Part shown: positions 1 through 64,000 of the stretch, one piece after another
Numbering within the stretch: position 1 is the stretch's first letter
Layout of the letters: the number at the start of each line of letters is the position of its first letter
NCBI RefSeq assembly: GCF_004322775.1
Contig: NZ_CP036403.1
Location: 1,178,001 to 1,242,000, forward strand
DNA: 64,000 bases
Source: Ornithinimicrobium sufpigmenti
Lineage (GTDB): Bacteria; Actinomycetota; Actinomycetes; Actinomycetales; Dermatophilaceae
Direction: 5' to 3'
Notes under the pieces: model-generated
What the model saw: the letters and a program-made list of their open reading frames with translations, nothing else
What the model was told of the DNA's origin: nothing
Database searches by the model: none
Made by a program: the position numbers and the translations under genes

Positions 1-542
1 AGCGCCAGGATCTCGTCGAGGGCGTCGAGCACGGCGAACGAGGCGTCCTCGTTCATCGCGGCCGACCAGTCGATGGTCTCGGTGACCTCGGTCGTGGACC
101 CGGCGAGGGCCTTGGACAGGCCGTCGAAGGAGTCCTCGTCCGCCGAGCTGTCGCCGTGGATGACGGCGTGGCCGAACTCGGCCTGGGTGGCGCGGATCTT
201 GTTGGACATCTGCAGCGCGACCTCACCGGACGCGGCGGGGCCGACGCGGCCGAGGACGCGGTCGATCTGGAAGGACCCGCCGAGGGGCTTGAGGTCCACG
301 GAGTGCTTGGTCGTGGTGACCTCGGTCGGCGTGTACTCGTGGTTGATCGCGCGGAACGCCGCGGTGCCGAGGGTGGCCAGACGGCGGTAGCCGTAGGTCA
401 GGGTGCCGCCACCGCCGACGGGGTTGACCACGTCGTCGAAGGTGAGCAGGTCCATGATCTGGTTGGTGCGGAACTCGTCGATGACGGCGAGGTCGACGTC
501 GTCGACCGCGTTCTGCTGGGCCTGGGCAAGGGAAACGGGCAT
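1..542 (-). CDS. Phage major capsid protein (HK97-like), partial
   Basis: This is the N-terminal 180 residues of a head protein that continues past the left window edge. It starts MPVSLAQAQQ and shows the alternating helix and strand pattern of phage major capsid proteins. It follows the scaffold gene directly downstream in the usual terminase, portal, minor capsid, scaffold, capsid order. The ATG is preceded by AGGAGA at good spacing, the same AGGAGAAGCAC leader that precedes the small gene starting at 12121. The capsid assignment rests mainly on gene order and general likeness to actinophage capsid proteins, because the second half is not visible. Confidence 0.75.
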   Translation of the reverse strand, partial: MPVSLAQAQQNAVDDVDLAVIDEFRTNQIMDLLTFDDVVNPVGGGGTLTYGYRRLATLGTAAFRAINHEYTPTEVTTTKHSVDLKPLGGSFQIDRVLGRVGPAASGEVALQMSNKIRATQAEFGHAVIHGDSSADEDSFDGLSKALAGSTTEVTETIDWSAAMNEDASFAVLDALDEILA

Positions 543-581
543 GTGCTTCTCCTAGGTGAGGAGGGGTGGGTTGGTGGAGGG

Positions 582-1295
582 TCAGCCGCTATAGGCGCCG
601 GCGACGGCGTCCGTGAGCGACTTGGGGGTGCGGGTCTGACCCTCGCCGGACCCGCCGGCGTGGTCGGCCGAGCTCGCACCGGCCACCGGGGCCGCCTTGA
701 GCTTGGGGTTGTCGGTGACGGCGTCCTTGATGGCGGCGTCGACCTTGCTGGTGAAGTCCTCGGCCTGGGGGTCGAGGGCCGACACCTTCGCCAGGAAGGT
801 GCGGGAGTCGAGGAGGGCGTTGGGGTCGCCCTGGTGCTTGCCGGCGACCTTGAAGACGGCCAGCTCGACGGCGGCCTCGCGCGCGGCGGCCTGCGCGGCC
901 TGCACCTGCTGCGTGAGCTCGGTGGGGTCGGGGGCGTCGTCGCCGTCCTTGATGAGGCCGAGCGCCTTGCCGAGCTCCTGCACGACCTCGTCGCGGGCGG
1001 TCTTGGCCGCCTCCTTGGGGTCGACGCGCTTCTTGGCGTTCTCGCGGCGCAGGCGCTCGATCTCGGCCTTGGCCTTGTCAGGGTCGGCCCACGGGCTGTC
1101 GTCGTCGCCTTTGCTGTCGTCGGCGTCGTCACCATCGCCGGAGTCGTCCTGGCTGCCGTCACCGTCGTCGTCGGTGCCGTCGCTGCCGGACCCGGTGTCG
1201 CCGCCGTCGCCGTCGGCGAAGCGGAGGCCGTGCGGGTTGCCGGGGTGCATGGCGGTCAGGACCGGGCTGGTGAGGTTGAGGGTGGTGCTCTTCAC
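582..1295 (-). CDS. Phage capsid scaffolding protein
   Basis: This 237-residue acidic protein sits between the minor capsid gene and the major capsid gene, where scaffolding proteins are encoded. Residues about 28-60 are a low-complexity Asp/Gly/Ser tract. Residues about 70-160 are Ala/Glu/Lys/Gln-rich and predicted helical or coiled-coil, beginning KAKAEIERLRRENAKKR. The C-terminus is a disordered Gly/Thr/Ser tail ending AYSG. These are family traits of scaffold (DUF4355-like) proteins, which guide procapsid assembly and leave before DNA packaging. No catalytic motif is visible. Assignment is by architecture and position rather than by a signature motif. Confidence 0.75.
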   Translation of the reverse strand: MKSTTLNLTSPVLTAMHPGNPHGLRFADGDGGDTGSGSDGTDDDGDGSQDDSGDGDDADDSKGDDDSPWADPDKAKAEIERLRRENAKKRVDPKEAAKTARDEVVQELGKALGLIKDGDDAPDPTELTQQVQAAQAAAREAAVELAVFKVAGKHQGDPNALLDSRTFLAKVSALDPQAEDFTSKVDAAIKDAVTDNPKLKAAPVAGASSADHAGGSGEGQTRTPKSLTDAVAGAYSG

Positions 1296-1342
1296 GGGTG
1301 CCTCCTGGGCATGGTGATGGCCCGCGCCTGGCGGGTAGGGTG

Positions 1343-1516
1343 ATGGGCGTGGAACTCGCGATCTGGACTGTGCTGCTGCTCGTCGCTGCCGGCGTGGTGG
1401 TCGTGACGCTGCCAGTGATCGCCGTCTTCCTGTGGCGGATCAGCACCCAGCAGCGGGTCTTGATCGACCTGACTGCGCAGGCCTACATCGACGGCGAGGT
1501 CAGCGAGCCCGGCTGA
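1343..1516 (+). CDS. Possible small membrane protein, antiparallel to the late operon
   Basis: A 57-codon frame starting MGVELAIWTV runs rightward in the 200-base gap between two leftward head genes. Residues about 5-30 form one strongly hydrophobic transmembrane segment followed by RRISTQQ-like basic residues and an acidic tail. Its stop overlaps the 3' end of the minor capsid gene by 17 bases. Phage late operons occasionally carry such inserted small genes, but expression on this strand would need its own promoter, and only a weak purine-rich stretch (GGGTAGGG) precedes the ATG. It may be chance; no function is proposed. Confidence 0.35.
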   Translation: MGVELAIWTVLLLVAAGVVVVTLPVIAVFLWRISTQQRVLIDLTAQAYIDGEVSEPG

Positions 1517-2603
1517 TCTGTTCGCGCTGGCTCTTGCGGGTCAGGCCGTCGGTGGCGGCCAGGTGAGCGCGCTGTCGTGCCTGCCATTCGCGCACCTTCA
1601 CGTTGGCCCGCTTCTCCGCCTCGGGGGTGAGTGCCGTGGCTGCACGCTGCTTCCAGTGCCGTATGCCGCGCTCGAGGTAGCGCTGTTGCTGCTCTTCGGC
1701 GTACCGGGTCTCGGTGTCGCGGGTGTTCGTCGCGGGCCGTGACGCACCAGGCAGGTACGCGCTGACGCTGTGCCGGCAGTTCGGGTGCTGCAGTCCGGCC
1801 GCGCGCGCCTCGTCGAGCGTGCCGGCGACGCGGACCGTGACCGTGCCCTCGCCGACCAGGTTGTCGACCTCGATCGCACCGGCCACCGAGCCGCCGATGG
1901 ACAGCACCTTGCCCTCCCAGGGCCGGCATGCTGCGCACTCTCGGGGACTGTCGGACACCATGACGAGGTCGAGTCCGTTGGCCTGCAGCTGGTCGACGTG
2001 ACCCTGCACCGCGGCCCGGCCTGCGCCGGTGCGGGTCGCCATCTCCACGTAGGTCGGTGCCGACCACTGCCGCCCGGCGGTGTCGGTGAAAGACGTGACG
2101 CCCTTGGTCGTGAGCCGGTCCAGTGCGTGCTGCGCGGCGTCCACTCGGGTACCGGATCCGAGCAGCACCACAGAGGACGACTCGGCGATCACCTGCGTGT
2201 AGATGTCCAGCGCCGAGCGGAGCATCCGCTGACCGACCGGCGCGATCACGGTCAACGTCTCGGCCGCCAACCGCTCGATACCGGCCATGCGTGCCGGCGG
2301 GAGGCGGACGTCCAGGTCGAGACCGTCGAGGTCAGCCACGGCGAGAGACTGGCCGCGGGTCCAGGCGGTGGCGATGACGTGCTGCAGCGTCCCGGTGGCC
2401 TGCTCGGTCAGCTCGGTCGTCTCCCGGGCCATGCGGGCTCGGAGCAGGTCGAGCTGGGTGAGGCGGTCGGTAGCCCATGTCGGTGCGTCGATGCCGGCGG
2501 CGAGGGTGCGGGCGATGCGGCGCAGCAGGGACAGCTCGGCCGCGGCGAAGAGGTCGGAGACCTGTCGGGCTAGGCGTTCACCGTAGGACGGGTCGACGGG
2601 CAT
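1500..2603 (-). CDS. Phage minor capsid protein (Phage_min_cap2 family)
   Basis: This 367-residue protein resembles the minor capsid protein 2 family found next to portal genes in Siphoviridae-type phages. The N-terminal 200 residues are largely helical. The diagnostic part is around residues 215-290: a cysteine pair in the context SPRECAACRPWEGKVLSI, then LQHPNCRHSVSAYLPG. This arrangement is characteristic of the C-terminal domain of the family, shared with the Mu gpF-like fold. A Lys/Arg/Gln-rich helical tail follows. The gene lies 27 bases after the portal gene and upstream of the scaffold gene. The product probably sits at the portal vertex or head-tail connector region; that role is known for relatives and inferred here. 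Confidence 0.88.
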   Translation of the reverse strand: MPVDPSYGERLARQVSDLFAAAELSLLRRIARTLAAGIDAPTWATDRLTQLDLLRARMARETTELTEQATGTLQHVIATAWTRGQSLAVADLDGLDLDVRLPPARMAGIERLAAETLTVIAPVGQRMLRSALDIYTQVIAESSSVVLLGSGTRVDAAQHALDRLTTKGVTSFTDTAGRQWSAPTYVEMATRTGAGRAAVQGHVDQLQANGLDLVMVSDSPRECAACRPWEGKVLSIGGSVAGAIEVDNLVGEGTVTVRVAGTLDEARAAGLQHPNCRHSVSAYLPGASRPATNTRDTETRYAEEQQQRYLERGIRHWKQRAATALTPEAEKRANVKVREWQARQRAHLAATDGLTRKSQREQISRAR

Positions 2604-2630
2604 GGCCGGGGGCCTCTCATGGGGTCGAGG

Positions 2631-4163
2631 TTAGCCGAACAGGCCGGGCGACGCCGGGTCCGCCAGGGCACCCAAGGAGTGCTCGCGGGTGACGCGCTCG
2701 ACCTCCTTGGTGACCGCGTCGTCGTCCCAGTCGGGGTGGACCATCCTGACCTTCGTCTCCACGCTCACGGCCTTCGCGCGCTCCAGCGCCTCCACCGTCT
2801 GCGCCAGCTGCAGCGGCGAGTCCTGCACCGTGTCACCGAAGTCGACGGCGACCTTGGTGGGGTCGATGCCGGAGCGGTTGAAGACCGCGACGTCCGTGGC
2901 CAACATCTTCGTGAACAGCGCCTGCAGCGCCGGCCGCTCGAGCCGGACCTTGCGTCCGCGAGTGAGCAGCGACCGGCCCTTGCGCGCCATCGTCTCCGTG
3001 GCGGTCGCGGCAGCGCCTTCCTCGTCCTCGCCGAACGTGGCGGCGGAGTAGCCGGCGGACCGGAGGATCTGCTCGACGAGGTCCTGCGCGGTCTGCTGGT
3101 GCTCGGCGACGCGGATCGCGAACTGCTGCGGGGTGATCTGTGCCGAGCCGTCCTCGGCCAGCGGCATCTTCATCGGGGTGATGACCTCGTCGTCCAGGTC
3201 GAACGACGCACCCCGGCCCGGGCCATGGGCGGTGAGGAACTGCTCAGGAACGATGAGCCGCGCCCGCGCGAGGCGCACGTCACGCATCCACGACGTGTAG
3301 GTCTCGTCGAGAGCGTCCATGAGGCCCTCGACGCCGTCGAAATCGGATCGGCCCAGGTTGCGGCCGACCGGGTGGGTGCGCCACGCCCGGTTGGGGGTCA
3401 TGTTCGGCACGTGCACCACTGCCAGGCCGGGGGTCGCACCCTCGGTCAGCGCGCCGTCGGCGTTCACGGACTGGGCCAGGTGCCTGGTGGAGGCGTGCTC
3501 GGTGAGGGGGATGGCGCGGCCGAGGCTGTCGGCGGTGCCCTGGTAGAGGCCGTGCAGGACGATGCCGATGCCGTCGGCGAGTTCGTGCCGCTCCAGGTGT
3601 CGCACGACGAGGGTGGTGTCGCGGTGCACGACCCGCCAGAACGTGACGGCGACGAGCCGGCCGTAGCGGAACTCTGGCAGGGCGGCGTCGTAGTGGACGG
3701 TGGAGATGAACGGGCGGTCGGCCAGCTCCCGGTCCCAGGTGACGCGGTGGTAGCGGCCACCGAGCGCGGCACCGATCTCGGCGCCCTCGGCGAGGACCTG
3801 CACGGTGGCGTCGTCGAGGTAGGCCTGCAGCGCCTCGGCGGTCTTCTCGTCGTCGCTGGTGACGGTCGGCGGGTCGGCGTACAGCAGGTCGGACGAGGCC
3901 TGCGCCAGGTCGGCGGCGAGCGGGACGTGCAGCTGTGCGGGACGGCGGTTGCCGACGACCGGGCGGCCCCAGAAGAGGCGAGCGGCGGCACCGACGAGGC
4001 CGCCGGCGTACTGGGAGGGGCGGGTGCGGCCGGCGGGGGCGGAGTAGGCCTTGTTGAGCGCGTCGGGCGACCCGACGTACCAGGCATCCCAGCGAGCCAT
4101 GGTGGCCAGCTGGTCGGTGTAGTCCTTGGGCGGCCAGGTGGCGCCGTTGTCAGGCAGCGGCAT
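2631..4163 (-). CDS. Phage portal protein (SPP1 Gp6-like)
   Basis: This 510-residue protein follows the terminase large subunit and overlaps its end by 14 bases, the canonical position for the portal. Its length and features fit the SPP1 Gp6 type: a Trp/Tyr-rich N-terminal region, a stretch of alternating strands (LGGRYHRVTWDREL, VVHRDTTLVVRHLERHEL), and a C-terminal helical part containing TATETMARKGRSLL. Portals form the dodecameric ring through which DNA enters and leaves the head and which docks the terminase. Start is the ATG at 4163, inside the terminase 3' end, so translation is probably coupled. Confidence 0.9.
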   Translation of the reverse strand: MPLPDNGATWPPKDYTDQLATMARWDAWYVGSPDALNKAYSAPAGRTRPSQYAGGLVGAAARLFWGRPVVGNRRPAQLHVPLAADLAQASSDLLYADPPTVTSDDEKTAEALQAYLDDATVQVLAEGAEIGAALGGRYHRVTWDRELADRPFISTVHYDAALPEFRYGRLVAVTFWRVVHRDTTLVVRHLERHELADGIGIVLHGLYQGTADSLGRAIPLTEHASTRHLAQSVNADGALTEGATPGLAVVHVPNMTPNRAWRTHPVGRNLGRSDFDGVEGLMDALDETYTSWMRDVRLARARLIVPEQFLTAHGPGRGASFDLDDEVITPMKMPLAEDGSAQITPQQFAIRVAEHQQTAQDLVEQILRSAGYSAATFGEDEEGAAATATETMARKGRSLLTRGRKVRLERPALQALFTKMLATDVAVFNRSGIDPTKVAVDFGDTVQDSPLQLAQTVEALERAKAVSVETKVRMVHPDWDDDAVTKEVERVTREHSLGALADPASPGLFG

Positions 4164-5454
4164 CGTGGTCCTCCTGGTCCTGGTCGGGGGCGTCAGCCGG
4201 GGCGAGCGGGACGAGGTCAGCCCAGTCGTGGCGGGACGTGTAGACCGCGTACCGCAGCGCGTCAGCCTCGTCGTCGTCGGCCTTGAGCGGTGCCGTCTCG
4301 CCCCGCTTGGTGGCCTTCGGGTCCCAGGCGTAGCCGGGGAGCTTGTCGATCAGGTGCGTGCAGGTGTCCGCCACGACGAGCTTGTCGACGGCGAGGAGTC
4401 CGGCGACGGTACGGATGCCGGACAGGACGTTCTTGTGGGCGTTGCGGACGTTGACCATGCCGTCGTGGAACAGCTGCCGCTTGAACGCGGCCGCTGCGGA
4501 GTCGACAGCGACCCACTCGGGTGCCTGCCATGCGGTGGGCTGGTCAGCGAGCCAGCGCCGCAGGTCCGTGGAGTATTCGCCGATCGTGCGTGGGCTGGGT
4601 GCCCACTCGGCCAGGACGTAGAGCCGGTAGCCGCCGTTGACGGGGTCGGGCCCGACGCCGAGGAGGTAGCCGCGGGTGGCGTGCACGTCGCCGTAGTCGA
4701 CGCCGACGGTCAAGATCCGGTCCATGACTGGCAGCTGGTCGCGGGACAGGACGTGGCGGGTCTCGTCCCACGTCTCGTAGATCGCGCCCTCGGCCTGGAC
4801 CCATTCGCCCTTGATAAACCGGCGGTACCAGAGCCCGGTGTACTCGCGCTTGATCTGGGCGACGTAGGCGGGGTCGAGGTGGGGGTTGTCGTCGATGTCG
4901 AAGTGGAAGACACGGTAGCCGAGTTCGTCGGCGCGCAGGATGACCTGCTTGCGCAGGTAGTGCCCGGGGGAGTCGGGGTTGGTGGTGGCGAAGAGCTGGG
5001 CGCCGGGGACGGACATGCGGCCGAGCAGCTGGGTCCAGAACGCCTCGGAGACGAGGGTGGCTTCGTCGACGTAGGCGCCGGCGACGGTGAGGCCGCGTAG
5101 CACCATCTCGGCGCGGGCGTCGGAGGCGCCGAGGACGTGGATGGTGCGGCCGAGGATCTTTGCGGTGGGTGCGCCGGCGGTGTAGGTCACCTGCAGTGCG
5201 AGGGTGCCGAACAGGGACGGGTCGGTGAGGGGCCCGAACACGTTACGGGCGATGGACTCACGGGTGCGGCCGATGACGACGAGTGCGCCACCTGCGGGGG
5301 GTTCGCGGCAGAACAGGAGCCAGGCGAGGAGGGAGCCGATGGTCTTGCCGGAGCGGATGCTGCCCTCCCACAGGCACAGCCGCGCGTCCGCCTGAGCGAT
5401 GGAAGTGATCTGCTTGGGGGAGAGCGCGGCGACGACGGCCTGGGTGAGGCTCAC
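4150..5454 (-). CDS. terL: Phage terminase large subunit
   Basis: This is the DNA-packaging ATPase/nuclease. The ATPase domain has a Walker A variant GSIRSGKT at residues 31-38 and a Walker B AYVDEA with the catalytic acidic pair at 130-131, followed by the coupling-type motif ATTNP near 156-160. The C-terminal RNase H-like nuclease domain has GVDYGD, giving candidate metal ligands D253 and D256, and a late acidic cluster DDDEAD near residue 395. Length (434) is typical of PBSX/XtmB-type terminases. The gene starts with GTG overlapping the stop of the small-subunit gene (GTGA). The last 15 residues are Asp/Gln/His-rich and look dispensable. Confidence 0.95.
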   Translation of the reverse strand: MSLTQAVVAALSPKQITSIAQADARLCLWEGSIRSGKTIGSLLAWLLFCREPPAGGALVVIGRTRESIARNVFGPLTDPSLFGTLALQVTYTAGAPTAKILGRTIHVLGASDARAEMVLRGLTVAGAYVDEATLVSEAFWTQLLGRMSVPGAQLFATTNPDSPGHYLRKQVILRADELGYRVFHFDIDDNPHLDPAYVAQIKREYTGLWYRRFIKGEWVQAEGAIYETWDETRHVLSRDQLPVMDRILTVGVDYGDVHATRGYLLGVGPDPVNGGYRLYVLAEWAPSPRTIGEYSTDLRRWLADQPTAWQAPEWVAVDSAAAAFKRQLFHDGMVNVRNAHKNVLSGIRTVAGLLAVDKLVVADTCTHLIDKLPGYAWDPKATKRGETAPLKADDDEADALRYAVYTSRHDWADLVPLAPADAPDQDQEDHDAAA

Positions 5455-5963
5455 GGGGCGTCCTGCAGGGTCTGCGCGGTGGCTTTGATGGCGTCGGCGA
5501 TCTTGTCGAGCATCCCGACCGCGTCAGACACGCCACCGTCGCCATCGAGCTTCTCCAGGCGGTCGTAGGAGCCGATGGCGGTGGAGACGGCCTGCATGAT
5601 CTTCAGCTGGTCGGCGTGCGGGGGCTGGTCGAGCTCGCGCTGCTCGTAGGTGTTGTCCTTGCCGCCGAAGTTGAAGATGACCGTCGGGGCGAAGAGCTGC
5701 TTGCGCAGGCGGGCGGCGTCTTCGAGGAGGTCGGCCTTGAGCTGGGCGCGGCGGGCTTTGACGTCGAGGACCTTGGCCTGGGTGGCTGCGGCCGTGTGGG
5801 AACGGTCCCAGGTCAGGGGCGGGTCCATGGCTTTGGCTTTGCGGGAGACGGAGCCCTTGTCGCGGCCGAGCTCTTTGGCGATGGCGGTCAGGGTGAGGCC
5901 TTGGCCGTGGAGCTCGCGCAGGCGGGTTTCCTGCTCGGTGGTCCAGCGTCCGGGTGAGGCCAC
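5451..5963 (-). CDS. terS: Phage terminase small subunit
   Basis: This 170-residue protein immediately precedes the large terminase subunit and is coupled to it by a four-base overlap. The N-terminus (about 7-50) is a helix-turn-helix with the pattern GLTLTAIAKELGRDKGSVSR, as in DNA-recognition subunits of terminases. A helical, Lys/Arg/Asp-rich middle follows, which in the family forms the oligomeric ring. A spacer of roughly 210 bases with a hairpin separates this gene from the early genes upstream, so it is probably the first gene of the late transcription unit. Confidence 0.85.
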   Translation of the reverse strand: MASPGRWTTEQETRLRELHGQGLTLTAIAKELGRDKGSVSRKAKAMDPPLTWDRSHTAAATQAKVLDVKARRAQLKADLLEDAARLRKQLFAPTVIFNFGGKDNTYEQRELDQPPHADQLKIMQAVSTAIGSYDRLEKLDGDGGVSDAVGMLDKIADAIKATAQTLQDAP

Positions 5964-6113
5964 GTGTCCTCACCGCCTCGCAGGATGGTTGGTGCCTGCC
6001 GGTGCTCGACTCCAGGGTCGGTGGCTCACGGCAGACCCCGGCACCAGGGTTCGGCGGTGGCTCTGAGTGGGACCCGGGTGGCCCGGCAGGCAGTTCGTGG
6101 GGGGAACGGCGAA

Positions 6114-6138
6114 GCCCTCAGCGGTGGAGGCTGAGGGC
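6114..6138. terminator. Hairpin between early and late prophage genes
   Basis: A perfect 9-bp stem (GCCCTCAGC / GCTGAGGGC) with a 7-base loop lies in the noncoding gap between the last early gene and the terminase small subunit. It is followed on the leftward strand by TTCGCCGTTCCCCCC rather than a U tract. It could be an intrinsic terminator or attenuator separating early from late transcription. Position and stem quality support a terminator; the poor U tract weakens it. Confidence 0.5.
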
Positions 6139-6174
6139 TTCTGGTTCAGGGCATAGTCGTACGCCCTTCGGATT

Positions 6175-6936
6175 TCACGATACACCACACGTCTGCAGGG
6201 AGGCCACAGGCGGCACACCACGCGCCCCTGCGGTGTCGCGGACGTCGCTGGTCCGGTAGCGGACGTCGCGGCCGGTGCCCTGCCGTGCCCAGCGATACCG
6301 GTGGGCCCAGACCCGGACGGTCGAGACGGGGATGCCCAGCATCGACGCGGCTCGAGCTGGCGTGACCCATTCGGTCCGGGAGCCCCAGCGTTCCCACTGT
6401 TCGCGGGGCACGGTGGATCCGCAGCGCGAGCAGGTCAGGTCGCCGTCGGCGAGGTCGGGGCCGGCGATGGTGGCGACGTACTCGCCGGTGCAGGCGACGT
6501 CGAGGCAGGGGCTGTTGGTGCGGACGGTGCGGGTGCCGCGCTTGGACAGACGCCTCAGGGTGGCGAGGTGCTCGCGGGCGTCGAGGCCGATGGCGTAGCG
6601 CAGGTGGGCGTCGGGGTGGTGTTCGAGGTGGTCGGTCCAGCGGGAGGCGAGGCGGAGCCGGCCGGGGGTCGAGTGTGGGATGGCACCGAGGCCGTCGAGC
6701 TCGTCGAGCAGGACGTGGGCGAGGAAGAGGGCCCAGTCGTCGACGGCGGTGATGGCGCTGCCCCATTCGTCGGCGTCGAGGAGGTCGGCGGCGCCTGGTG
6801 GTGGTTGGCTGCCGGGCTTGCCGGTGGGGCGGGCGGTGATGAGGCGTTCGAAGACGGCGGGGAGGGCGGCGACGGTTTCGTAGAGGGTGGCGGTCTCGTC
6901 GAGGACGGTGGCGAGGGGGAGGTTGTCGAGGCTCAT
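6175..6936 (-). CDS. Phage DNA-binding protein with C-terminal MerR-like helix-turn-helix
   Basis: A 253-residue protein of unknown exact role at the 3' end of the early unit, next to the packaging genes. The N-terminal 140 residues are helical with no recognised motif. A likely zinc ribbon follows: two cysteines near residues 145-149 (CLDVAC) and the pair CSRC near 169-172. Residues about 190-225 read VTPARAASMLGIPVSTVRVWAHR, a classic winged or MerR/excisionase-like helix-turn-helix. Proteins like this at the junction of early and late regions often act as late regulators or packaging-site factors, but that is inference. Its stop overlaps the terminal hairpin region; its start is coupled to the gene upstream by an ATGA overlap at 6933-6936. 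Confidence 0.65.
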   Translation of the reverse strand: MSLDNLPLATVLDETATLYETVAALPAVFERLITARPTGKPGSQPPPGAADLLDADEWGSAITAVDDWALFLAHVLLDELDGLGAIPHSTPGRLRLASRWTDHLEHHPDAHLRYAIGLDAREHLATLRRLSKRGTRTVRTNSPCLDVACTGEYVATIAGPDLADGDLTCSRCGSTVPREQWERWGSRTEWVTPARAASMLGIPVSTVRVWAHRYRWARQGTGRDVRYRTSDVRDTAGARGVPPVASLQTCGVS

Positions 6937-7175
6937 GGGGTCTCCTCGGGGTCGCGGTGGGGTTCGGTCTTGGTGTCAGGGCATCCGGTGCAGACGAACC
7001 GGCGGACGGGGTCGCTGAGGTTGGTGTCCTCGACCCATTCGTGGGCGTGTTCGGGCGTCAGCTGGGTAGCGAGGGCCAGGAGCCGATTCACGAGCGCCAT
7101 CAGGTGCGGCCGGGTGGCGGCTTGAACCTCGACGATCGCGGCGGCGGCCCGCAGGACCGCGGCGTCACTGGCCAT
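6933..7175 (-). CDS. Small phage protein of unknown function
   Basis: An 80-residue protein in the tightly packed early operon. The first 45 residues are an Ala/Leu-rich helix; the second half contains CTGC and several acidic residues. It overlaps the next gene by four bases (ATGA) and the previous one by 11 bases, which is the main support for it being translated. No family recognised. Confidence 0.6.
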   Translation of the reverse strand: MASDAAVLRAAAAIVEVQAATRPHLMALVNRLLALATQLTPEHAHEWVEDTNLSDPVRRFVCTGCPDTKTEPHRDPEETP

Positions 7176-7437
7176 CGGACGCCCCTCGCGTCAGCGCTGC
7201 GCGGAGGGCGTGGACTATGACGTAGGAGTCCTCGCCCTGGGTGTCGGCCAGCGCCTCGACGCGGGCCACGGTCGCCCGCGTGGCTTCCAGTTCGTCCAGC
7301 ACCTCGCCGAACACGTCATACATCGCCGTGGCGCAGCCGTTGCACGGCTCACCCTCAGCGGGCTTCGCGCCGTCGTTGGGCTGGCCGCACAGGGTCTTGG
7401 CGGTCGGCTTGTGGATGACGTGCCACGTTGCGCTCAC
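7165..7437 (-). CDS. Small phage protein with possible zinc-binding cysteines
   Basis: A 90-residue protein beginning MSATWHVIHKP. Cysteines in TLCGQ and EPCNGC near residues 17-35, preceded by His residues, suggest a small zinc-binding knuckle. The rest is a single long helix with Glu/Ala/Val pattern. This layout (HxxH then CG..CxxC) recurs in small actinophage proteins of unknown role. It is embedded in the early operon, with a four-base overlap to the upstream gene. Confidence 0.6.
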   Translation of the reverse strand: MSATWHVIHKPTAKTLCGQPNDGAKPAEGEPCNGCATAMYDVFGEVLDELEATRATVARVEALADTQGEDSYVIVHALRAALTRGASDGQ

Positions 7438-7628
7438 GACGACTCACCCGCCAGGGCGGCGCGGCCGAGGCCGGTCACGGTCGGCCGGTACGGGTCACCC
7501 TCGACGAGGCCGTGGCGGCGCAGGATCATCTCCTCCACGTCGTTCATCACGGGCGGGTAGCCGATGCTGATGAGCCAGAGCCGCTCGACCTGGCGGGACG
7601 AGAGCGCGGGGCCGGTGTAGGGGCTCAC
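7434..7628 (-). CDS. Small phage protein, possible winged helix
   Basis: A 64-residue protein starting MSPYTGPALSS. The sequence LSSRQVERLWLISIGYPP followed by VEEMILRRHGLVEGDPYRPTVT has the helix, helix, strand look of a compact winged-helix or regulatory peptide. It overlaps both neighbours by four bases. Function unknown. Confidence 0.55.
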   Translation of the reverse strand: MSPYTGPALSSRQVERLWLISIGYPPVMNDVEEMILRRHGLVEGDPYRPTVTGLGRAALAGESS

Positions 7629-7987
7629 GACTTGGCCCGTCCCGTCAGCGCGTCCCGCAGCCGCTTCCCATCTGCCGGACCCATCTCCCAGGACAGCGCC
7701 AGTAGCGAGGCCACGAGGTCGCGCGCGGACGCCTCGTGGGAGTCCCGCTCACCCCGCAGCGCCTCCGCCTCGGCGCGGAGGTTGGCGTAGTAGGCGCCAG
7801 GATCAGCAGCGCCGGCAGCCGCCTGCGCCTCCCGGGTCGCCACGAACGGCGCCAGGGCGGCGAGGATGGCGTGGACTGTGCGGCTCACCGGGGCCAGGTC
7901 GGTGCCAACGTGGTCGGACATGGACGACATGACCAACGCATCGGTCATCGCCTCGCGTTCGTCGTCGGTCCACTCCACCCCGCTCAT
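7625..7987 (-). CDS. Phage protein of unknown function, coiled-coil C-terminus
   Basis: A 120-residue protein. I place the start at the ATG at 7987 (MSGVEWTDDERE) rather than at the upstream GTG, because it gives an exact ATGA overlap with the resolvase stop, matching the coupling rule in this operon. The first half has the helical pattern MTDALVMSSMSDH; the second half, about 65-110, is an Ala/Glu/Arg-rich coiled coil. No known domain recognised. Confidence 0.6.
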   Translation of the reverse strand: MSGVEWTDDEREAMTDALVMSSMSDHVGTDLAPVSRTVHAILAALAPFVATREAQAAAGAADPGAYYANLRAEAEALRGERDSHEASARDLVASLLALSWEMGPADGKRLRDALTGRAKS

Positions 7988-8529
7988 GAGGTCACCCCGG
8001 ACCCCGCACCCACCATGCGGTCCCCACACGCGCGGGCCGTGGACTCAACGTTGGCCAGAGTGTCCGCGGCATACACCGCCAGGGCGTAGGCCTGCCAGAT
8101 GTCGGCGCGGAAGCCGTAGAACCACCCGGGCTGGCTTTTGGTGCCTTTGCCGTGGTTGGGCTGGCCGGGGGCGAAGCGGTCGACGAGGGCTTGGCGGACG
8201 TTGGAGTCCTTGGCCTTGCTGCTGTGGCAGTGGTGGAGCTTGACGGGTTGGCGGTAGACCAGCTGCACGTCCTCGCCGCGCAGGTCTTCGACGAGGGAGG
8301 CGTAGCGGCCGATCCAGACGCAGGTCTCGAAGACTTCCTTGCCGACGGGCATGCCGTAGCTCGCGACCATCTCGATGACGGTGCGGTCGAAGGTGTGGAC
8401 GCCTGCGGAGATCTTGCGGTAGAGCTCGCGGTTCTCGGTCTTGCCGAACTCCAGGGGCTCGCCGGTGTCGGCGTCGATGACGCACCACCCTGATTCGGTG
8501 TTGCCGGGGTCGATGGCCAGGATGCGCAA
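7984..8529 (-). CDS. RuvC-like Holliday junction resolvase (RNase H fold)
   Basis: A 181-residue nuclease of the phage RuvC-like family. It opens with MRILAIDPGNTESGW, the first strand and catalytic Asp (D7) of the RNase H fold. A second acidic residue is E53 in VIEMVASYGMP, and the C-terminal ligand is probably D143 in FRADIWQAYALA. In the family these act with Mg2+ to resolve branched DNA produced by replication and recombination before packaging. Position beside DnaB and near SSB and the exonuclease fits. Three bases separate it from dnaB. Confidence 0.85.
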   Translation of the reverse strand: MRILAIDPGNTESGWCVIDADTGEPLEFGKTENRELYRKISAGVHTFDRTVIEMVASYGMPVGKEVFETCVWIGRYASLVEDLRGEDVQLVYRQPVKLHHCHSSKAKDSNVRQALVDRFAPGQPNHGKGTKSQPGWFYGFRADIWQAYALAVYAADTLANVESTARACGDRMVGAGSGVTS

Positions 8530-8532
8530 GGG

Positions 8533-9918
8533 TCAGTCCTCTCGGTCGTCGGCCCAGTGGGCCGGGCTGGGTGGCAGGTTGGCGGGTCGCCAGGGCCGGG
8601 GGTCTTCGGTGATGCGGGAGTAGTGCCCGACGAACGTCAGGTCCAGCTGCGTCGGACCCAGGTGCCGGTTCTTCGGGATCGCGACGTGCAGCTCGGAGGG
8701 GTCGGTCTCGCCGGTCAGGTCGCGGTGGAGCAGGATCACGGTGTCGGCCGCGTTCTCGATCTCGCCGGACTCGCGCAGGTCCGACATCTGCGGCTTCTTG
8801 TCGACGCGGGCCTCGGGTCCTCGGTTGATCTGGGCCAGGGCGATGACGGGGATGTCGAGCTCTTTGGCGAGGTTCTTCAGTCCGCGGGCGATGGCGTCGA
8901 CCTGGACGCGGCGGTCGTTGCGTGGTGCCCCGCTCGGGGGGGTGATGAGGCCGAGGTAGTCGACGATGACGGGGCCGACGTCGGGGGTGGTGCGCTTCAG
9001 GGCGCGGACCTTCGCGCGGATCTGTGCCAGGGACAGGCCGGGTCGGTCGTCGATGGTCATGGGCAGGGACGCGAGGTGGTCCTTGGCGTTCTCCAGCGCC
9101 TCCCAGTCGTCGGCGGTGAGGCGGCGGCGTTGGATGCGGCCGCCGTCGACGGAGCCGATGTTCGAGAGCATCCGCAGGTGCAGCTGGGTGGTGGGCATCT
9201 CGAGGGAGAACATGACGGGATGGTGGTGGCGGCGAGCGGCGTCGAGGACGATGTCGCCGGACATGGCGGTCTTGCCGGTGGAGGGGCGGGCGCCGATGAT
9301 GACGAGCTCGCCGGGTTTCCAGCCGGCGATGGCGTGGGTGAGGCGGGTCCAGGGGGTGGGGGTGCCGGGCTCTTCGGTGAGGGAGTCGAGGGCTTGCTGG
9401 ACGGCGACGGGGTGGGGGGTGGTGGTGGTCTGGTCGGTGACGAGGGCGTCGAGGCGGGCGCGGGCGGTGTCGACCTGGTCGAGGGCGTCCTCGGTGGAGG
9501 TGGGTGTCTCCTGCGTCGTGGCGAGTTCGCGGCCGACGGCGGCGATGGTGCGCAGGGTGTGGGCGTTGCGGATGATCGTGGCGTGCCATGCGGCGTTGGC
9601 GGGGGTGGTGACGACGGTGACGAGGTGGTGCAGGTAGGCCTGCCCGCCGGCGCGGGCGAGGCTGCCTGTGGTGCGGAGGTGGTCGGCGACGGTGATGGGG
9701 TCGACGGCTTGGCCTGCGCTGGCCAGGTGGAGGGCGGCGGTGTAGATGTGCTCGTGGCGGGGTTGGTGGAAGTGCTCGGGGGTGAGCTGCTCGGTGACGT
9801 CGGCGAGGGCGGCGGGGGAGATGAGGATGGAGCCGAGGACGGCTTGTTCGGCGGTCAGGGTGGGGTCGTCCACCGGTGCGTCGTCCTGGTCGTGGAGGTG
9901 GTGGAGGGCGGCGGTCAT
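8533..9918 (-). CDS. dnaB: Replicative DNA helicase (DnaB family)
   Basis: A 461-residue hexameric helicase. Residues about 15-120 are the DnaB N-terminal helical domain (TAEQAVLGSILISP near the start). The RecA-like C-terminal domain has Walker A GARPSTGKTAM at about 209-219, motif H2 PVIVDYLGLI with Asp 320, and the late motif SDLRESGEIENAAD with ALAQINRG preceding it, a typical DnaB arrangement. It lacks an obvious intein despite the family being a common host for them. The gene overlaps the upstream replication protein gene by four bases. It would unwind the phage fork, loaded by that upstream protein; the loading role is inferred. Confidence 0.95.
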   Translation of the reverse strand: MTAALHHLHDQDDAPVDDPTLTAEQAVLGSILISPAALADVTEQLTPEHFHQPRHEHIYTAALHLASAGQAVDPITVADHLRTTGSLARAGGQAYLHHLVTVVTTPANAAWHATIIRNAHTLRTIAAVGRELATTQETPTSTEDALDQVDTARARLDALVTDQTTTTPHPVAVQQALDSLTEEPGTPTPWTRLTHAIAGWKPGELVIIGARPSTGKTAMSGDIVLDAARRHHHPVMFSLEMPTTQLHLRMLSNIGSVDGGRIQRRRLTADDWEALENAKDHLASLPMTIDDRPGLSLAQIRAKVRALKRTTPDVGPVIVDYLGLITPPSGAPRNDRRVQVDAIARGLKNLAKELDIPVIALAQINRGPEARVDKKPQMSDLRESGEIENAADTVILLHRDLTGETDPSELHVAIPKNRHLGPTQLDLTFVGHYSRITEDPRPWRPANLPPSPAHWADDRED

Positions 9919-10607
9919 GCTGGGTCACCGCCGGGTGGGTCGAGGTCGGCGTCGGTGATGCGGGGCAGGTGTGCCCATGGGTCGTCGGGGGTGGCTGCGC
10001 GGGCTTGTTCGGCCAGGAGGTGTTCGAGGTCGCCGGTCTCGTGGCAGCGGGTGAGCCATGCGTGGCGGGCGCGGACGTTGTGCTCGGTGAAGAGGGTGTC
10101 GAGGTGGCGCAGCCTCTCGTCCTCCTCTTCCCAGCCCAAGAGTGAGGCGGCGTGACTGAGAGGGGTGAGGGGAGAGAGGGACGGGTCGGGTCGGGACGGG
10201 GCACCGTCACCGCGGGAAGCGTTGGTCACGGCGTTACTACTGCCGTCTGTCACGTCGCTAGTCACACGGTTAGTCACGGCGTTACGGCGGCGGGTCGCAC
10301 GCCACCTGGCCTGGCGTTCTTTGGCTGCGGCGCGCTCCGCCTGCACGTCGGACTTGGTCGGTTGGTAGTCGGTCCAGTCGTGGAAGCGGAAGCCTCCCGG
10401 AACGCTCTCCCACAGGCCTGCGGCGACGAGGCGGAGCGCCTGCGCGCGGGTTCCGAGCGTGTTGATGACGTCGTTGGAGACGAATCCGTCGGTGAGCTGC
10501 TGGGCGCAGTAGGACCCGGCGCGGACCCACAGGCCCATGGCCGGGTTGCCGGCGGCCATGACCTTGTGGTGGTAGGCGAGGGTGTCGTCGATCTTGAACC
10601 ACGGCAT
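9915..10607 (-). CDS. Phage replication protein (DnaD/initiator-like)
   Basis: A 230-residue protein starting MPWFKIDDTLAYHHK. Residues 1-75 read as a winged-helix domain typical of actinophage replication proteins placed just before dnaB; WVRAGSYCAQQLTDG and RAQALRLVAAGLWE are its helices. A basic stretch (RRRNAVTNRVTSDVTD) and a disordered linker follow, then a C-terminal helical segment. The start at 10607 was chosen because AGGAGG lies nine bases upstream and the longer frame begins with a proline/arginine-rich low-complexity stretch crossing a hairpin. It probably recognises the origin or loads DnaB; inference from position and fold. Confidence 0.75.
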   Translation of the reverse strand: MPWFKIDDTLAYHHKVMAAGNPAMGLWVRAGSYCAQQLTDGFVSNDVINTLGTRAQALRLVAAGLWESVPGGFRFHDWTDYQPTKSDVQAERAAAKERQARWRATRRRNAVTNRVTSDVTDGSSNAVTNASRGDGAPSRPDPSLSPLTPLSHAASLLGWEEEDERLRHLDTLFTEHNVRARHAWLTRCHETGDLEHLLAEQARAATPDDPWAHLPRITDADLDPPGGDPA

Positions 10608-10688
10608 CGGGGTCACGCCTCCTGGGGGACGGTCGGGGGTGGCAGGGGAGTCATGGGTTCCTCTCGGGGCAGGGTCTGGCTGTCTCTC

Positions 10689-10725
10689 GCCCGCCCGGGC
10701 CGGCTCATACCTGGTCCGGGCGGGC
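10689..10725. terminator. GC-rich hairpin between DUF2303 gene and replication genes
   Basis: A perfect 10-bp stem (GCCCGCCCGG / CCGGGCGGGC) with a 17-base loop sits in the 127-base gap downstream of the DUF2303 gene. It lacks a U tract on the leftward strand. It could attenuate transcription between the recombination and replication halves of the early operon. Confidence 0.4.
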
Positions 10726-10734
10726 TGGGGACGG

Positions 10735-11586
10735 TCAGCCCTGGTGCCAGACGGAGTGGACGGTGTCGGTCTCGACGCGGGTGACAACGGCGTCGAAGGC
10801 GTCACGGAGGACGTCGTCGGGGCGGGTGAGTCGGTAGCCGAGGAGCAGCTGGCCGCCGTTGATGCGGTAGCGGAAGCGGGCCTGGACCTTGTAGGCGTCG
10901 CCGCGCTCGAACACCTGCAGGCCGATGGCGAAGGTGTCGGGGATCGCGAGGGCGCCCTTCTTGCCGGCCTGGGCGGTGGTGTCTTCCTTGTAGGTGAGCT
11001 GGGTCTCGCCGGAGGTGATGCGCTGGGAGGACTCGAAGTCGACCTTGGTGGTGGCCTGGAAGGTCTGGGCGAGCTCGAGCATGTCGGCGCCGGTGGGGTC
11101 GACGAAGTTGGGGAGGTGGTCTTCGATGAACTCGGCGAAGTCGGCCTGGCCCATGAGCTTGCCGTCGCGGCTGGTCCAGTCCTTCCAGTCGGGGGTGTGC
11201 TGCAGCTGGAGGGTGATGGCGTGGTCGCCGTGGCCGGCCGTGTCCTCGGCGTCTCCCATGTCGTTGATGCCCTTGTGGGCGTTGATGACGGCGCGGATGG
11301 TGCCGGTCTTGGCGTTGCCGTAGAGCTCGGTCTCGGGGAGGCCGTGCTTGTGGAGGGAGCCGATGAAGGACTCGACGACGGAGACGGTGACGTGGCCGGT
11401 CTTGCGGGCTGGGCGCTCGGGCAGGAGGCCGAGCTTGTCGCGCAGGTCGATGACGCGCTGTTCGCCGTGGCTGTCGCGGACGATGTAGAGGCCGCTGGGT
11501 TCGCCGTCGGGGTCGGAGACGAGGTAGGGGTCGACGGCTTCCTGGGCGGCGACGATGAGGTCGTAGTTTTCGGTGTTCTCGGGCAT
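10735..11586 (-). CDS. DUF2303 family phage protein (YfdQ-like)
   Basis: A 283-residue protein that I recognise as the DUF2303 family, found in phage early regions next to SSB and recombination genes. Characteristic pieces are an N-terminal beta-rich part (VTVSVVESFIGSLHKHG), the central WKDWTSRDGKLMGQADFAEF segment, and a C-terminal strand-rich part ending FRYRINGGQLLLGYRL. The biochemical role of the family is not established. It is the downstream partner of two small genes and SSB here. Start ATG at 11586; a 3-base spacer separates it from the next gene upstream. Confidence 0.85.
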   Translation of the reverse strand: MPENTENYDLIVAAQEAVDPYLVSDPDGEPSGLYIVRDSHGEQRVIDLRDKLGLLPERPARKTGHVTVSVVESFIGSLHKHGLPETELYGNAKTGTIRAVINAHKGINDMGDAEDTAGHGDHAITLQLQHTPDWKDWTSRDGKLMGQADFAEFIEDHLPNFVDPTGADMLELAQTFQATTKVDFESSQRITSGETQLTYKEDTTAQAGKKGALAIPDTFAIGLQVFERGDAYKVQARFRYRINGGQLLLGYRLTRPDDVLRDAFDAVVTRVETDTVHSVWHQG

Positions 11587-11589
11587 GGG

Positions 11590-11751
11590 TCAGTCCTTCT
11601 GGTGGTGGTAGATCGCGGTATCGATGGCGTCGATGAGGTGGTCGACGTGGTTGTGGGGCAGGCCCACGACGTCCAGGGCGTCCTGTAGGTGCTCGGTGAG
11701 TTCCTGGTGCTGGTCGTCGTCCAGGTCGTCGGGCTCGACGACGTCAGCCAT
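11590..11751 (-). CDS. Small acidic phage protein
   Basis: A 53-residue protein starting MADVVEPDDLDDDQ. It is strongly acidic, helical, and ends in HLIDAIDTAIYHHQKD. The ATG at 11751 overlaps the stop of the upstream gene, which supports this start over a longer frame. Function unknown; the charge pattern resembles small DNA-mimic or adaptor peptides but nothing more can be said. Confidence 0.55.
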   Translation of the reverse strand: MADVVEPDDLDDDQHQELTEHLQDALDVVGLPHNHVDHLIDAIDTAIYHHQKD

Positions 11752-12121
11752 CGGTGCCGTCCTTGACCTCGCCGGTGACCGGGTCCACACCCGGGGGTGC
11801 GGGGACCTCGCGTAGGGCCTCGAAGGCGAGCTGGTCGGGGTCGTCGCGCTGGAGGTTGCCGTCCTTGCCGACGAACCAGAGGCCGCTCGGGCGGTCGTGC
11901 TCGGGGAGCTTGATGGCGATCTTGTCGCCGACGACGACCATGCGGTCGTCCTTCTTCATGGGCTCGACGACGACGGTGAGGGTGACGGAGCCCTTCTTGC
12001 CGGTGTCCTTGACGCGGGCGATGAGGGTGTGGAGTGCCTCGCCGAGTTCGTCGTGGGTGCGGCCGCGGCCGTGTTCGCGGAGGAAGTCGGCGAAGGGGCG
12101 GATGCGTGGGGTGTCTGGCAT
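11744..12121 (-). CDS. Conserved phage early protein of unknown function
   Basis: A 125-residue protein starting MPDTPRIRPFADFLREHG. The middle is a run of beta strands (SVTLTVVVEPMKKDDRMVVV) followed by PSGLWFVGKDGNLQRDDP, and the tail contains VPAPPGVDPVTGEVKDG. The start has an excellent AGGAGA Shine-Dalgarno 9 bases upstream, identical to that of the major capsid gene, so this gene may be strongly expressed. It pairs with the DUF2303 gene two genes downstream, an association I have seen in actinophages; the function is unknown. Confidence 0.7.
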   Translation of the reverse strand: MPDTPRIRPFADFLREHGRGRTHDELGEALHTLIARVKDTGKKGSVTLTVVVEPMKKDDRMVVVGDKIAIKLPEHDRPSGLWFVGKDGNLQRDDPDQLAFEALREVPAPPGVDPVTGEVKDGTDG

Positions 12122-12147
12122 GTGCTTCTCCTGGTGGTGGGTGTAGG

Positions 12148-12726
12148 TCAGAAGGGGGGCTCGTCGTAGGCGGCCTGGCCGCCGCTCATGGGCATGGCCT
12201 GCTGCTGCTGGGGCTGCTGCCAGGGCTGGTCGGCTTGCTGGCGGGGCCCGCCCTGCTGGGTGGGCTGGGGCTGGTAGGCCTGCTGCTGGGCGGGGGGCCG
12301 CTGCTGCTGGGCCTGCTGGCCGCCCCAGCCGCCGCCCTGCTGGCCCTGGTTGTTGCTGCTGGTGGCCTTGGCGGTCTGGGCGGTCATCCACCGCAGGTCC
12401 GGGCCGATGGCCTGCAGCTGCACCTGCTGGCCGTAGCGGTCCTTGCCGGTGTCCTTGTCCTGCCAGGTCTGGCCCTCGACGAAGCCGTAGGCGACGACGG
12501 CGTGGCCCTTCTGCAGGGTCTCGGCGATGCGTTCGGCGAGGTCGCGCCAGGCGGAGGCGCGCCAGAAGACGGGGGTGCCGTCTTCCCACTCGTTGGTCTG
12601 CTTGTTGAACTTGCGTTCGTTGCAGGCGATGTTGAGGTTGACGACGGCGGCGCCGCTCGGGGTAAACCTCAACTCCGGATCGGCGGTCAGCCGTCCGACG
12701 AGGGTGATGGGGGTTTCGTTGGCCAC
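12148..12726 (-). CDS. ssb: Single-stranded DNA-binding protein
   Basis: A 192-residue SSB. The OB-fold occupies about residues 1-115: ITLVGRLTADPELRFTPSG at the start, then the conserved FWRASAWRDLAERIAETLQKG and VAYGFVEGQTWQDK. A long Gln/Gly/Pro linker (about 125-180) follows, and the protein ends in the acidic tip DEPPF that recruits partner proteins in bacterial SSBs. The intact tip suggests it can dock host or phage repair and replication proteins. Start ATG at 12726. Confidence 0.95.
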   Translation of the reverse strand: MANETPITLVGRLTADPELRFTPSGAAVVNLNIACNERKFNKQTNEWEDGTPVFWRASAWRDLAERIAETLQKGHAVVAYGFVEGQTWQDKDTGKDRYGQQVQLQAIGPDLRWMTAQTAKATSSNNQGQQGGGWGGQQAQQQRPPAQQQAYQPQPTQQGGPRQQADQPWQQPQQQQAMPMSGGQAAYDEPPF

Positions 12727-12744
12727 GGGTCGTGGTCCTTCCTG

Positions 12745-13806
12745 TTATGCGGCGATGCCGCGCGTGTTGGTGGTGAGGCGGGCGACGAGGTCGTCGCGGC
12801 CCGCCCTGTAGAGGGCGCGCTCGACCGTGGCTCGGCGGACGCCGAGGCGGTGGGCGATGCCGTCCCAGGTGTGGTCTTCCTGGTCGAGGAGCCACTCGAC
12901 GTCTTCGACGTGCAGGCGCACTCGGTGGCCGCCCTTGATGGGCTCGTCTGTGCCGGTGTTGGGGCGGGCTTCGGGGTCGTCGATGGTGTCGTCGTCCCAG
13001 GCGAGGGGGCCGACCCAGCCCATGCGGGCGGCGTAGTTGCGGGTCTTGGTGGGGACGGCGCCGTGGCGGCCGGACGGTGGTGCCGGGGTGGACCAGAGCT
13101 CGTCGTAGAGGGCGGTGACGGCGTCGGCGGTGGCCTTGGTGACGCCGCGTCGGCCGTGGGCGATGGGGGTGAGGTTGGAGGGGAGCATGCCGAGGCGGGT
13201 GGCGAGCTGGGACTGGGACCAGCCCATGGCGACGAGAGCTTGGAGGCGGCGGGTGGTGCCGGTGGAGTCGACCTTGGCGCCGGGGGCGAGGTCGAGGGTG
13301 ACGGCCAGGAGGGCGTCGGCGGTCTTGGGCATGACGCGCTTGGTGGGGGCCTGGTTGCGAGACGGGTCGCCGTAGAGGAGCTTCCAGACGACGGACGTGT
13401 CGATGCCGGCGGCCGCGGCTACGCGTTTCCAGCCCATGCCTTGGGACATGAGGTGGAGCACGTGGGTGCGGGCGTGGCCCGCGGGGACGTAGGCCTGGCG
13501 GCCGTAGGCGCGCTGCTTGGCCCGGTTGCGTTCGTAGGCGGCTGTGGCGTCGCGGCAGGGCCGGCAGCGGCAGCGGTCGATGACGTAGGCGGCGTGGGTG
13601 CCGTGCTGGTGTCGGGCGATGGGGCAGGTGCAGTCTCGGGTGGGTCCGGAGGCTGCCTTGCGGGCGGCGACCCGGGCTTCGCGGGCCTGCAGCATGCGTT
13701 GGCGGTCGCAGGAGTGGCGGCGCAGGGCATAGTCGGCCTGAGGCTGGGTCTCGTAGGTCCCGGTGAAGCCGCAGTCGGTGCAGGTGGCGGTCGCGTGGGT
13801 GGCCAT
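12745..13806 (-). CDS. Phage zinc-ribbon and helix-turn-helix protein
   Basis: A 353-residue protein starting MATHATATCTDCGF. The N-terminus is a Cys/His zinc ribbon (CTDCGF then RRHSCDRQR). A second Cys cluster (DCTCPIARHQHG, RCRCRPCRDA) lies around 70-100. Two helix-turn-helix-like segments follow: SQGMGWKRVAAAAGIDTSVV near 130-150 and MGWSQSQLATRLGMLPSNL near 200. A third, WDGIAHRLGVRRATVERAL, is near the C-terminus. It is probably a DNA-binding regulator of the phage. The ATG at 13806 follows GAGGAG and overlaps the preceding stop, so I reject the longer arginine-rich N-terminal extension. Confidence 0.7.
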   Translation of the reverse strand: MATHATATCTDCGFTGTYETQPQADYALRRHSCDRQRMLQAREARVAARKAASGPTRDCTCPIARHQHGTHAAYVIDRCRCRPCRDATAAYERNRAKQRAYGRQAYVPAGHARTHVLHLMSQGMGWKRVAAAAGIDTSVVWKLLYGDPSRNQAPTKRVMPKTADALLAVTLDLAPGAKVDSTGTTRRLQALVAMGWSQSQLATRLGMLPSNLTPIAHGRRGVTKATADAVTALYDELWSTPAPPSGRHGAVPTKTRNYAARMGWVGPLAWDDDTIDDPEARPNTGTDEPIKGGHRVRLHVEDVEWLLDQEDHTWDGIAHRLGVRRATVERALYRAGRDDLVARLTTNTRGIAA

Positions 13807-14039
13807 CAGTGCTCTCCTCGTGCAATCTGGCCGTCCCACCAGGCGGCGGCTTCCTCGACGGTGCGCGGCGTCGTGGTGACGCCGTCGAGGCGGTCGAGGC
13901 GGGACAGGTCGGGTTGTGATGGGGCGGGGGTGTCGTCGTGGGTGTGGTTGCGGGTGACCCACAGGCACCAGGCAGCCAGGACGAACGCGGCCAGGACGGT
14001 GAGGCAGGCGGCGCGGACGATGAGGTCGAGGACGATCAC
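13806..14039 (-). CDS. Small single-pass membrane protein
   Basis: A 77-residue protein with a GTG start that overlaps the upstream stop (GTGA). Residues about 4-27 are one transmembrane segment (LIVRAACLTVLAAFVLAAW), followed by a soluble Asp/Thr/Pro-rich region and EEAAAWWDGQIARGEH. Position inside the early operon is shared by small membrane proteins of many actinophages; role unknown. Confidence 0.6.
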   Translation of the reverse strand: MIVLDLIVRAACLTVLAAFVLAAWCLWVTRNHTHDDTPAPSQPDLSRLDRLDGVTTTPRTVEEAAAWWDGQIARGEH

Positions 14040-14917
14040 GACGCCACCTCGGCCCTGATCTCGTCGCGGTAAGCGATCCAGTAGCCGACGCTGTGGCGGG
14101 GGATGTCGAGCTCCCTGGCGACGGTCACCTCGAGGTGAGCGCCGCGGGACCGCTCCCAGAGAGGCAGGAGCGCGATGCCGTCGGCCTGCGTGACCTGCCG
14201 CAGCGCGCGGCGCATGTACCACTCCCACGCCTGCGGCTGCCCGGGGGTGGGGTTGTCGTCCTCGGCGTCGGCGGGGTTGAGGACGAGGTAGCCGGCGTCG
14301 AGGAGCTGCTCGGCGGCGTCGTGGAAGGCGGGATAGTTGAAGTTCCACCGATCCACACCGTCGTCCGGTATAGTTACATCATGGACAGGACACCCACTGA
14401 CATTGCTTGGTGTGCCGGCTTCTACGAGGGGGAGGGCACCGTCATCTATGGAGCCGCCCACAACGGGCCGCTGCGCATCAAGATCAGCTCGACCGACCGC
14501 GACGTCCTGGACCTCATGGCTGCCCGGAGCGGCGTCGGTAGCGTCAACGGCCCGTACTCCCCGCGTGGGTTCGGCAAGAAGCCGTTCTTCCAATGGGTTG
14601 CGAACGGACACGAGGCGGTCGGCCTCCTGCGCGACATGCTGCCCCTGCTCGGGGAGCGCCGCGCCGCGCGGGCCGTCGAGAAGATCGCACTGTGGGAGCA
14701 GCGCCCCGTTCGGCAAGTCGCCGACAAGGCGGCGATGCGCGCCGACCGTGCCTCTGGCATGACCTACGCGGACATCGGCAGGAAGCACGGCGTCTCCCAC
14801 GCGCGGGCTTATCAGGTCTGTCGTGATGGGGAGCGGGTTGCTCGCCGGTGGGCGGTTGCACCGGCAGAATGACGCGCGGCTCATCGGGCCGGCTATGTAG
14901 AGCACGGGGCGGTTCAT
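14036..14917 (-). CDS. DUF4406-like (nucleoside deoxyribosyltransferase-fold) gene interrupted by a homing endonuclease gene
   Basis: The N-terminal piece MNRPVLYIAGPMS (14917-14879) is the first strand and P-loop-like turn of DUF4406 proteins. The family continues with a GLxxxNFPAFxxAA type sequence, which is found about 520 bases later as WNFNYPAFHDAAEQLLDAG (from about 14350), then YLVLNPADAEDDN and ADGIALLPLWERSRGA. Between them lies the rightward endonuclease gene. The best-fitting insert (14360-14878) is 519 bases, a multiple of three, and the leftward frame stays open throughout. The gene could therefore still make a 293-residue protein with a 173-residue insert, or be inactive. Start ATG has AGGAAGGA upstream and overlaps the previous stop (ATGA). 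Confidence 0.7.
   Translation of the reverse strand: MNRPVLYIAGPMSRASFCRCNRPPASNPLPITTDLISPRVGDAVLPADVRVGHARGTVGAHRRLVGDLPNGALLPQCDLLDGPRGAALPEQGQHVAQEADRLVSVRNPLEERLLAEPTRGVRAVDATDAAPGSHEVQDVAVGRADLDAQRPVVGGSIDDGALPLVEAGTPSNVSGCPVHDVTIPDDGVDRWNFNYPAFHDAAEQLLDAGYLVLNPADAEDDNPTPGQPQAWEWYMRRALRQVTQADGIALLPLWERSRGAHLEVTVARELDIPRHSVGYWIAYRDEIRAEVAS
14381..14872 (+). CDS. LAGLIDADG homing endonuclease inserted in a phage gene
   Basis: A 163-residue protein. Residues 9-20 are AWCAGFYEGEGT, the LAGLIDADG-type motif found in phage and intron endonucleases (GFxEGEG form), with the acidic residue in place for metal binding. The C-terminal part has MTYADIGRKHGVSHARAYQV, a helix-turn-helix that would add DNA contact. 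One LAGLIDADG motif implies a homodimer. The gene is on the strand opposite to the phage operon and has its own TATAGT box seven bases before the ATG, suggesting a leaderless transcript. Only about 28 bases of the insert are not coding, so there is no room for a self-splicing intron. It probably cleaves uninterrupted copies of the host gene in related phages. Confidence 0.88.
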   Translation: MDRTPTDIAWCAGFYEGEGTVIYGAAHNGPLRIKISSTDRDVLDLMAARSGVGSVNGPYSPRGFGKKPFFQWVANGHEAVGLLRDMLPLLGERRAARAVEKIALWEQRPVRQVADKAAMRADRASGMTYADIGRKHGVSHARAYQVCRDGERVARRWAVAPAE

Positions 14918-15120
14918 CGTGTGTCCTTCCTGGTGCATGGCCACGACGGACGCGGGCCTTCGTGGCTGGCGTGGATGTGGCGGCCGGCCTTGGTGTCGAC
15001 GGCGGCTCCGCAGGAGCACTTGAGCCACGTGCAGGTGCGGGATTGGCAGTGCTTGCCGCGCTGGTTGGCGGCGAGGTCGCGCTGGCAGTGGCCACAGACG
15101 GTGGCGGTCGAGGCGGTCAT
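14914..15120 (-). CDS. Small zinc-ribbon phage protein
   Basis: A 68-residue protein starting MTASTATVCGHCQRDL. It contains CGHC, CQSRTC and KCSCG, giving two candidate zinc-binding pairs, and ends in a basic tail. ATGA overlaps join it to both the exonuclease gene upstream and the DUF4406-like gene downstream, which fixes the start at 15120. Function unknown. Confidence 0.65.
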   Translation of the reverse strand: MTASTATVCGHCQRDLAANQRGKHCQSRTCTWLKCSCGAAVDTKAGRHIHASHEGPRPSWPCTRKDTR

Positions 15121-15872
15121 GCCGCGGCCTCCTCGCGCGGCGCCGGCAACTGCTCCGGCGACCAGCCGGCGGGCGGCGACTGCACCGGCCACTCCCGCGA
15201 CACGTCATCCGTCTTGCCTTGCCGCACCAGGTAGCGGCCGAAGGACTCCGCCTGGGCGCGCTTCTGCTCGGCTTGCAGGGCGTGCAGCTCGTCGAGCGGG
15301 ATGCGCACGCCTGGGTACTTCTGGGCGATGCACCAGGCGACGCGGCCGGCCGCGAGGGCGTCAGCAGCGGCGCCGTGGGCGTCCTGCTCGGAGAGGGCGA
15401 CGCCGTAGTGGCGGGCGACGTCGACGAGCTTCCTGCTGCCCTTGCGGTAGGTGTCGACCCACTTGTCGAGGACGAACGTGTCGACGACCGGCTCGATCGC
15501 GCGCAGCTGGCCGGCGAGGCCGTGGTGGCCGTGGCGGATGCACTCGGCGGAGAGCATCGTGAGGTCGTAGACGACGTTGTGTCCGACGACGGGGTAGCCG
15601 CACGAGGTGGCTTCGAGCAGACGCTGCGCGAGGTCGGCGACCGCGACGGCGGGGTCGCCGCCGTGCTCGCGGGCGTGCTCGGTGGTGATGCCGTGGATCT
15701 CGGCGGCGGCGTCGGGGATGGGGATGCCGGGGTCGACGATCCAGTTGGCGGTGTCGGTGCCGATGCCTCCGCCTGCCAGGATGACGGCGGCGGTGACAAT
15801 GCGGTCGCGGTGGCAGTCGACGCCGGTGGTCTCGAGGTCGAAGAGGGCCAGGCGGCCGGTGTGCCAGCTCAT
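15117..15872 (-). CDS. DnaQ-like 3'-5' exonuclease (DEDDh family)
   Basis: A 251-residue exonuclease. The catalytic residues of the DEDDh family are visible: D12 and E14 in LALFDLETTG (motif Exo I), D103 in GHNVVYDLTML (Exo II), and H166 with D171 in DAHGAAADALA (Exo III). The last 45 residues form a helical and proline-rich tail. Phage copies are thought to proofread or trim ends during recombination and replication. It is coupled by ATGA overlaps to both neighbours. Confidence 0.92.
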   Translation of the reverse strand: MSWHTGRLALFDLETTGVDCHRDRIVTAAVILAGGGIGTDTANWIVDPGIPIPDAAAEIHGITTEHAREHGGDPAVAVADLAQRLLEATSCGYPVVGHNVVYDLTMLSAECIRHGHHGLAGQLRAIEPVVDTFVLDKWVDTYRKGSRKLVDVARHYGVALSEQDAHGAAADALAAGRVAWCIAQKYPGVRIPLDELHALQAEQKRAQAESFGRYLVRQGKTDDVSREWPVQSPPAGWSPEQLPAPREEAAA

Positions 15873-17044
15873 GCCGTCGCCGCCTCGGGGACCTCACCGG
15901 TGCGGTAGGACTCCAGCACGGCCCGCAGGTCTTCGACCGTGCAGTCGTGCAGGCTCTTGCCCCGCATGAACTCCACGTCGCCCTGCAGGTCCTTGGTGGA
16001 CATGCCGCGCTGGCCGGCGTGCAGGAGCAGCTCCTGCCAGACGGGCGTGCGCGGGTCGACCCCATCGGTCGCGGCCTGGGTGGGCTCGTCCTCGACGACC
16101 TCGGCGTCGACCGGCTCGTCGACGGGGGCCTGCTCGGCCTGCTCCACGTCCGCCACCTGCTGCGCAGCCTCCGCAGTCACGGCGAGAGCCTGGGCGTGCT
16201 TGGTGATCTCAGCCTTGAGCGCGTCGTCCAGGTCGCCCTGGTCGCCCGCGAGCGTCCACACGGCACGGCAGTCCTCTGGCGTCCTGGCATCGGCCAGGAG
16301 CGCGGCGTAGTCGGGGCGGGGTGCCTCGATCGCCACCTGCTCGCTCGGAGCGGCCTGCTCGAGCGCCGGCTGGCCACCGACACCACCGACCAGCTCGACG
16401 AGCCGCTTCTTGGTGACGTGCAGGTCCAGCACCGGCACCACGAACCGCGACGTCTTCCCGTCCCGGATCGCGCGCCGCTCCACCAGCTGCAGCGTCGCCG
16501 GCACCAGGTCGCCCACGTGCATGGCCAGCTCGGCCATGGCGGGGATCTCGGCGGCGGCGTTCCAGCCGTGGGTCTCCATGCGCCAGACGCCGAGGGACTC
16601 GATCTCGGTGAGCATCACCGACAGGCGGGTCGTCGGCTTAGCGACGGCGTGCGGGTTGACCCGGTCGCGGCCGATCTGGACCATCTCGGTTAGGTCACAG
16701 GGGGCGTCGGTGAGGACGTTCGTCTCGCCGTCGCACCGGTGTATGCAGCCACCGCCAGACCAGGTCTCCATCCACTGCGACAGGCCACCCTTGACGACGA
16801 TGACCGGCACGGACGTGGCGTCGGTGATGACCTCGTGCTCGGGCTTGCCGCCGTTGTCCCACGGCCGCGCCTGGCCGCCGTACTGGTCGGCGATGGCGGC
16901 GATGAGGTCGGCGTTGGGGGAGGTGAAGCGGAACCGGTCGAGCTTGGCCGGTCGGGTCTTCCCCTGGTTGCCGACGGGGGCCTTGACGCCGAGCCGGATG
17001 CGGCCCTGCTCGGCCATGCGGCGCTGGATGTTGATGATGGGCAT
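15869..17044 (-). CDS. Recombination directionality factor (phiC31 gp3-like)
   Basis: This 391-residue protein starts MPIINIQRRMAEQGRIRLG and carries the phrases KTRPAKLDRFRFTSP, QYGGQARPWDN, WSGGGCIHRCDG and SVMLTEIESLGVWRMETHGW. I recognise these as the gp3-like factor family of actinophages that use large serine integrases. In phiC31, gp3 binds the integrase and switches it from integration to excision. The first 230 residues are conserved-looking; the remainder is an acidic linker and a small helical C-terminal domain. It is encoded in the early operon rather than next to the integrase, so excision would be tied to lytic induction. Confidence 0.82.
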   Translation of the reverse strand: MPIINIQRRMAEQGRIRLGVKAPVGNQGKTRPAKLDRFRFTSPNADLIAAIADQYGGQARPWDNGGKPEHEVITDATSVPVIVVKGGLSQWMETWSGGGCIHRCDGETNVLTDAPCDLTEMVQIGRDRVNPHAVAKPTTRLSVMLTEIESLGVWRMETHGWNAAAEIPAMAELAMHVGDLVPATLQLVERRAIRDGKTSRFVVPVLDLHVTKKRLVELVGGVGGQPALEQAAPSEQVAIEAPRPDYAALLADARTPEDCRAVWTLAGDQGDLDDALKAEITKHAQALAVTAEAAQQVADVEQAEQAPVDEPVDAEVVEDEPTQAATDGVDPRTPVWQELLLHAGQRGMSTKDLQGDVEFMRGKSLHDCTVEDLRAVLESYRTGEVPEAATA

Positions 17045-17047
17045 GTC

Positions 17048-17989
17048 TCATGCCGCCTTTCGGGTGCGGATCGTCGTCTTGGGCTTGGCCGCCCGGGCAC
17101 GACCGGACGGGGTGATGGGGGCACAGGCCTTGGCGTGGTCGCCGTGCATCCACGACTGGCCGGTGATGAAGCCGCGGAACGCGGCGAACTCCTCGGGCCC
17201 CGACGGGACCGGGATGAAGGCGTAGTCGTCGACGCGGAGGTTGAGGATCGCGGCGCCCTTGGTGCGTGGCATCGGCACGATCGACCCGTCCGGCAGCCAC
17301 GCCTCCTTGGCGTTGCGTTGCGCGGCCAGCTGCAGCGGCTGCTCGTCGTAGAGGGTGTTCGCGGGCTTGGTGCTGGAGGTCTTGATGTCGTAGACCCACA
17401 GGGCCCGCTGGTCGTCGGGCAGCTGCTTGGGCTTGACCCCGGCGAGGTTGCCGTCGAGGCGGAGCCGGACGATGGCGTCGAGGGTGCCGGCATACCCGTA
17501 GGTGGGGTGGCAGACGGTGAGCTCGGCAGCTTCGACGTCGCGGGTGATGTCGACCTCGAAGTCGTCGAGGAACCGCAGGTACTGCGCCACGAACGGTGCG
17601 ACGGCTTCGCGGTCCTCGTCAGTGGCCTGGATCTCCTGGCCGGTGAGGTGGGCTTCGGCGAAGGCGTGGACGAGGGTGCCGAGGTCGGCGGCGGTTTCGC
17701 GGACGACCTTGACCTCGCGCTTGGTGGTCTTGTGCAGGCAGTCGAGGCACGTGCCGCACTCGTCGGCGACCCTCTTGGGCTTGCAGGGCTTAATGAGGGC
17801 GGCGGCGACCATCTGCGGCATGAGGTCGAGGGCCTTCTCGGCGGTGACCTTCGCGGCCCAGGGCACGAGGGCGGGTTTGGCGATGGAGTCCAGGACGTTG
17901 GTGATGGAGATGAACGTCCGGCCGGGGTGTTCGGGGTGGGTGTAGTAGCGGCCGTGGTCGGTGTCGCCGGCGTACTTGGGGGAGGTCAT
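17048..17989 (-). CDS. Cas4/RecB-like PD-(D/E)XK exonuclease
   Basis: A 313-residue nuclease. Likely active-site residues are H108 (GTLVHAFAE), D171 (AGTLDAIVRL) and D201-K203 (WVYDIKTSS), followed by QLAAQRNA with the conserved Gln of the RecB/Cas4 fold. A cluster of four cysteines at about 69, 78, 81 and 84 (PCKPKRVADECGTCLDC) lies in the insert before His108. It could bind zinc or an iron-sulphur cluster; it does not match the three C-terminal cysteines of Cas4. It probably supplies end-resection for phage recombination together with SSB and the exonuclease. Start ATG at 17989, coupled by ATGA. Confidence 0.85.
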   Translation of the reverse strand: MTSPKYAGDTDHGRYYTHPEHPGRTFISITNVLDSIAKPALVPWAAKVTAEKALDLMPQMVAAALIKPCKPKRVADECGTCLDCLHKTTKREVKVVRETAADLGTLVHAFAEAHLTGQEIQATDEDREAVAPFVAQYLRFLDDFEVDITRDVEAAELTVCHPTYGYAGTLDAIVRLRLDGNLAGVKPKQLPDDQRALWVYDIKTSSTKPANTLYDEQPLQLAAQRNAKEAWLPDGSIVPMPRTKGAAILNLRVDDYAFIPVPSGPEEFAAFRGFITGQSWMHGDHAKACAPITPSGRARAAKPKTTIRTRKAA

Positions 17990-18168
17990 GCCCCTGTCCT
18001 TTCGTGGGTGGTCCAGCAGCTGGGGCAGAGCAGTCCGGGCAGGAGTTGGTCGACACGCGGCTTGGGGAGTGGGTTGGGGTCGACGGTGGCGGCGCGGTGC
18101 TCGGCTTCGAGGAGGGCGAGGTCGCCGGGGTCGGGGGCGTCGTCGCGCCAGAGCCAGTAGGGAGCCAT
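17986..18168 (-). CDS. Small phage protein with CxxC
   Basis: A 60-residue protein starting MAPYWLWRDDAPDPG and ending LLCPSCWTTHERTGA. The terminal CPSC plus His may bind zinc with a partner. It overlaps the stop of the previous gene by one base (TGATG) and the next gene by four. Unknown function. Confidence 0.55.
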   Translation of the reverse strand: MAPYWLWRDDAPDPGDLALLEAEHRAATVDPNPLPKPRVDQLLPGLLCPSCWTTHERTGA

Positions 18169-18482
18169 CACGCACCTGCCAGGGGCCGGAGGGTGATGCC
18201 GACGGTCCGGAACGGGCTGGCCGGGTCGGGCTGGTGCTGGGTGTCGTCGAGGGCGCACTCGGGGCAGATAGGCCGCCACTGGCCGTAGAAGAGGTCACCC
18301 GAGGGCCATGCCTGGAGCCAGGTGGCTTCGGTGGTCGCGGTGGCGGTGCAGCCGGGGTAGTGGCAGGTGGCTGGCAGACCCGGGGAGGGGGCGATGGGTG
18401 CGCTGCCCCTCCCCGGGTCACCCTCGACCGGCGCGCGGTGCGTCCGTGACGGCGCGGCGGGAGGGGTCTGGACGGCGCTCAC
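18168..18482 (-). CDS. Small zinc-finger-like phage protein
   Basis: A 104-residue protein with a disordered Pro/Ala/Ser N-terminus. A Cys pattern C-x4-C near residues 40-45 (CHYPGC) and CPEC near 73-76 suggests a treble-clef or zinc ribbon. Coupled to both neighbours. Function unknown. Confidence 0.55.
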   Translation of the reverse strand: MSAVQTPPAAPSRTHRAPVEGDPGRGSAPIAPSPGLPATCHYPGCTATATTEATWLQAWPSGDLFYGQWRPICPECALDDTQHQPDPASPFRTVGITLRPLAGA

Positions 18483-18802
18483 GCGCTCTCACCCCAGTAG
18501 GTGTTCTCGTCGCGCTCGGCGTCGTGGTCAGCGGCGGCCTGCAGCTCGGTGGCGAGGTCGTCGGCCTGTTCGGGCGTGAGTTCGACGGGGTGGTCGGTGA
18601 TCGCGCCGGCGACGAGCGTCACCAGGGCCTCGGTGACGCGGGGCCCGACGACGCCCTGTCCGGCGAGACGCTGGACGATGGCGCGGGCGAGGTCGATCGA
18701 GGCCTGGCCGGTGACCTGCAGCTCGACGTAGGGGCGGCCTGCCTGTGAGGTCTGTGCGTAGACCGCGACGGCGGTGTCGTCGGTGGTGCTGGTGCGTCCC
18801 AT
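18479..18802 (-). CDS. Phage early protein of unknown function
   Basis: A 107-residue protein starting MGRTSTTDDTAVAVYAQ. An N-terminal strand pair is followed by an Ala/Val/Leu-rich helical region and an acidic C-terminus (DHDAERDENTYWGESA). A purine-rich AGAAGGAG precedes the ATG. No family recognised. Confidence 0.55.
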   Translation of the reverse strand: MGRTSTTDDTAVAVYAQTSQAGRPYVELQVTGQASIDLARAIVQRLAGQGVVGPRVTEALVTLVAGAITDHPVELTPEQADDLATELQAAADHDAERDENTYWGESA

Positions 18803-18882
18803 CTGGGATACTCCTTCTTAGGTCTTGAGGCCGGGTCGTTCTTCGCGGGATGAGCCCGGCCTCGGGCTATTTCTGGGGTGTG

Positions 18883-19026
18883 TCAGGCCGGCTTCTTGGC
18901 CGGCGTCTGGTCCTGTCCGATGGCCTGCCGCACTGCGCGTGCGATGGGCTGCAGCCGGTGGTGGGGGATGGGCCCGCGCTCGGCGAGGACCCGGTCGACG
19001 GCGGCCTGGGCGGTGTCTCCGCTCAT
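18883..19026 (-). CDS. Very short phage protein (47 residues)
   Basis: A 47-codon frame starting MSGDTAQAAVDRVLAERG and ending TPAKKPA. It fills the otherwise empty interval between its neighbours and its ATGA overlaps the stop of the GIY-YIG gene exactly, the same coupling seen through the operon. It is probably a real small gene; function unknown. Confidence 0.5.
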   Translation of the reverse strand: MSGDTAQAAVDRVLAERGPIPHHRLQPIARAVRQAIGQDQTPAKKPA

Positions 19027-19475
19027 GCCGCCGCCTCGGCAGCGACGCGGTCGAGCCGGTTGCGGGCCTGCAGGTAGGAGGCGTGGTGGTCGACCGTCGG
19101 ATACCGACGCTCCGCCTCTGCCTGGGCCTCGCGGTGGACGGAACAGAAGCGCTCGAAGTCCTCCCAGAGGGAGGGGTCGGTCCGTCGGCGGTCCTGCAAG
19201 TGCCTGCGCACGAAGGCGTGACGCTGGACCTTGACTCCGACCTCGGCTCGGCTCGTGTTGAAGAACGGGGACTCGCGCTCGATCACCTCGGCCTCCAGCG
19301 CGAAGGCTTCATCGGCGGCGTAGGGGCCGGCGGTGACGAAGCGGACCGCGTAGGGGAACCATGCGCTTTGCGAGCGGTGGTGGTCGTGCCGCTGTCGGGG
19401 GCTGCCGGTGCAGCCGACATAGAGGAGCAGGCCGTGCTCGTCGTAAGCGCGGTAGACGTAATGGGTGCGCCTCAT
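19023..19475 (-). CDS. GIY-YIG domain protein
   Basis: A 150-residue protein. The first 90 residues carry the GIY-YIG fold signature: YVYRAYDEHG then LLYVGCTGSPRQRHDHH, with the GIY and YIG elements read as VYR and YVG. The Arg/His-rich helix and a downstream acidic residue (VIERESPFFN) follow. It resembles minimal GIY-YIG proteins of actinophages, which may be homing or repair nucleases. It is not inserted in another gene and is coupled by ATGA overlaps on both sides, so it behaves as a resident early gene. Whether it cuts DNA is unknown. Confidence 0.75.
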   Translation of the reverse strand: MRRTHYVYRAYDEHGLLLYVGCTGSPRQRHDHHRSQSAWFPYAVRFVTAGPYAADEAFALEAEVIERESPFFNTSRAEVGVKVQRHAFVRRHLQDRRRTDPSLWEDFERFCSVHREAQAEAERRYPTVDHHASYLQARNRLDRVAAEAAA

Positions 19476-19708
19476 GCCGCGTCGTCCTCGGCATCTACGA
19501 CCTCGAACAGCTCGTTGATCTCGGCGTCGAAGGCGCGGCAGAGCTGGGCGATGAAGCGGGGCCCGGGGGTCTGCCTGCCCTTGAGCACCCGGGAGAGGTT
19601 CCCGGGGTCGATGCCCATGCGTGCGGCAAGGGCGGCGTCGGTCTTGAGCTGTGCGAGGCGGCGGTATCTGGTGAGCGTCTCGGTCTTGAGCCGGAGGGTG
19701 GCCACCAT
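19472..19708 (-). CDS. Cro-like helix-turn-helix regulator
   Basis: A 78-residue XRE-family protein that starts the leftward early operon. The helix-turn-helix is in the segment TDAALAARMGIDPGNLSRVLKG at about residues 23-44, and an acidic tail follows. It has a strong Shine-Dalgarno (AAGGAGGCGAC before ATG). Being the first gene of the lytic operon and divergent from the larger regulator at 19955, it fits a Cro or early-activator role. That role is inferred from position and size. Confidence 0.8.
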   Translation of the reverse strand: MVATLRLKTETLTRYRRLAQLKTDAALAARMGIDPGNLSRVLKGRQTPGPRFIAQLCRAFDAEINELFEVVDAEDDAA

Positions 19709-19954
19709 GTCGCCTCCTTCGTGGTGTGGGCCGCTGACCTGTTGTCTTGCGGCTATACGAGGAGACTACGCAATGCAATGCATCAGCGCAATACGACGGT
19801 GGGTGACGTGCGTCACATAGGGGAGTTGCGTCGATGTAGTTTTCTGCTGACCTGCGGAAATACACCGTTGTAAGCCGCTGACCGGTAGGCTTGCGGCTAC
19901 GCAACGCCACCGAAGGGGCCGAAACGGCATGAGAAGACGCAATACGGTGCAGTC
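19709..19954. promoter_or_regulatory. Divergent lysis/lysogeny control region with repeated operators
   Basis: This noncoding interval separates the two opposing regulators. Two similar copies of a partly symmetric element occur: 19730-19759 (GCCGCTGACCTGTTGTCTTG then CGGCTATACG) and 19874-19902 (GCCGCTGACCGGTAGGCTTG then CGGCTACG). Each has AGCCGC or GCCGC facing GCGGCT. A shorter related CTGCTGACCTGCGG lies at about 19848-19861. The spacing puts one copy near each regulator's start, as expected for operators of a genetic switch. No confident -10/-35 pair was picked. Confidence 0.65.
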
Positions 19955-20464
19955 ATGAGCTGGTGGGATTACGTGGAGCGCGTCGCCAACACGACGCGGC
20001 AGCGTGACATCCAGGACCGGACGGGCATCGACGCCTCGAACTTCTCCAGGTGGAAGACCGGGCAGACGCCCCGCCCCGCCTTGGTGGCACAGTTCGCTCG
20101 CGCCTACGGTCGCCCCGTGCTGGAGGCCTTCGTCGCGGCGGAGTTCCTCACCCCCGAGGAAGCCGCAGAGCGACCGGCGGCCGCACCATCCCTATCCACG
20201 CTCACCGATGACCAGCTGCTCGCCGAAGTGCGAGCCCGAATGAGCGAAGGACGTGATGGGCATGGACAGCAGCCCGCCCCCATAGGTGACTACGACGACC
20301 CCGGCGGTCTCGTCGCCCAGCTGCACGACCTCGAGGACGAGGCCCGCCAGCGCGCGGCGGCCCGCAACGCCGACATGCCGGCCGACCTCGCCGCGCGCAG
20401 GACCGGCAGGAAGAGCAGGCAGCAGCAACTGCGCGAGCAACAGGATCAGGATGGGGAGAGCTAA
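19955..20464 (+). CDS. Prophage repressor (helix-turn-helix)
   Basis: A 169-residue protein, first gene of the rightward lysogeny unit. Residues about 14-45 form a helix-turn-helix (RDIQDRTGIDASNFSRWKTG), followed by a helical part with VAQFARAYGRPVLEAFVAAEFLTPEEA. The second half is Ala/Asp/Arg-rich and has no peptidase motif, so it is unlike LexA/CI-type self-cleaving repressors. The ImmA-like protease three genes downstream is the natural candidate to inactivate it. Immunity role is inferred from orientation and neighbours. Confidence 0.78.
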   Translation: MSWWDYVERVANTTRQRDIQDRTGIDASNFSRWKTGQTPRPALVAQFARAYGRPVLEAFVAAEFLTPEEAAERPAAAPSLSTLTDDQLLAEVRARMSEGRDGHGQQPAPIGDYDDPGGLVAQLHDLEDEARQRAAARNADMPADLAARRTGRKSRQQQLREQQDQDGES

Positions 20465-21136
20465 GTGAGCAGTGATACCAAGCCCGACCCAGACAGTGCA
20501 CAGGATTCTGAGGTACGGTCACAACATGCCAAGGAAGGGGACCAAGATGACCGCGATGCAGCGGGGCATCCGGACCGGTCGCTATCTGGCAGCCACGGGC
20601 GACAAGGCGATCATCCGGAAGCGCATGCAGCAGGTAGAGAAGCAGAACCTCACGAGCGAGGCGTGGACGTCTACGGGAGCGGCGATGAGCCGCGCCATGG
20701 GGTCATCTACGACCCAACGGGCGATCCAAACGCGCAGCCGCTGACGGGCCTGGAGGTCCTGGGGAGCCAGAGCTTCTCCTACTCCCATTCCGGACCGTTA
20801 CCCGATGCGGCCCAGCTCGGGCACTACGAGCAGATCTTGCCAGGCCTCGCGGACCGCATTGTCACGATGGCTGAACAGGACATGGCCAGCCGTCAGGCGG
20901 ATCGACGTACGCTCGTGCGCGCGGAGGCTCATGCCACCGTTGTGGCGACCTGGCTACTCGGGCTCCTCCCCTTCGCCCTGGCCCTAATGGCCATCTGGTT
21001 CGCATCACAGGGGCTGGATGCGGCCGCCGTAATCGCCGCCATCGGCGCGGTGGCCGCGCTCCTTCCTCGCATGATGGAGGCATGGAGGGGGCGGCCGAGT
21101 GGCGAGCCGCCGACAGAGGAAGAGCCCGACGCCTAG
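20465..21136 (+). CDS. DUF2335 family membrane protein
   Basis: The C-terminal 150 residues match the DUF2335 family of predicted membrane proteins: SYSHSGPLPDAAQLGHYEQI, PGLADRIVTMAEQDM and a basic helix. Two hydrophobic segments (VVATWLLGLLPFALALMAIW and AAVIAAIGAVAALLP) follow, around residues 158-205, then a short soluble tail. The family is common in prophages and has no proven function. The full-length frame has 223 residues from a GTG at 20465, but residues 1-66 are low-complexity and the true start may be the GTG at 20663. Superinfection exclusion or a holin-like role are guesses only. Confidence 0.7.
   Translation: MSSDTKPDPDSAQDSEVRSQHAKEGDQDDRDAAGHPDRSLSGSHGRQGDHPEAHAAGREAEPHERGVDVYGSGDEPRHGVIYDPTGDPNAQPLTGLEVLGSQSFSYSHSGPLPDAAQLGHYEQILPGLADRIVTMAEQDMASRQADRRTLVRAEAHATVVATWLLGLLPFALALMAIWFASQGLDAAAVIAAIGAVAALLPRMMEAWRGRPSGEPPTEEEPDA
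20526..20744 (+). CDS. Possible small basic protein overlapping the DUF2335 frame
   Basis: A 72-codon frame starting MPRKGTKMTAMQRGIRTG, basic and helical (YLAATGDKAIIRKRMQQVEKQ). In this interval its amino-acid composition looks more natural than the alternative frame, which reads as polar low-complexity. The upstream ATG is preceded by weak signals. If real, the DUF2335 protein would start later, for example at the GTG at 20663, inside this gene. Ambiguous. Confidence 0.4.
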   Translation: MPRKGTKMTAMQRGIRTGRYLAATGDKAIIRKRMQQVEKQNLTSEAWTSTGAAMSRAMGSSTTQRAIQTRSR

Positions 21137-21186
21137 CGCACCCCCACAGGTGGGCCTGTCGGTGGCCGCGCTTACGGTCTGGGTCC

Positions 21187-21618
21187 ATGTCGTCCTACCA
21201 CCCCTGGCGCGAGCTCCGGGCCCTGACGCACGTCGTCGTGCACTGGCACGAGCTGCACCCGGGGGAGTGGGGCGCCACCGACGGCCGCCACCGGATCTGG
21301 ATCGACCACCGGCTCGGCCAGGCCGAGCGACGCTGCACCCTCGCCCACGAGCTCGAGCACATCCGCAGGGGACACCGGGGCTGCCAACCGCCGGCCGTCG
21401 AGGCAGTGGTCGAGGCCGCGGCCGCGCGCCGGCTCATCCCCGACCCGCACGCCCTGGCTGACGCCCTCGTGTGGGCGCGCGGGTGCCGGGCGACGGCGGC
21501 CGAGGAGCTCTGGGTGGACGAGCCGACGCTGGAGGCTCGGTTGGATCCGGTGCACCTGCACCCGGCGGAGCGCGCGATCTTGGTCGCGCGGGTGGAGGGC
21601 CTGCACACGTGGCACTGA
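21187..21618 (+). CDS. ImmA/IrrE-family metallopeptidase
   Basis: A 143-residue protein with the zinc-peptidase motif H54-E55-L-E-H58 in CTLAHELEHIRRGH. It is followed by a helix with EAVVEAAAARRLIP, which supplies the third ligand in the family. The start MSSYHPWREL at 21187 was chosen over longer frames because a TACGGT -10-like box lies nine bases upstream and the upstream residues are arginine-rich noise. In ICEBs1 and related elements ImmA cleaves the repressor ImmR after DNA damage. The same function is likely for the repressor at 19955 here, but no cleavage site is identified. Confidence 0.82.
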   Translation: MSSYHPWRELRALTHVVVHWHELHPGEWGATDGRHRIWIDHRLGQAERRCTLAHELEHIRRGHRGCQPPAVEAVVEAAAARRLIPDPHALADALVWARGCRATAAEELWVDEPTLEARLDPVHLHPAERAILVARVEGLHTWH

Positions 21619-21851
21619 CGCAGGTCGACCGAGCCATCCTCCGCGCCGCCGCCGGCACGTACCGCAACCCGGGGGACGACCTGGACGCGCTCACCCGGGC
21701 GAGCGGTGTCAGCCTGGCCCGGACGTGGCAGCGGCTCAACCAGCTGATCAACGACCCGGACGCATGGAAGGTCGAACCGGGCGCGATGCAGATCCTCGCG
21801 GAGCGGCGGGCCAGGTACTCGCGCGGACGGCGGTCTACCAGCGGGGCGTGA
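21609..21851 (+). CDS. DUF3263 family phage protein
   Basis: An 80-residue protein beginning with GTG (VALTQVDRAILRAAAGTY). The pattern RNPGDDLDALTRASGVSLARTWQRLNQLINDP followed by a Leu/Arg-rich end is the DUF3263 family, small helix-turn-helix-like proteins widespread in actinophages. It overlaps the ImmA-like gene by ten bases and runs convergently into the integrase gene, sharing 17 bases with its 3' end. A regulatory role is plausible but unproven. Confidence 0.75.
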   Translation: MALTQVDRAILRAAAGTYRNPGDDLDALTRASGVSLARTWQRLNQLINDPDAWKVEPGAMQILAERRARYSRGRRSTSGA

Positions 21852-23262
21852 TCCTCACCCGCTCCTCATCGAGCGTGCGCCGGCCCCAGTTGCCCTTGCC
21901 TGCCGGGAGGATGGTGATGTCGATGAGGTCGCGGATGAACCGGCGCGCCTGCGCCAGGTCGAGCATGCCCCACGGGTCCGGGGCGTCCAGGTCGAGGCCG
22001 CGCAGCACCGACGGCACCAGGGTGGCCCGCACCCGCGCCTCGGCCGCGGCGATCTGGGGTGCGAGGTCAGCCTCGATCGAGGACAGCGTCGCCGGCGAGA
22101 GACGGCCCGCGGTTGCTTCGGCGACGAAGCCGGCCAGGCGGGACCGTAGAGCCTCCAGCTCGTCGGTGGCTTCGGTCGCTTCGGTGGAGGGGGTGCCATC
22201 GGCGAGGGCGTGCAGCTGGTCGGCGTGGGCGGCCAGGAGCGCGGTCATGAAGCCGTTGACGTGGTTGTCGAGCTGGGGTGCGGTGATGGCGACGGCGTAG
22301 CAGCCGCGTTGGCCGCAGGCGTAGGTGCCCCACCGATTGCGGTTGCGGAAGTGCTTGAGGGGCTGCCCGCAAGGGCCGCAGCGGGCGATGCCGGTGAGGA
22401 GGTACTTGACGGTGGTGGGGGAGGGGTGGCGGCGGCCGGGAGCAGAGAGGATGGCCACGGCCTGCTGCCACGTGTCCTCGTCGACGATGGCGGGCCAGGC
22501 CGCGGGCCCGATGACCTGGCCCTGGTGGGTGCGCCGGCCCGCGTAGGTGGGGGACATGGCGATGCGGCGGACGGTGATAGACAGCCATGCCTGGGGCCGG
22601 TCGTGGCGGCTGGACGGGGGGCGAGGCGGGGTGACGCCGGTGTCGGTGAGGTCGTTGGCGATGGCCATGAGGGTGTCGCCGGCGATGACGCGGGCGTAGA
22701 TGTCGCGGACGACGGGTGCGGTGGTCTCGTCGGGGACCTGGCGCAGGAGGTGGCCGGTGGTGGGGTCGTACTCGCGGCGGTAGCCGTAGGGGAGTTTGCC
22801 GTGGGGGCGGCCTTCGCGTGCGCGGGCGCGGACGGCGCGGCGGATGCGTTCGGACATGCGGGCGGACTCGTCCTCGGACAGGAGGGTGTCGAGGCCGGTG
22901 CGGAAGCGGTCGCCGCGGTCGGTGAGGTCGTAGATGGTGCCGGAGTAGCCCCAGAGGACGTCGTGGGCGGCGCAGAGGGCGCGGAGCTGGGCGTACTCGT
23001 CGAGCTGGCGGGTGGCGCGGGAGGCTTCCCAGGTGAGGAGGATGTCGTGGTCGCCGGAGGCGATGGCGGTGGTGACGTCGGTCCAGCGGGTGCGGGCGCG
23101 GGTGGATCTGGCGTAGCTTGAGGCGGAGCCGGTCTCGGTGATGACGCGCGTGACGGTCCAGCCTTCGCGGGTGGCCCAGGCGCGGCATTCGGCTTCCTGC
23201 TCGGTGGTGGATCGGCCTTCGCGGGCGTCGAGGCTCACGCGGGTGTAGATGAGGGCTCGCAT
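21835..23262 (-). CDS. int: Large serine integrase
   Basis: A 475-residue recombinase when started at the ATG at 23262 (MRALIYTRVSLD); a start ten codons upstream is possible. The N-terminal resolvase domain holds the nucleophile Ser10 in YTRVS and the Arg-rich segment with RATRQLDEYAQLRAL. The recombinase domain (about 160-260, LPYGYRREYD then PPRPPSS) and a zinc ribbon (CGPCGQPLKHF, CGQRGCYAV, about 300-330) follow. A coiled-coil region with Ala/Glu-rich helices comes before the C-terminal strand. This is the full domain set of phiC31-type integrases. It lies next to the attachment site, oriented away from it. Confidence 0.95.
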   Translation of the reverse strand: MRALIYTRVSLDAREGRSTTEQEAECRAWATREGWTVTRVITETGSASSYARSTRARTRWTDVTTAIASGDHDILLTWEASRATRQLDEYAQLRALCAAHDVLWGYSGTIYDLTDRGDRFRTGLDTLLSEDESARMSERIRRAVRARAREGRPHGKLPYGYRREYDPTTGHLLRQVPDETTAPVVRDIYARVIAGDTLMAIANDLTDTGVTPPRPPSSRHDRPQAWLSITVRRIAMSPTYAGRRTHQGQVIGPAAWPAIVDEDTWQQAVAILSAPGRRHPSPTTVKYLLTGIARCGPCGQPLKHFRNRNRWGTYACGQRGCYAVAITAPQLDNHVNGFMTALLAAHADQLHALADGTPSTEATEATDELEALRSRLAGFVAEATAGRLSPATLSSIEADLAPQIAAAEARVRATLVPSVLRGLDLDAPDPWGMLDLAQARRFIRDLIDITILPAGKGNWGRRTLDEERVRITPRW

Positions 23263-23315
23263 GCGAACGTTTGTACTAGTGGCCACTGACACCCTCCTGG
23301 CGGACCTTGCTCGGC
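23263..23315. other. Phage-chromosome junction (att site) in comEC
   Basis: The integrase start and the first comEC codons are only about 45 bases apart. The comEC reading frame is closed by TAG at 23277-23279 and becomes recognisable from GSNVSLVCG (from 23310). ComEC proteins usually read SG(A/S)NV at this point, so the crossover lies within about 23280-23312. The core cannot be fixed without the other junction, which is outside the window. Confidence 0.7.
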
Positions 23316-24899
23316 AGCAACGTCAGTCTTGTCTGCGGCGCCGTGGCCGTGCTCCTCGCGCGGGCGGGGGCACCGCGGCGGTGGCGGACGCCGCTGGTGC
23401 TGATCAGCCTCGTCGGCTTCATCCTGCTGTGCCGCCCTGAGCCCTCGGTCCTGCGGGCCGGTGTGATGGGCAGCGTGGGCCTGCTGGCGCTGACCTCCGG
23501 GAGACGTCGGGCCAGCCTGCCCGCCCTGGGTGCCGCGGTGATCGGGCTGCTCTGCCTCGACCCGTGGCTGGCGCGTTCCTACGGTTTCGCCCTGTCGACC
23601 CTGGCCACCCTCGGCCTGGTGCTGTGGGCGCGGCCCTGGGGTCTGGCCCTGGCCCGCCACCTGCCGCCCCGGCTGCACCTGCTCGCGATGGCGACCGCCA
23701 TCCCCCTGTCCGCCCAGCTGATCTGCGCCCCGGTCATCGTCCTGCTCCAGGGTCACATCACCACCCACGCGGTGCTGGCCAACCTGCTCGCCGCGCCGCT
23801 CGTCGCGCCCACGACCGTGCTCGGGGTGCTGGCGGCCTGCCTGGCGCCGCTCTGGGTGCCGCTCTCGACGGCCGTGGCGTGGCTGGCGGCGCTCCCGGCG
23901 TGGATGATCGCCCGCATCGCCCGGGTGGGCGCCGAGCTGCCGTACGGCACGATCGACTGGTGGGACGGCCACGCGGGTGCCTGGCTGCTCACGGCGGTGA
24001 CCGCCCTGGCGCTGTTGACCGGGCGCTGGTGGTGGCACCAGGCGCGTCGCCGTCCGTGGTGGGCCGGTGCCCTGGTCGCCGCCGGGGCTGCCTGGCTGTG
24101 GCCGTCGTCGGCGCTGAGCGGATGGCCACCGCCGGGATGGGTGGTCGTGGGCTGCGACGTCGGGCAGGGCGACGCCTTCGTGGTGGCCACCGCCCCGGCG
24201 CGGGCGCTCGTGGTCGACACGGGTCCGGACCCTCCGGCGGTGTCGCGGTGCCTGCGCGACCTGGGCGTGCGCGACGTGGACCTGCTGGTGCTGAGCCACT
24301 TCCACGCCGACCACGTCGGCGGCCTGACCGGGGTCCTGGGACAGGTCCGTGTCGGCACGGCCTACGTCTCCCCGGTGGCCGAGCCCGCGGACGTCGCCGA
24401 GCGGACCCTGGCCCGGCTGGCCGACGAGGGCGTGCCGGTGCACGTCGCCGGTGCCGGTGACCGGGTGCAGGTGGGTGGCGCGGCCGTCGAGGTCGTCGCT
24501 CCGGGGCCGCGACCGGTGGTCGGGGGCTCGGCCGCCAACAACGGCAGCCTCGTCCTCGACGTGGTCGTCGACGGCACGCGGGTGCTGCTCACCGGAGACC
24601 TGGAGCCAGAGGGTATGCGACCGGTGCGCGAGTGGGTGCGCGGCCGTGACTACGACGTGCTCAAGGTGGCGCACCACGGGTCGGCGGCCCAGGACGAGCG
24701 GCTGATCCACGGGGCGACGGCGGAGGTGGCGCTGATCGGGGTGGGTGCGGACAACACCTTCGGGCATCCCGCGCCGAGCCTGCTCTCGTTGCTGCAGTCC
24801 ACCGGTGCCGTGGTGCTGCGCACCGACCTGCACGGCGACATCGCCGTGGCACGGGACGACGACGGACGGCTGGTCGTGCACCGCCGGGACGGCGGGTGA
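23307..24899 (+). pseudogene. comEC: comEC 3' portion, disrupted by prophage
   Basis: This is the C-terminal 530 residues of the DNA-uptake channel protein ComEC. It starts inside the Competence domain at GSNVSLVCGAV and contains several transmembrane helices up to about residue 270. It then has the metallo-beta-lactamase-like domain with DVGQGDAFVV, the metal-binding LSHFHADHVGGLTG, TGDLEPEG and KVAHHGS. Intact ComEC is roughly 750-850 residues, so about 250-300 N-terminal residues are missing and must lie beyond the other phage end. A TTG at 23307 could start translation but there is no good ribosome site. Excision of the phage would restore the gene. Confidence 0.93.
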
Positions 24900-24918
24900 G
24901 GTGGCGGGTCGTCCTGCG

Positions 24919-25884
24919 TCAGGAGGCCTGACCCTCCTCGGTCTCCTCGCACGCCTGGTGGTCGCAGGCGTTGGCGCGCAGCTCGGCCGCGCTGCTGCTG
25001 AGTGCCTCGAGAGCGGCGGCGACGGCGGGGACCCGGCGCAAATCCGGGGTGGTGATCACCTGCACGACGCGGCGCGAGGGCGGGACGACGGGACGGACGA
25101 CGACGTCGGGGTGGGACACGGTGGTGAGGATGAGGTGCGGGACGAGGGCGACGCCCAGCCCGGCGGCGACCAGCCCGAGGACCGCGACGTAGTCCTCGGT
25201 CTCGAAGGCCACCTCGGGGTCGAACCCCGCCTTGTGCGCCAGCGTCAGCAGGTGCCCGCGGCAGCGCGGGCAGCCGGCGATCCACTGCTCGGCCTCCAGG
25301 TCGGCGAGCTCGACGGCGTCCTGGGCCGCCAGCTCGTGGTCCTTGGGCAGGACCAGCATCACCGGGTCGGTGAGGACGTCGAAGACGTCGAGCCCGCTGA
25401 GGTCGTCCACGCCGCGACCCGGGTCGTTGCCCTCGTAGGAGAAGGCCACCGCCAGGTCGACGTCGCCGCTGCGCAGCGCCGCGAGCGACTCCGGCGGCTC
25501 GGCCTCGCTGAACTGCACGGTGACGGCGGGGTGGCTCGCCCGGAGACCAGCCAGCGCCCGGGGGACGAGCGTGGCGGACGAGGAGGGGAAGGCCATCAGC
25601 CGCACCCGCCCGGCCTGCAGCCCGGCGATCGCCGACACCTCCGCCTGCGCCTTCTCGATGCGGTCCAGGATGTCGGTCGCGCGGTCGGCCAGGAGCGACC
25701 CCGCCTCCGTCAGCCGCACGGTTCGCCCGCTGCGCTCCACCAGCGCCGTGCCGGTCCGCTGCTCCAGACGGCGGACCATCTGGGAGATCGCCGGCTGGGT
25801 GTAGCCCAGGGAGTTCGCTGCGGCCGTGAACGAGCCCTGCTCGGCGATCGCCCGCATGACCCGCAGTCCCGCAACGTCAAACAT
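24919..25884 (-). CDS. LysR-family transcriptional regulator
   Basis: A 321-residue regulator started at MFDVAGLRVMRAI; an ATG four codons upstream is also possible. The N-terminal winged helix-turn-helix covers about 1-60, with SFTAAANSLGYTQPAISQMVRRLE as the recognition region, and a linker helix follows. The effector-binding domain runs from about 90 to 295 (VRLMAFPSSSATLVPRAL). A CPRCRGH motif near residue 195 and a Cys/His-containing tail (NACDHQACEE) are unusual and might sense redox or metal. It converges with comEC with only 19 bases between stops. Target unknown. Confidence 0.9.
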   Translation of the reverse strand: MFDVAGLRVMRAIAEQGSFTAAANSLGYTQPAISQMVRRLEQRTGTALVERSGRTVRLTEAGSLLADRATDILDRIEKAQAEVSAIAGLQAGRVRLMAFPSSSATLVPRALAGLRASHPAVTVQFSEAEPPESLAALRSGDVDLAVAFSYEGNDPGRGVDDLSGLDVFDVLTDPVMLVLPKDHELAAQDAVELADLEAEQWIAGCPRCRGHLLTLAHKAGFDPEVAFETEDYVAVLGLVAAGLGVALVPHLILTTVSHPDVVVRPVVPPSRRVVQVITTPDLRRVPAVAAALEALSSSAAELRANACDHQACEETEEGQAS

Positions 25885-25981
25885 GTCCGCCAGCATAACG
25901 GCGGGTGATCCACCCGGTGGTTCTGCCGCTCACGCGGTTACGCTGCCGGTGTCGGGACAGGATGCATGGCGGGAGCGGACG

Positions 25982-26971
25982 ATGACGGAGGAGCAGGTGG
26001 CGCCCCGGCTGCTGCGTCAACGCATCCTGGGCCACCCGCTCGACCCCCTGACCGACCCCGCAGAGGTGCAGCCGCCGGTCCTGGACGGACCCCGACCGCT
26101 CGAGCTGACCCTGCCGCCGCGGACGGCCGTCGACGAGCACGGGTATGCCGTCCTGCGCGAGCTGGTGGGACGGGGGGGCGTGCTGGCGCTCACCGGAGCC
26201 GGGATGTCGACCGCCTCCGGGATCCCTGACTACCGCGGGCCGGACGGCCGGCGGCGGGTGCAGCCGATGCAGCACAGCGAGTTCGTCGGGTCCGCCGTCG
26301 GGCGGCAGCGCTACTGGGCCAGGGCGTTCGTCGGCTGGGAGCGGTTCGCGGCGGCGAGTCCGAACGCTGCTCACCGGGCCGTCGCGGTCCTCGAGCGCGC
26401 CGGGATCGTCGACCATGTCCTCACCCAGAACGTGGACGGCCTGCACCAGGAGGCGGGGGCGCGCAGGGTGCTCGAGCTCCACGGGTCCCTCGCGCGCGTG
26501 GTCTGCCTGGACTGCGAGGAGGTCACGACCCGGGAGCAGGTGCACGCGTGGCTGATCGACGCCAACCCCGGCTTTCTGCGGCAGGCCAGCGAGCCGGGAC
26601 AGGTCCGGCCCGACGGGGACGTCGCACTGCCCGAAGACCTCGTGACAGGTTTCCGCACCCCGCGGTGCCTCGTCTGTCATGGTGACCGGCTCAAGCCGGA
26701 CGTCGTCTTCTTCGGCGGGTCGGTGCCGCGGTCGACGGTGGAGAGGGCGTTCGAGCTGCTGGGCGGTGCCCGCAGCCTGCTCGTACTGGGCTCCTCGCTG
26801 CGGGTGATGAGCGGGTACCGGTTCGTGCGCAGAGCACGCCGGGACGGCATACCCGTGCTGGTCGTGACCCGTGGCCAGACCCGGGCCGACGCGGAGACGA
26901 CCGTGCACCTGGACGCGCTGCTCGACGACGTGCTGCCCAGGCTCGTGGAGGACGTCACGCGGGGTCCGTAG
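25982..26971 (+). CDS. NAD-dependent protein deacylase (Sir2 family)
   Basis: A 329-residue sirtuin. NAD-binding motifs are GAGMSTASGIPDYR (about 72-85) and TQNVDGLHQ (148-156); the catalytic His is H167 in LELHGSL. Four zinc cysteines are C175, C178, C229 and C232 (CLDC and CLVC). FFGGSVPR and GSSLRVMSGYRF complete the Rossmann part. An N-terminal extension of about 55 residues and the layout resemble bacterial SIRT4-like (class II) members. It would remove acyl groups from lysines using NAD. Start MTEEQVAPRL at 25982; the longer frame upstream has no ribosome site. Confidence 0.92.
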   Translation: MTEEQVAPRLLRQRILGHPLDPLTDPAEVQPPVLDGPRPLELTLPPRTAVDEHGYAVLRELVGRGGVLALTGAGMSTASGIPDYRGPDGRRRVQPMQHSEFVGSAVGRQRYWARAFVGWERFAAASPNAAHRAVAVLERAGIVDHVLTQNVDGLHQEAGARRVLELHGSLARVVCLDCEEVTTREQVHAWLIDANPGFLRQASEPGQVRPDGDVALPEDLVTGFRTPRCLVCHGDRLKPDVVFFGGSVPRSTVERAFELLGGARSLLVLGSSLRVMSGYRFVRRARRDGIPVLVVTRGQTRADAETTVHLDALLDDVLPRLVEDVTRGP

Positions 26972-27128
26972 CCCGCCGTCGCGGCACCGGGGCCAGGCAC
27001 GAGCTAGGGGGCCACCTCTACGGGTGCAGGTGCCGCTCCAAGATGCATTGACGGGCTGTCGGTGATGGAGTCATAAGTAAGCCCCGGCCGAACGGCCAGG
27101 GCACGAACTGACTCGAAGGAGGCGACAC

Positions 27129-28127
27129 ATGAACGTCAGCCAGGAGCAGATCAACGAACTCTACTCGGCCCAGGTAGTCACCCAGGATGGTGAGAAGTTG
27201 GGCGGCGTCGGCCAGGTGTACCTGGACGACCACACCGGCGAGCCGAGCTGGATCAGCGTCAAGACCGGCTGGTTCGGCACCAACGAGAGCCTGGTGCCGC
27301 TGGACGGCGCCGACCTGACGGAGGGCACCGTGCGCGTCGTTCCCACCAAGGACGTCATCAAGGACGCTCCCAACGTGGATGCCGACGCCCACCTCTCCGC
27401 GGAGGACCAGGACGCGCTCTTCCGCTACTACGAAGGCGCCGGGATCAACGTCAGCCGGTACGGCGACGACTTCGCCGGCACCACCACCGGAACGGGCACC
27501 GGGACGACCACCGGAACCACGGCCGGAATGGGCACCGGGACCGGAGGAACGGGTGACCGGGACGCAGCGGTCGGTGACGTCATGGGTCACCAGGGCGTCC
27601 ACGCCGAGGGCCACACGACCAGCGGCGACGTCGGCACGGGCGTGACCGGCACGGCGGGTACCGCCGGCATGGGTACGGGAGACGCCGACCTGCACCGCGA
27701 CACCGGCACCACCGACGACGGCTCGATGACCCTGCACGAGGAGCGCGTCGCCGTCGGCACCCAGCAGGTCGAGACCGGCCGGGTACGCCTTCGCAAGCAC
27801 GTCGTCACCGAGCAGGAGAACGTCACCGTCCCCGTCCAGCGCGAGGAGGTCGAGATCGTCCGCGAGCCCGTCGCCCCGGGTGAGGTGGACACCGACGGCG
27901 GGCTGCACGACGAGACGGCAGAGGTGACGCTGCACGAGGAGCGTCCCGTCATCGAGAAGGACGTGGTCGCGACCGAGCGTGTCGGCCTCGACAAGGAGAC
28001 CGTCACGGACGAGCAGCAGGTCGTCACCGACGTCTCGCGCGAGGAAGTCGACGTGGAGCGCGAGGGTGGCACCACCCGCGACGGCCTGGGCGGCACCGAC
28101 CGCGACGGCCGCGCCGGCGGGGTCTGA
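27129..28127 (+). CDS. PRC-barrel and DUF2382 domain protein
   Basis: A 332-residue protein preceded by GAAGGAGGCGAC. Residues 1-105 are a PRC-barrel (VVTQDGEKLGGVGQVYLDD, SWISVKTGWFG). A Gly/Thr repeat linker (about 118-150) and a second Gly/Thr region follow. The C-terminal 130 residues are DUF2382: LHEERVAVGTQQVETGRVRL, PVQREEVEIVREPV and LHEERPVIEKDVV. In cyanobacteria and actinobacteria such proteins are linked to stress tolerance and biofilm matrix, but mechanism is unknown. The next gene encodes a second, stand-alone PRC-barrel, separated by a strong terminator. Confidence 0.92.
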   Translation: MNVSQEQINELYSAQVVTQDGEKLGGVGQVYLDDHTGEPSWISVKTGWFGTNESLVPLDGADLTEGTVRVVPTKDVIKDAPNVDADAHLSAEDQDALFRYYEGAGINVSRYGDDFAGTTTGTGTGTTTGTTAGMGTGTGGTGDRDAAVGDVMGHQGVHAEGHTTSGDVGTGVTGTAGTAGMGTGDADLHRDTGTTDDGSMTLHEERVAVGTQQVETGRVRLRKHVVTEQENVTVPVQREEVEIVREPVAPGEVDTDGGLHDETAEVTLHEERPVIEKDVVATERVGLDKETVTDEQQVVTDVSREEVDVEREGGTTRDGLGGTDRDGRAGGV

Positions 28128-28172
28128 CCGCCCACAGCGTCCTGAGGCCGCCTCGGGCAGCCTGAGTTTCGC

Positions 28173-28210
28173 CCAGGAGGGGCACGACCGACCGGTCGTG
28201 CCCCTCCTGG
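28173..28210. terminator. Strong intrinsic terminator after the PRC-barrel/DUF2382 gene
   Basis: A perfect 17-bp stem (CCAGGAGGGGCACGACC and its complement) with a GACC loop lies 46 bases after the stop. GC content and stem length make a stable hairpin; no U tract follows, as is common in this type of genome. Confidence 0.8.
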
Positions 28211-28270
28211 CGTCCCCGTGGGGCAGACTGGCAGCGACGCGGCGCGGCCGCCCGACCCCCAGGAGGATCA

Positions 28271-28603
28271 GTGATCACCCAGGCCCAGCTCAACGCCCTC
28301 TACGACGCCGAGGTCGTCGACCAGGCCGGCGAGAAGGTCGGCCCCCTGGACCGGGTCTACCTGGACAACGCCACGGGGGACCCGGCGTGGGTCTCGGTGC
28401 GCACCGGGTGGTTCGCCGGGCGCCGGGTCTTCTGCCCCCTGGCCAATGCCGAGGTCGTCGGCACGCAGATCCGCGTCCCCTACCCGGTCGCGATGATCAA
28501 GGACGCGCCGGAGATCCCGGCGGACGAGCACCTGACCGAGGACGAGGAGGAGCAGCTGTACGACTACTACGCCGTCGACGAGGGCCCGGCACCCTCGGCC
28601 TGA
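28271..28603 (+). CDS. PRC-barrel domain protein
   Basis: A 110-residue protein preceded by CCCAGGAGGATCA. Residues 1-90 align by eye with the PRC-barrel of the gene before it: both start M-x-x-(S/T)QxQ(I/L)NxLYxAxVV and share GEKxGxxxxVYLD, W(I/V)SVxTGWF and (V/M)IKDAPxxxAD. It lacks the DUF2382 domain. The two genes are paralogues and probably arose by duplication of the N-terminal domain. It has a short acidic tail. Role unknown, likely stress related. Confidence 0.88.
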   Translation: MITQAQLNALYDAEVVDQAGEKVGPLDRVYLDNATGDPAWVSVRTGWFAGRRVFCPLANAEVVGTQIRVPYPVAMIKDAPEIPADEHLTEDEEEQLYDYYAVDEGPAPSA

Positions 28604-28682
28604 GCCGGCCCCACCGGGTCGGGGTCCGCCGCGCTCGGTGCAGGGGTATGCAGGAAAGGCAGGGGTGTGCCGCGGGTATGGT

Positions 28683-28726
28683 GCGGCGCCGCCTCCGGAG
28701 GGGATGGAGGTCGAAGGCGGCGCCGC
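28683..28726. terminator. Bidirectional terminator between PRC-barrel gene and lexA
   Basis: A perfect 12-bp inverted repeat (GCGGCGCCGCCT / AGGCGGCGCCGC) with a 20-base loop lies between the rightward PRC-barrel gene and the leftward lexA gene, so it can end both transcripts. Confidence 0.65.
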
Positions 28727-28760
28727 GGTCTGGGGGGCGCGCGGGGTTGAGAGGTCGGGC

Positions 28761-29480
28761 TCAGACCCGACGCAGGACCGCGGTGACCTTGCCGAGGATC
28801 GTGGCGTGGTCGCCGTCGATCGGCTCGTAGGCAGGGTTGTGCGGCATCAGCCAGGTCTTGCCGTCGCGGTGGCGGTAGGTCTTGACCGTCGCCTCGTTGT
28901 CGAGCAGTGCGGCCACGATGTCACCGTTGACGGCCGTCGGCTGGCGGCGTACGACGACCCAGTCGCCCTCGCAGATCGCGGCGTCGATCATCGAGTCGCC
29001 GACCACGTTGAGCAGGAAGAGCTCGCCGTCGCCGACAAGCTGGCGGGGGAGGGGGAAGACGTCCTCGACGGCCTCCTCGGCCAGGATCGGACCGCCGGCG
29101 GCGATGCGACCGACGAGCGGCACGTAGGAGGGGCGGGGGCGCGCGTCGCCGATGCCGGTCTCGTCGACCTCGGCCGTCGGGACGCGTCCACCGTCGGTGT
29201 CGCCGCGCCGGTAGCCCTGGCCCTCGGTGGTGGGGTTGACAACCTCGATGGCGCGGGGGCGGTGGGGGTCGCGGCGCAGGTAGCCCTTGCGTTCGAGCAT
29301 CTTCAGCTGGTGCGCGACCGAACTCGGTGAGGTCAGCCCGACGGCCTCACCGATCTCGCGCAGGCTCGGTGGGTAGCCGCGGGCGTCCACCGAGTCGCGG
29401 ATGACGTCGAGGACGCGCTGCTGCCGGTTGGTCAGCTTGGCCCCACCATCGCGGTCGGGCATCTCGTGGATCGTGGCCAT
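28761..29480 (-). CDS. lexA: LexA repressor
   Basis: A 239-residue SOS repressor and self-cleaving protease. The winged helix-turn-helix (about 15-80) contains [24 protein letters not shown]. The C-terminal peptidase has the A128-G129 cleavage bond in [10 protein letters not shown], catalytic S163 in GDSMIDAAI and K200 in ATVKTYR. All elements needed for RecA-stimulated cleavage are present. An insert of about 30 residues between domains is typical of actinobacterial LexA. A consensus SOS box lies about 140 bases upstream, indicating autoregulation. Confidence 0.97.
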
Positions 29481-29619
29481 GGGTCTCCATCCCCTCGTTC
29501 TGTCGCCACTTCCTCTGCGGGTCAGGGCCCGGGACGAAAGCCCAGGTCAGAGGGTCTGTCAGTGGCGGGTGATTCAGTTCCTGACATGCCACTAGGGTAC
29601 GCGCGCCAGGACCGGATGA

Positions 29620-29633
29620 CAAACATCTGTTCG
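29620..29633 (-). promoter_or_regulatory. LexA-binding SOS box
   Basis: Read on the minus strand this is CGAACAGATGTTTG, a full match to the mycobacterial/actinobacterial SOS consensus CGAACRNRYGTTYG. It sits in the 250-base gap between lexA and the divergent LysM gene, so one site could control both. Confidence 0.85.
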
Positions 29634-29731
29634 GTCCGCGTGTCGACATCCTCGGACGGCTGTGCTAGACATAGGACAAAGTTCCATCGGACACGCGTCC
29701 GAGGGACCAGAGGAACAGGAAGGTGATCACC

Positions 29732-30232
29732 ATGAGCACTGCCACCCTCGAGACCACCGCGGCTCTCCCGCTGGGGCTCGCGCCGGGCCGGTCGGGCCGC
29801 CGCGCAGCGCGTCCGCGCCCCGCGCACCTGCAGCTGGTGCCGACCAGCGCCCGCGGCAGTGACGCAGCCGCCGGAGAGACCGCCGCTCCCGCCTCTGCCT
29901 GGACCGTCGCCGCACCCGCCGTGAGCCGCGCCGCTGCCGCACGCCGCGCCGCCGCCGCGCCCCTGCGCATCACCCGCCGAGGCCGGCTGGCGCTGACCAG
30001 CACCGCGACGCTCGTCGTCGCTCTCGTGCTGCTGTCCCTCATGGGGGTGATCGGCCCGGCCGGCGCGAGCAGCTCGGTCGTCGTCCAGCCCGGGATGACG
30101 CTGTCGCAGATCGCCTCGCAGCAGCTCCCCGGGGTGCCGCTGAGCCAGGCGGTCACCGACATCCAGCGGGCCAACAAGCTCAGCACGACCTCGATCGCCG
30201 CCGGCCAGGAGCTGGTGATCCCCGGCCGCTGA
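29732..30232 (+). CDS. LysM-domain membrane protein, probable SOS division inhibitor
   Basis: A 166-residue protein with a long Ala/Arg/Pro-rich N-terminal cytoplasmic part. One transmembrane helix lies at about 90-112 (LALTSTATLVVALVLLSLMG), and a C-terminal extracytoplasmic LysM domain (VVVQPGMTLSQIASQQLPG, IQRANKLSTTSIAAGQELVI) follows. Divergence from lexA with a shared SOS box matches the mycobacterial gene Rv2719c and the functional class YneA/DivS, which delay division after DNA damage. Function is inferred from this context. The ATG at 29732 is preceded by GGAAGG; a GTG nine bases earlier is less well placed. Confidence 0.82.
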   Translation: MSTATLETTAALPLGLAPGRSGRRAARPRPAHLQLVPTSARGSDAAAGETAAPASAWTVAAPAVSRAAAARRAAAAPLRITRRGRLALTSTATLVVALVLLSLMGVIGPAGASSSVVVQPGMTLSQIASQQLPGVPLSQAVTDIQRANKLSTTSIAAGQELVIPGR

Positions 30233-30298
30233 CGAGGTCAGCCGCATCGACGAGGTCAACCCTGTCCGGCTCGACGCTCTTTCCAGCGCCGCCCGGGG

Positions 30299-30961
30299 TC
30301 AGCCCTCGCGGTGTGGCGCCGTCCCGCCCGCGTCGCCCGCCGACTCATCGCCGGCCTGGCCACCGACGGGGTCAACGCCCTCGGCCGTGGAGTAGACGGC
30401 GTCCCACACCACGGGCAGCTGTCCGGTGGGGATGAAGTAGCCGGCGATGTGGGGGTCGAACATCAGGCCACCGATCCCTGCCTCACGGTAGGTCTCGGCC
30501 GACTCGACGACCTCGCGTGGCGGGAGTGCGATCGCGCGGAGGTCCTCCTCCGGCCCGATCATGCCGTTCTTGACGGCGAAGTCCCGTGCGCGCTCCGCCG
30601 CAGTGAAGGTGAGCACCATGAGCTGGTCCTCGATCGTGGCTGCGGCCGGTGACTCCAGGCCCTCCTCGCCCACGGCGATGAACCACCAGTGGTCCAGCGA
30701 CATCGTCAGCCGCCAGAGCGCCGTCATTCCCACCTGGTCGTCCGGCCCGGTCACCTGCGCCGCGAGCCGGTCGGTCTGCGACTGCGGCAGGTCACTGCCC
30801 GCCGCAGACAGAGGTCGACCGTCGGTGGCGTCCTCGCCGGCGTCACCCCCCGTCTCGCCGGAGCCGCGGACCTCGGGACGCTGCCCCTCGTAGATCGAGT
30901 CCTCCGGCGCGGTGCCGGGTCGGTCGGCGTCCTGGAACGGCAAGGCGGTCGGATCAGTCAT
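30299..30961 (-). CDS. Conserved hypothetical protein
   Basis: A 220-residue soluble protein starting MTDPTALPFQDADRPG. Residues 1-75 are disordered and acidic. A folded centre follows with MTALWRLTMSLDHWWFIAVGEEG, DQLMVLTFTAAERARDFAVKNG and IGGLMFDPHIAGYFIPTG, alternating strands and helices that resemble SseB-like folds, though I cannot assign a family. The tail is Gly/Ala/Glu-rich. It converges with the LysM gene and lies downstream of the GH65 gene with 58 bases between. Confidence 0.7.
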   Translation of the reverse strand: MTDPTALPFQDADRPGTAPEDSIYEGQRPEVRGSGETGGDAGEDATDGRPLSAAGSDLPQSQTDRLAAQVTGPDDQVGMTALWRLTMSLDHWWFIAVGEEGLESPAAATIEDQLMVLTFTAAERARDFAVKNGMIGPEEDLRAIALPPREVVESAETYREAGIGGLMFDPHIAGYFIPTGQLPVVWDAVYSTAEGVDPVGGQAGDESAGDAGGTAPHREG

Positions 30962-31019
30962 GCCTGATATCCGACCACACCGGCCCCGCCGCGCCAAGAC
31001 GGACCGCCGGGGCGTCCGG

Positions 31020-33614
31020 TCAGAGGTCGCGCGGGTGCCGCTGGACGGGGACGGGTCCGGTGGGGTCCGGTGCCCCGACCGGCCAGCTGTGGGGGACGAC
31101 CCCCGGCGAGACGGGCGAGGAGGAGACCCGGCGCGTCTGCTCACGGTCGGTGGGGATGCTCTGCCCCCGGTTGCCGGTGTCCGGGCCGCCGTCGCGGCGC
31201 GGCCCCTGGCCAGCCAGCGGGACCCGGACCTCTTCGGCGCCGACCTGCACCTGCTCGCCGCGGACGTGCACGGTGACGGGTCCGCCGACCTCGACCGCGA
31301 GCGAGAGCGCGTCGCGCTCGAGCGAGACCCGCAGCCGGCAGCCGTGCCAGCGCATCCGCCAGGTGAGGCAGTCCCACTCCAAGGGCAGGCGCGGGTCGAA
31401 GGTGAGGTCACCCCCGTGGTCGCGCATGCCGCCGAACCCGCCGACCAGTGCACTCCATACCCCTCCGGTGGAGGCGACGTGCACCCCGTCGGCGGTGTTG
31501 CCGTGCCGGTCGGTCAGGTCGACGAAGAGCGAGCCGTAGAAGTAGCGCAGGGCCAGGTCCTGGTAGCCGACCTCTGCGGCGACGATCGACTGCACGACCG
31601 CGGAGAGGCTGGAGTCGCCGCTGGTGATGGGGTCGTAGTAGTCGAAGTCGGCCAGCTTCTCCTCGGCGGTGAACTGGTCGCCGGCGAGGTAGAGCGCCAG
31701 GACGACGTCGGCCTGCTTGAGCACCTGGAAGCGGTAGATCACCAGCGGGTGGTAGTGCAGCAGGAGCGGACGCCGCTCGTCGGGGGTGGCGTCCAGGTCC
31801 CAGACCTCGCGCTCCAGGAAGTGGGAGTCCTGCGGGTGCACCCTGAGCCGCTCGTCGTAGGGGATGTGCATGCCGTCGGCGGCCTGCTCCCAGTCGTCCA
31901 CCTCCCACTGGCCCAACCGCAGCCGGGCCACCGCCCGGGCCAGGCCGTTCGTGTCGGCCGTCTCCAGCTCGCGGACGGCCTCCACGGCGGCCCGGAGGTT
32001 GAGCTGCGCCATGACGTTGGTGAAGAGGTTGTCGTTGACGACGGTGGTGTACTCGTCCGGGCCGGTGACCGCGTGGATGTGGAAGCTCTCGTCGCCGTTG
32101 GGCTGCCAGAAGCCCAGGTCCACCCACAGCCGGGCGGTCTCGACGAGGATGTCGACGCCGTCGTTGCGCAGGAACTCCCGGTCGCCGGTGGCGCGGGCGT
32201 ACTTCATCAGCGCGTAGGCCACGTCGGCGTTGATGTGGTACTGCGCCGTCCCGGCGGCGAAGTAGGCCGAGGCCTCCTCGCCGTTGATGGTGCGCCAGGG
32301 GTAGAGCGCACCGTACTGCGACAGCTCCGAGGCGCGCTTGCGGGCCTGGTCGAGCATGCCGTGCCGGAAGCGCAGGGCGTTGCGGGCCGCCTGCGGGTGG
32401 GTGTGGATGAGGAACGGCAGGACGTAGCACTCGGTGTCCCAGAAGTAGTGCCCGCCGTAGCCGCTGCCGGTCAGGCCCTTGGCCGGTATGCCGTGCGAGC
32501 CGGCCCGGATGGAGGCCTGGCCCAGCTGGAAGAGGTTCCAGCGCACCGCCTGCTGCACGTGCCCCAGGCCCTGTCCCTCGACCAGGACGTCAGACTCCTG
32601 CCAGAACCGGTCCCAGGTCTCGGCGTGCTCGGCGTGCACCGCGTCCACGCCCTCCGTCTGGGCCCGGTCCAGGGTGCGCATGCACCGGTCGGCGAGCTCG
32701 CGGGCGGGCACGCCCCGGGAGGTGTGCACGGAGACGATCTTGGTCAGCCGGACCGGCTGGTGCCGCCGCGCGTCGATCCGGTAGACCTCCTTGGCCTGGT
32801 CCTGCGTCACCGAGGCCCGCTGGGTGAAGGGATTGTCGGTCTCCAGCTGGTGCTGCACGGCCAGCGCCAGCGTCATCCGGGAGTTGTGGCAGCGGTAGCC
32901 CACCAGCAGCCGGTCGTCGCGCAGCTCGTGCAGCTTGGGGTCGAGCACGCGGTGGTCCAGCCCCTCGGCCTGGCGCGGGTCGACGCCGGCGCCCATGGCG
33001 GCGGAGCGCACGTGGTACTCGTCGAAGCCGTCCTGCCGGTTGAGCACCTGGCTGGAGATGACCAGCGGGGCCTCGCCGTCCAGCATCTCCACCTCGAAGG
33101 TCATCACGGCCAGGTGTCGCTGGACGACGCTGACCATCCGGCTGCTGGAGATCCGCACCCGCTTGCCGGCGCTGGTCCGCCAGATCACCTCGCGGCGCAG
33201 CATGCCGTCCCGGAAGTCGAGGGAGCGCTCGTAGTGCTCCAGGTCGGCGGTGGACAGCAGCAGCGGCTCGTCGTCGACGTAGAGCTTGATCGTCTTGGGG
33301 TCCGGGACGTTGACGATCGTCTGCCCGACGCGGGCCAGGCCGTACGCCTCCTCCGCGTGCTGGATCGGCCAGGTCTCGTGGAAGCCGTTGACGTAGGTGC
33401 CGTGCGCGAAGGTGTCGCGGCCCTCCTCGACGTTGCCGCGCAGGCCCAGGTAGCCGTTGGCGACGGAGAAGAGGGTCTCGGTCAGCCCGAGGTCCTCCGG
33501 GTCGTAGGCCGTCTCCACCAGCCGCCAGGGGTCGACGGGGAAGCGGCTGCGGTCCATCGGGTCGACCGGCGGCGGGGGCCGGTGGTTGCAGGCCGTGCTC
33601 ATCTGGTCGCTCAC
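31020..33614 (-). CDS. Glycoside hydrolase family 65 phosphorylase
   Basis: An 864-residue enzyme of the maltose/trehalose/kojibiose phosphorylase family. Visible family features are the N-terminal super-sandwich (FSVANGYLGLRGNVEEG and HGTYVNGFHETWPI), the barrel motifs GHYFWDTECYVLPFL and KGLTGSGYGG, and FHIHAVTGPDEYTT with the predicted catalytic Glu521. The enzyme splits an alpha-linked disaccharide with phosphate to give beta-glucose 1-phosphate. The next gene, overlapping by four bases, encodes the phosphoglucomutase that would convert this product. The exact disaccharide cannot be read from the sequence. Confidence 0.93.
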   Translation of the reverse strand: MSDQMSTACNHRPPPPVDPMDRSRFPVDPWRLVETAYDPEDLGLTETLFSVANGYLGLRGNVEEGRDTFAHGTYVNGFHETWPIQHAEEAYGLARVGQTIVNVPDPKTIKLYVDDEPLLLSTADLEHYERSLDFRDGMLRREVIWRTSAGKRVRISSSRMVSVVQRHLAVMTFEVEMLDGEAPLVISSQVLNRQDGFDEYHVRSAAMGAGVDPRQAEGLDHRVLDPKLHELRDDRLLVGYRCHNSRMTLALAVQHQLETDNPFTQRASVTQDQAKEVYRIDARRHQPVRLTKIVSVHTSRGVPARELADRCMRTLDRAQTEGVDAVHAEHAETWDRFWQESDVLVEGQGLGHVQQAVRWNLFQLGQASIRAGSHGIPAKGLTGSGYGGHYFWDTECYVLPFLIHTHPQAARNALRFRHGMLDQARKRASELSQYGALYPWRTINGEEASAYFAAGTAQYHINADVAYALMKYARATGDREFLRNDGVDILVETARLWVDLGFWQPNGDESFHIHAVTGPDEYTTVVNDNLFTNVMAQLNLRAAVEAVRELETADTNGLARAVARLRLGQWEVDDWEQAADGMHIPYDERLRVHPQDSHFLEREVWDLDATPDERRPLLLHYHPLVIYRFQVLKQADVVLALYLAGDQFTAEEKLADFDYYDPITSGDSSLSAVVQSIVAAEVGYQDLALRYFYGSLFVDLTDRHGNTADGVHVASTGGVWSALVGGFGGMRDHGGDLTFDPRLPLEWDCLTWRMRWHGCRLRVSLERDALSLAVEVGGPVTVHVRGEQVQVGAEEVRVPLAGQGPRRDGGPDTGNRGQSIPTDREQTRRVSSSPVSPGVVPHSWPVGAPDPTGPVPVQRHPRDL

Positions 33615-34327
33615 CGGACCAGCTCCGCCAGGTCGCCCACCACGAAGGTGGCCCCGGCGTCGAGCAGCGCCTGCTCGCCCACCCCCCGGTCGACGCCGAC
33701 CACGGCGGCGAAGCCGCCGGCCGCGCCGGCCTGCACGCCGGACACGGCATCCTCGAGGACCACCGCCCGGGCGGGGTCGACGCCCAGCTGCTGGGCGGCA
33801 TACACGAAGGTGTCTGGCCGCGGCTTGCCCGGGACCCCCTCCTGCGCGGCGAGGGTGCCGTCCACGACGACGCGGAAGCGCGGCGAGAGGCCGGCGGTGC
33901 GCAGGACCTCGTGGGCGTTGCGGGAGGAGGAGACCACCGCGACGGCGGTGCCGAGGGTGCGCAGGTGGTCCAGCAGCTGCAGGGAACCGGGGTAGACCTC
34001 GATGCCCTCGCTGTCCAGGATCTCCCGGAAGACGTCGTTCTTACGGTTGCCGAGCCCGCACACGGTCTGCTCACCCGGTGCGTCGGAGGGGTCGCCGTGC
34101 GGCAGCTCGATCCCGCGCGACTCGAGGAAGGCCGCGACCCCCTCGTAGCGCGGTCGACCGTCGACGTGGGCGAAGTAGTCCTCGTCCGTGTACGGGGCGT
34201 GCTCCTCCTCCAGGCTGTCCAGGAAGCGCGAGAACATCACCTCCCAGGCGCGCATGTGGACCTCTGCTGTCGGGGTCAGCACCCCGTCGAGGTCGAAGAG
34301 CGCCGCGTCCACCGTGTCCCAGTTCAC
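33611..34327 (-). CDS. pgmB: HAD-family beta-phosphoglucomutase
   Basis: A 238-residue HAD hydrolase. Motif I is ALFDLDGVLTPTAEVH with nucleophile D12 and acid/base D14. Motif II is AVVSSSRN, the Lys of motif III is in GKPRPDTF, and motif IV is VVLEDAVSGVQAG. The cap region begins AWEVMFSRFLDSL. These match beta-phosphoglucomutases. It overlaps the GH65 gene, giving a two-gene disaccharide utilisation unit that yields glucose 6-phosphate. I chose the GTG at 34327 as start; no strong ribosome site is visible and the open frame extends much further upstream without meaning. Confidence 0.9.
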   Translation of the reverse strand: MNWDTVDAALFDLDGVLTPTAEVHMRAWEVMFSRFLDSLEEEHAPYTDEDYFAHVDGRPRYEGVAAFLESRGIELPHGDPSDAPGEQTVCGLGNRKNDVFREILDSEGIEVYPGSLQLLDHLRTLGTAVAVVSSSRNAHEVLRTAGLSPRFRVVVDGTLAAQEGVPGKPRPDTFVYAAQQLGVDPARAVVLEDAVSGVQAGAAGGFAAVVGVDRGVGEQALLDAGATFVVGDLAELVR

Positions 34328-34438
34328 CCGGCCAACCCTAGCCTCGGGGCCGTCCCCACCAGGGGAGCGGAACGGTGAGGCTGTCCGGCGTGTGGACGAC
34401 GGGCCGGTGGTGTCAGGTGCGGCGGCTACCGTCGGGGT

Positions 34439-36655
34439 ATGCAGCAGACGGAGCAGAGCGCGGACCGGACCCTCGACGACGGCAGCGGGCTGGGCGGGGC
34501 GGCGCTCGCGGCCCTGCGGCGGCTCGTGGGCCGGGAGGATGCGGGCTTCCGGGACGGGCAGCTGGAGGCGGTGCAGGCGCTGGTGGAGCAGCGGGCCCGG
34601 GTGCTGGTCGTGCAGCGGACGGGGTGGGGTAAGTCGGCGGTCTACTTCGTGGCGACGACCCTGCGTCGGGCGCAGGGCGCGGGCCCGACGGTGATCGTCT
34701 CGCCGCTGCTGGCCCTGATGCGTGACCAGATCGCGGCGGCGGCGCGGGCCGGGGTGCGGGCCGTGACGATGAACTCCGCCAACGCCACCGAGTGGGACCA
34801 GGTGCGTCAGGCGCTGGCCGCCGACGAGGTGGACGTGCTGCTGGTGAGCCCCGAGCGGCTGAACAACCCCCGGTTCCGGGAGGAGCAGCTGCCCGACCTG
34901 GCGGCGCGCTGCGGCCTGCTGGTCGTCGACGAGGCCCACTGCATCAGCGACTGGGGGCACGACTTCCGCCCCGACTACCGGCGGATCCGGACGCTGCTGG
35001 AGGGTCTGCCCGACGGGACGCCCGTCCTCGCGACGACGGCGACCGCCAACGAGCGCGTGGTCGAGGACGTCGTGGAGCAGCTGGGCGCCGGCGGTGCCGA
35101 GGTCCGTACGATCCGGGGGCCGCTGGCCCGGGCGTCGCTGCGACTGGGCGTGCTGCCGCGGCTCACGCCGGAGCAGCGGCTGGGGTGGCTGCTGGCGCAT
35201 CTGGAGACGCTGCCGGGCAGCGGGATCGTCTACGCCCTGACCGTGTCGGCGGCGCAGGACGTGGCCGAGGCCCTGCGGGCGGCCGGGCACCGGGTCGCCG
35301 CCTACACCGGCCGGACCGACACCGAGGAGCGTGAGCGCTTGGAGGCCGCGCTGCGGGACAACGAGGTCAAGGCGCTGGTGGCGACCAGCGCGCTGGGGAT
35401 GGGCTTCGACAAGCCGGACCTGGGGTTCGTGGTGCACCTCGGCGCCCCCAGCTCGCCGGTGGCCTACTACCAGCAGGTCGGTCGTGCCGGCCGCGCCACG
35501 GAGCGCGCCGACGTGCTGCTGCTGCCGGGCTCGGAGGACCGGGACATCTGGAACTACTTCGCGACGGTGTCGATGCCGCGGCAGGACCAGGCCGACGCCG
35601 TGCTCGCGGCGCTGGGCGAGGCGGGCCGGCCGTTGTCGACGCCGGTGCTGGAGACGATCGTCGACGTGCGCCGCACCCGGCTGGAGCTGCTGCTCAAGGT
35701 CCTCGACGTCGATGGCGCCGTGGAGAAGGTGCAGGGCGGCTGGACCTCCACCGGGCAGCCCTGGGTCTACGACAAGGAGCGCTACACCCGCGTCGCCGAC
35801 GCCCGCGTCCGTGAGGCCGAGTTCATGCTGTCCTACCAGGCGACCGACGGCTGCAGGATGGCCTTCCTGCAGGAGTGCCTCGACGACTCGTCGGCAGCGC
35901 CGTGCGGTCGGTGCGACCGCTGTGCCGGGACGTGGTTCCCCACCGAGATCCCGGAGGGTGCGGTCGGCGCTGCTCGGGACCGGCTCGGTGCGGTGGGCGT
36001 GCCGGTGGAGCCGCGCGGGCAGTGGCCGACCGGTATGCCGCGCCTCGGCGTGGACGTCAAGGGCCGCATCCCCGCCGAGGAGCAGGCGACAGGGGGCCGG
36101 GCGCTGGCGCGGCTGTCCGACCTGGGCTGGGGCCAGCGGCTGCGCACCGTGCTGGCCGAGGGGACATCCCGGCCTGACCCCGAGGTGCCGGAGGACCCCG
36201 AGCTGGGGCCCGTCCTGGTGCCGGGTCAGCCGGTGCCCGAGGACCTCACGCGTGCCGTCGTCGAGGTGCTGCGCGGGTGGGGCTGGGCCGAGCGGCCCGT
36301 GGGCGTGGTGGCGATGCCCTCCCGGCGGCGCCCGGCACTGGTTGGCTCCTTGGCCCAGCACATCAGCCAGATCGGGCGGCTGCCGCTGCTGGGCACGCTC
36401 GACCTCGTCCACGGTGGTCCGGTCGGGGAGCCGGGCGGCAACAGCGCCTTCCGGCTGGCCAACGTCTGGGGCCGGCTCGGCGTCGGACCCGAGCTGGCGC
36501 AGGCTCTGCGCGAGGTCCAGTCGCGCACGTCCGGCCCCGTCCTGCTGGTCGACGACCTGGCCGACTCCCGCTGGACGCTGACCGTGGCGGCCCGCGAGCT
36601 GCGCCTCGCCGGCGCCCCCGGCGTCCTGCCGCTGGTTCTGGCGCTGGAGGGCTGA
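34439..36655 (+). CDS. recQ: RecQ-family helicase with C-terminal phosphoribosyltransferase-like domain
   Basis: A 738-residue protein. The helicase core has FRDGQLEAV (motif 0), Walker A QRTGWGKSAVY with K65, DEAHCISDWGHDFRPDY (motif II and the aromatic loop), ATTATAN, TSALGMGFDKPDLGFVVHLG, and QQVGRAGR. The RecQ zinc region CGRCDRC follows near 490. The last 160 residues form an additional domain with VGVVAMPSRRRPALVGSLAQ and GPVLLVDDLADSRWTLTVA. The latter is a PRPP-loop-like motif of type I phosphoribosyltransferases, as in ComF. There is no HRDC domain. The fusion is found in actinobacterial RecQ proteins; what the extra domain does is unknown. Confidence 0.9.
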   Translation: MQQTEQSADRTLDDGSGLGGAALAALRRLVGREDAGFRDGQLEAVQALVEQRARVLVVQRTGWGKSAVYFVATTLRRAQGAGPTVIVSPLLALMRDQIAAAARAGVRAVTMNSANATEWDQVRQALAADEVDVLLVSPERLNNPRFREEQLPDLAARCGLLVVDEAHCISDWGHDFRPDYRRIRTLLEGLPDGTPVLATTATANERVVEDVVEQLGAGGAEVRTIRGPLARASLRLGVLPRLTPEQRLGWLLAHLETLPGSGIVYALTVSAAQDVAEALRAAGHRVAAYTGRTDTEERERLEAALRDNEVKALVATSALGMGFDKPDLGFVVHLGAPSSPVAYYQQVGRAGRATERADVLLLPGSEDRDIWNYFATVSMPRQDQADAVLAALGEAGRPLSTPVLETIVDVRRTRLELLLKVLDVDGAVEKVQGGWTSTGQPWVYDKERYTRVADARVREAEFMLSYQATDGCRMAFLQECLDDSSAAPCGRCDRCAGTWFPTEIPEGAVGAARDRLGAVGVPVEPRGQWPTGMPRLGVDVKGRIPAEEQATGGRALARLSDLGWGQRLRTVLAEGTSRPDPEVPEDPELGPVLVPGQPVPEDLTRAVVEVLRGWGWAERPVGVVAMPSRRRPALVGSLAQHISQIGRLPLLGTLDLVHGGPVGEPGGNSAFRLANVWGRLGVGPELAQALREVQSRTSGPVLLVDDLADSRWTLTVAARELRLAGAPGVLPLVLALEG

Positions 36656-36678
36656 GCCACCCCACCCCACCCCGGACA

Positions 36679-36775
36679 GGACACGGCAAAAGGCCCCACA
36701 GAACACGGCGAAAGGCCCCACAGAACACGGCGAAAGGCCCCACAGAACACGGCGAAAGGCCCGACAGGACACGCC
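36679..36775 (+). repeat. 22-bp tandem repeats after recQ
   Basis: Four full copies and a partial one of a 22-bp unit, best written GAACACGGCGAAAGGCCCCA plus CA, start 23 bases after the recQ stop codon. Copies 2 and 3 are identical; copies 1 and 4 differ at one to three positions. A diverged version of the same unit forms a second array at 37653-37740, in the opposite orientation. No spacers separate the copies. Confidence 0.9.
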
Positions 36776-36808
36776 GACGCGCGGGCGTGTGCGGCTACCC
36801 TCGGGACC

Positions 36809-37546
36809 GTGTCTGACGCCGCCTTCTCGCACCCCAGGCTTGCCCGGGTGTACGACCCGCTCGACCCTGACCGCAGCGACCTCGACACCTATGTCGACCT
36901 CGTGCACGAGTTCGGTGCCGCCTCCGTGCTGGACGTCGGCTGCGGCACCGGCACGCTGGCCTGCCGTCTTGCCGACTCGGGCGTGGACGTCCTGGGAGTC
37001 GATCCGGCGGAGGCCTCGGTCGACGTGGCCCGGAGAAAACCGGGAGCGGACCGGGTCGAATGGGTGGTCGGCACCGCTCCGGAGGTGGCCGCAGACCCCA
37101 GCCGTCGGAAGCGCTACGACCTGGCCACGATGACGGCCAACGTCGCCCAGGTGTTCACCGACGATGCTGACTGGGCGGACACCCTGCGGGCGGTCCGCAC
37201 CTGCCTGCGTCCCGGCGGACACCTGGCCTTCGAGGCCAGGGACCCTGCTGACCGGGCCTGGGAACGCTGGACCAAGGAACTGACCCATCAGGTGGTGGAG
37301 GTCGAGGGCGAGGGGCCGGTCGAGGACTGGGCGCAGGTCACCGCGGTGGACGGGGAGCTGGTGACCTTCGAGTCGCCCACGATCTTCCACTCCGACGGGG
37401 AGCGGGTGGACTCCACGAGCACCCTGCGCTTCCGGGATGAGGAGGCCCTGCAGTCTTCGCTCGAGCAAGCCGGCTTCTCAGCGGTGGAGGTCCGCGAGCT
37501 TCCCTACGCCCCGGGCCGAGGCTGGCTGTTCGTGGCGCGAACCTGA
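36809..37546 (+). CDS. Class I SAM-dependent methyltransferase
   Basis: A 245-residue protein. The SAM-binding motif I is VLDVGCGTGTLACRLA (about 37-52), with VLGVDPAEASVDVARRK as motif II and YDLATMTANVAQVF as the later acidic loop. LRPGGHLAFEARDP is the usual post-motif strand. The C-terminal half has a beta-rich substrate region. The acceptor is unknown. GTG start at 36809. It lies between two inverted arrays of 22-bp repeats. Confidence 0.9.
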   Translation: MSDAAFSHPRLARVYDPLDPDRSDLDTYVDLVHEFGAASVLDVGCGTGTLACRLADSGVDVLGVDPAEASVDVARRKPGADRVEWVVGTAPEVAADPSRRKRYDLATMTANVAQVFTDDADWADTLRAVRTCLRPGGHLAFEARDPADRAWERWTKELTHQVVEVEGEGPVEDWAQVTAVDGELVTFESPTIFHSDGERVDSTSTLRFRDEEALQSSLEQAGFSAVEVRELPYAPGRGWLFVART

Positions 37547-37652
37547 CCTCGTTGGCCGCGGCGTTGCAACAATCCCAGCTGTCGCGGCATACACCTAGTG
37601 CGGCGGGCCGGACTGCGACCGGCCCGCCGACCAACTCCCTTCCCGTGTTTTC

Positions 37653-37740
37653 TCGGCCCTTCTCACGTGCTCTGTCGCGCCTTATGCCGTGTTCTGTCGC
37701 GCCTTCCCACGTGTTCTGTCGGGCCTTTTCACGTGTTCTG
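37653..37740 (-). repeat. 22-bp tandem repeats after the CPBP gene
   Basis: Four consecutive 22-bp units, read on the minus strand as CAGAACACGTGAAAAGGCCC plus GA, CAGAACACGTGGGAAGGCGC plus GA, CAGAACACGGCATAAGGCGC plus GA and CAGAGCACGTGAGAAGGGCC plus GA. A decayed copy lies further left. The first unit begins directly after the stop codon of the leftward CPBP gene. The units share the outer parts with the array at 36679-36775 and differ mostly in the central four bases. Confidence 0.9.
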
Positions 37741-38586
37741 TCAGTAGAGGAAGAACGGGAAGAAGCTGGGGTCGTGGGCGTGCACGATCGCCAGGAAGAC
37801 GATGGCGTCGAAGAGCAGGTGGATGACCACGACGTAGGTCAGCGACTTGGTCCGCGAGAAGATGTACCCCTGCAGCAGCGCGAAGGGGACCGTCAGCAGC
37901 GGCCCCCACGACTGGTAGCCCAGCTCCCACAGGAACGACACGAAGATTGTCGCCTGGAGGAGATTGGCCTGCCAGAGCGGGAAGTGGCGACGGAACAGCG
38001 CGAAGCAGATGCAGATGAAGAACAGCTCGTCCCACAGCCCGACGGCGTTGACGCCGACGAAGAAGCGGCCGTACTCGCTCGCGGTAGTGATCGCCGGCCA
38101 GTTCTGGTAGGCCCCGGAGTTGATGAAGTAGAAGGGCAGGATCAGGTAGCCCAGCAGCGGCACGGCCACGATGTAGGACCACTGGAACCGGTTCCACCGC
38201 CGGCCGGTGAACCACGGGAACCGGATCGCCTTGCGCCGGTAGACCAGCCGGTCGATCGCGACGGGCACGATGACCGCCATCGCGAGCACGAAGCCGACGA
38301 TGAAGAACCGGTCCCAGTTGATGTCCGCCTCGACCGAGGTGGTCGAGACGATCGTGATGCCGACGCCGATCAGCAGCAAGTCCTTGGCCAGCGCCCTGTC
38401 CAGCAGGTATGCCGTGAGCAGGCTCGCCACGAGCACGGCATGGCCCGGCCAGCCGACCTGCAACCCGAAGAGCAGGAACGCCGAGACCGAGACTCCCGCT
38501 GCCGGCAGGAGCGTGATGGGCGCGGACGTCTTCGGGAGCGCCTCGGACTCGGACGCAGGCTTGGACGGGGGCGCGGGGGACGGCAC
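37741..38586 (-). CDS. CPBP-family intramembrane protein
   Basis: A 281-residue polytopic membrane protein with about eight hydrophobic segments. The region GLWDELFFICICFALFRRHF, then FVSFLWELGY and VVIHLLFDAIVFL, corresponds to the three motifs of the CPBP (Abi) family. Motif 1 here is WDELFF rather than EExxxR, so catalytic competence as a metalloprotease is uncertain. The likely start is the GTG at 38586 with TATTCT eight bases upstream, suggesting a leaderless transcript. The stop codon abuts the 22-bp repeat array. Confidence 0.78.
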   Translation of the reverse strand: MPSPAPPSKPASESEALPKTSAPITLLPAAGVSVSAFLLFGLQVGWPGHAVLVASLLTAYLLDRALAKDLLLIGVGITIVSTTSVEADINWDRFFIVGFVLAMAVIVPVAIDRLVYRRKAIRFPWFTGRRWNRFQWSYIVAVPLLGYLILPFYFINSGAYQNWPAITTASEYGRFFVGVNAVGLWDELFFICICFALFRRHFPLWQANLLQATIFVSFLWELGYQSWGPLLTVPFALLQGYIFSRTKSLTYVVVIHLLFDAIVFLAIVHAHDPSFFPFFLY

Positions 38587-38629
38587 GCGCCGAGAATAGC
38601 CGCCGGGCAGTTCACGGTGATCTGACGAC

Positions 38630-40003
38630 TCACGCCTGCTGGGCTGCCTCCCAGCGCTCCTCGCGACCCACGACGACGGCGATGTCCACCTCGTTGCCCT
38701 CCGGGTCGGCCAGCGTGACACCGTCCGGTGCGTCAGCGTCCCGGACCACACGGCCGCCCGCTGCGAGTGCGGCCGCAATACGGGCCTCCGCCTGGTCGTG
38801 CGGGACGAAGACGTCGACGTGGATCCGGTTGCGCTGCGCCAGACGTGCTTCGTCGGAGGCGTCGAGGTCCTGGAAGAAGAACACGGTGTTGAGCTGTCGC
38901 GGGTCGACGATGTCGGTCACGTGCGGGCGGGGGTCCGGCTCGTACCCCAGGGCCGCGCACCAGAACCGACGGAGGGCCGGGATATCGACCCCATCGATGC
39001 CCACCTGGATGAACCGAGGAAGGGTCACGTCGGCGGCGAGGCGAAGGTGCCGGGCGGCCTGCTGCACCTGGGCGGCCAGCGCCTCATACCCCTCGTCCGT
39101 CTCCCATCGGTCCTTGCCGGTGTCGACGACGACGAGACCGGGGCGCAGGTCGATCGCCACGGGCAGACCGGCCTCGTCGGCCAGCTCGGCCACCCTGGTC
39201 GCCAGCGCGGCCGTCTGCAACGGGTCCGGCACGGGGTAGCAGGCCATCGCGGCGAAGACGAGACGCCAGTCCTCGGTCCGTTCGCTCTGCCACCGGTCGG
39301 CGCCGACCTCGAGCGGCAGCACGTCGACCTCGTTGCCCTCGCTGTCGGCGACGGTGGCGTAGTAGCCGTGCCGGACCGCGTGTCCTCGCCGCTCCTCCAG
39401 GGAGTCGACCGCGGTGCTGGCGACTGTTTCAGGCGTGACGACGTCCAGGTGGACGCGGTTGCGCAGCGGGCGTGGTGCGTCCATGTCCTGGAACCAGATC
39501 GGGGGGTGGCGCCGAAGGGGGTCCAGGAGGTCCTCCTCCCCGGCGCGGGCGTAGCCCAGGGCGGTCTCCCAGAAACCGCTGACCGACTCCTGGTCGAGCA
39601 CGTCGAAGGCCAGCTGGACGTCCCGCACGGCGGCCGGGTCGGCACGCAGACCGAGCTCGGCCGCCGCCGAGGAGACCGTCTCGGCCAGCTCGAGATGTGC
39701 GGGCCGGAAGCCACCGTCCTCAGGCGTCAGGGGGATCCGCACCCGGACGCCGCCGGCGCGGATGTCCAGGTCGACCGGCGGCTGGGCTCCGCCAGATGGC
39801 GCGTCTTCGTCGGTTAACTTGCCCTCTCCGGGAGGGCCGCCGCGAGCGACCTCAAGCACGCGCCGGACCAGAGCCGCCCCGGCGGAGTGGGAGGGCGCGG
39901 CATACCAGGTGCTCGCGCCGCCCCCGAGCACGCGCCAGTCCCCGCTGCGGTCGCCCCGCTGGAACTGGAGGGGAGTGATGCGGCGGTCGGCGTCGGCGCT
40001 CAT
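38630..40003 (-). CDS. VOC (glyoxalase) family protein with repeated domains
   Basis: A 457-residue multidomain protein. The first 110 residues look like a pterin carbinolamine dehydratase domain (ITPLQFQRGDRSGDWRVLGG). Two VOC units follow: about 125-240 with NRVHLDVVTPETV and VADSEGNEVDVLPL, and about 335-450 with NRIHVDVFVPHDQAEARI and LADPEGNEVDIAVV. Both end in the conserved (D/S)xEGNE(V) metal-site phrase. Between them is a second pterin-dehydratase-like region (WRLVFAAMACYPVP). So the protein is a duplicated dehydratase-VOC unit. Substrate unknown. Confidence 0.8.
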   Translation of the reverse strand: MSADADRRITPLQFQRGDRSGDWRVLGGGASTWYAAPSHSAGAALVRRVLEVARGGPPGEGKLTDEDAPSGGAQPPVDLDIRAGGVRVRIPLTPEDGGFRPAHLELAETVSSAAAELGLRADPAAVRDVQLAFDVLDQESVSGFWETALGYARAGEEDLLDPLRRHPPIWFQDMDAPRPLRNRVHLDVVTPETVASTAVDSLEERRGHAVRHGYYATVADSEGNEVDVLPLEVGADRWQSERTEDWRLVFAAMACYPVPDPLQTAALATRVAELADEAGLPVAIDLRPGLVVVDTGKDRWETDEGYEALAAQVQQAARHLRLAADVTLPRFIQVGIDGVDIPALRRFWCAALGYEPDPRPHVTDIVDPRQLNTVFFFQDLDASDEARLAQRNRIHVDVFVPHDQAEARIAAALAAGGRVVRDADAPDGVTLADPEGNEVDIAVVVGREERWEAAQQA

Positions 40004-40054
40004 GGCGCCATCATGCTCCTCCTCGCGGACCGGTGCAGTCCTGCGACCAACTCC

Positions 40055-41083
40055 TCAGCCGGTCATGCCCCACGCCTCGGCGAGCAGCCGGTAGGACCGG
40101 CGGCGCAGCTCGGGGTCGTAGGTGTAGGTGGTGACGATGAGTTCGTCCAGCTCGTGCTGGGCGGCGAACTCCTCCAGCTGGGTCACGATGCGGTCCGGCG
40201 TGCCGACCATCCGGACCGCCTGGTGCGCCTCGGCCAGGGGCAGCAGCTGGGCGGGCACGACGGCAGCCAGGCTCTCCACCGGCGGGTCGAGCGGTGCGGG
40301 CTGACCGGAGCGGATGCGGATGGCCATCAGCTGCGCCGTCGTGAAGAGGTAGTCGGCCTCCTCCTGCGTGGGGGCGACCAGCACGTTCACGCCGGCCATC
40401 GTCGTGGGCCGGTCCACCTGGGCGGTGTCGGCGTCGGCGCGGAAGCGGTCGCGATAGACCATCAGCGCCTCGCGGAGCTGGTCGGGCGCGAAGTGCGAGG
40501 CGAAGGAGAACGGCAGCCCGAGAGCGGCCGCCACCTGCGCTCCGCCGGTGGAGGAGCCGAGCATCCACAGCGGCACGTGAGTGCCCTCGCCGGGGATCGC
40601 GCGGACCTGGCCGCGGCCGCCGGTCAGCGTCGGCGGGTCGCCGAGGTACTTCTGCAGCTGCGCCACCTCGGAGGCGAAGTCCGGCAGGTGGCCGCTGGAC
40701 CGGGCCAGCGCGGCCGCGGTCATCGGGTCGGTGCCGGGCGCACGGCCGAGGCCGAGGTCGAACCGGTCGCCGTGGATGGTGGCCAGGGTGCCGTAGTACT
40801 CGGCCACCATGAGGGGAGAGTGGTTGGGCAGCATGACCCCGCCGGAGCCGAGCCGGATCCGGCTGGTGCGGTCGGCGAGGTGCCCGAGCAGCAGGGAGGT
40901 GGCCGAGGCCATGAACGCCTCGCTGCCGTGGTGCTCGGCGACCCACAGGCGCTGGTAGCCCAGCTCGTCGGCTTCCCGCGCCAGCTTCACCGACTCCTCG
41001 ATGGCCTCGGTCGGGGACATCCCCTGGGAGCGGGGGACGAGTTCGAGGACGGACAGGGGGACGCGGCGAGAAGACGTGGGCAT
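40055..41083 (-). CDS. LLM-class flavin-dependent oxidoreductase
   Basis: A 342-residue bacterial luciferase-like monooxygenase. It has the N-terminal SVLELVPRSQGMSPTEAIEES, the conserved RLWVAEHHGSEAFM that lines the flavin site, IRLGSGGVMLPNHSPLMVAE, and DLGLGRAPGTDP. The C-terminal part has VGTPDRIVTQLEEFA, typical of the family. Enzymes of this class oxidise organic substrates with reduced FMN or F420; the substrate cannot be told. Start at 41083. Confidence 0.92.
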   Translation of the reverse strand: MPTSSRRVPLSVLELVPRSQGMSPTEAIEESVKLAREADELGYQRLWVAEHHGSEAFMASATSLLLGHLADRTSRIRLGSGGVMLPNHSPLMVAEYYGTLATIHGDRFDLGLGRAPGTDPMTAAALARSSGHLPDFASEVAQLQKYLGDPPTLTGGRGQVRAIPGEGTHVPLWMLGSSTGGAQVAAALGLPFSFASHFAPDQLREALMVYRDRFRADADTAQVDRPTTMAGVNVLVAPTQEEADYLFTTAQLMAIRIRSGQPAPLDPPVESLAAVVPAQLLPLAEAHQAVRMVGTPDRIVTQLEEFAAQHELDELIVTTYTYDPELRRRSYRLLAEAWGMTG

Positions 41084-41175
41084 GTCGTCGGCAACGTGCG
41101 GGAGGCATCGGGTATGCCGGGCCCCTTACTCTTCGTGCGTCTGGTCCGCCCGCCCGGTCGGGTGGGTGGCGTGAG

Positions 41176-42090
41176 TCAGTTCGAGTACAGCCGGTTCTGA
41201 GAGGTGAGCACCTGCAGCGGGCTGGCCGGACCCTCGACGGTGGCGCTGCCGGGGATGGTGCTCCACGCCCCGCCGTCGACGCTGACCTCGCCGCCGTACT
41301 CGACGGAGATGTATGGCGTCACCTGCGCGGCCTGGAGGTACTCGTGGGTGATGTCTCTGGTCGGGTAGGGCCCGCCCAGGCTGGTGGTCGGGCCGATGGC
41401 GGCCCCGTCGCCGGTGACATAGGTGACGCCGACGAGCGTCGGACGGATCCGCACCTCGTGCCCGACGATGGTGGTGGTGTCGACCTCGCCGGGTTCGAAT
41501 CCTGCCTCCGGCCAGCTGAGCTCGAAGTACACCGGCAGGTTCACCAACGTCTGGCCATCCGGCGGCTGGATGACCATCTCGGGCAGCGCGAAGTCCGTGC
41601 GGTGGAACTGCTCCAGGATCATCGCTTCGGTGAGTTCTTCGGCCGGTTCACCGGAGCGCGGCGGGACAGAACTCGTGAAGCAGGTCGGCGACGTCTCCAC
41701 CCAGTCGCTGGTGGTCCCGTCGTCGTAAGCAGTCCGCCGGTAGATCACCGAGCGCGGGCCGAATGAGTCAGGCACCCGTTCCTCGCAGAACGTCACCGCC
41801 CACGTGCAGATCTCGAGCCGGGGGTTCTCGGGTGAGTTCGGCGGGATGCAGTCGATGACGGCGACATACTCGTACCAGGAGTCGGGACTCTCAGGATTTG
41901 ACCCACTGGGCCACTCTTCGGCGAGTGCCGCTACTTGCTTCTGGGTGTAGCCAGTGTCGATGCCATCATCAATCCTGGTCCACGGGTCATCGTCCGGAGG
42001 ATCTGTACCGGGCGGGTCGGTGGTGGACCCTTGGCCGCCCGTCGACCAAATCGAGAGGATGAAGGCCAAGGCGATGGATTCGGCTTTCAC
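41176..42090 (-). CDS. Exported hypothetical protein
   Basis: A 304-residue protein starting at a GTG that overlaps the stop of the lipoprotein gene (GTGA). The N-terminus VKAESIALAFILSIWS is a probable signal or anchor. The rest is beta-rich and Pro/Thr/Asp-rich, with cysteines in DCIPPNSP, EICTWAVTFCEE and TCFTS that could form disulphides outside the cell. It ends SPLQVLTSQNRLYSN. No family recognised; coupling to the lipoprotein suggests a cell-surface pair. Confidence 0.65.
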   Translation of the reverse strand: MKAESIALAFILSIWSTGGQGSTTDPPGTDPPDDDPWTRIDDGIDTGYTQKQVAALAEEWPSGSNPESPDSWYEYVAVIDCIPPNSPENPRLEICTWAVTFCEERVPDSFGPRSVIYRRTAYDDGTTSDWVETSPTCFTSSVPPRSGEPAEELTEAMILEQFHRTDFALPEMVIQPPDGQTLVNLPVYFELSWPEAGFEPGEVDTTTIVGHEVRIRPTLVGVTYVTGDGAAIGPTTSLGGPYPTRDITHEYLQAAQVTPYISVEYGGEVSVDGGAWSTIPGSATVEGPASPLQVLTSQNRLYSN

Positions 42091-42671
42091 GGTTGTTCCT
42101 GAACTCTGATCGATTCGACTATCCATTCGCCAGACTCGAACGACAGGTCGAACACCAGTACTCCTTCGCCCTGTCCGCTCCCTCTGAGCACTTCTAGGTC
42201 AGTCTCGACACGCGCAAGTTCATCTCCGATAAGTTCGCCGCTCGCAGTGAGAACCTCGAAGGTGCGCTCCCCCTCCGGGTTGTCGGGAACCCCATCGACG
42301 AGGGCTGAGCAGGACTGGCAGTCAGGACCAGAAAGTTCAAGCACGGTAGCCGGTTCTCCGCCTGCGTATACGTGGTCTAAGTACACGACCCACTGGCGAA
42401 CAAACGCCTCAGCGCCTCCCTGGGTCTGCTCCCTCGCCTCCGCCGGCATCTCCGGTGGCCCGTCGCCGGCAACTGGCTCGGTGGTCGTCGGCTCCACCGT
42501 CGTCGGTGCAGCGTCCGTCGTGAGCTCCACCTCATCCGGAGGAGTGGTCGGCGCCGTCGTCGCCGTGGTGAGCGCCTCCTCCGTGGTCGGTGGAGGTGAG
42601 GGGTCGGTCTGGTTGTCACAGCCGGCAAGCAGAACGAAACCAACGGCGGCAGCGATGGCGACGATGCGCAC
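42087..42671 (-). CDS. DUF6318-like lipoprotein
   Basis: A 194-residue lipoprotein. The signal peptide MRIVAIAAAVGFVLLAGC gives a lipobox LAGC with Cys18. A Thr/Pro/Glu-rich linker (about 20-72) follows. The folded domain begins EMPAEAREQTQGGAEAFVRQ and contains VYLDHVYAGGEPATVLELSG and DCQSCSAL, the arrangement of DUF6318 actinobacterial lipoproteins. Function of the family is unknown. It is cotranscribed with the exported protein downstream. Confidence 0.85.
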   Translation of the reverse strand: MRIVAIAAAVGFVLLAGCDNQTDPSPPPTTEEALTTATTAPTTPPDEVELTTDAAPTTVEPTTTEPVAGDGPPEMPAEAREQTQGGAEAFVRQWVVYLDHVYAGGEPATVLELSGPDCQSCSALVDGVPDNPEGERTFEVLTASGELIGDELARVETDLEVLRGSGQGEGVLVFDLSFESGEWIVESIRVQEQP

Positions 42672-43069
42672 GCTCTACCCCCTTCGGGGAGTCGGCCCGC
42701 GGCCCCTCCGCGGACGGGAACGATCAGGCCAGTCTGCAGCAGATCGGACTCCGCAGTCAGTCCTCCACAGGCAAAAAGCTGGCAATCCGCAGCCCTGCTG
42801 TAGCCAATCACCACTCTCGTCCCACCCGTCACAGGTGCGCGCGCCGCGCGCCGACCTGGGCCAACTGTCTGGTGATCGCAGCGCAGCCGGCACTACACAC
42901 CGCTCAGCGCCACCTTGCCGCTGAGTAAAGCAACCGCAAAGACCGACGGCCACCTGGTGGGTCGTAGCCGGGTCTGGTCACGTTTGGTCTCGGCTTTCCT
43001 CGCGACTTCCCAACGACCCTCGCAGAATGCGAGACTTCGTCGGTTTGCTCACTCAGAAAGTAGGTCGAG
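42672..43069. other. Noncoding interval between divergent lipoprotein and nuclease genes
   Basis: About 400 bases with lower GC than the flanks and no convincing reading frame. It should contain the promoters of both divergent genes. A short GC-rich inverted repeat (CCGCGGCCCCTCCGCGG, about 42700) is the only structure noticed. I could not pick reliable -10/-35 boxes. Confidence 0.5.
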
Positions 43070-44284
43070 ATGCCCTCAATGAAGACGGTGCTCGTAGGTT
43101 TGGTCAGTGCAGGGGCGGTCATCGTCGGCGGGGGTACAGCGGTCGCGGTGCTGTCCGGTCCGCCCGGGCCGGACAAGGCGCAGGTCGTCGAGGTCATCGA
43201 CGGGGACACCGTGGACGTCAGCTATGACGGCAGCACCCACCGGGTGCGCCTGCTCAACATCGACACTCCCGAGACCAAGGACCCGAACGCCCCGGTGGAG
43301 TGCCTGGGGGCGGAGGCAACGGCATACCTGGAGCAGCTCCTCGAGCCTGGCGACGCGGTGCGTCTGGAGTTCGACGTCGAGCGGCTTGACCAGTACGACC
43401 GCGAGCTGGCCGGCGTCTACGAGGGCGACACCCTCATCAACGCCGAGATCGCGCGAGCCGGCATGGGCGTGCCCGTCATCTTCGAGCCCAACCGCAAGTT
43501 CTACCCCGAGGTGGTCGCGGCGTACGAGGAGGCCAAGGCCGCCGGGGTCGGCCTGTTCAGCGCCTCCACCGAGTGCACCCTCACCGCCCAGGTCGAGGGG
43601 TATGCGGCACTGGTGGTCGCCCTGGAGGGGCTGGAGAGCCCGGAGCACGCCGTCAGCACCGCCGAGGAACTGGCGGAGCAGGGGGACTCCCTCATCGCCG
43701 TGATCGCCGGCGCTGAGGCGGGCTCCCTGGTCGCCGCCGGTCTGACCGGACCCGAGCTGGAGGCCCTGCAGCTCAAGGTCACCGACCTGCATCAGCGTGC
43801 CCAGGACGCGGGGGACTCGGCACGCGAGGAGGTCGAGCGACTCAAGGAGGAGGCGGAGAAGAAGGCCGCCGAGGAGAAGGCGAAGGAGGAAGCCGAGAAG
43901 AAGGCGAAGGAAGAGGCGGAGAAGAAGGCCGCCGAGGAGAAGGCGAAGGAAGAGGCCGAGAAGAAGGCCAAGGAAGAGGCGGAGAAGAAGGCCGCCGAGG
44001 AGAAGGCGGCGGCCGAAGCCGCCCGTGAGGCCGCTGAGCAGGCCGAGCGAGACCGCAAGGCCGCCCAGCCGCAGCCGCAGCCCCAGCCGGTCGCGCCGCA
44101 GCCGGCACCGCCTGCTCCTGCACCTCCCGCCCCGGCACCCCCTGCTCCTCAACCCCCGCCCACCGTGCCCTACTACAAGAACTGCGACGCCGCCCGCGCC
44201 GCGGGTGCCGCGCCCGTGTACATCGGCACACCCGGCTACGGCAAGCACCTGGACCGGGACGGCGACGGGATCGGCTGCGAGTAG
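43070..44284 (+). CDS. Secreted thermonuclease-like protein with coiled coil and excalibur domain
   Basis: A 404-residue protein. Residues 1-30 are a signal or anchor sequence. The SNase domain (about 36-165) has VVEVIDGDTVDV, VRLLNIDTPET with R60, D65 and E68, and DQYDREL with R111, matching the catalytic Arg/Glu/Arg and calcium Asp residues of staphylococcal nuclease. Residues about 250-330 are a perfect-looking Lys/Glu/Ala coiled coil built from KEEAEKKA repeats. A Pro/Ala/Gln spacer and a C-terminal excalibur calcium-binding motif ending DRDGDGIGCE follow. The second start ATG at 43079 is equally possible. Confidence 0.9.
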   Translation: MPSMKTVLVGLVSAGAVIVGGGTAVAVLSGPPGPDKAQVVEVIDGDTVDVSYDGSTHRVRLLNIDTPETKDPNAPVECLGAEATAYLEQLLEPGDAVRLEFDVERLDQYDRELAGVYEGDTLINAEIARAGMGVPVIFEPNRKFYPEVVAAYEEAKAAGVGLFSASTECTLTAQVEGYAALVVALEGLESPEHAVSTAEELAEQGDSLIAVIAGAEAGSLVAAGLTGPELEALQLKVTDLHQRAQDAGDSAREEVERLKEEAEKKAAEEKAKEEAEKKAKEEAEKKAAEEKAKEEAEKKAKEEAEKKAAEEKAAAEAAREAAEQAERDRKAAQPQPQPQPVAPQPAPPAPAPPAPAPPAPQPPPTVPYYKNCDAARAAGAAPVYIGTPGYGKHLDRDGDGIGCE

Positions 44285-44389
44285 CCGACTGCCGCGTCAG
44301 CCGTGGAACGGCTGCTGCTCAGAGGGGTCGGCGTGCACCACGACGACGTCGGTGAGCGCCCGGCTCGGGTGAACAGGCATCAGTCCTGA

Positions 44390-44419
44390 CCCGGGTAGTC
44401 CAACGGTGGGCTACCCGGG
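44390..44419. terminator. Hairpin between convergent nuclease and GNAT genes
   Basis: CCCGGGTAG and CTACCCGGG form a 9-bp stem with a 12-base loop between the two convergent genes; the right arm includes the stop codon of the GNAT gene. It could end transcription in both directions. Confidence 0.6.
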
Positions 44420-44962
44420 CAGGACGTCTCGAGCCAACAGCCCGTGCACGTGCTCGTCGTGGTGCACACCGTCGGCATAGAGGTAGGACTCACGCATCGT
44501 GCCCTCGAGCCGGAACCCGGCGGCCGTCGCCACCGCGCACGAGCCCGGGTTCGCGACCGCGTGGTAGAGCGCCAGCCGGTGCATCCCCAGCTCGCTCACC
44601 GCGAACCGGGTGGCCAGCCGGACCGCGCGCACGGCATACCCCTGCCTGCGTGCCCACGGTGCCACCCAGTAACCGATCTGCGCGTCCCCCTGGACCCGGT
44701 CCATCCTGTGGACCGACACCGAGCCCACGAGCCGGTCGGCGGCGTCGGCGATCGCCCAGGACGCGTGGTCGCCCTCGCTCCAGTCGTTGCGAGAGCGGAT
44801 GAAAGCCTCGGCGGGATCCGGACCGGCCGGCGCGGGGCTCCAGCGGGCGATCTCGACGTCGGCGAACGCGGCGTCAAGGTCGGGGACGTCTGCGGGACCG
44901 TAGGCACGCAGCACGAGGCCGTCAGCCTCCAGACGCACGGGGCCGGGCGGGGGAGTGGTCAT
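44411..44962 (-). CDS. GNAT-family N-acetyltransferase
   Basis: A 183-residue protein of the RimJ/RimL-like GNAT group. It has LRAYGPADVPDLDAAF near the start, SWAIADAADRLVGSVSVHRM, IGYWVAPWARRQGYAVRAVRL (the acetyl-CoA loop, in the order R-x-x-G-x-A) and HRLALYHAVANPGSCAVATA, ending in GFRLEGTMRESYLYADG. These are conserved parts of the fold. The substrate (protein N-terminus or small molecule) is unknown. Start ATG at 44962. Confidence 0.9.
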   Translation of the reverse strand: MTTPPPGPVRLEADGLVLRAYGPADVPDLDAAFADVEIARWSPAPAGPDPAEAFIRSRNDWSEGDHASWAIADAADRLVGSVSVHRMDRVQGDAQIGYWVAPWARRQGYAVRAVRLATRFAVSELGMHRLALYHAVANPGSCAVATAAGFRLEGTMRESYLYADGVHHDEHVHGLLARDVLPG

Positions 44963-45019
44963 CGAGCCAGCGTAGGGCGATAGGTTCGCTGGCCAACGTA
45001 GGCGAGCGGAGGGAGCAGG

Positions 45020-45631
45020 ATGACCGGCGGGCCGGGGGAGTCGTGGCAGGAGCGCGAGGCGCGGCGCAGCCGGATCGCGCAGGAGGCCCGCCAGCTGGAC
45101 CGGGAGCCCGCGGGGTGGCCGGCGCGGCTCCTGCTGGCCCTCGCCACAGTCGCGTGGCTGGCGACGCTCGTCTGGCTGGCGTTGACCTTGCCCGAGCAGG
45201 TGCCGACCCACTGGTCCTCGGGGGGCACCCCCGACGGCTGGTCGAGCAAGGCCTCCGCGCTGCTCTTCGTCACGGCGATCCCGCTGCTGTTGTTCTACCC
45301 CCTGATCTGGCTCTCCCGCCTCGTCATCGTGTGGCCCCAGGCCGTCAACACCCCGCACAAGGAGTGGTGGCTGGAGCGGCCACGGCGTCTGGTCCGGTTC
45401 GAGCGGCTCGTGCGGGAGGACCTCATGGTCATCGTGGCGGTCTCGCTGCTGCTCATGGTGGGGAGCGACCTGATCATCGGGTATGCCGCGCACGAGCCGG
45501 GTGGGACGGTACCGGGGTGGTGGTTCCCTGCCCTGCTCGTCGCCTACCTCCTGGTGCTCGGTGTGGTCATGCTCCGCATGATGGGCGGTCCGCGCTACCG
45601 GCCGGACGACACCGACCCTGGGTTGACGTGA
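45020..45631 (+). CDS. DUF1648-domain membrane protein
   Basis: A 203-residue protein with four transmembrane segments at about 35-57, 80-102, 135-155 and 165-187. Between the first two is LPEQVPTHWSSGGTPDGW, the DUF1648 signature, found in SdpI-like immunity and membrane proteins. A role in resistance to a toxin is possible but not supported by neighbours. Preceded by GGAGGGAGCAGG. Confidence 0.8.
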   Translation: MTGGPGESWQEREARRSRIAQEARQLDREPAGWPARLLLALATVAWLATLVWLALTLPEQVPTHWSSGGTPDGWSSKASALLFVTAIPLLLFYPLIWLSRLVIVWPQAVNTPHKEWWLERPRRLVRFERLVREDLMVIVAVSLLLMVGSDLIIGYAAHEPGGTVPGWWFPALLVAYLLVLGVVMLRMMGGPRYRPDDTDPGLT

Positions 45632-45755
45632 CCTCCACCCGCATCCTCGGAGCAGACACGCCCGCCACGCCCGACACGCCGACGACTTTTCCGCCGCGTT
45701 CCGCGCGGTTGTGCGGTTCGGGCCACCCGCGGGCACAACCAGCGTGGACAGGGTG

Positions 45756-45800
45756 TTGCATCTAGTAGAGCGATCGACATACGATCCCAACATCTAGTAG
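45756..45800 (+). promoter_or_regulatory. Probable nrdR-nrdJ promoter with two NrdR boxes
   Basis: Two copies of CATCTAGTAG start at 45759 and 45791, 32 bases apart, about three helical turns. This is the spacing of paired NrdR boxes, and ATCTAGT matches the core of that site. A candidate promoter, TTGCAT (45756-45761) and TACGAT (45780-45785) with an 18-base spacer, places one copy over the -35 and the other near the transcription start. NrdR, the next gene, would repress from here when ATP or dATP is high. Confidence 0.7.
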
Positions 45801-45826
45801 TTACAGGGATGTGGTTCCTCCACATC

Positions 45827-45867
45827 TTGTGCACAGCAGGACGGCGTGTACCCACACGTCATCCACA
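45827..45867. promoter_or_regulatory. DnaA-box-like sites upstream of nrdR
   Basis: TTGTGCACA at 45827-45835 and TCATCCACA at 45859-45867 each differ from a DnaA box (TTGTCCACA or TTATCCACA) at one position. Further CCCACA-type matches lie to the right. They fall in the leader of nrdR-nrdJ. Confidence 0.45.
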
Positions 45868-45964
45868 GGAAGTCCCCACAACCACCCACAGGGCGCCTCC
45901 GCAAGGGGGTGTCTCGCGGTGCGCTGCCCGGCGCCCGCTGCCACGCTCGACACAGGAGGCGAAG

Positions 45965-46459
45965 ATGCACTGTCCGTTCTGCAGGCACACCGACTCCCGC
46001 GTCGTGGACAGCCGCGTCCAGGAGGAGGGCACCGTCATCCGGCGGCGCCGCCAGTGCCCCGAGTGCGGCCGCCGGTTCGGCACGGTCGAGAGCGCCACCC
46101 TGTCGGTGATCAAGCGCTCCGGCGCCACCGAGCCGTTCAGCCGCGACAAGGTCATCTCCGGCGCTCGCAAGGCCTGCCAGGGCCGGCCGGTGACCGAGGC
46201 GCAGCTGCAGGTGCTGGCCCAGCAGGTCGAGGAGTCCATCCGCTCCCTGGGCCAGGCCGAGGTCGACGCCCACGAGGTGGGGCTGGCGATCCTCGAGCCG
46301 CTGCGCTGCCTCGACGAGGTCGCCTACCTGCGCTTCGCCTCCGTCTACCAGGCCTTCGACTCCCTCGAGGACTTCGAGGCCGCCATCACCCTGCTGCGCA
46401 CCGAGCGGGATGCACCGGCCACAGCCGGTGATCCCGTCCGACCTGCGGGTATGCCGTAA
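45965..46459 (+). CDS. nrdR: Transcriptional repressor NrdR
   Basis: A 164-residue regulator of ribonucleotide reductase genes. It opens with the zinc ribbon [17 protein letters not shown] and CPECGRRF, with the diagnostic RRRRQC between. The ATP-cone domain (about 48-138) has [19 protein letters not shown] and VEESIRSLG, ending RFASVYQAF. All family landmarks are intact. The start is the ATG before HCPFC. It is 95 bases upstream of nrdJ and probably cotranscribed. Confidence 0.97.
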
Positions 46460-46553
46460 CCCTTCCCCAGCCGGCCCGGGTCTGTCAGACCTCGGTGCTG
46501 CACTACAGACAAGTCCCACCGCACACTGCACCACCCGACCAAGGAGAGATGTC

Positions 46554-49451
46554 ATGACCGAGACGACCGGGGCGAAGGCTCGCGCCCGCCGCAGCGGCAA
46601 GGGCCTGAAGATCGAGCGGATCTTCACCACGCCTGGCGTCCACCCGTACGACCAGGTCACCTGGGAGTCGCGGGACATCGTCCAGACCAACTGGAAGAGC
46701 GGCGAGACCATCTTCGAGCAGCGCGGAGTGGAGTTCCCCGACTTCTGGTCGGTGAACGCCTCCACGATCGTGACCACGAAGTACTTCCGCGGTGCCGTCG
46801 GGACCCCGGAGCGGGAGACCGGCCTCAAGCAGCTCATCGACCGCGTGGTGCTCACCTACACCCAGGCGGGCAAGGAGCACGGCTACTTCGCGACCGACGA
46901 AGACGCGGACGTCTTCGAGCACGAGCTCACCTACGCCCTGCTGCACCAGATCTTCAGCTTCAACTCCCCGGTGTGGTTCAACGTCGGCACCGCCAGCCCG
47001 CAGCAGGTCAGCGCCTGCTTCATCCTCTCGGTCGACGACTCGATGGACTCGATCCTCAACTGGTACAAGGAGGAGGGCTTCATCTTCAAGGGCGGCTCCG
47101 GCGCCGGCCTCAACCTCTCCCGCATCCGCTCCTCCAAGGAGCTGCTCTCCTCCGGCGGCACCGCCTCCGGCCCGGTCTCCTTCATGCGCGGCGCCGACGC
47201 CTCCGCGGGCACGATCAAGTCCGGCGGCGCGACCCGCCGCGCGGCCAAGATGGTCGTGCTCGACGTCGACCACCCGGACATCGAGGAGTTCATCGAGACG
47301 AAGGCGCGCGAGGAGGACAAGATCCGCGCGCTGCGTGACGCCGGCTTCGACATGGACCTAGGCGGCAAGGACATCGTGTCCGTGCAGTACCAAAACGCCA
47401 ACAACTCCGTGCGTGTCACCGACGAGTTCATGCGCGCCGTGGAGGAGGGCAAGGAGTTCGGCCTGACCTCCCGCAAGGACGGCTCGGTCATCGAGACCAT
47501 CGACGCCAAGGGCCTCTTCGAGAAGATGGCCCAGGCCGCGTGGGAGAGCGCCGACCCGGGGATCCAGTACGACGGAACCATTAATGATTGGCACACCAAT
47601 CCAGAAACTGGACGTATTACTGCGTCTAATCCTTGCTCAGAATATATGAGCCTAGACAATTCTTCTTGCAATCTTGCGTCCATCAACCTGCTCAAATTCC
47701 TGCGCGAGGACGACACCTTCGACGTCGAGACCTTCGAGAAGGTCACCGAGCTGATCTTCACGGCGATGGACATCTCGATCTGCTTCGCCGACTTCCCGAC
47801 CGAGAAGATTGGTGAGACTACCCGCGACTACCGTCAGCTGGGCATCGGCTACGCCAACCTCGGCGCGCTGCTCATGGCCACCGGCCACGGCTACGACTCC
47901 GACGGCGGCCGAGCGCTCGCCGCCTCGATCACCTCGCTCATGACCGGCGCCGCCTACAAGCGTTCCGCCGAGCTCGCCGCGGTCGTCGGTCCCTACAACG
48001 GGTATGCCCGCAACGCCGACGCGCACAAGCGGGTCATGCGCAAGCACCAGGCCGCCAACGACGAGATCCGCACCCTGCACACCATGGACAGCCAGATCCA
48101 CAAGGCTGCCACCAAGGCGTGGGACGCCGTGGTCAAGACTGGTGAGAAGAACGGCTTCCGCAACGCGCAGGCCTCGCTGCTGGCCCCGACCGGGACTATC
48201 GGCTTCATGATGGACTGCGACACCACCGGCATCGAGCCGGACTTCTCCTTGGTCAAGTTCAAGAAGCTGGTCGGCGGCGGCTCGATGCAGATCGTCAACC
48301 AGACAATCCCGCGCGCGCTGAAGCGGATGGGCTACACCGAGGAGACCATCGAGGCGATCGTCGAGTACATCGCCGAGAACGGCCACGTCATCGACGCCCC
48401 GGGGCTGAAGACCGAGCACTACGAGGTCTTCGACACCGCCATGGGTGCCCGCTCGATCGCGCCCATGGGCCACGTGCGGATGATGGCCGCGGTCCAGCCG
48501 TTCCTGTCCGGTGCCATCTCCAAGACGGTCAACCTGCCGGAGTCGGCGACCGTGGAGGAGGTCGAGGACGTCTACCTGCAGGGCTGGAAGCTCGGCCTGA
48601 AGGCCCTGGCCATCTACAGGGATGGCTGCAAGGTCGGCCAGCCGCTGTCCGACGGCAAGGGCGACAACAACGGCAAGCAGGCCGAGAAGGAGGCCGAGCC
48701 GGTCGTCGAGAAGGTCATCGAGTACCGTCCCGTCCGCAAGCGGCTGCCCAAGCGTCGCGCCTCGCAGACCACCAGCTTCGCCGTGGGTGGCGCCGAGGGC
48801 TACCTCACCGCCGGCACCTACGACGACGGCGACCTGGGCGAGATCTTCCTCAAGTTCGGCAAGCAGGGCTCGACCCTTGCCGGCGTGATGGACGCCTTTT
48901 CGATCGCCGTCTCGATCGGCCTGCAGTACGGCGTGCCGCTGGAGACCTTCGTGGAGAAGTTCACCAACCTGCGCTTCGAGCCGGCCGGCCTGACCGACGA
49001 CCCGGACGTGCGCATGGCGCAGTCGATCATGGACTACGTCTTCCGCCGCCTGGCGCTGGATCACCTGGACTTCGAGTCCCGGTCTTACATGGGTATCCAC
49101 TCCGCCGAGGAGCGCGCCCGCCAGCTGGAGACCGGCTCCTACGCCCCCGTCACGCCGTCCAACGGCTCCGACGAGGACGTGGACGACCAGCTGGAGTCCT
49201 TCAGCCAGAGCGCGGCCATGCGGCGTGAGCCGGAGACCAAGCAGGCGGAGAAGGCAGCGGACCAGTCTGGTGCCGGCGCGGCCGACGCCCGCGCGGTCAG
49301 CCCTGAGGTCCACTCCTCGGCCGAGCTCATGGAGCAGTTCGCCGGCAAGGTCAACGACGCGCCGATCTGCATGACCTGCGGCACGAAGATGCGGCCGGCC
49401 GGCTCGTGCTACGTGTGCGAGGGCTGCGGGAGCACCAGCGGCTGCAGCTGA
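46554..49451 (+). CDS. nrdJ: Vitamin B12-dependent ribonucleotide reductase (class II)
   Basis: A 965-residue NrdJ. It makes deoxyribonucleotides with adenosylcobalamin and needs no oxygen. Seen are FSFNSPVWFNVG, GGSGAGLNLSRIRS, SNPCSEYMSLDNSSCNLASI with the active-site Cys and Glu region, ASLLAPTGTIGFMMDCDTTG, and the C-terminal Cys-rich tail CMTCGTKMRPAG, CYVCEGCG for reduction of the active site. AAGGAG precedes the ATG. The region 47574-47681 has A/T-ending codons unlike the rest of the gene, centred on the NPC|SE position where inteins insert in NrdJ proteins. There is no intein now. Confidence 0.97.
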   Translation: MTETTGAKARARRSGKGLKIERIFTTPGVHPYDQVTWESRDIVQTNWKSGETIFEQRGVEFPDFWSVNASTIVTTKYFRGAVGTPERETGLKQLIDRVVLTYTQAGKEHGYFATDEDADVFEHELTYALLHQIFSFNSPVWFNVGTASPQQVSACFILSVDDSMDSILNWYKEEGFIFKGGSGAGLNLSRIRSSKELLSSGGTASGPVSFMRGADASAGTIKSGGATRRAAKMVVLDVDHPDIEEFIETKAREEDKIRALRDAGFDMDLGGKDIVSVQYQNANNSVRVTDEFMRAVEEGKEFGLTSRKDGSVIETIDAKGLFEKMAQAAWESADPGIQYDGTINDWHTNPETGRITASNPCSEYMSLDNSSCNLASINLLKFLREDDTFDVETFEKVTELIFTAMDISICFADFPTEKIGETTRDYRQLGIGYANLGALLMATGHGYDSDGGRALAASITSLMTGAAYKRSAELAAVVGPYNGYARNADAHKRVMRKHQAANDEIRTLHTMDSQIHKAATKAWDAVVKTGEKNGFRNAQASLLAPTGTIGFMMDCDTTGIEPDFSLVKFKKLVGGGSMQIVNQTIPRALKRMGYTEETIEAIVEYIAENGHVIDAPGLKTEHYEVFDTAMGARSIAPMGHVRMMAAVQPFLSGAISKTVNLPESATVEEVEDVYLQGWKLGLKALAIYRDGCKVGQPLSDGKGDNNGKQAEKEAEPVVEKVIEYRPVRKRLPKRRASQTTSFAVGGAEGYLTAGTYDDGDLGEIFLKFGKQGSTLAGVMDAFSIAVSIGLQYGVPLETFVEKFTNLRFEPAGLTDDPDVRMAQSIMDYVFRRLALDHLDFESRSYMGIHSAEERARQLETGSYAPVTPSNGSDEDVDDQLESFSQSAAMRREPETKQAEKAADQSGAGAADARAVSPEVHSSAELMEQFAGKVNDAPICMTCGTKMRPAGSCYVCEGCGSTSGCS
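47574..47681 (+). other. A/T-ending codon patch at the intein insertion site of nrdJ
   Basis: Within nrdJ, 36 consecutive codons contain 24 that end in A or T (for example AAT, CCA, ACT, CGT, TCT, CTA), counted by hand, whereas flanking codons nearly all end in G or C. The protein is fully conserved in type. The junction Cys361/Ser362 of SNPCSE lies at 47636/47637, 62 bases from the left edge and 45 from the right edge. Confidence 0.9.
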
Positions 49452-49487
49452 TCGCAGACCGTAGCGGGACCTGAACTAGACCGTTGA

Positions 49488-49525
49488 AGAACGGGGTGAC
49501 GTCCACACGGACGTCACCCCGTTCT
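49488..49525. terminator. Intrinsic terminator of nrdR-nrdJ
   Basis: A perfect 17-bp stem (AGAACGGGGTGACGTCC and its complement) with an ACAC loop, followed by TGGTCT, begins 37 bases after the nrdJ stop codon. It separates nrdJ from the intein-like gene. Confidence 0.85.
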
Positions 49526-49592
49526 TGGTCTGCGGGTATGTCAGACCCTTCGTGTCATATGGGAGGAAGACGGCGCCGCGATCGGAGGGGTT

Positions 49593-50765
49593 ATGAGCGG
49601 GTATGCGGTCGATCAGTGGGTGGCGACGCCCGGTGGTGTCAAGCGACTAGAGGAACTCGCCGGACCGCGCGCCGTCAAGCCGGTCGTAGAGCTCCGCCTC
49701 AGTGATGGATCACAAGTTCGCTGCACGCCTGACCATCCCTTTCTGACGAAGGAACGAGGTCTGGTCAAGGCGACGGACCTGGGCCCGAGTGACCGGCTGG
49801 TCCGCTCGATTCAGTACACAGCGCGCAGCGAATGCTCTCACCGGCTACCTGCTCAGGCGCGGGCTATCGCCGCCGATTCACCCCTCCCTCTACCCCTAAC
49901 GTGGGACGAAGACTTGGCTCATTACGTTGGCTGGCTGGTAGGCGACGGTAGCTTCACCCCTCGAGGAGCGGTGACGGTTTATGGCTCGGCGGTCGCGATT
50001 AGTCAGACGATGCCCGCCCACCTACGCTCGCTGCAGAGCTGGACGCTCTTCACGCCCAAGCCGAGCGTGCAAGCGAATAGGACTATGCAACTTCGTTCGA
50101 TGCGTCGCCAGTTCGTTGACTACCTGTGCGCTCTCGGGGTTGTCCAGGAGAAGTCAGCACGGAAGGTTGTTCCTGCGTCAATCTTCACCGCACCCGAGGA
50201 GGCCCTCACCGCGTTCATGCGCGGCCTGTTTGACGCCGACGGGTGCGTGGTCAACGATGTGGGCAAGGGGACCCGCTACGTTGGACTTGGCAGTAAGGCC
50301 GAGGGTCTCGTGGTGGGCGTGCAAACACTGCTCCTGTCGTTAGGAATATCCAGTCGCATCTACCAGACGGCGGGCAAGAAGGACTGCTTCCAACACACTC
50401 GCAAGGACGGACGGCACGTCACCTACTCGTCGCGGGGCCCGTCATACGACCTGAGAATCACTGGCCGATCGCTGCGAGAGTTCGCGGTGCTTATCGACTT
50501 CGGGCTAGAACCGAAACGCCAGAAGTTGCTCGGCGTCATCGATCACCACGGTTATTACGCCACCGACGAGTCTGTGCGATTGCAGGTGGCTCCGCTGCCT
50601 GCTGGTGTAGCACAGGTCGCTCTGACAAGGAGCGGTCAATGGACGCCCCCGCTGGGTTTCCGCGAAGATGATCCAGGTGGGCCAGGTGAGCGTGGCGGCC
50701 ACTGTTCTGTGCCCGACTCTGAGAAGCTACCCAGGTGCAGACGGGAATATACGAGTCACTGGTGA
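49593..50765 (+). CDS. Free-standing LAGLIDADG endonuclease derived from an NrdJ intein
   Basis: A 390-residue protein with a good ribosome site (CGGAGGGG). Residues about 4-70 are an intein N-terminal (Hint) region: DQWVATPGGVKRLEEL, then QVRCTPDHPFLTKERGL, block B, very like RCTPDHPVYTKNRGY of NrdJ-1-type inteins. The block A position that should hold the splicing Cys1 is Gly/Ser, and no Cys precedes it. Two endonuclease motifs follow: HYVGWLVGDGSF near 110 and FMRGLFDADGCV near 209, each with the catalytic Asp. The C-terminal splicing blocks ending His-Asn are not recognisable. So it can no longer splice but may still cut DNA. GC is lower than in the neighbours. Confidence 0.88.
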   Translation: MSGYAVDQWVATPGGVKRLEELAGPRAVKPVVELRLSDGSQVRCTPDHPFLTKERGLVKATDLGPSDRLVRSIQYTARSECSHRLPAQARAIAADSPLPLPLTWDEDLAHYVGWLVGDGSFTPRGAVTVYGSAVAISQTMPAHLRSLQSWTLFTPKPSVQANRTMQLRSMRRQFVDYLCALGVVQEKSARKVVPASIFTAPEEALTAFMRGLFDADGCVVNDVGKGTRYVGLGSKAEGLVVGVQTLLLSLGISSRIYQTAGKKDCFQHTRKDGRHVTYSSRGPSYDLRITGRSLREFAVLIDFGLEPKRQKLLGVIDHHGYYATDESVRLQVAPLPAGVAQVALTRSGQWTPPLGFREDDPGGPGERGGHCSVPDSEKLPRCRREYTSHW

Positions 50766-50815
50766 CGGTCGAACTGATCGAACAGTTGCGGTCACTCGAT
50801 AGGGCGGAATCGCGG

Positions 50816-51889
50816 CTAGTGGCCCGCGTTTGAAGTTGCTTGACGGTTCGCTTTCTTGAGAATCTCGTCGGCGGTCTTGGTCCACACGAACGGGTGGCAC
50901 CGGTCGTTCCAGCCGTCTATGAAGGCGCGGATCTTGGCGTTGAGGTCCTTGACGGAGCCGAAGCTGCCGCGGTGGATGGCCTGGCGCTCGATGATGGAGA
51001 ACCAGACCTCGACCAGGTTGAGCCAGGAGCCAGAGGTTGGGGTGTGGTGGACGTGGATGCGTGGGTTCTTGTCCAGCCAGGTCCGGACCTCGGCCTTCTT
51101 GTGGGTGGCGTAGTTGTCCATCACCAGGTGCAGCTCGCCTTCGGGGTAGGCGCGGGCGACCTGCTTGAGGAACGCGAGGAACTCCTGGTGCCGGTGCCGG
51201 GGCTTGCAGGCGCCGGTGACCTTGCCGGTGGCGATCTCCAGCGCCGCGAACAGCGTGGTCGTCCCGTGCCGCTTGTAGTCGTGGGTGCGCCGCTGGGGCA
51301 GGCCGGGTTGCATCGGCAACATGGGCGCGGTCCGGTCCAGCGCCTGGATCTGGGACTTCTCGTCCACGCAGAGCACGATCGCGTTCTCCGGCGGTTCCAG
51401 GTAGAGACCGACCACGTCGGTGACCTTGGCCACCAGCTCGGGGTCGGTGGAGAACTTGAACGTCTCGACCCGCCACGGTTGCACCCCGTACTCGCGCCAG
51501 GCCCGCGCCACGGTCGCGTCCCCGATCCCCAGGTGCTTGGCCAGCAACCGGGTCGACCAGTGCGTCACCCCCAACTTCTTGGGCGGCGGCGTCAGCGTGG
51601 CCGCGACCACGTCACGGTGATCCACCTGCCGGGGCCGGCCCGACCGTGGTTCGTCGAGCAGCCCGTCCAGTCCCTTGTCCTGGTACCGGGCCCGCCACTT
51701 GATCACCGTCGTCCTGCTCGTGCCCAACCGGTCCGCGATCGCCTCGTTCGCCTCACCGGCCGACGCGGCCAGCACGATCCGGGCACGCAACACCAGCCCG
51801 GCACGCGTCGCCGTCGACCGGGTCCACCGCACCAATTGATCTCGGTCGTCCTCGCGCAGCATCAGGGCCGGGGCAGGTCGATTCGCCAT
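50816..51889 (-). CDS. IS630-family transposase
   Basis: A 357-residue DDE transposase. The N-terminal half is helix-turn-helix (ANEAIADRLGTSRTTVIKWR and GDATVARAWREYGVQP). The catalytic domain has CVDEKSQIQALDR (first Asp), MDNYATHKKAEV (second Asp) and SGSWLNLVEVWFSIIERQA with the final Glu. All three acidic residues are present, so it may be active. The stop codon lies inside the left terminal repeat. Start ATG at 51889. Confidence 0.93.
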   Translation of the reverse strand: MANRPAPALMLREDDRDQLVRWTRSTATRAGLVLRARIVLAASAGEANEAIADRLGTSRTTVIKWRARYQDKGLDGLLDEPRSGRPRQVDHRDVVAATLTPPPKKLGVTHWSTRLLAKHLGIGDATVARAWREYGVQPWRVETFKFSTDPELVAKVTDVVGLYLEPPENAIVLCVDEKSQIQALDRTAPMLPMQPGLPQRRTHDYKRHGTTTLFAALEIATGKVTGACKPRHRHQEFLAFLKQVARAYPEGELHLVMDNYATHKKAEVRTWLDKNPRIHVHHTPTSGSWLNLVEVWFSIIERQAIHRGSFGSVKDLNAKIRAFIDGWNDRCHPFVWTKTADEILKKANRQATSNAGH

Positions 51890-51942
51890 ACTCCATGATC
51901 CCAGCCCAACAACCGTTTAGGAACTAACGACGCGCCGCACTA
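50817..51942. mobile_element. IS630-type insertion sequence
   Basis: The transposase gene occupies almost all of the element. TA dinucleotides stand at both ends (50817-50818 and 51941-51942), as expected for IS630. The ends are imperfect inverted repeats: GTGGCCCGCGTTTGAAGTTG on the left and, read inward from the right, GTGCGGCGCGTCGTTAGTTC. About 12 of the first 19 positions match, and ACGG recurs further in. It landed between the intein-like gene and the IS1634-type transposase start. Confidence 0.75.
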
Positions 51943-51952
51943 GAGTGGCGCG

Positions 51953-52631
51953 GTGGCCTACATCCGGACGGTGAAGACTGCCTCGGGCAAGACGGCTGTC
52001 CAGATCGTGTGGTCCTCGACGGGGGGCTCCAGGCAGATCGAGCACCTGGGCTCGGCGGGCAGTGAGGCAGAGGTAGAGCTGCTCAAGGCTGCGGGCCGGC
52101 AGAAGCTGCTCGCGGGGCAGGGCGAGCTGGATCTGGGGATCCATACGCCGCCGGAGGCCGGTGGCCCGCTGCACATCACGTCCTCGCAGATGGGCCATTT
52201 GTGGGACTCGCTGTCAGCGGCCTACGACACCCTTGGCTTCGACACTGCGGTGGGCGATGAGTGTTCCGTCAGCTCGTGCTGGCACGGATCATCGAGCCCA
52301 CCTCCAAGGCCGATGCGCCGCGGGTGATCGCCGAGGCCGGCATCGTCCCCGCGTCGGACCGCACGATCACCCGCCGGTTGCGGCTCTACTCCGCGATCGG
52401 GTTCCGTGAGCAGCTGGCCGCCGCGTGCGCGGCGCAGGTCAACCTGGGCCCAGCGACGCTCGTCTTATATGACGTCACCACGCTGTATTTCGAGACCGAC
52501 GAGGGCGACGGGTTCCGCGAGCCAGGGTTCAGCAAGGAACGGCGCCTGGACCCTCAGATCACCGTCGGGCTGCTCTCCGACGCGAACGGGTTCCCGCTGA
52601 TGGTGCACGCCTTCGAGGGCAACAAGGCAGA
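51953..52631 (+). pseudogene. IS1634-type transposase, 5' exon, frameshifted
   Basis: The N-terminal part of an IS1634-like (IS4 superfamily) transposase. It starts at a GTG (51953; AYIRTVKTASGKTAVQIV), proceeds to SAAYDTLGFDTAVGDE, then the frame breaks at about 52260. The continuation in the next frame is VFRQLVLARIIEPTSK, SDRTITRRLRLYS, ATLVLYDVTTLYFETDEGD. One lost G in GATGAGGTG would explain the shift. The exon ends in GNKA plus two bases of a Glu codon at 52631, where the group II intron begins. Confidence 0.85.
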
Positions 52632-54915
<2,284 letters not shown>

Positions 54916-55741
54916 GACGAAGACGATGCTGCCCACGCTGCGCTCCTTCATGGACACCCACGGTCTGCCCGACGTGGTGATCGTGGCCGATGCCGGGATG
55001 GTCTCCGAGGCCAACATGGACGCGATCGAAGCGGCCGGGCTGTCCTACATCCTGGGCGGCAAGATGCCCCGCGTTCCCTATGTCATCGACCAGTGGCACA
55101 AGGACTACCCCGACACCGACGTCCCGGACGGGCTCACCCTGGTCGCCCGCTGGCCCGGCGGCCCCTCGACCAAGGGGCGGGACGTGACGACGTTCTACCA
55201 GTACGCCCACGACCGGGGTCGGCGCACGATCAAGGGCATCGAAGCCCAGGTCGCCAAGGCCGAGGCGGCCGTCGCGGGCAAGGCGTCGGGGAAGCCCAAC
55301 CGGTTCGTCCAGCTGAGCGGGGGTACCCGCTCGGTGAACCGGGAACTGGAGGAGAAGGCCAAGGCCCTGGCGGGTTGGAAGGCCTACGTCACCAACCTGC
55401 CCGACCCGGACGCACAGATGGTGATCGGTGCCTACCGACGCCTGTTCCAGATCGAGCGCTCCTTCCGGATGGCCAAGTCCGACCTGCGCGCCCGCCCGAT
55501 CTACCACCGTAAGCAGGACTCTATCGAGGCCCACCTGAGCATCGTCTTTGCTGCCATGGCCGTCGCGCACTGGATCGGGCAGACCACCGGCTGGTCCATC
55601 AAGCGCTTCGTCAAGACCGCCCGCAGGTACCGCACCTTCACCATCGCCGCCGGCGAGCACACCATCACCGCAGTCGACCCCGTCCCCGACGACCTCGCCC
55701 AAGCCCTCGACGCCATAAAGGCACGGTCAAGTACGCACTAA
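54916..55741 (+). pseudogene. IS1634-type transposase, 3' exon
   Basis: The C-terminal part of the transposase resumes as TKTMLPTLRSFMDTHGLPD and continues through VVIVADAGMVSEANMDAIEA (second catalytic Asp), GLSYILGGKMPRVPYVID and the conserved IERSFRMAKSDLRARPIYHR with the last catalytic Glu and the Y(2)-R-K-type motif. It ends IKARSSTH at a TAA. On its own this exon is in frame and unmutated. Functional protein would need intron splicing and correction of the upstream frameshift. The element's terminal repeats could not be settled. Confidence 0.88.
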
Positions 55742-56179
55742 TTTGGCCGAACTCCGGGCGCGCGTGAGGAGTGCCACGAGGCGCCTCGGCGTACAGCCGC
55801 TCAGGCCCGTGCCGAGCCCATCGACGACCTAACCCGGTCACGTCTGCTCCTGCGACGCCACCATCACCTCAACTGGCGGGTGACTACTGGCCAAATTCTT
55901 GGAGGGGGCGTGCATGCCGGGTCGCGGATGAGCGCGTCACTTGCGGCTACTAGAGACTGGACGCAGGGTCGGTGTCTGGCCAGACTCGATCCAGGTGCTC
56001 GACGGGACGCTCTCTTCGCGGCTGCCCACCCCCCGTTCCTGTGGGGGGTGTGGCTCACTTTCGGTCTCTGCCCGTCGGGCACCGCTGACGAGGCGTGGCT
56101 CAAGAAGGGACTGCCCTGCTCGTAGTAGCACTGCCCACCTCGCCGACCACAGTTGGTACGAGCGTCAGGTAGGGAAGAC
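55742..56179 (+). other. Noncoding left end of the IS110 element, candidate bridge RNA
   Basis: About 440 bases without a convincing gene lie between the IS1634-type transposase and the IS110 transposase. A hairpin at 56027-56050 (CACCCCCC, loop, GGGGGGTG) stands about 130 bases before the transposase start. In the IS110 group the noncoding left end encodes the bridge RNA that selects target and donor DNA, so this is where it should lie. Loop sequences and the element border were not identified. An inverted pair AATTTGGCC (55740-55748) and GGCCAAATT (55889-55897) may mark an element edge. Confidence 0.5.
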
Positions 56180-57490
56180 ATGGGACAAGTCATCATCGGG
56201 GTCGATCCCCACAAGCTGTCGGCCACCATCGAGGTCGTCGACCAGGACGAGAAGCTGCTCGGCGCAGGGCGGTTCAGCACCGACCGGGCCGGCTACGCGG
56301 CCATGCGCACGTACACGAGGTCGTGGCCCGAGCGACTCTGGGCGGTGGAGGGCGCCAACGGTGCTGGCCGTCCCCTGGCGCAGCGGTTGCTTGAGGCCGG
56401 TGAGCACGTCGTGGACGTGCCGGCCAAGCTCGCTGCACGGGTCCGGCTCTTCGACACCGGGCACAACCGCAAGACCGATGCCCTGGACGCGCACTCCATC
56501 GCGATCGTCGCGGTCCGCACCGAAGGGCTGCGGGTCTTGAAGGTCGACGGCGAACTTGAGGCGTTGCGGATGCTGGTCGACCGGCGCGAGGCGCTGACCC
56601 GGCGACGGGTGGCCGTGGTGAACCGGCTGCAGGCACTGCTGGCCGAACTGCTCCCCGGACAGAGCAAGAAGGACATCACCACAGGCCAGGCCAAACAACT
56701 GCTGGCCTCGGTGCGACCGCGTGACATCGCTGGCAGGACCCGCCGGCGCATCGCGGCCGAGGAGTTAGCCGAGCTGGTCGTCGTGGACGCCAAGATCCGC
56801 AAGGCCACCGCCGAGCTCAAGACCCTGGTCCTGGCCCGGGACTCTCACCTGATGGACCTGCACGGCGTCGGGCCCGTGGTAGCCGCTCGGATCCTGGCCG
56901 ATGTCGGCGACATCGCCCGCTTCGCCAACCGGAACCGGTTCGCCTCCTGGACCGGCACCGCACCCCTGGATGCCTCCTCCGGAGAACAGAACCGCCACCG
57001 CCTCTCCCGGGCCGGGAACCGTCGGATGAACCACATGATCCACATCGCCGCGGTCACCCAGCTGCGCCTGGACACCGACGGCCGGGACTACTACCGGCGC
57101 AAGAGAGCCGAGGGCAAGAAGCCGATGGAAGCATTGCGCTGCCTCAAGCGCCGGATCTCTGATGCCATCTATCGCCAACTGGTCGCCGACGCCCAAGGCG
57201 TGGGCGACGAACACCTCGAGGCGGGTCCGGGAGGGCACCGCGGGGCGTCTCTGCTATCCAGCGCGGCCGGCTCGCACCCGCACACCGGCACTTCGGATCA
57301 GCCACTTCCCGGACCCGCACGTACGACGTTACCGCTCAGCGCGACCCCTGCCCAGCCCCGTCCGGGACCGGCTCCTCAGCACCCGCGCCGACGTGCCGGA
57401 GCCGTCAAGGTGGAGCGCCCCACCGGACGAACGACCTTGACGGCGACAGACGTCGACGCACACTCCAAAGAGCCGATCCCGACCCCTTGA
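56180..57490 (+). CDS. IS110-family transposase
   Basis: A 436-residue recombinase. The N-terminal RuvC-like DEDD domain has IIGVDPHKLSATIEV (D9), LWAVEGANG (E57) and RKTDALDAHSIA (D100, D103). The C-terminal Tnp20-type domain has LMDLHGVGPVVAARILAD and RFASWTGTAPLDASSGEQ, where one Ser is the expected nucleophile, then RLSRAGNRRMNHMIHIAA. It is a full-length IS110-group enzyme with intact catalytic residues. The last 80 residues or so are Pro/Thr/Arg-rich low complexity beyond the conserved end, perhaps a run-on into the right end. Start ATG at 56180. Confidence 0.93.
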   Translation: MGQVIIGVDPHKLSATIEVVDQDEKLLGAGRFSTDRAGYAAMRTYTRSWPERLWAVEGANGAGRPLAQRLLEAGEHVVDVPAKLAARVRLFDTGHNRKTDALDAHSIAIVAVRTEGLRVLKVDGELEALRMLVDRREALTRRRVAVVNRLQALLAELLPGQSKKDITTGQAKQLLASVRPRDIAGRTRRRIAAEELAELVVVDAKIRKATAELKTLVLARDSHLMDLHGVGPVVAARILADVGDIARFANRNRFASWTGTAPLDASSGEQNRHRLSRAGNRRMNHMIHIAAVTQLRLDTDGRDYYRRKRAEGKKPMEALRCLKRRISDAIYRQLVADAQGVGDEHLEAGPGGHRGASLLSSAAGSHPHTGTSDQPLPGPARTTLPLSATPAQPRPGPAPQHPRRRAGAVKVERPTGRTTLTATDVDAHSKEPIPTP

Positions 57491-57669
57491 CAACAGAAGG
57501 GAGCCGGAAAGACGCACTGTCATCCCCAAGTCGTGATTCAGGAACAAGGCTGCTGTGCTGAGGCAACGGTGGCCGACTACGTGGTGGGCGCGGTGCAAGC
57601 GGGCTTGACACAGCAGAGTGCGGCACCTTCCTGACCACGCAACCTGAGTTGCGAGGCGGCAGCCTCCGA

Positions 57670-59142
57670 TCAGAACCGCGACGAGCTCCCCGCCCCGCTG
57701 AAGCTGCCACCGCCGCTGTAACCAGACGTCGACCCGCCCGAGGACGACGAGCGGGACTGCTCGACCTCGCTCGTGCCCCGGGAGTAGCCGTTCAAGAAGG
57801 AGCTGACGGCATACCAGGTCCACATCGGGTTGCTGGCGCTGAGGATGGTCGGCTCCCGGCGGCGCCTCCTCCGCTCCTTGGTCATCGCGTCCTGCATCAG
57901 GGTGCGCTCCGACTCATCGTCGAGCTCCTGCGCGACGACGCCGGCGAGCCGGTCCAAGTGCCCGCTCAACTCATCGCGGGTGCTGCGCAGCTCGTCGAGC
58001 GCGTCGTCGGGGGAGATCGCCCGAGACTCCAGCTCGCCGCGCAGCTGGTCGAGCCGGGCCAGGGCCCGGGAGGAGTACTCCCGCAGCTCCTGCGCCTCCG
58101 GCAGACCCCGCACGTCGTCGTCCAGCTCCGACTCCAGCAGCGGCCCGACCGCCTCCAGGTCCTCCCGGACGGGCGCCACCTGCCGCTGCCAGGCGTCGGG
58201 CCAGGCGCGGTCACGGTTGAGCAACGCAGCGGTGTCGGCGATCACGTCGTCCAGGTGGTCGAGCTCGCGGGCCTTGTCCCGGTATGCCGTGAGCCGCTCC
58301 AGGGAGGAGGCCTTGTCGTAGTCCCGCTCACGGATCGAGCGGGCCTCGTTGCCCAGGTCGGTCAGCTCGCGGAAGCCCTGCCGGTACTCGTCATACCGCC
58401 CCAGCATCAGGCCCCCGTAGCGCGACTCCTCCGGGATGAGCCGGGCGTGCAGCTCGGTCGTCTCGTAGTCGCGGACCACGCTGGCCATCCGTTCGTCGGC
58501 CTCGGCGCGGGCCTTGCGGCTGCGGCGGGCGCGGTGCAGCCCGACACCGAGCCAGGTGCCCGCCCCGGCCACGGTGGCGAGCGAGCCCATCACGGTCAGC
58601 CCGATCCCGCCGTCGGAGCGCATGAAGGGCGCGTTCATCACGTCGGCCGCCTCCTCGACGCCCCGGATCGCCCCCTCCGTCCACCGGCCGTCGCCCAGGT
58701 CGTCCTTGGTCTCCTCCTGGATGTCGAGCTGCGCGTCCTCGTTGACCGCGCGGTTCTCGCCGAAGTACGTCCCGACCAACCGCCCCTCCGGGTCGACCGC
58801 GAAGATGTAGAGGTCGTCGGCCCACTTCTGCTCGTCCGCGCTCAGCCACTCCGTGCGCGACTCGCGGGCGTGCGCCAGCACCGCGTCGTTGAGCGCCCGG
58901 TCGTCGGTCAGCGCCTCCTCGCCACCGCGGTGGGTGAAGACCGCCACGTCGGTCGGCGCGTGGAAGCGGATGTCCTCGATCCCCTCGAGCAGCGTCGGCT
59001 CGTGCAAGATTTCCGCCGTGTCGTCCACGACCACCTGGCTCGCCGCGTGCTCCGGCGCCTGCGCGGCATACAGCCCGACCCCGGTGCCCACGACGCCCAG
59101 CGACGCAACCCCTCCGACCAGTCCTCTCATCAGGTTCGACAT
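57670..59142 (-). CDS. DUF5129-like membrane protein
   Basis: A 490-residue protein started at MSNLMRGLVGGVASLG, with AAGGAGACG upstream. Residues 5-25 are a signal or anchor segment. A TPM-like extracytoplasmic domain (about 40-165) contains VVVDDTAEILHEPTLLEG and DVAVFTHRGGEEAL. A second transmembrane helix is near 183-205 (GLTVMGSLATVAGAGTWLGV). The cytoplasmic part is largely coiled coil (RARLDQLRGELESRA-type repeats), and the end is Ser/Gly-rich (SGGGSFSGAGSSSRF). This layout matches DUF5129 proteins of actinobacteria, of unknown role. Confidence 0.82.
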   Translation of the reverse strand: MSNLMRGLVGGVASLGVVGTGVGLYAAQAPEHAASQVVVDDTAEILHEPTLLEGIEDIRFHAPTDVAVFTHRGGEEALTDDRALNDAVLAHARESRTEWLSADEQKWADDLYIFAVDPEGRLVGTYFGENRAVNEDAQLDIQEETKDDLGDGRWTEGAIRGVEEAADVMNAPFMRSDGGIGLTVMGSLATVAGAGTWLGVGLHRARRSRKARAEADERMASVVRDYETTELHARLIPEESRYGGLMLGRYDEYRQGFRELTDLGNEARSIRERDYDKASSLERLTAYRDKARELDHLDDVIADTAALLNRDRAWPDAWQRQVAPVREDLEAVGPLLESELDDDVRGLPEAQELREYSSRALARLDQLRGELESRAISPDDALDELRSTRDELSGHLDRLAGVVAQELDDESERTLMQDAMTKERRRRRREPTILSASNPMWTWYAVSSFLNGYSRGTSEVEQSRSSSSGGSTSGYSGGGSFSGAGSSSRF

Positions 59143-59254
59143 CCGTGCGTCTCCTTCTCGTGTGGCGCGGCTCGCCGTTGCAAGCCACGGTATGACGCAG
59201 CTGCAGCCTCGCAGGCTCCGCACCCGAGCCCCGAGCCGGCCCTACGCTGCAGGA

Positions 59255-59660
59255 GTGCCCGCCCCGCTCGCGCTGACGCCGTATGTCAAGCGCTTCGCCA
59301 ACCCCGTCCTCATCCACCTGGCCGGCCGGGGCTGGTTCGTCGAGCTGGAACACGTGGGGCGGCGGACGGGCACGACATACCGGACGCCGCTGCTGGCCTT
59401 CCGCGACGGCGACGTCGTGACCATCGCCCTCACCTACGGTCCGGGTGTGCAGTGGCTCAGGAACATCCGGGCGGCCGGGCGGTGCCGCATGCGCCACCGC
59501 GACCGGCTGCTCGAGCTGGGCGCGCCCGTGGAACCTGAGCCCGGAGAAGGGCTTGAGGCGGATGCCGCGGCCGATCCGGTTCGTCTTCGCCCGCACCGGT
59601 GCCGTCACGGACTTCATCGAGCTGCCGGTCCTCGCCGAGCGTCCCTTCCGTCAGGGATAA
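59255..59660 (+). pseudogene. Deazaflavin-dependent nitroreductase gene with a frameshift
   Basis: The first part from the GTG at 59255 reads LALTPYVKRFANPVLIHLAG, FVELEHVGRRTGTTYRTPLL, and VTIALTYGPGVQWLRNIRAAG, as in the DDN/DUF385 family of F420-dependent nitroreductases. The frame is lost at about 59530-59550. The family ending resumes in the next frame as EKGLRRMPRPIRFVFARTG and VTDFIELPVL, stopping at 59660. One inserted or deleted base explains this. It could also be a sequencing error. A TACGCT box lies nine bases before the start. Confidence 0.82.
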
Positions 59661-59778
59661 CCCGCCGCCCCGGGCAGGACCGCACCCGGGACAACTGCTG
59701 CCCATCTGTCCCTTACCCCCGGGACACCCGGCCCGCCACAGTCGTGTCATCGAATCAACCACGACAGAAGGAACAGCG

Positions 59779-60489
59779 ATGACCACCATCACCACCACCA
59801 ACCCCGTCCGCTCGGACGTCGTCGCCGAGGCGGCGCCGGCCCGCTCGCGACAGGGCCGTCTCTGGGCGCTCTCCGGCATCGGCTCGGCCCTGCTGGGCAT
59901 CGGCACGATCGTGACCAGCAGCGCCGTCGGCGCCGTCTACGACCCTGCGCTGACCACTCCCGAGCAGATCAAGGCCGAGCTCGAGACGCTGACCGGCTGG
60001 ATGTTCGCCTTCCACTCGATCACCGTCGTCGGCGCGATCCTGATGATCGTCTTCGGCGCCGGCCTCTACCGTCGCCTCCGGGCGAAGCTGCCGACCGACA
60101 GCGTGCTGCCGCTCCTCGCCTTCGCCGGGATGCTCGGCACAGCGGTCGTCTCGATCCTGGGCTCCGGCCTGGACACCGAGTTCATGCGGGCGCTGGCCTC
60201 GGGCGGCGAAGGGGTCACGGCCACCAGCGCGACCATGTACAACCACTGGATCGGCACGATCCCGTGGCTGTGGACCCTGGCGGGTCTCACCGGGGTCAGC
60301 CTCTTCGTGGCCGCCCGCGTCCGCGCGGTGCCGCGCTGGATCGGCCGCGTCGGCCTGGTCATGGGCGGGCTGACCCTGCTCATGGGCATCTCGCCGCTGG
60401 AGTACATGGCCGGCCCCGTCGGCGTCCTGTGGCTCCTGGTCACCGCCATCGGCTTCACCGCCGGCGACAAGGCATTCCGCAACGGCTGA
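59779..60489 (+). CDS. Multi-pass membrane protein upstream of a two-component system
   Basis: A 236-residue protein with six or so hydrophobic segments beginning at about residues 28, 70, 110, 155 and 185, and a Thr-rich N-terminus (MTTITTTNPVRSD). Features such as WMFAFHSITVVGAILMIVFG and WIGTIPWLWTLAGLTG recall DUF4386-type membrane proteins. It ends 12 bases before the sensor kinase, so the three genes probably form an operon, and it may be an accessory or target of that system. Preceded by AGAAGGAA. Confidence 0.75.
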   Translation: MTTITTTNPVRSDVVAEAAPARSRQGRLWALSGIGSALLGIGTIVTSSAVGAVYDPALTTPEQIKAELETLTGWMFAFHSITVVGAILMIVFGAGLYRRLRAKLPTDSVLPLLAFAGMLGTAVVSILGSGLDTEFMRALASGGEGVTATSATMYNHWIGTIPWLWTLAGLTGVSLFVAARVRAVPRWIGRVGLVMGGLTLLMGISPLEYMAGPVGVLWLLVTAIGFTAGDKAFRNG

Positions 60490-60501
60490 CGGACTGACAG
60501 A

Positions 60502-62556
60502 GTGAGCACCGTGCTCAGCGCTCCACCGCAGGAGCCGGCCGCCGCCCGATGCGCGGGGGCCGGCTTCGTGCTGGTCACCGGCACCATCTTCGTGCTCAGC
60601 GTCGCCCTCGACCTGCGCACCGACCCCACGGGCGCAGGCGCCCAGCTCGCCCCCGGCTGGGGCTGGCCGTACGCCATCCTCGGTCCTCTCCTCGCCGCCC
60701 TCGCCACCGTCATCCTCGTCCGCGACCCGCGCCAGGGTTTCGGCTGGGCGCTCGCCTGGCTCGGCTGCTTCTGGGCGCTCGACGGGCTCGCCCAGTCCTG
60801 GGTGCGCTACGCGATCGGGTATGACGAGGCGCTCGCGGGCAGCAACCTCGCCCTCTGGTTCCTCAACCGGGCCGCCGCCTTCCTGCCGGTGACCATCGCC
60901 CTGCTGCTCCTGCTCTTCCCGACCGGGCGGTTCCTGCCCGGCCGGTGGCGGGTCGCCTCGTGGGTCGCCACCGTCGTCATGGTCCTGGCCACCCTGGTCA
61001 TCGTCGTGGCACCGGCCTACAACCTGCCCGACGTCGCCGCCCCCGGGGTCGACGTCAACCTCGGCGCGATCGACCTGCCCGAGGCGGTCGTCGACGTCGC
61101 GCTGCCGCTGACCGCGGTGGCGTCGATCGCGGGGCTCGCGGTCGCCATGGCGACGGTCGTCGTGCGCTTCCGGCGCTCGCACGGCCTGGAGCGTGACCGC
61201 ATGCGCTGGCTGCTGTGGTCCGTGGTCGCGATGAGCGGGCTGGTCGCGGTCTCGTTCCTGGCGCTCGGGACGATGGGCGATCTGGTCATCATCCTGCTCG
61301 TGACCCTGCCCGCCGCGGCGATGACGGTCGGCATCGTCGACCCCTCCCTCGTCTCGATCGAGGAGCTGCTCGGCCGCACCCTGGTCTATGGCTTGCTCGC
61401 GGCCATCATCGTCGGGGTGGACCTGCTCGGCCTCGGCCTGCTCGCCACCTTCCTCGGGGACCGTCTCGACCAGCGCCAGGTCGTGCTCCTGGTCATCCTG
61501 CTGACCGTCCTCGTCTACGCGCCCCTGCGGGACTGGCTGAGCAGGTGGGTGCGCCGCCTCGTGCTCGGGTCCCGGGCCGACCGGTATGACGCGGTCTCGG
61601 GTCTGGCGGCCACGCTCGAGACCACCGACGAGGGCAGCGAGCAGCTGGCCGCCGTCGCGCGAGCGGTGGCGGACGCCTTCCGGGTGCCGTTCGTCAGCGT
61701 CGAGGTCGACCGCGGCGGTGGCGAGCGCCTCGTCACGACCGTGGGGGAGCGGCCCGCGCAGGCCCGTGTGCTGCCGATCTCCTACCGCGGCGAGGAGGTC
61801 GGCCGGCTCGTGCTGCCGGTCCGCGGCCTGCGCAGCCGGCTGTCGCCGGAGGACGAGGAGCTGCTCGGCGACCTCGTGCGCCAGGCCGCCGCCGCAGCGC
61901 GCAGCAGCCGGCTGGCCGACGAGCTGCAGGCCAGCCGCGAGCGTCTCGTCCTCGCGCGCGAGGAGGAGCGCCGCCGGATCCGCCGCGACCTGCACGACGG
62001 TCTAGGACCGGCGCTCGGTGGGGTCGTCTTCCAGCTCGAGTCCGCCCGGCTGCTGCTCGACCGCGAGCCCGACCAGGCCAGGGAGCAGCTCGCCGCGACC
62101 TCCACGCTCGTCCAGGACGTCGTGGCCGACGTGCGCCGCCTCGTCCACGACCTGCGCCCGCCGGCCCTCGACGACCGCGGCCTCGTGGGCGCGCTCACCC
62201 AGCAGGCCGAGCGCATGCGCGCCACCGGCCTGGCCACCACGGTGCTGGCCGACGACCTCGGCGCGCTGCCCGCGGCCGTGGAGGTCGCGGCATACCGGAT
62301 CGTGGGGGAGGCCCTGACCAACGTGACGCGCCACGCCCGGGCCAGCCGCTGCGAGGTGCGCCTGGCCGTCCGGGACGGTGGGCTCGTCATCACCGTCCAG
62401 GACGACGGCGTCGGGATCGACGACGACACCGAGTCCGGGGTCGGCCTGCTGTCCATGCGCGAGCGCGCGGCCGAGCTCGGCGGCCGCACGGACGTCACCT
62501 GCCCACCCGACGGCGGCACGCTGGTGCGCGCCACCCTGCCGATGGAGGACCGATGA
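60502..62556 (+). CDS. Sensor histidine kinase (NarL/HisKA_3 type)
   Basis: A 684-residue membrane kinase with a GTG start. Residues about 10-340 include eight or more transmembrane segments. A GAF-like region follows at about 365-460 (DAFRVPFVSVEVDRG). The dimerisation motif EEERRRIRRDLHDGLGPALG places the phosphorylated His at residue 498, followed by RRLVHDLRPPALDDRGLVGAL. The HATPase domain has TNVTRHARASRCEV, VQDDGVGID and SGVGLLSMRERAAELGG. It would phosphorylate the response regulator encoded next, whose start overlaps its stop (ATGA). Signal unknown. Confidence 0.94.
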   Translation: MSTVLSAPPQEPAAARCAGAGFVLVTGTIFVLSVALDLRTDPTGAGAQLAPGWGWPYAILGPLLAALATVILVRDPRQGFGWALAWLGCFWALDGLAQSWVRYAIGYDEALAGSNLALWFLNRAAAFLPVTIALLLLLFPTGRFLPGRWRVASWVATVVMVLATLVIVVAPAYNLPDVAAPGVDVNLGAIDLPEAVVDVALPLTAVASIAGLAVAMATVVVRFRRSHGLERDRMRWLLWSVVAMSGLVAVSFLALGTMGDLVIILLVTLPAAAMTVGIVDPSLVSIEELLGRTLVYGLLAAIIVGVDLLGLGLLATFLGDRLDQRQVVLLVILLTVLVYAPLRDWLSRWVRRLVLGSRADRYDAVSGLAATLETTDEGSEQLAAVARAVADAFRVPFVSVEVDRGGGERLVTTVGERPAQARVLPISYRGEEVGRLVLPVRGLRSRLSPEDEELLGDLVRQAAAAARSSRLADELQASRERLVLAREEERRRIRRDLHDGLGPALGGVVFQLESARLLLDREPDQAREQLAATSTLVQDVVADVRRLVHDLRPPALDDRGLVGALTQQAERMRATGLATTVLADDLGALPAAVEVAAYRIVGEALTNVTRHARASRCEVRLAVRDGGLVITVQDDGVGIDDDTESGVGLLSMRERAAELGGRTDVTCPPDGGTLVRATLPMEDR

Positions 62557-63212
62557 TCCGTGTCGTCGTGGTCGACGACCACCAGATCGTCCGCGACGGG
62601 CTCGTCGCGCTGCTGGGGGCGCTCGACGGGATCGAGGTGGTCGGCACGGCGGCCGACGGGCAGGACGCCGTGCACGTCGTGGGGGAGGCCCAGCCGGACG
62701 TCGTGGTCATGGACATCCAGATGCCGCGGCTGGACGGCATCGAGGCGACGCGGTTCGTCACCGGTCGCCACGAGGGTGTGCGGGTCGTCATGCTGACGAT
62801 GAACGAGGACGACGACACCATCCTGGCCGCGATGCGGGCCGGCGCCAGCGGCTACCTGCTCAAGGGTGCCGGGGCCGAGGAGGTCGAGCGCGCGATCCGG
62901 TCCGCGGCCGCCGGGGGGATGGTCTTCGGCGCGTCGCTGGCGGCGCGGGTGGCGGAGTTCTTCGGGCGGGTGGGTGCTCCGGAGCGCCCGGCGGCGGAGG
63001 TGCCGTTCCCCGAGCTCACCGAGCGGGAGCGGCGGGTGCTCGACCGGCTCGCCGCCGGGCGGACCAACGACCAGATCGCGGCCGAGCTCTACGTCTCCAA
63101 CAAGACGGTGCGCAACGCGGTGTCGTCGATCTACGCCAAGCTGCACGCCGGCGGCCGGGCCGAGGCGATCGCGAAGGCGCGGGACGCGGGTATGGGGCGC
63201 CCGTCCACGTAG
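62553..63212 (+). CDS. LuxR/NarL-family response regulator
   Basis: A 219-residue regulator. The receiver domain has VVVDDHQIVRDG, the phospho-acceptor D54 in VVVMDIQMPRLDG, MLTMNEDDDTI and the conserved Lys in GYLLKGAGAEEV. The C-terminal GerE helix-turn-helix is ELTERERRVLDRLAAGRTND and ELYVSNKTVRNAVSSIY, with RNAVSSI in place of the usual RxHVxxI. It is coupled to the kinase gene by ATGA. It probably controls the operon or a stress regulon. Confidence 0.96.
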   Translation: MIRVVVVDDHQIVRDGLVALLGALDGIEVVGTAADGQDAVHVVGEAQPDVVVMDIQMPRLDGIEATRFVTGRHEGVRVVMLTMNEDDDTILAAMRAGASGYLLKGAGAEEVERAIRSAAAGGMVFGASLAARVAEFFGRVGAPERPAAEVPFPELTERERRVLDRLAAGRTNDQIAAELYVSNKTVRNAVSSIYAKLHAGGRAEAIAKARDAGMGRPST

Positions 63213-63222
63213 CCGGCGGTCG

Positions 63223-63903
63223 TCAGCCCGTTCGCGTCTTCTCGCCGGGCGATCCGGACTCGCCGCGCCTCAGGGCGGCGCGGCCCGCCTCATACCTGGA
63301 TCGCCCGACCGTCCGCCAGACCAGCCGTACCGGCGCGGGCAGGTGCTTGCGCTGCCAGGCGGCGCCACCGTCGGGCTGAGCGGCGAGGATCGCCCCGAGC
63401 ATGGCGAAGGTCTTGCCCCTCGGTGTCGCACGTCGGCCGTGCACGGACGCCTCGTCGATCTCACGCTGGGTCAGCACCCGTTCCATGACCGGGACGATGT
63501 GCTCCTCCTCGTCCGGAAGGTGCGCGGACAGGGCGGCATTGATCCCGGTCAGCGCCTCCTGCACGGGTATGGCGTCGCCCGCCCGGGCGCCTGAGCGCCA
63601 AGCGGGCAGAGCCGCGTCGAGCTCACGAAGATGGACGAGCATCGTCGCGTGCTGCTTCTTCATCCGGTCGACGTGCAGGGCGCAGGCCGGTGCCCGCTGG
63701 CTGAGCCTGTGCCACAGGTTCTCGTCCTCGAACTCGTGGTGGGCGTGCAGCGCGCTGGAGAGCATCGCGAGGTGATCGCCCACCCGGTCAGCATGCGCGG
63801 CATCACCGTCGGCCACCGAGGCCACCAGCTGCGGACCTTCCCCGAAGCCGGCGCGGAACATGCGGTGGCTCGCCCGCAGGAAGAGGCGCTTCAGCCCCCA
63901 CAC
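63223..63903 (-). CDS. Hemerythrin-domain protein
   Basis: A 226-residue protein. The first 150 residues have the four-helix pattern of hemerythrin-like proteins with metal-ligand positions HAHHEFEDENLW, HVDRMKKQHATMLVHL and LSAHLPDEEEHIVPVME. It lacks other domains; the C-terminus is Arg/Ala-rich and includes PVRLVWRTVGRSRYE. Such proteins bind diiron and sense oxygen or nitric oxide in relatives. It has a GTG start at 63903 and converges with the response regulator. Confidence 0.85.
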   Translation of the reverse strand: MWGLKRLFLRASHRMFRAGFGEGPQLVASVADGDAAHADRVGDHLAMLSSALHAHHEFEDENLWHRLSQRAPACALHVDRMKKQHATMLVHLRELDAALPAWRSGARAGDAIPVQEALTGINAALSAHLPDEEEHIVPVMERVLTQREIDEASVHGRRATPRGKTFAMLGAILAAQPDGGAAWQRKHLPAPVRLVWRTVGRSRYEAGRAALRRGESGSPGEKTRTG

Positions 63904-63960
63904 CCGGGCTGCAGGCCGCCCTCAGCCAACGACTGCGCGCCGGGACACCGGCCGCCAGAG

Positions 63961-64000
63961 TCAGAGCACGTAGTGCGCGATCAGCGAATCCAGCCTGCGG
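63961..64000 (-). CDS. Possible 3' end of a gene entering from the right
   Basis: The last 40 bases read on the minus strand as the end of a protein, RRLDSLIAHYVL, followed by TGA at 63961-63963. Only the final twelve residues are visible. The real gene, if any, lies beyond the window. Confidence 0.3.
   Translation of the reverse strand, partial: RRLDSLIAHYVL

Follow-up and report, generated by a model that had tools for sequence, protein, structure and literature searches.

A silent A/T-ending codon patch at an empty intein site of nrdJ in Ornithinimicrobium sufpigmenti, a possible homing footprint beside a free-standing relative of the intein

Why should a GC-rich gene switch for a few dozen codons to third positions in A or T, at a point where a self-splicing element is known to insert, when no such element is present? 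The question is raised by nrdJ in the window, by which we mean the whole 64,000-nucleotide stretch of O. sufpigmenti DNA that was analyzed. The relevant features of the gene are as follows.

46554..49451, + strand: nrdJ, encoding a B12-dependent (class II) ribonucleotide reductase, intein-free (NCBIfam NF005122, 1624.6 bits; Pfam PF02867)
47574..47675, + strand: A/T-ending codon patch, codons 341 to 374, 102 bp
47604..47645, + strand: core of the patch, codons 351 to 364, also recoded in the congener G027 (L006)
47633..47634, + strand: NP/C insertion point of the NrdJ intein, codons 360/361, empty here

The gene encodes 965 amino acids with a GC3 of 0.934, which drops to ~0.3 between codons 341 and 374 with sharp edges. 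An earlier note on this DNA had counted 24 A/T-ending codons out of 36 in positions 47574 to 47681 and described the patch as isolated within a conserved protein, and all of this holds. When 190 GC-rich nrdJ genes were scanned in 16-codon windows, each against its own background, the dip described here had the lowest adjusted p value (14/16, Bonferroni-adjusted p = 4e-12). Third-position identity to nine relatives was 0.24 to 0.41 in the patch and 0.67 to 0.95 in the other bins (omitting the last bin, of three codons), while the protein is conserved. The patch was absent from 27 of the 28 other Ornithinimicrobium genomes compared (of 30, G004 and G023 having no readable nrdJ segment), which encode nearly the same protein with GC-rich codons. 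The one exception, G027, carries a shorter patch at codons 351 to 364. Both patches centre near codon 357, with seven recoded codons identical and several different. Within its own genome the patch region occurs once, the other match being just 37 bases at 84% identity.

The earlier note placed the insertion site of NrdJ inteins between Cys361 and Ser362 (NPC/SE). Resident NrdJ inteins have Cys as their first residue and end in ...VVVAN, followed by the extein sequence CSEY, so that insertion is at NP/C (codon 360/361) rather than between C361 and S362. Thus, the patch does bracket a real NrdJ intein site, with the split one codon to the left of the position proposed. Fifty inteins, extracted from loci related to the orphan described below and from further loci, read with variation NP-CFPADQRVVTD...NLTEPRNHSYIVxGVVVAN-CSEY. 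We take Cys361, the +1 residue of the intein, to be the radical cysteine of the reductase.

Downstream of nrdJ, and beginning 141 bp past its stop codon, lies an orphan open reading frame with the following features.

49584..49589, + strand: GGAGGG, resembling a ribosome-binding site, before the ATG of the orphan (by eye)
49593..50765, + strand: orphan, 390 amino acids, a free-standing, splicing-dead relative of the NP/C NrdJ intein
49599..49601, + strand: Gly codon in the place of the catalytic Cys1 of the intein (register of the first residues by eye)
49917..49949, + strand: first LAGLIDADG motif, AHYVGWLVGDG, intact (invariant columns)
50214..50246, + strand: second LAGLIDADG motif, FMRGLFDADGC, intact (invariant columns; Pfam LAGLIDADG_3, 2.2e-18)

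The N terminus of the orphan is that of an intein (MS-G-YAVDQWVATPGG, compared with C-FPADQRVVTDRG), and Gly stands at the Cys1 position in all four orphans found (in the window, G027, G016, and Yinghuangia). The C-terminal NHSYIVxGxVVAN motif that precedes Cys+1 is absent from the orphan in the window and degenerate in that of Yinghuangia. Intein models match the orphan below their cutoffs, while Pfam LAGLIDADG_3 matches it. We rejected an active NP/C NrdJ intein as its identity, since nrdJ in the window is uninterrupted by any in-frame intein and the orphan is a separate reading frame, Gly replaces Cys1, and the C-terminal motif is gone. An AlphaFold model built on a 27-sequence alignment had a mean pLDDT of 81, with residues 335 to 390 below 50. 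The predicted fold matches those of three intein endonucleases, from TliVMA, PI-PfuI, and PI-SceI, with TM scores of ~0.4 to 0.5. By its two motifs, intact reading frame, and predicted fold, the orphan is a putative LAGLIDADG homing endonuclease. The copies in the window and in Yinghuangia have a whole reading frame, whereas those in G016 and G027 are broken; GC3 is 0.68 in the window's copy versus 0.89 in pieces of the two broken ones.

A search of genome contigs with the orphan returned 46 relatives, 42 of which are inteins located between NP and CSEY of nrdJ. The orphan therefore belongs to the intein family that occupies the position of the patch, which supports the link between patch and orphan drawn in the earlier note. 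Among the other relatives, L109 and L117 each show one side of the NP/CSEY junction, while L098 (Ornithinimicrobium tianjinense, the species of G016) is a broken orphan after nrdJ and L090 (Yinghuangia seranimata) an orphan after an uninterrupted nrdJ. A scan of viral contigs gave 33 relatives, of which the single close one, L118, is likewise an intein at the NP/C site of nrdJ; matches in plasmids and phages were distant. In a tree of the endonuclease domain, the actinobacterial NrdJ inteins (97/88) enclose a clade made up of the three Ornithinimicrobium orphans (100/99). The Yinghuangia orphan branches off outside this fork, and a topology uniting all orphans in one clade was not rejected (p-AU 0.33). 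In the full-length tree, where the midpoint root is arbitrary and the Yinghuangia branch very long, the four orphans fall next to the root and the nesting is not seen; this tree is uninformative, so that the nesting is read from the endonuclease-domain tree alone. Together, these relationships point to descent of the orphan from the NP/C NrdJ intein family.

All three Ornithinimicrobium orphans begin 116 to 141 bp past the nrdJ stop codon. Between the species, dS of the endonuclease gene was 1.69, 1.57, and 0.95, far above that of nrdJ (0.28 to 0.31) and nrdR (0.41 to 0.47). Since the position is nonetheless the same, this suggests that the orphans arrived horizontally more than once at one place, as homing beside a target would predict. 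The dN/dS ratio of the endonuclease pieces was ~0.17 (G000/G016), 0.17 (G000/G027), and 0.29 (G016/G027); in both pairs that include G000, dS is close to saturation. An orphan adjoins nrdJ in 3 of 31 genomes of the genus, 11 others having weaker matches elsewhere, in frames of 891 to 1,309 amino acids; in G013, nrdJ is followed by a helicase gene and no homing endonuclease gene (HEG). Among 394 genomes of the class, with up to four candidates scored per genome, at least 10 match the orphan at E ≤ 1e-25, namely the window and nine in open frames of 779 to 2,258 amino acids. In the family of Yinghuangia, 1 of 297 genomes has a free-standing copy, that of Yinghuangia itself. In lying beside a conserved target gene and being absent from relatives, the orphan appears to have the distribution of a free-standing HEG.

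We asked whether A/T-ending dips in nrdJ are associated with intein sites more generally. Of 223 distinct nrdJ genes that entered, 222 had enough codons and 32 that were not GC-rich were dropped, leaving the 190 scanned. In the underlying survey, 316 of 394 genomes had nrdJ; its list is limited to the best matches, which leaves genes split by an intein underrepresented. Of 120 matched places that had no locus, 100 were fetched, 19 of family f44 (probably low-GC) were skipped, and G126 was left out. Loci L034 to L042 entered by similarity to the patch, and L072 to L118 and L151 to L159 by similarity to the orphan. All counts treat species as independent. Eleven significant interior dips were found, and 10 of them lie at intein sites, i.e., within 16 codons of sites 154, 361, 548, or 658, where 15% would be expected (p = 6.6e-8). 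The ratio was 8 of 9 without the loci recruited by patch similarity (p = 2.3e-6) and 7 of 8 when the window was also removed (p = 1.3e-5). Five of the dips are at site 361, four at 548, one at 154, and none at 658, and at all ten the site is empty. Those at NP/C have their centres at codons 355 to 358 in five genomes of four families. Of the ten patched genes, nine are accompanied either by an orphan or by an insertion at a different intein site; for G083, the remaining one, a longer locus shows a putative 1.3-kb insertion at site 658.

Patch and orphan also tend to occur together. Within the genus, the patch was found in two of the three genomes with an orphan beside nrdJ and in none of the 26 other readable genomes (p = 0.007). 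Across all GC-rich genes, it was found in 3 of 4 orphan genomes and in 2 of 144 other genes empty at NP/C (p = 7e-5; the Fisher figure was calculated with both 144 and 153), although the window, as the starting point, is not an independent case. Both intact HEGs, in the window and in Yinghuangia, accompany a recoded NP/C site, with G016 as the exception (broken HEG, no patch). Yinghuangia has both patch and orphan (AT3 of 0.48), its congener G728 has neither (AT3 of 0.09), and AT3 at the site is 0 to 0.04 in a further eight members of the family. Conversely, G083 and G265, both from the set of 394 genomes, are patched with no orphan at E ≤ 1e-25 among up to four candidates per genome. For the patches at sites 154 and 548, the loci examined, including one of only 3.9 kb, contain no free-standing copy of the corresponding types; a patch thus needs no free-standing HEG. 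At five sites, picked after looking, the patches of G027, Yinghuangia, and G083 share GGA, GCA, TCT, CCA, and AGT, which is suggestive of related recoding.

Genes that still carry an intein at NP/C have some of the same rare codons on its flanks. Compared with the usage of each gene itself, at 13 positions and without correction for multiple testing or phylogeny, AAT was found at codon 359 in 13 of 41 intein-bearing genes (1.9 expected, p = 2e-8) and CCA or CCT at codon 360 in 12 of the 36 with Pro360 (2.4 expected, p = 2e-6). A weaker excess of rare codons was found at codons 357, 358, 361, and 362 (uncorrected p of 0.003 to 0.04). In 146 unpatched empty genes, AAT359 and CCA/CCT360 each occurred in 3 of 144, with no excess; the excess of GAA at codon 363 was present in both groups of genes and is therefore uninformative, and the unpatched empty genes had no other. 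Since rare codons flank resident inteins, the element seems to carry a recoded core along with it; this core probably came with the intein lineage, a link that is observed as a correlation. The patches extend beyond this core: codons 353, 354, and 356, which are recoded in all or four of the five patched genes, show no enrichment beside resident inteins.

The earlier note saw in the patch a co-conversion tract brought in by homing from an AT-rich donor. The shared rare codons support the part of this idea that concerns homing, but the searches produced neither a donor nor a breakpoint. Queries with the 111-base patch returned seven phage records, none covering 80%; three plasmid records, the best at 69.5% over 95%; 111 matches among 296 class genomes including the window, the best others at 79 to 80%; and the window alone at E ≤ 1e-18 among 296 genomes of the phylum. 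All 112 records from phage proteins were below 60%, and 56 loci in viral contigs reached 68% at most. No recombination breakpoint was detected at the patch. When nrdJ codon identity to 14 relatives was split by likelihood, the best split always fell elsewhere, at codons 834 to 865 in 10 of them, as in most control pairs. For the closest congener, identity was 0.859 upstream and 0.780 downstream (p = 0.003), with the best split at 865.

We favor, with a probability of roughly 0.52, the reading that the patch is a homing footprint at the endonuclease's own target that would now confer self-immunity against the free-standing enzyme. In many actinobacteria, the NP/C site of nrdJ is filled by this intein family. 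The sequence shows that in Ornithinimicrobium an endonuclease of the family has left nrdJ for a separate reading frame just downstream, where it lacks the splicing residues but retains an intact LAGLIDADG domain. Most likely, the orphan would spread by intronless homing, cutting nrdJ alleles at NP/C, and repair would copy the recoded target and, at some frequency, also the orphan gene 1.9 kb further on. Since no intein now interrupts the target, the silently recoded tract would protect the enzyme's own chromosome from being cut. That the endonuclease persists as an intact free-standing gene makes recoding that destroys the target, the second alternative of the earlier note, fit at least as well as co-conversion followed by intein loss. 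Against a role in immunity, the 102-bp patch is longer than an endonuclease would need destroyed.

The described cases of intronless homing involve phage enzymes, mostly of other endonuclease families, and the orphan is unlike T4 Seg and Mob in being a LAGLIDADG intein relative on bacterial chromosomes, beside the host gene of its intein family and with a visibly recoded target. It is like them in that, as outlined for intronless homing, the HEG is a separate optional gene between conserved genes and cuts at a distance of hundreds or thousands of bases (PMC2988022, PMC6083498). A second parallel is collaborative homing by F-CphI, also a free-standing endonuclease adjoining a gene with a site for a self-splicing element, in which the psbA intron of cyanophage S-PM2 is described as protecting its own phage (PMC6083498); there, the intron interrupts and protects the target, whereas nrdJ is uninterrupted here and silent recoding would have to protect it. 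HO of yeast, presented as a homologue of the vacuolar ATPase intein (PMC1654191), is likewise an intein-related endonuclease acting outside its host protein, but HO triggers mating-type switching and the orphan gives no sign of a host role. For haloarchaeal MCM inteins, flanks are reported to be co-converted at homing and point mutations in the target to give escape, yet those inteins are in place, and the parts of that account bearing on the comparison describe neither a free-standing descendant nor a long silent patch (PMC10643990). Intein traces in phage reductase genes are similarly noted without mention of a recoded empty site in the corresponding text (PMC3653736). Titles and abstract openings in the open-licence literature held nothing on A/T-codon patches at empty intein sites and no free-standing NrdJ intein in actinobacteria.

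In general terms, an intein could exit its host gene, lose splicing, and persist as a free-standing endonuclease shielded only by silent recoding of its old site, and sharp A/T-codon patches in GC-rich genes could be read as fossils left by endonucleases at intein sites that are now empty; we regard the odds of this broader proposition as about even. Few end states of the homing cycle are visible. Here, in lineages exposed to inteins, empty intein sites can be picked out by codon usage alone, which offers a genome-scale means of looking for past homing. The locus would also document a route from intein to free-standing gene in bacterial chromosomes and offer a natural enzyme with a matched pair of targets, possibly cut and uncut, differing by silent changes.

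A possible, though clearly less probable, alternative is that the patch is a co-conversion tract from an AT-rich donor, laid down at intein homing and followed by precise loss of the intein, with the orphan as a by-product. This would explain why the same kind of rare codons flank resident inteins and why filled 361 sites have a local AT3 of 0.146 versus 0.078 elsewhere in the gene (n = 40, p = 3e-4). It is also consistent with the higher frequency of a local AT3 of ≥0.3 at filled than at empty site-gene pairs (7/60 versus 15/683), and with the finding that, in the 143 genes that entered by a route other than intein or patch similarity, patches occur in 3 of the 4 that have another intein or an orphan versus 0 of 139 others (one of the 3 being the window, in a sample that underrepresents intein-bearing genes). 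However, an AT3 of ≥0.45 was reached at none of the 60 filled pairs, compared with 7 of the 683 empty ones. A mark made only at entry should be freshest where the intein is still present, so the position of the strongest patches at empty sites better fits a resistant target that was kept or renewed, although the numbers in this comparison are small. Precise loss is described through recombination with an intein-free allele (PMC1654191). Because splicing acts at the protein level, traceless loss needs either a rare exact deletion or such an intein-free partner (PMC1654191), and recombination with a partner of that kind would be likely to overwrite the tract. The failure of our searches to find a donor also weighs against this alternative.

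It is unlikely that the patch is instead a repair or loss tract, in which an AT-richer, intein-free homologue served as the template for repairing an allele that was cut or carried an intein, and the product was retained because it escapes cutting, with no lasting role in immunity against the orphan. The sharpest patches do lie at empty sites, including 154 and 548, where no free-standing HEG was seen, and several C/G-to-A/T transversions together with a TCG-to-AGC serine change (by eye) look more like import than stepwise substitution. However, TCN/AGY serine switches occur elsewhere in nrdJ too, and no AT-rich intein-free donor was found.

A chance short import or local codon bias with no link to inteins is strongly disfavored, since although one significant interior dip lies off intein sites (L023, codon 687) and a scan that keeps gene ends adds dips near codons 10, 911, and 956, the other 10 of 11 interior dips fall at intein sites and those at NP/C recur at nearly the same codons in four families.

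Gene content 3′ of nrdJ differs among three Ornithinimicrobium congeners, with HNH and C5-cytosine methylase genes following nrdJ in O. tianjinense (G016; locus L062), a C5-cytosine methylase gene in G025 (L064), and a helicase gene in G013 (L065). This region appears to be a hotspot of defence-type genes. In the window, the features downstream of nrdJ include the following:

50735-50815, putative remnant of a helicase gene, N-terminal part (recognized by eye)
50816-51889, IS630-like gene with a DDE_3 domain
53274-54830, group II intron reverse transcriptase ORF
54926-55738, apparent part of a transposase gene, matching DDE_Tnp_1 in Pfam

Judged by eye, the remnant resembles the DUF3427/ResIII helicase gene located directly after nrdJ in G013, and the IS630-like gene appears to truncate the helicase gene, leaving only its N-terminal remnant. 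Further downstream, 51953-55741 looks like a transposase gene that has been interrupted; the reverse transcriptase ORF lies between the DDE_Tnp_1 part and 51953-52324, for which a Pfam search returned no match. In the Yinghuangia seranimata locus (L090), a 367-aa ORF (4667-5770), likewise without a match in a Pfam search, separates nrdJ from the free-standing homing endonuclease gene.

Sharp patches of A/T-ending codons were also observed at other nrdJ intein sites, near codon 548 in L070 (G036), L078, L105, and L154 and near codons 154 to 163 in L084. The intein sites under these patches are empty, and the same genes carry inteins elsewhere. Small A/T-ending runs (ATT CAA TAT type) occupy codons 337 to 339 in L022, L024, and L026, ~22 codons upstream of the NP|C site, and are common to some congeners.
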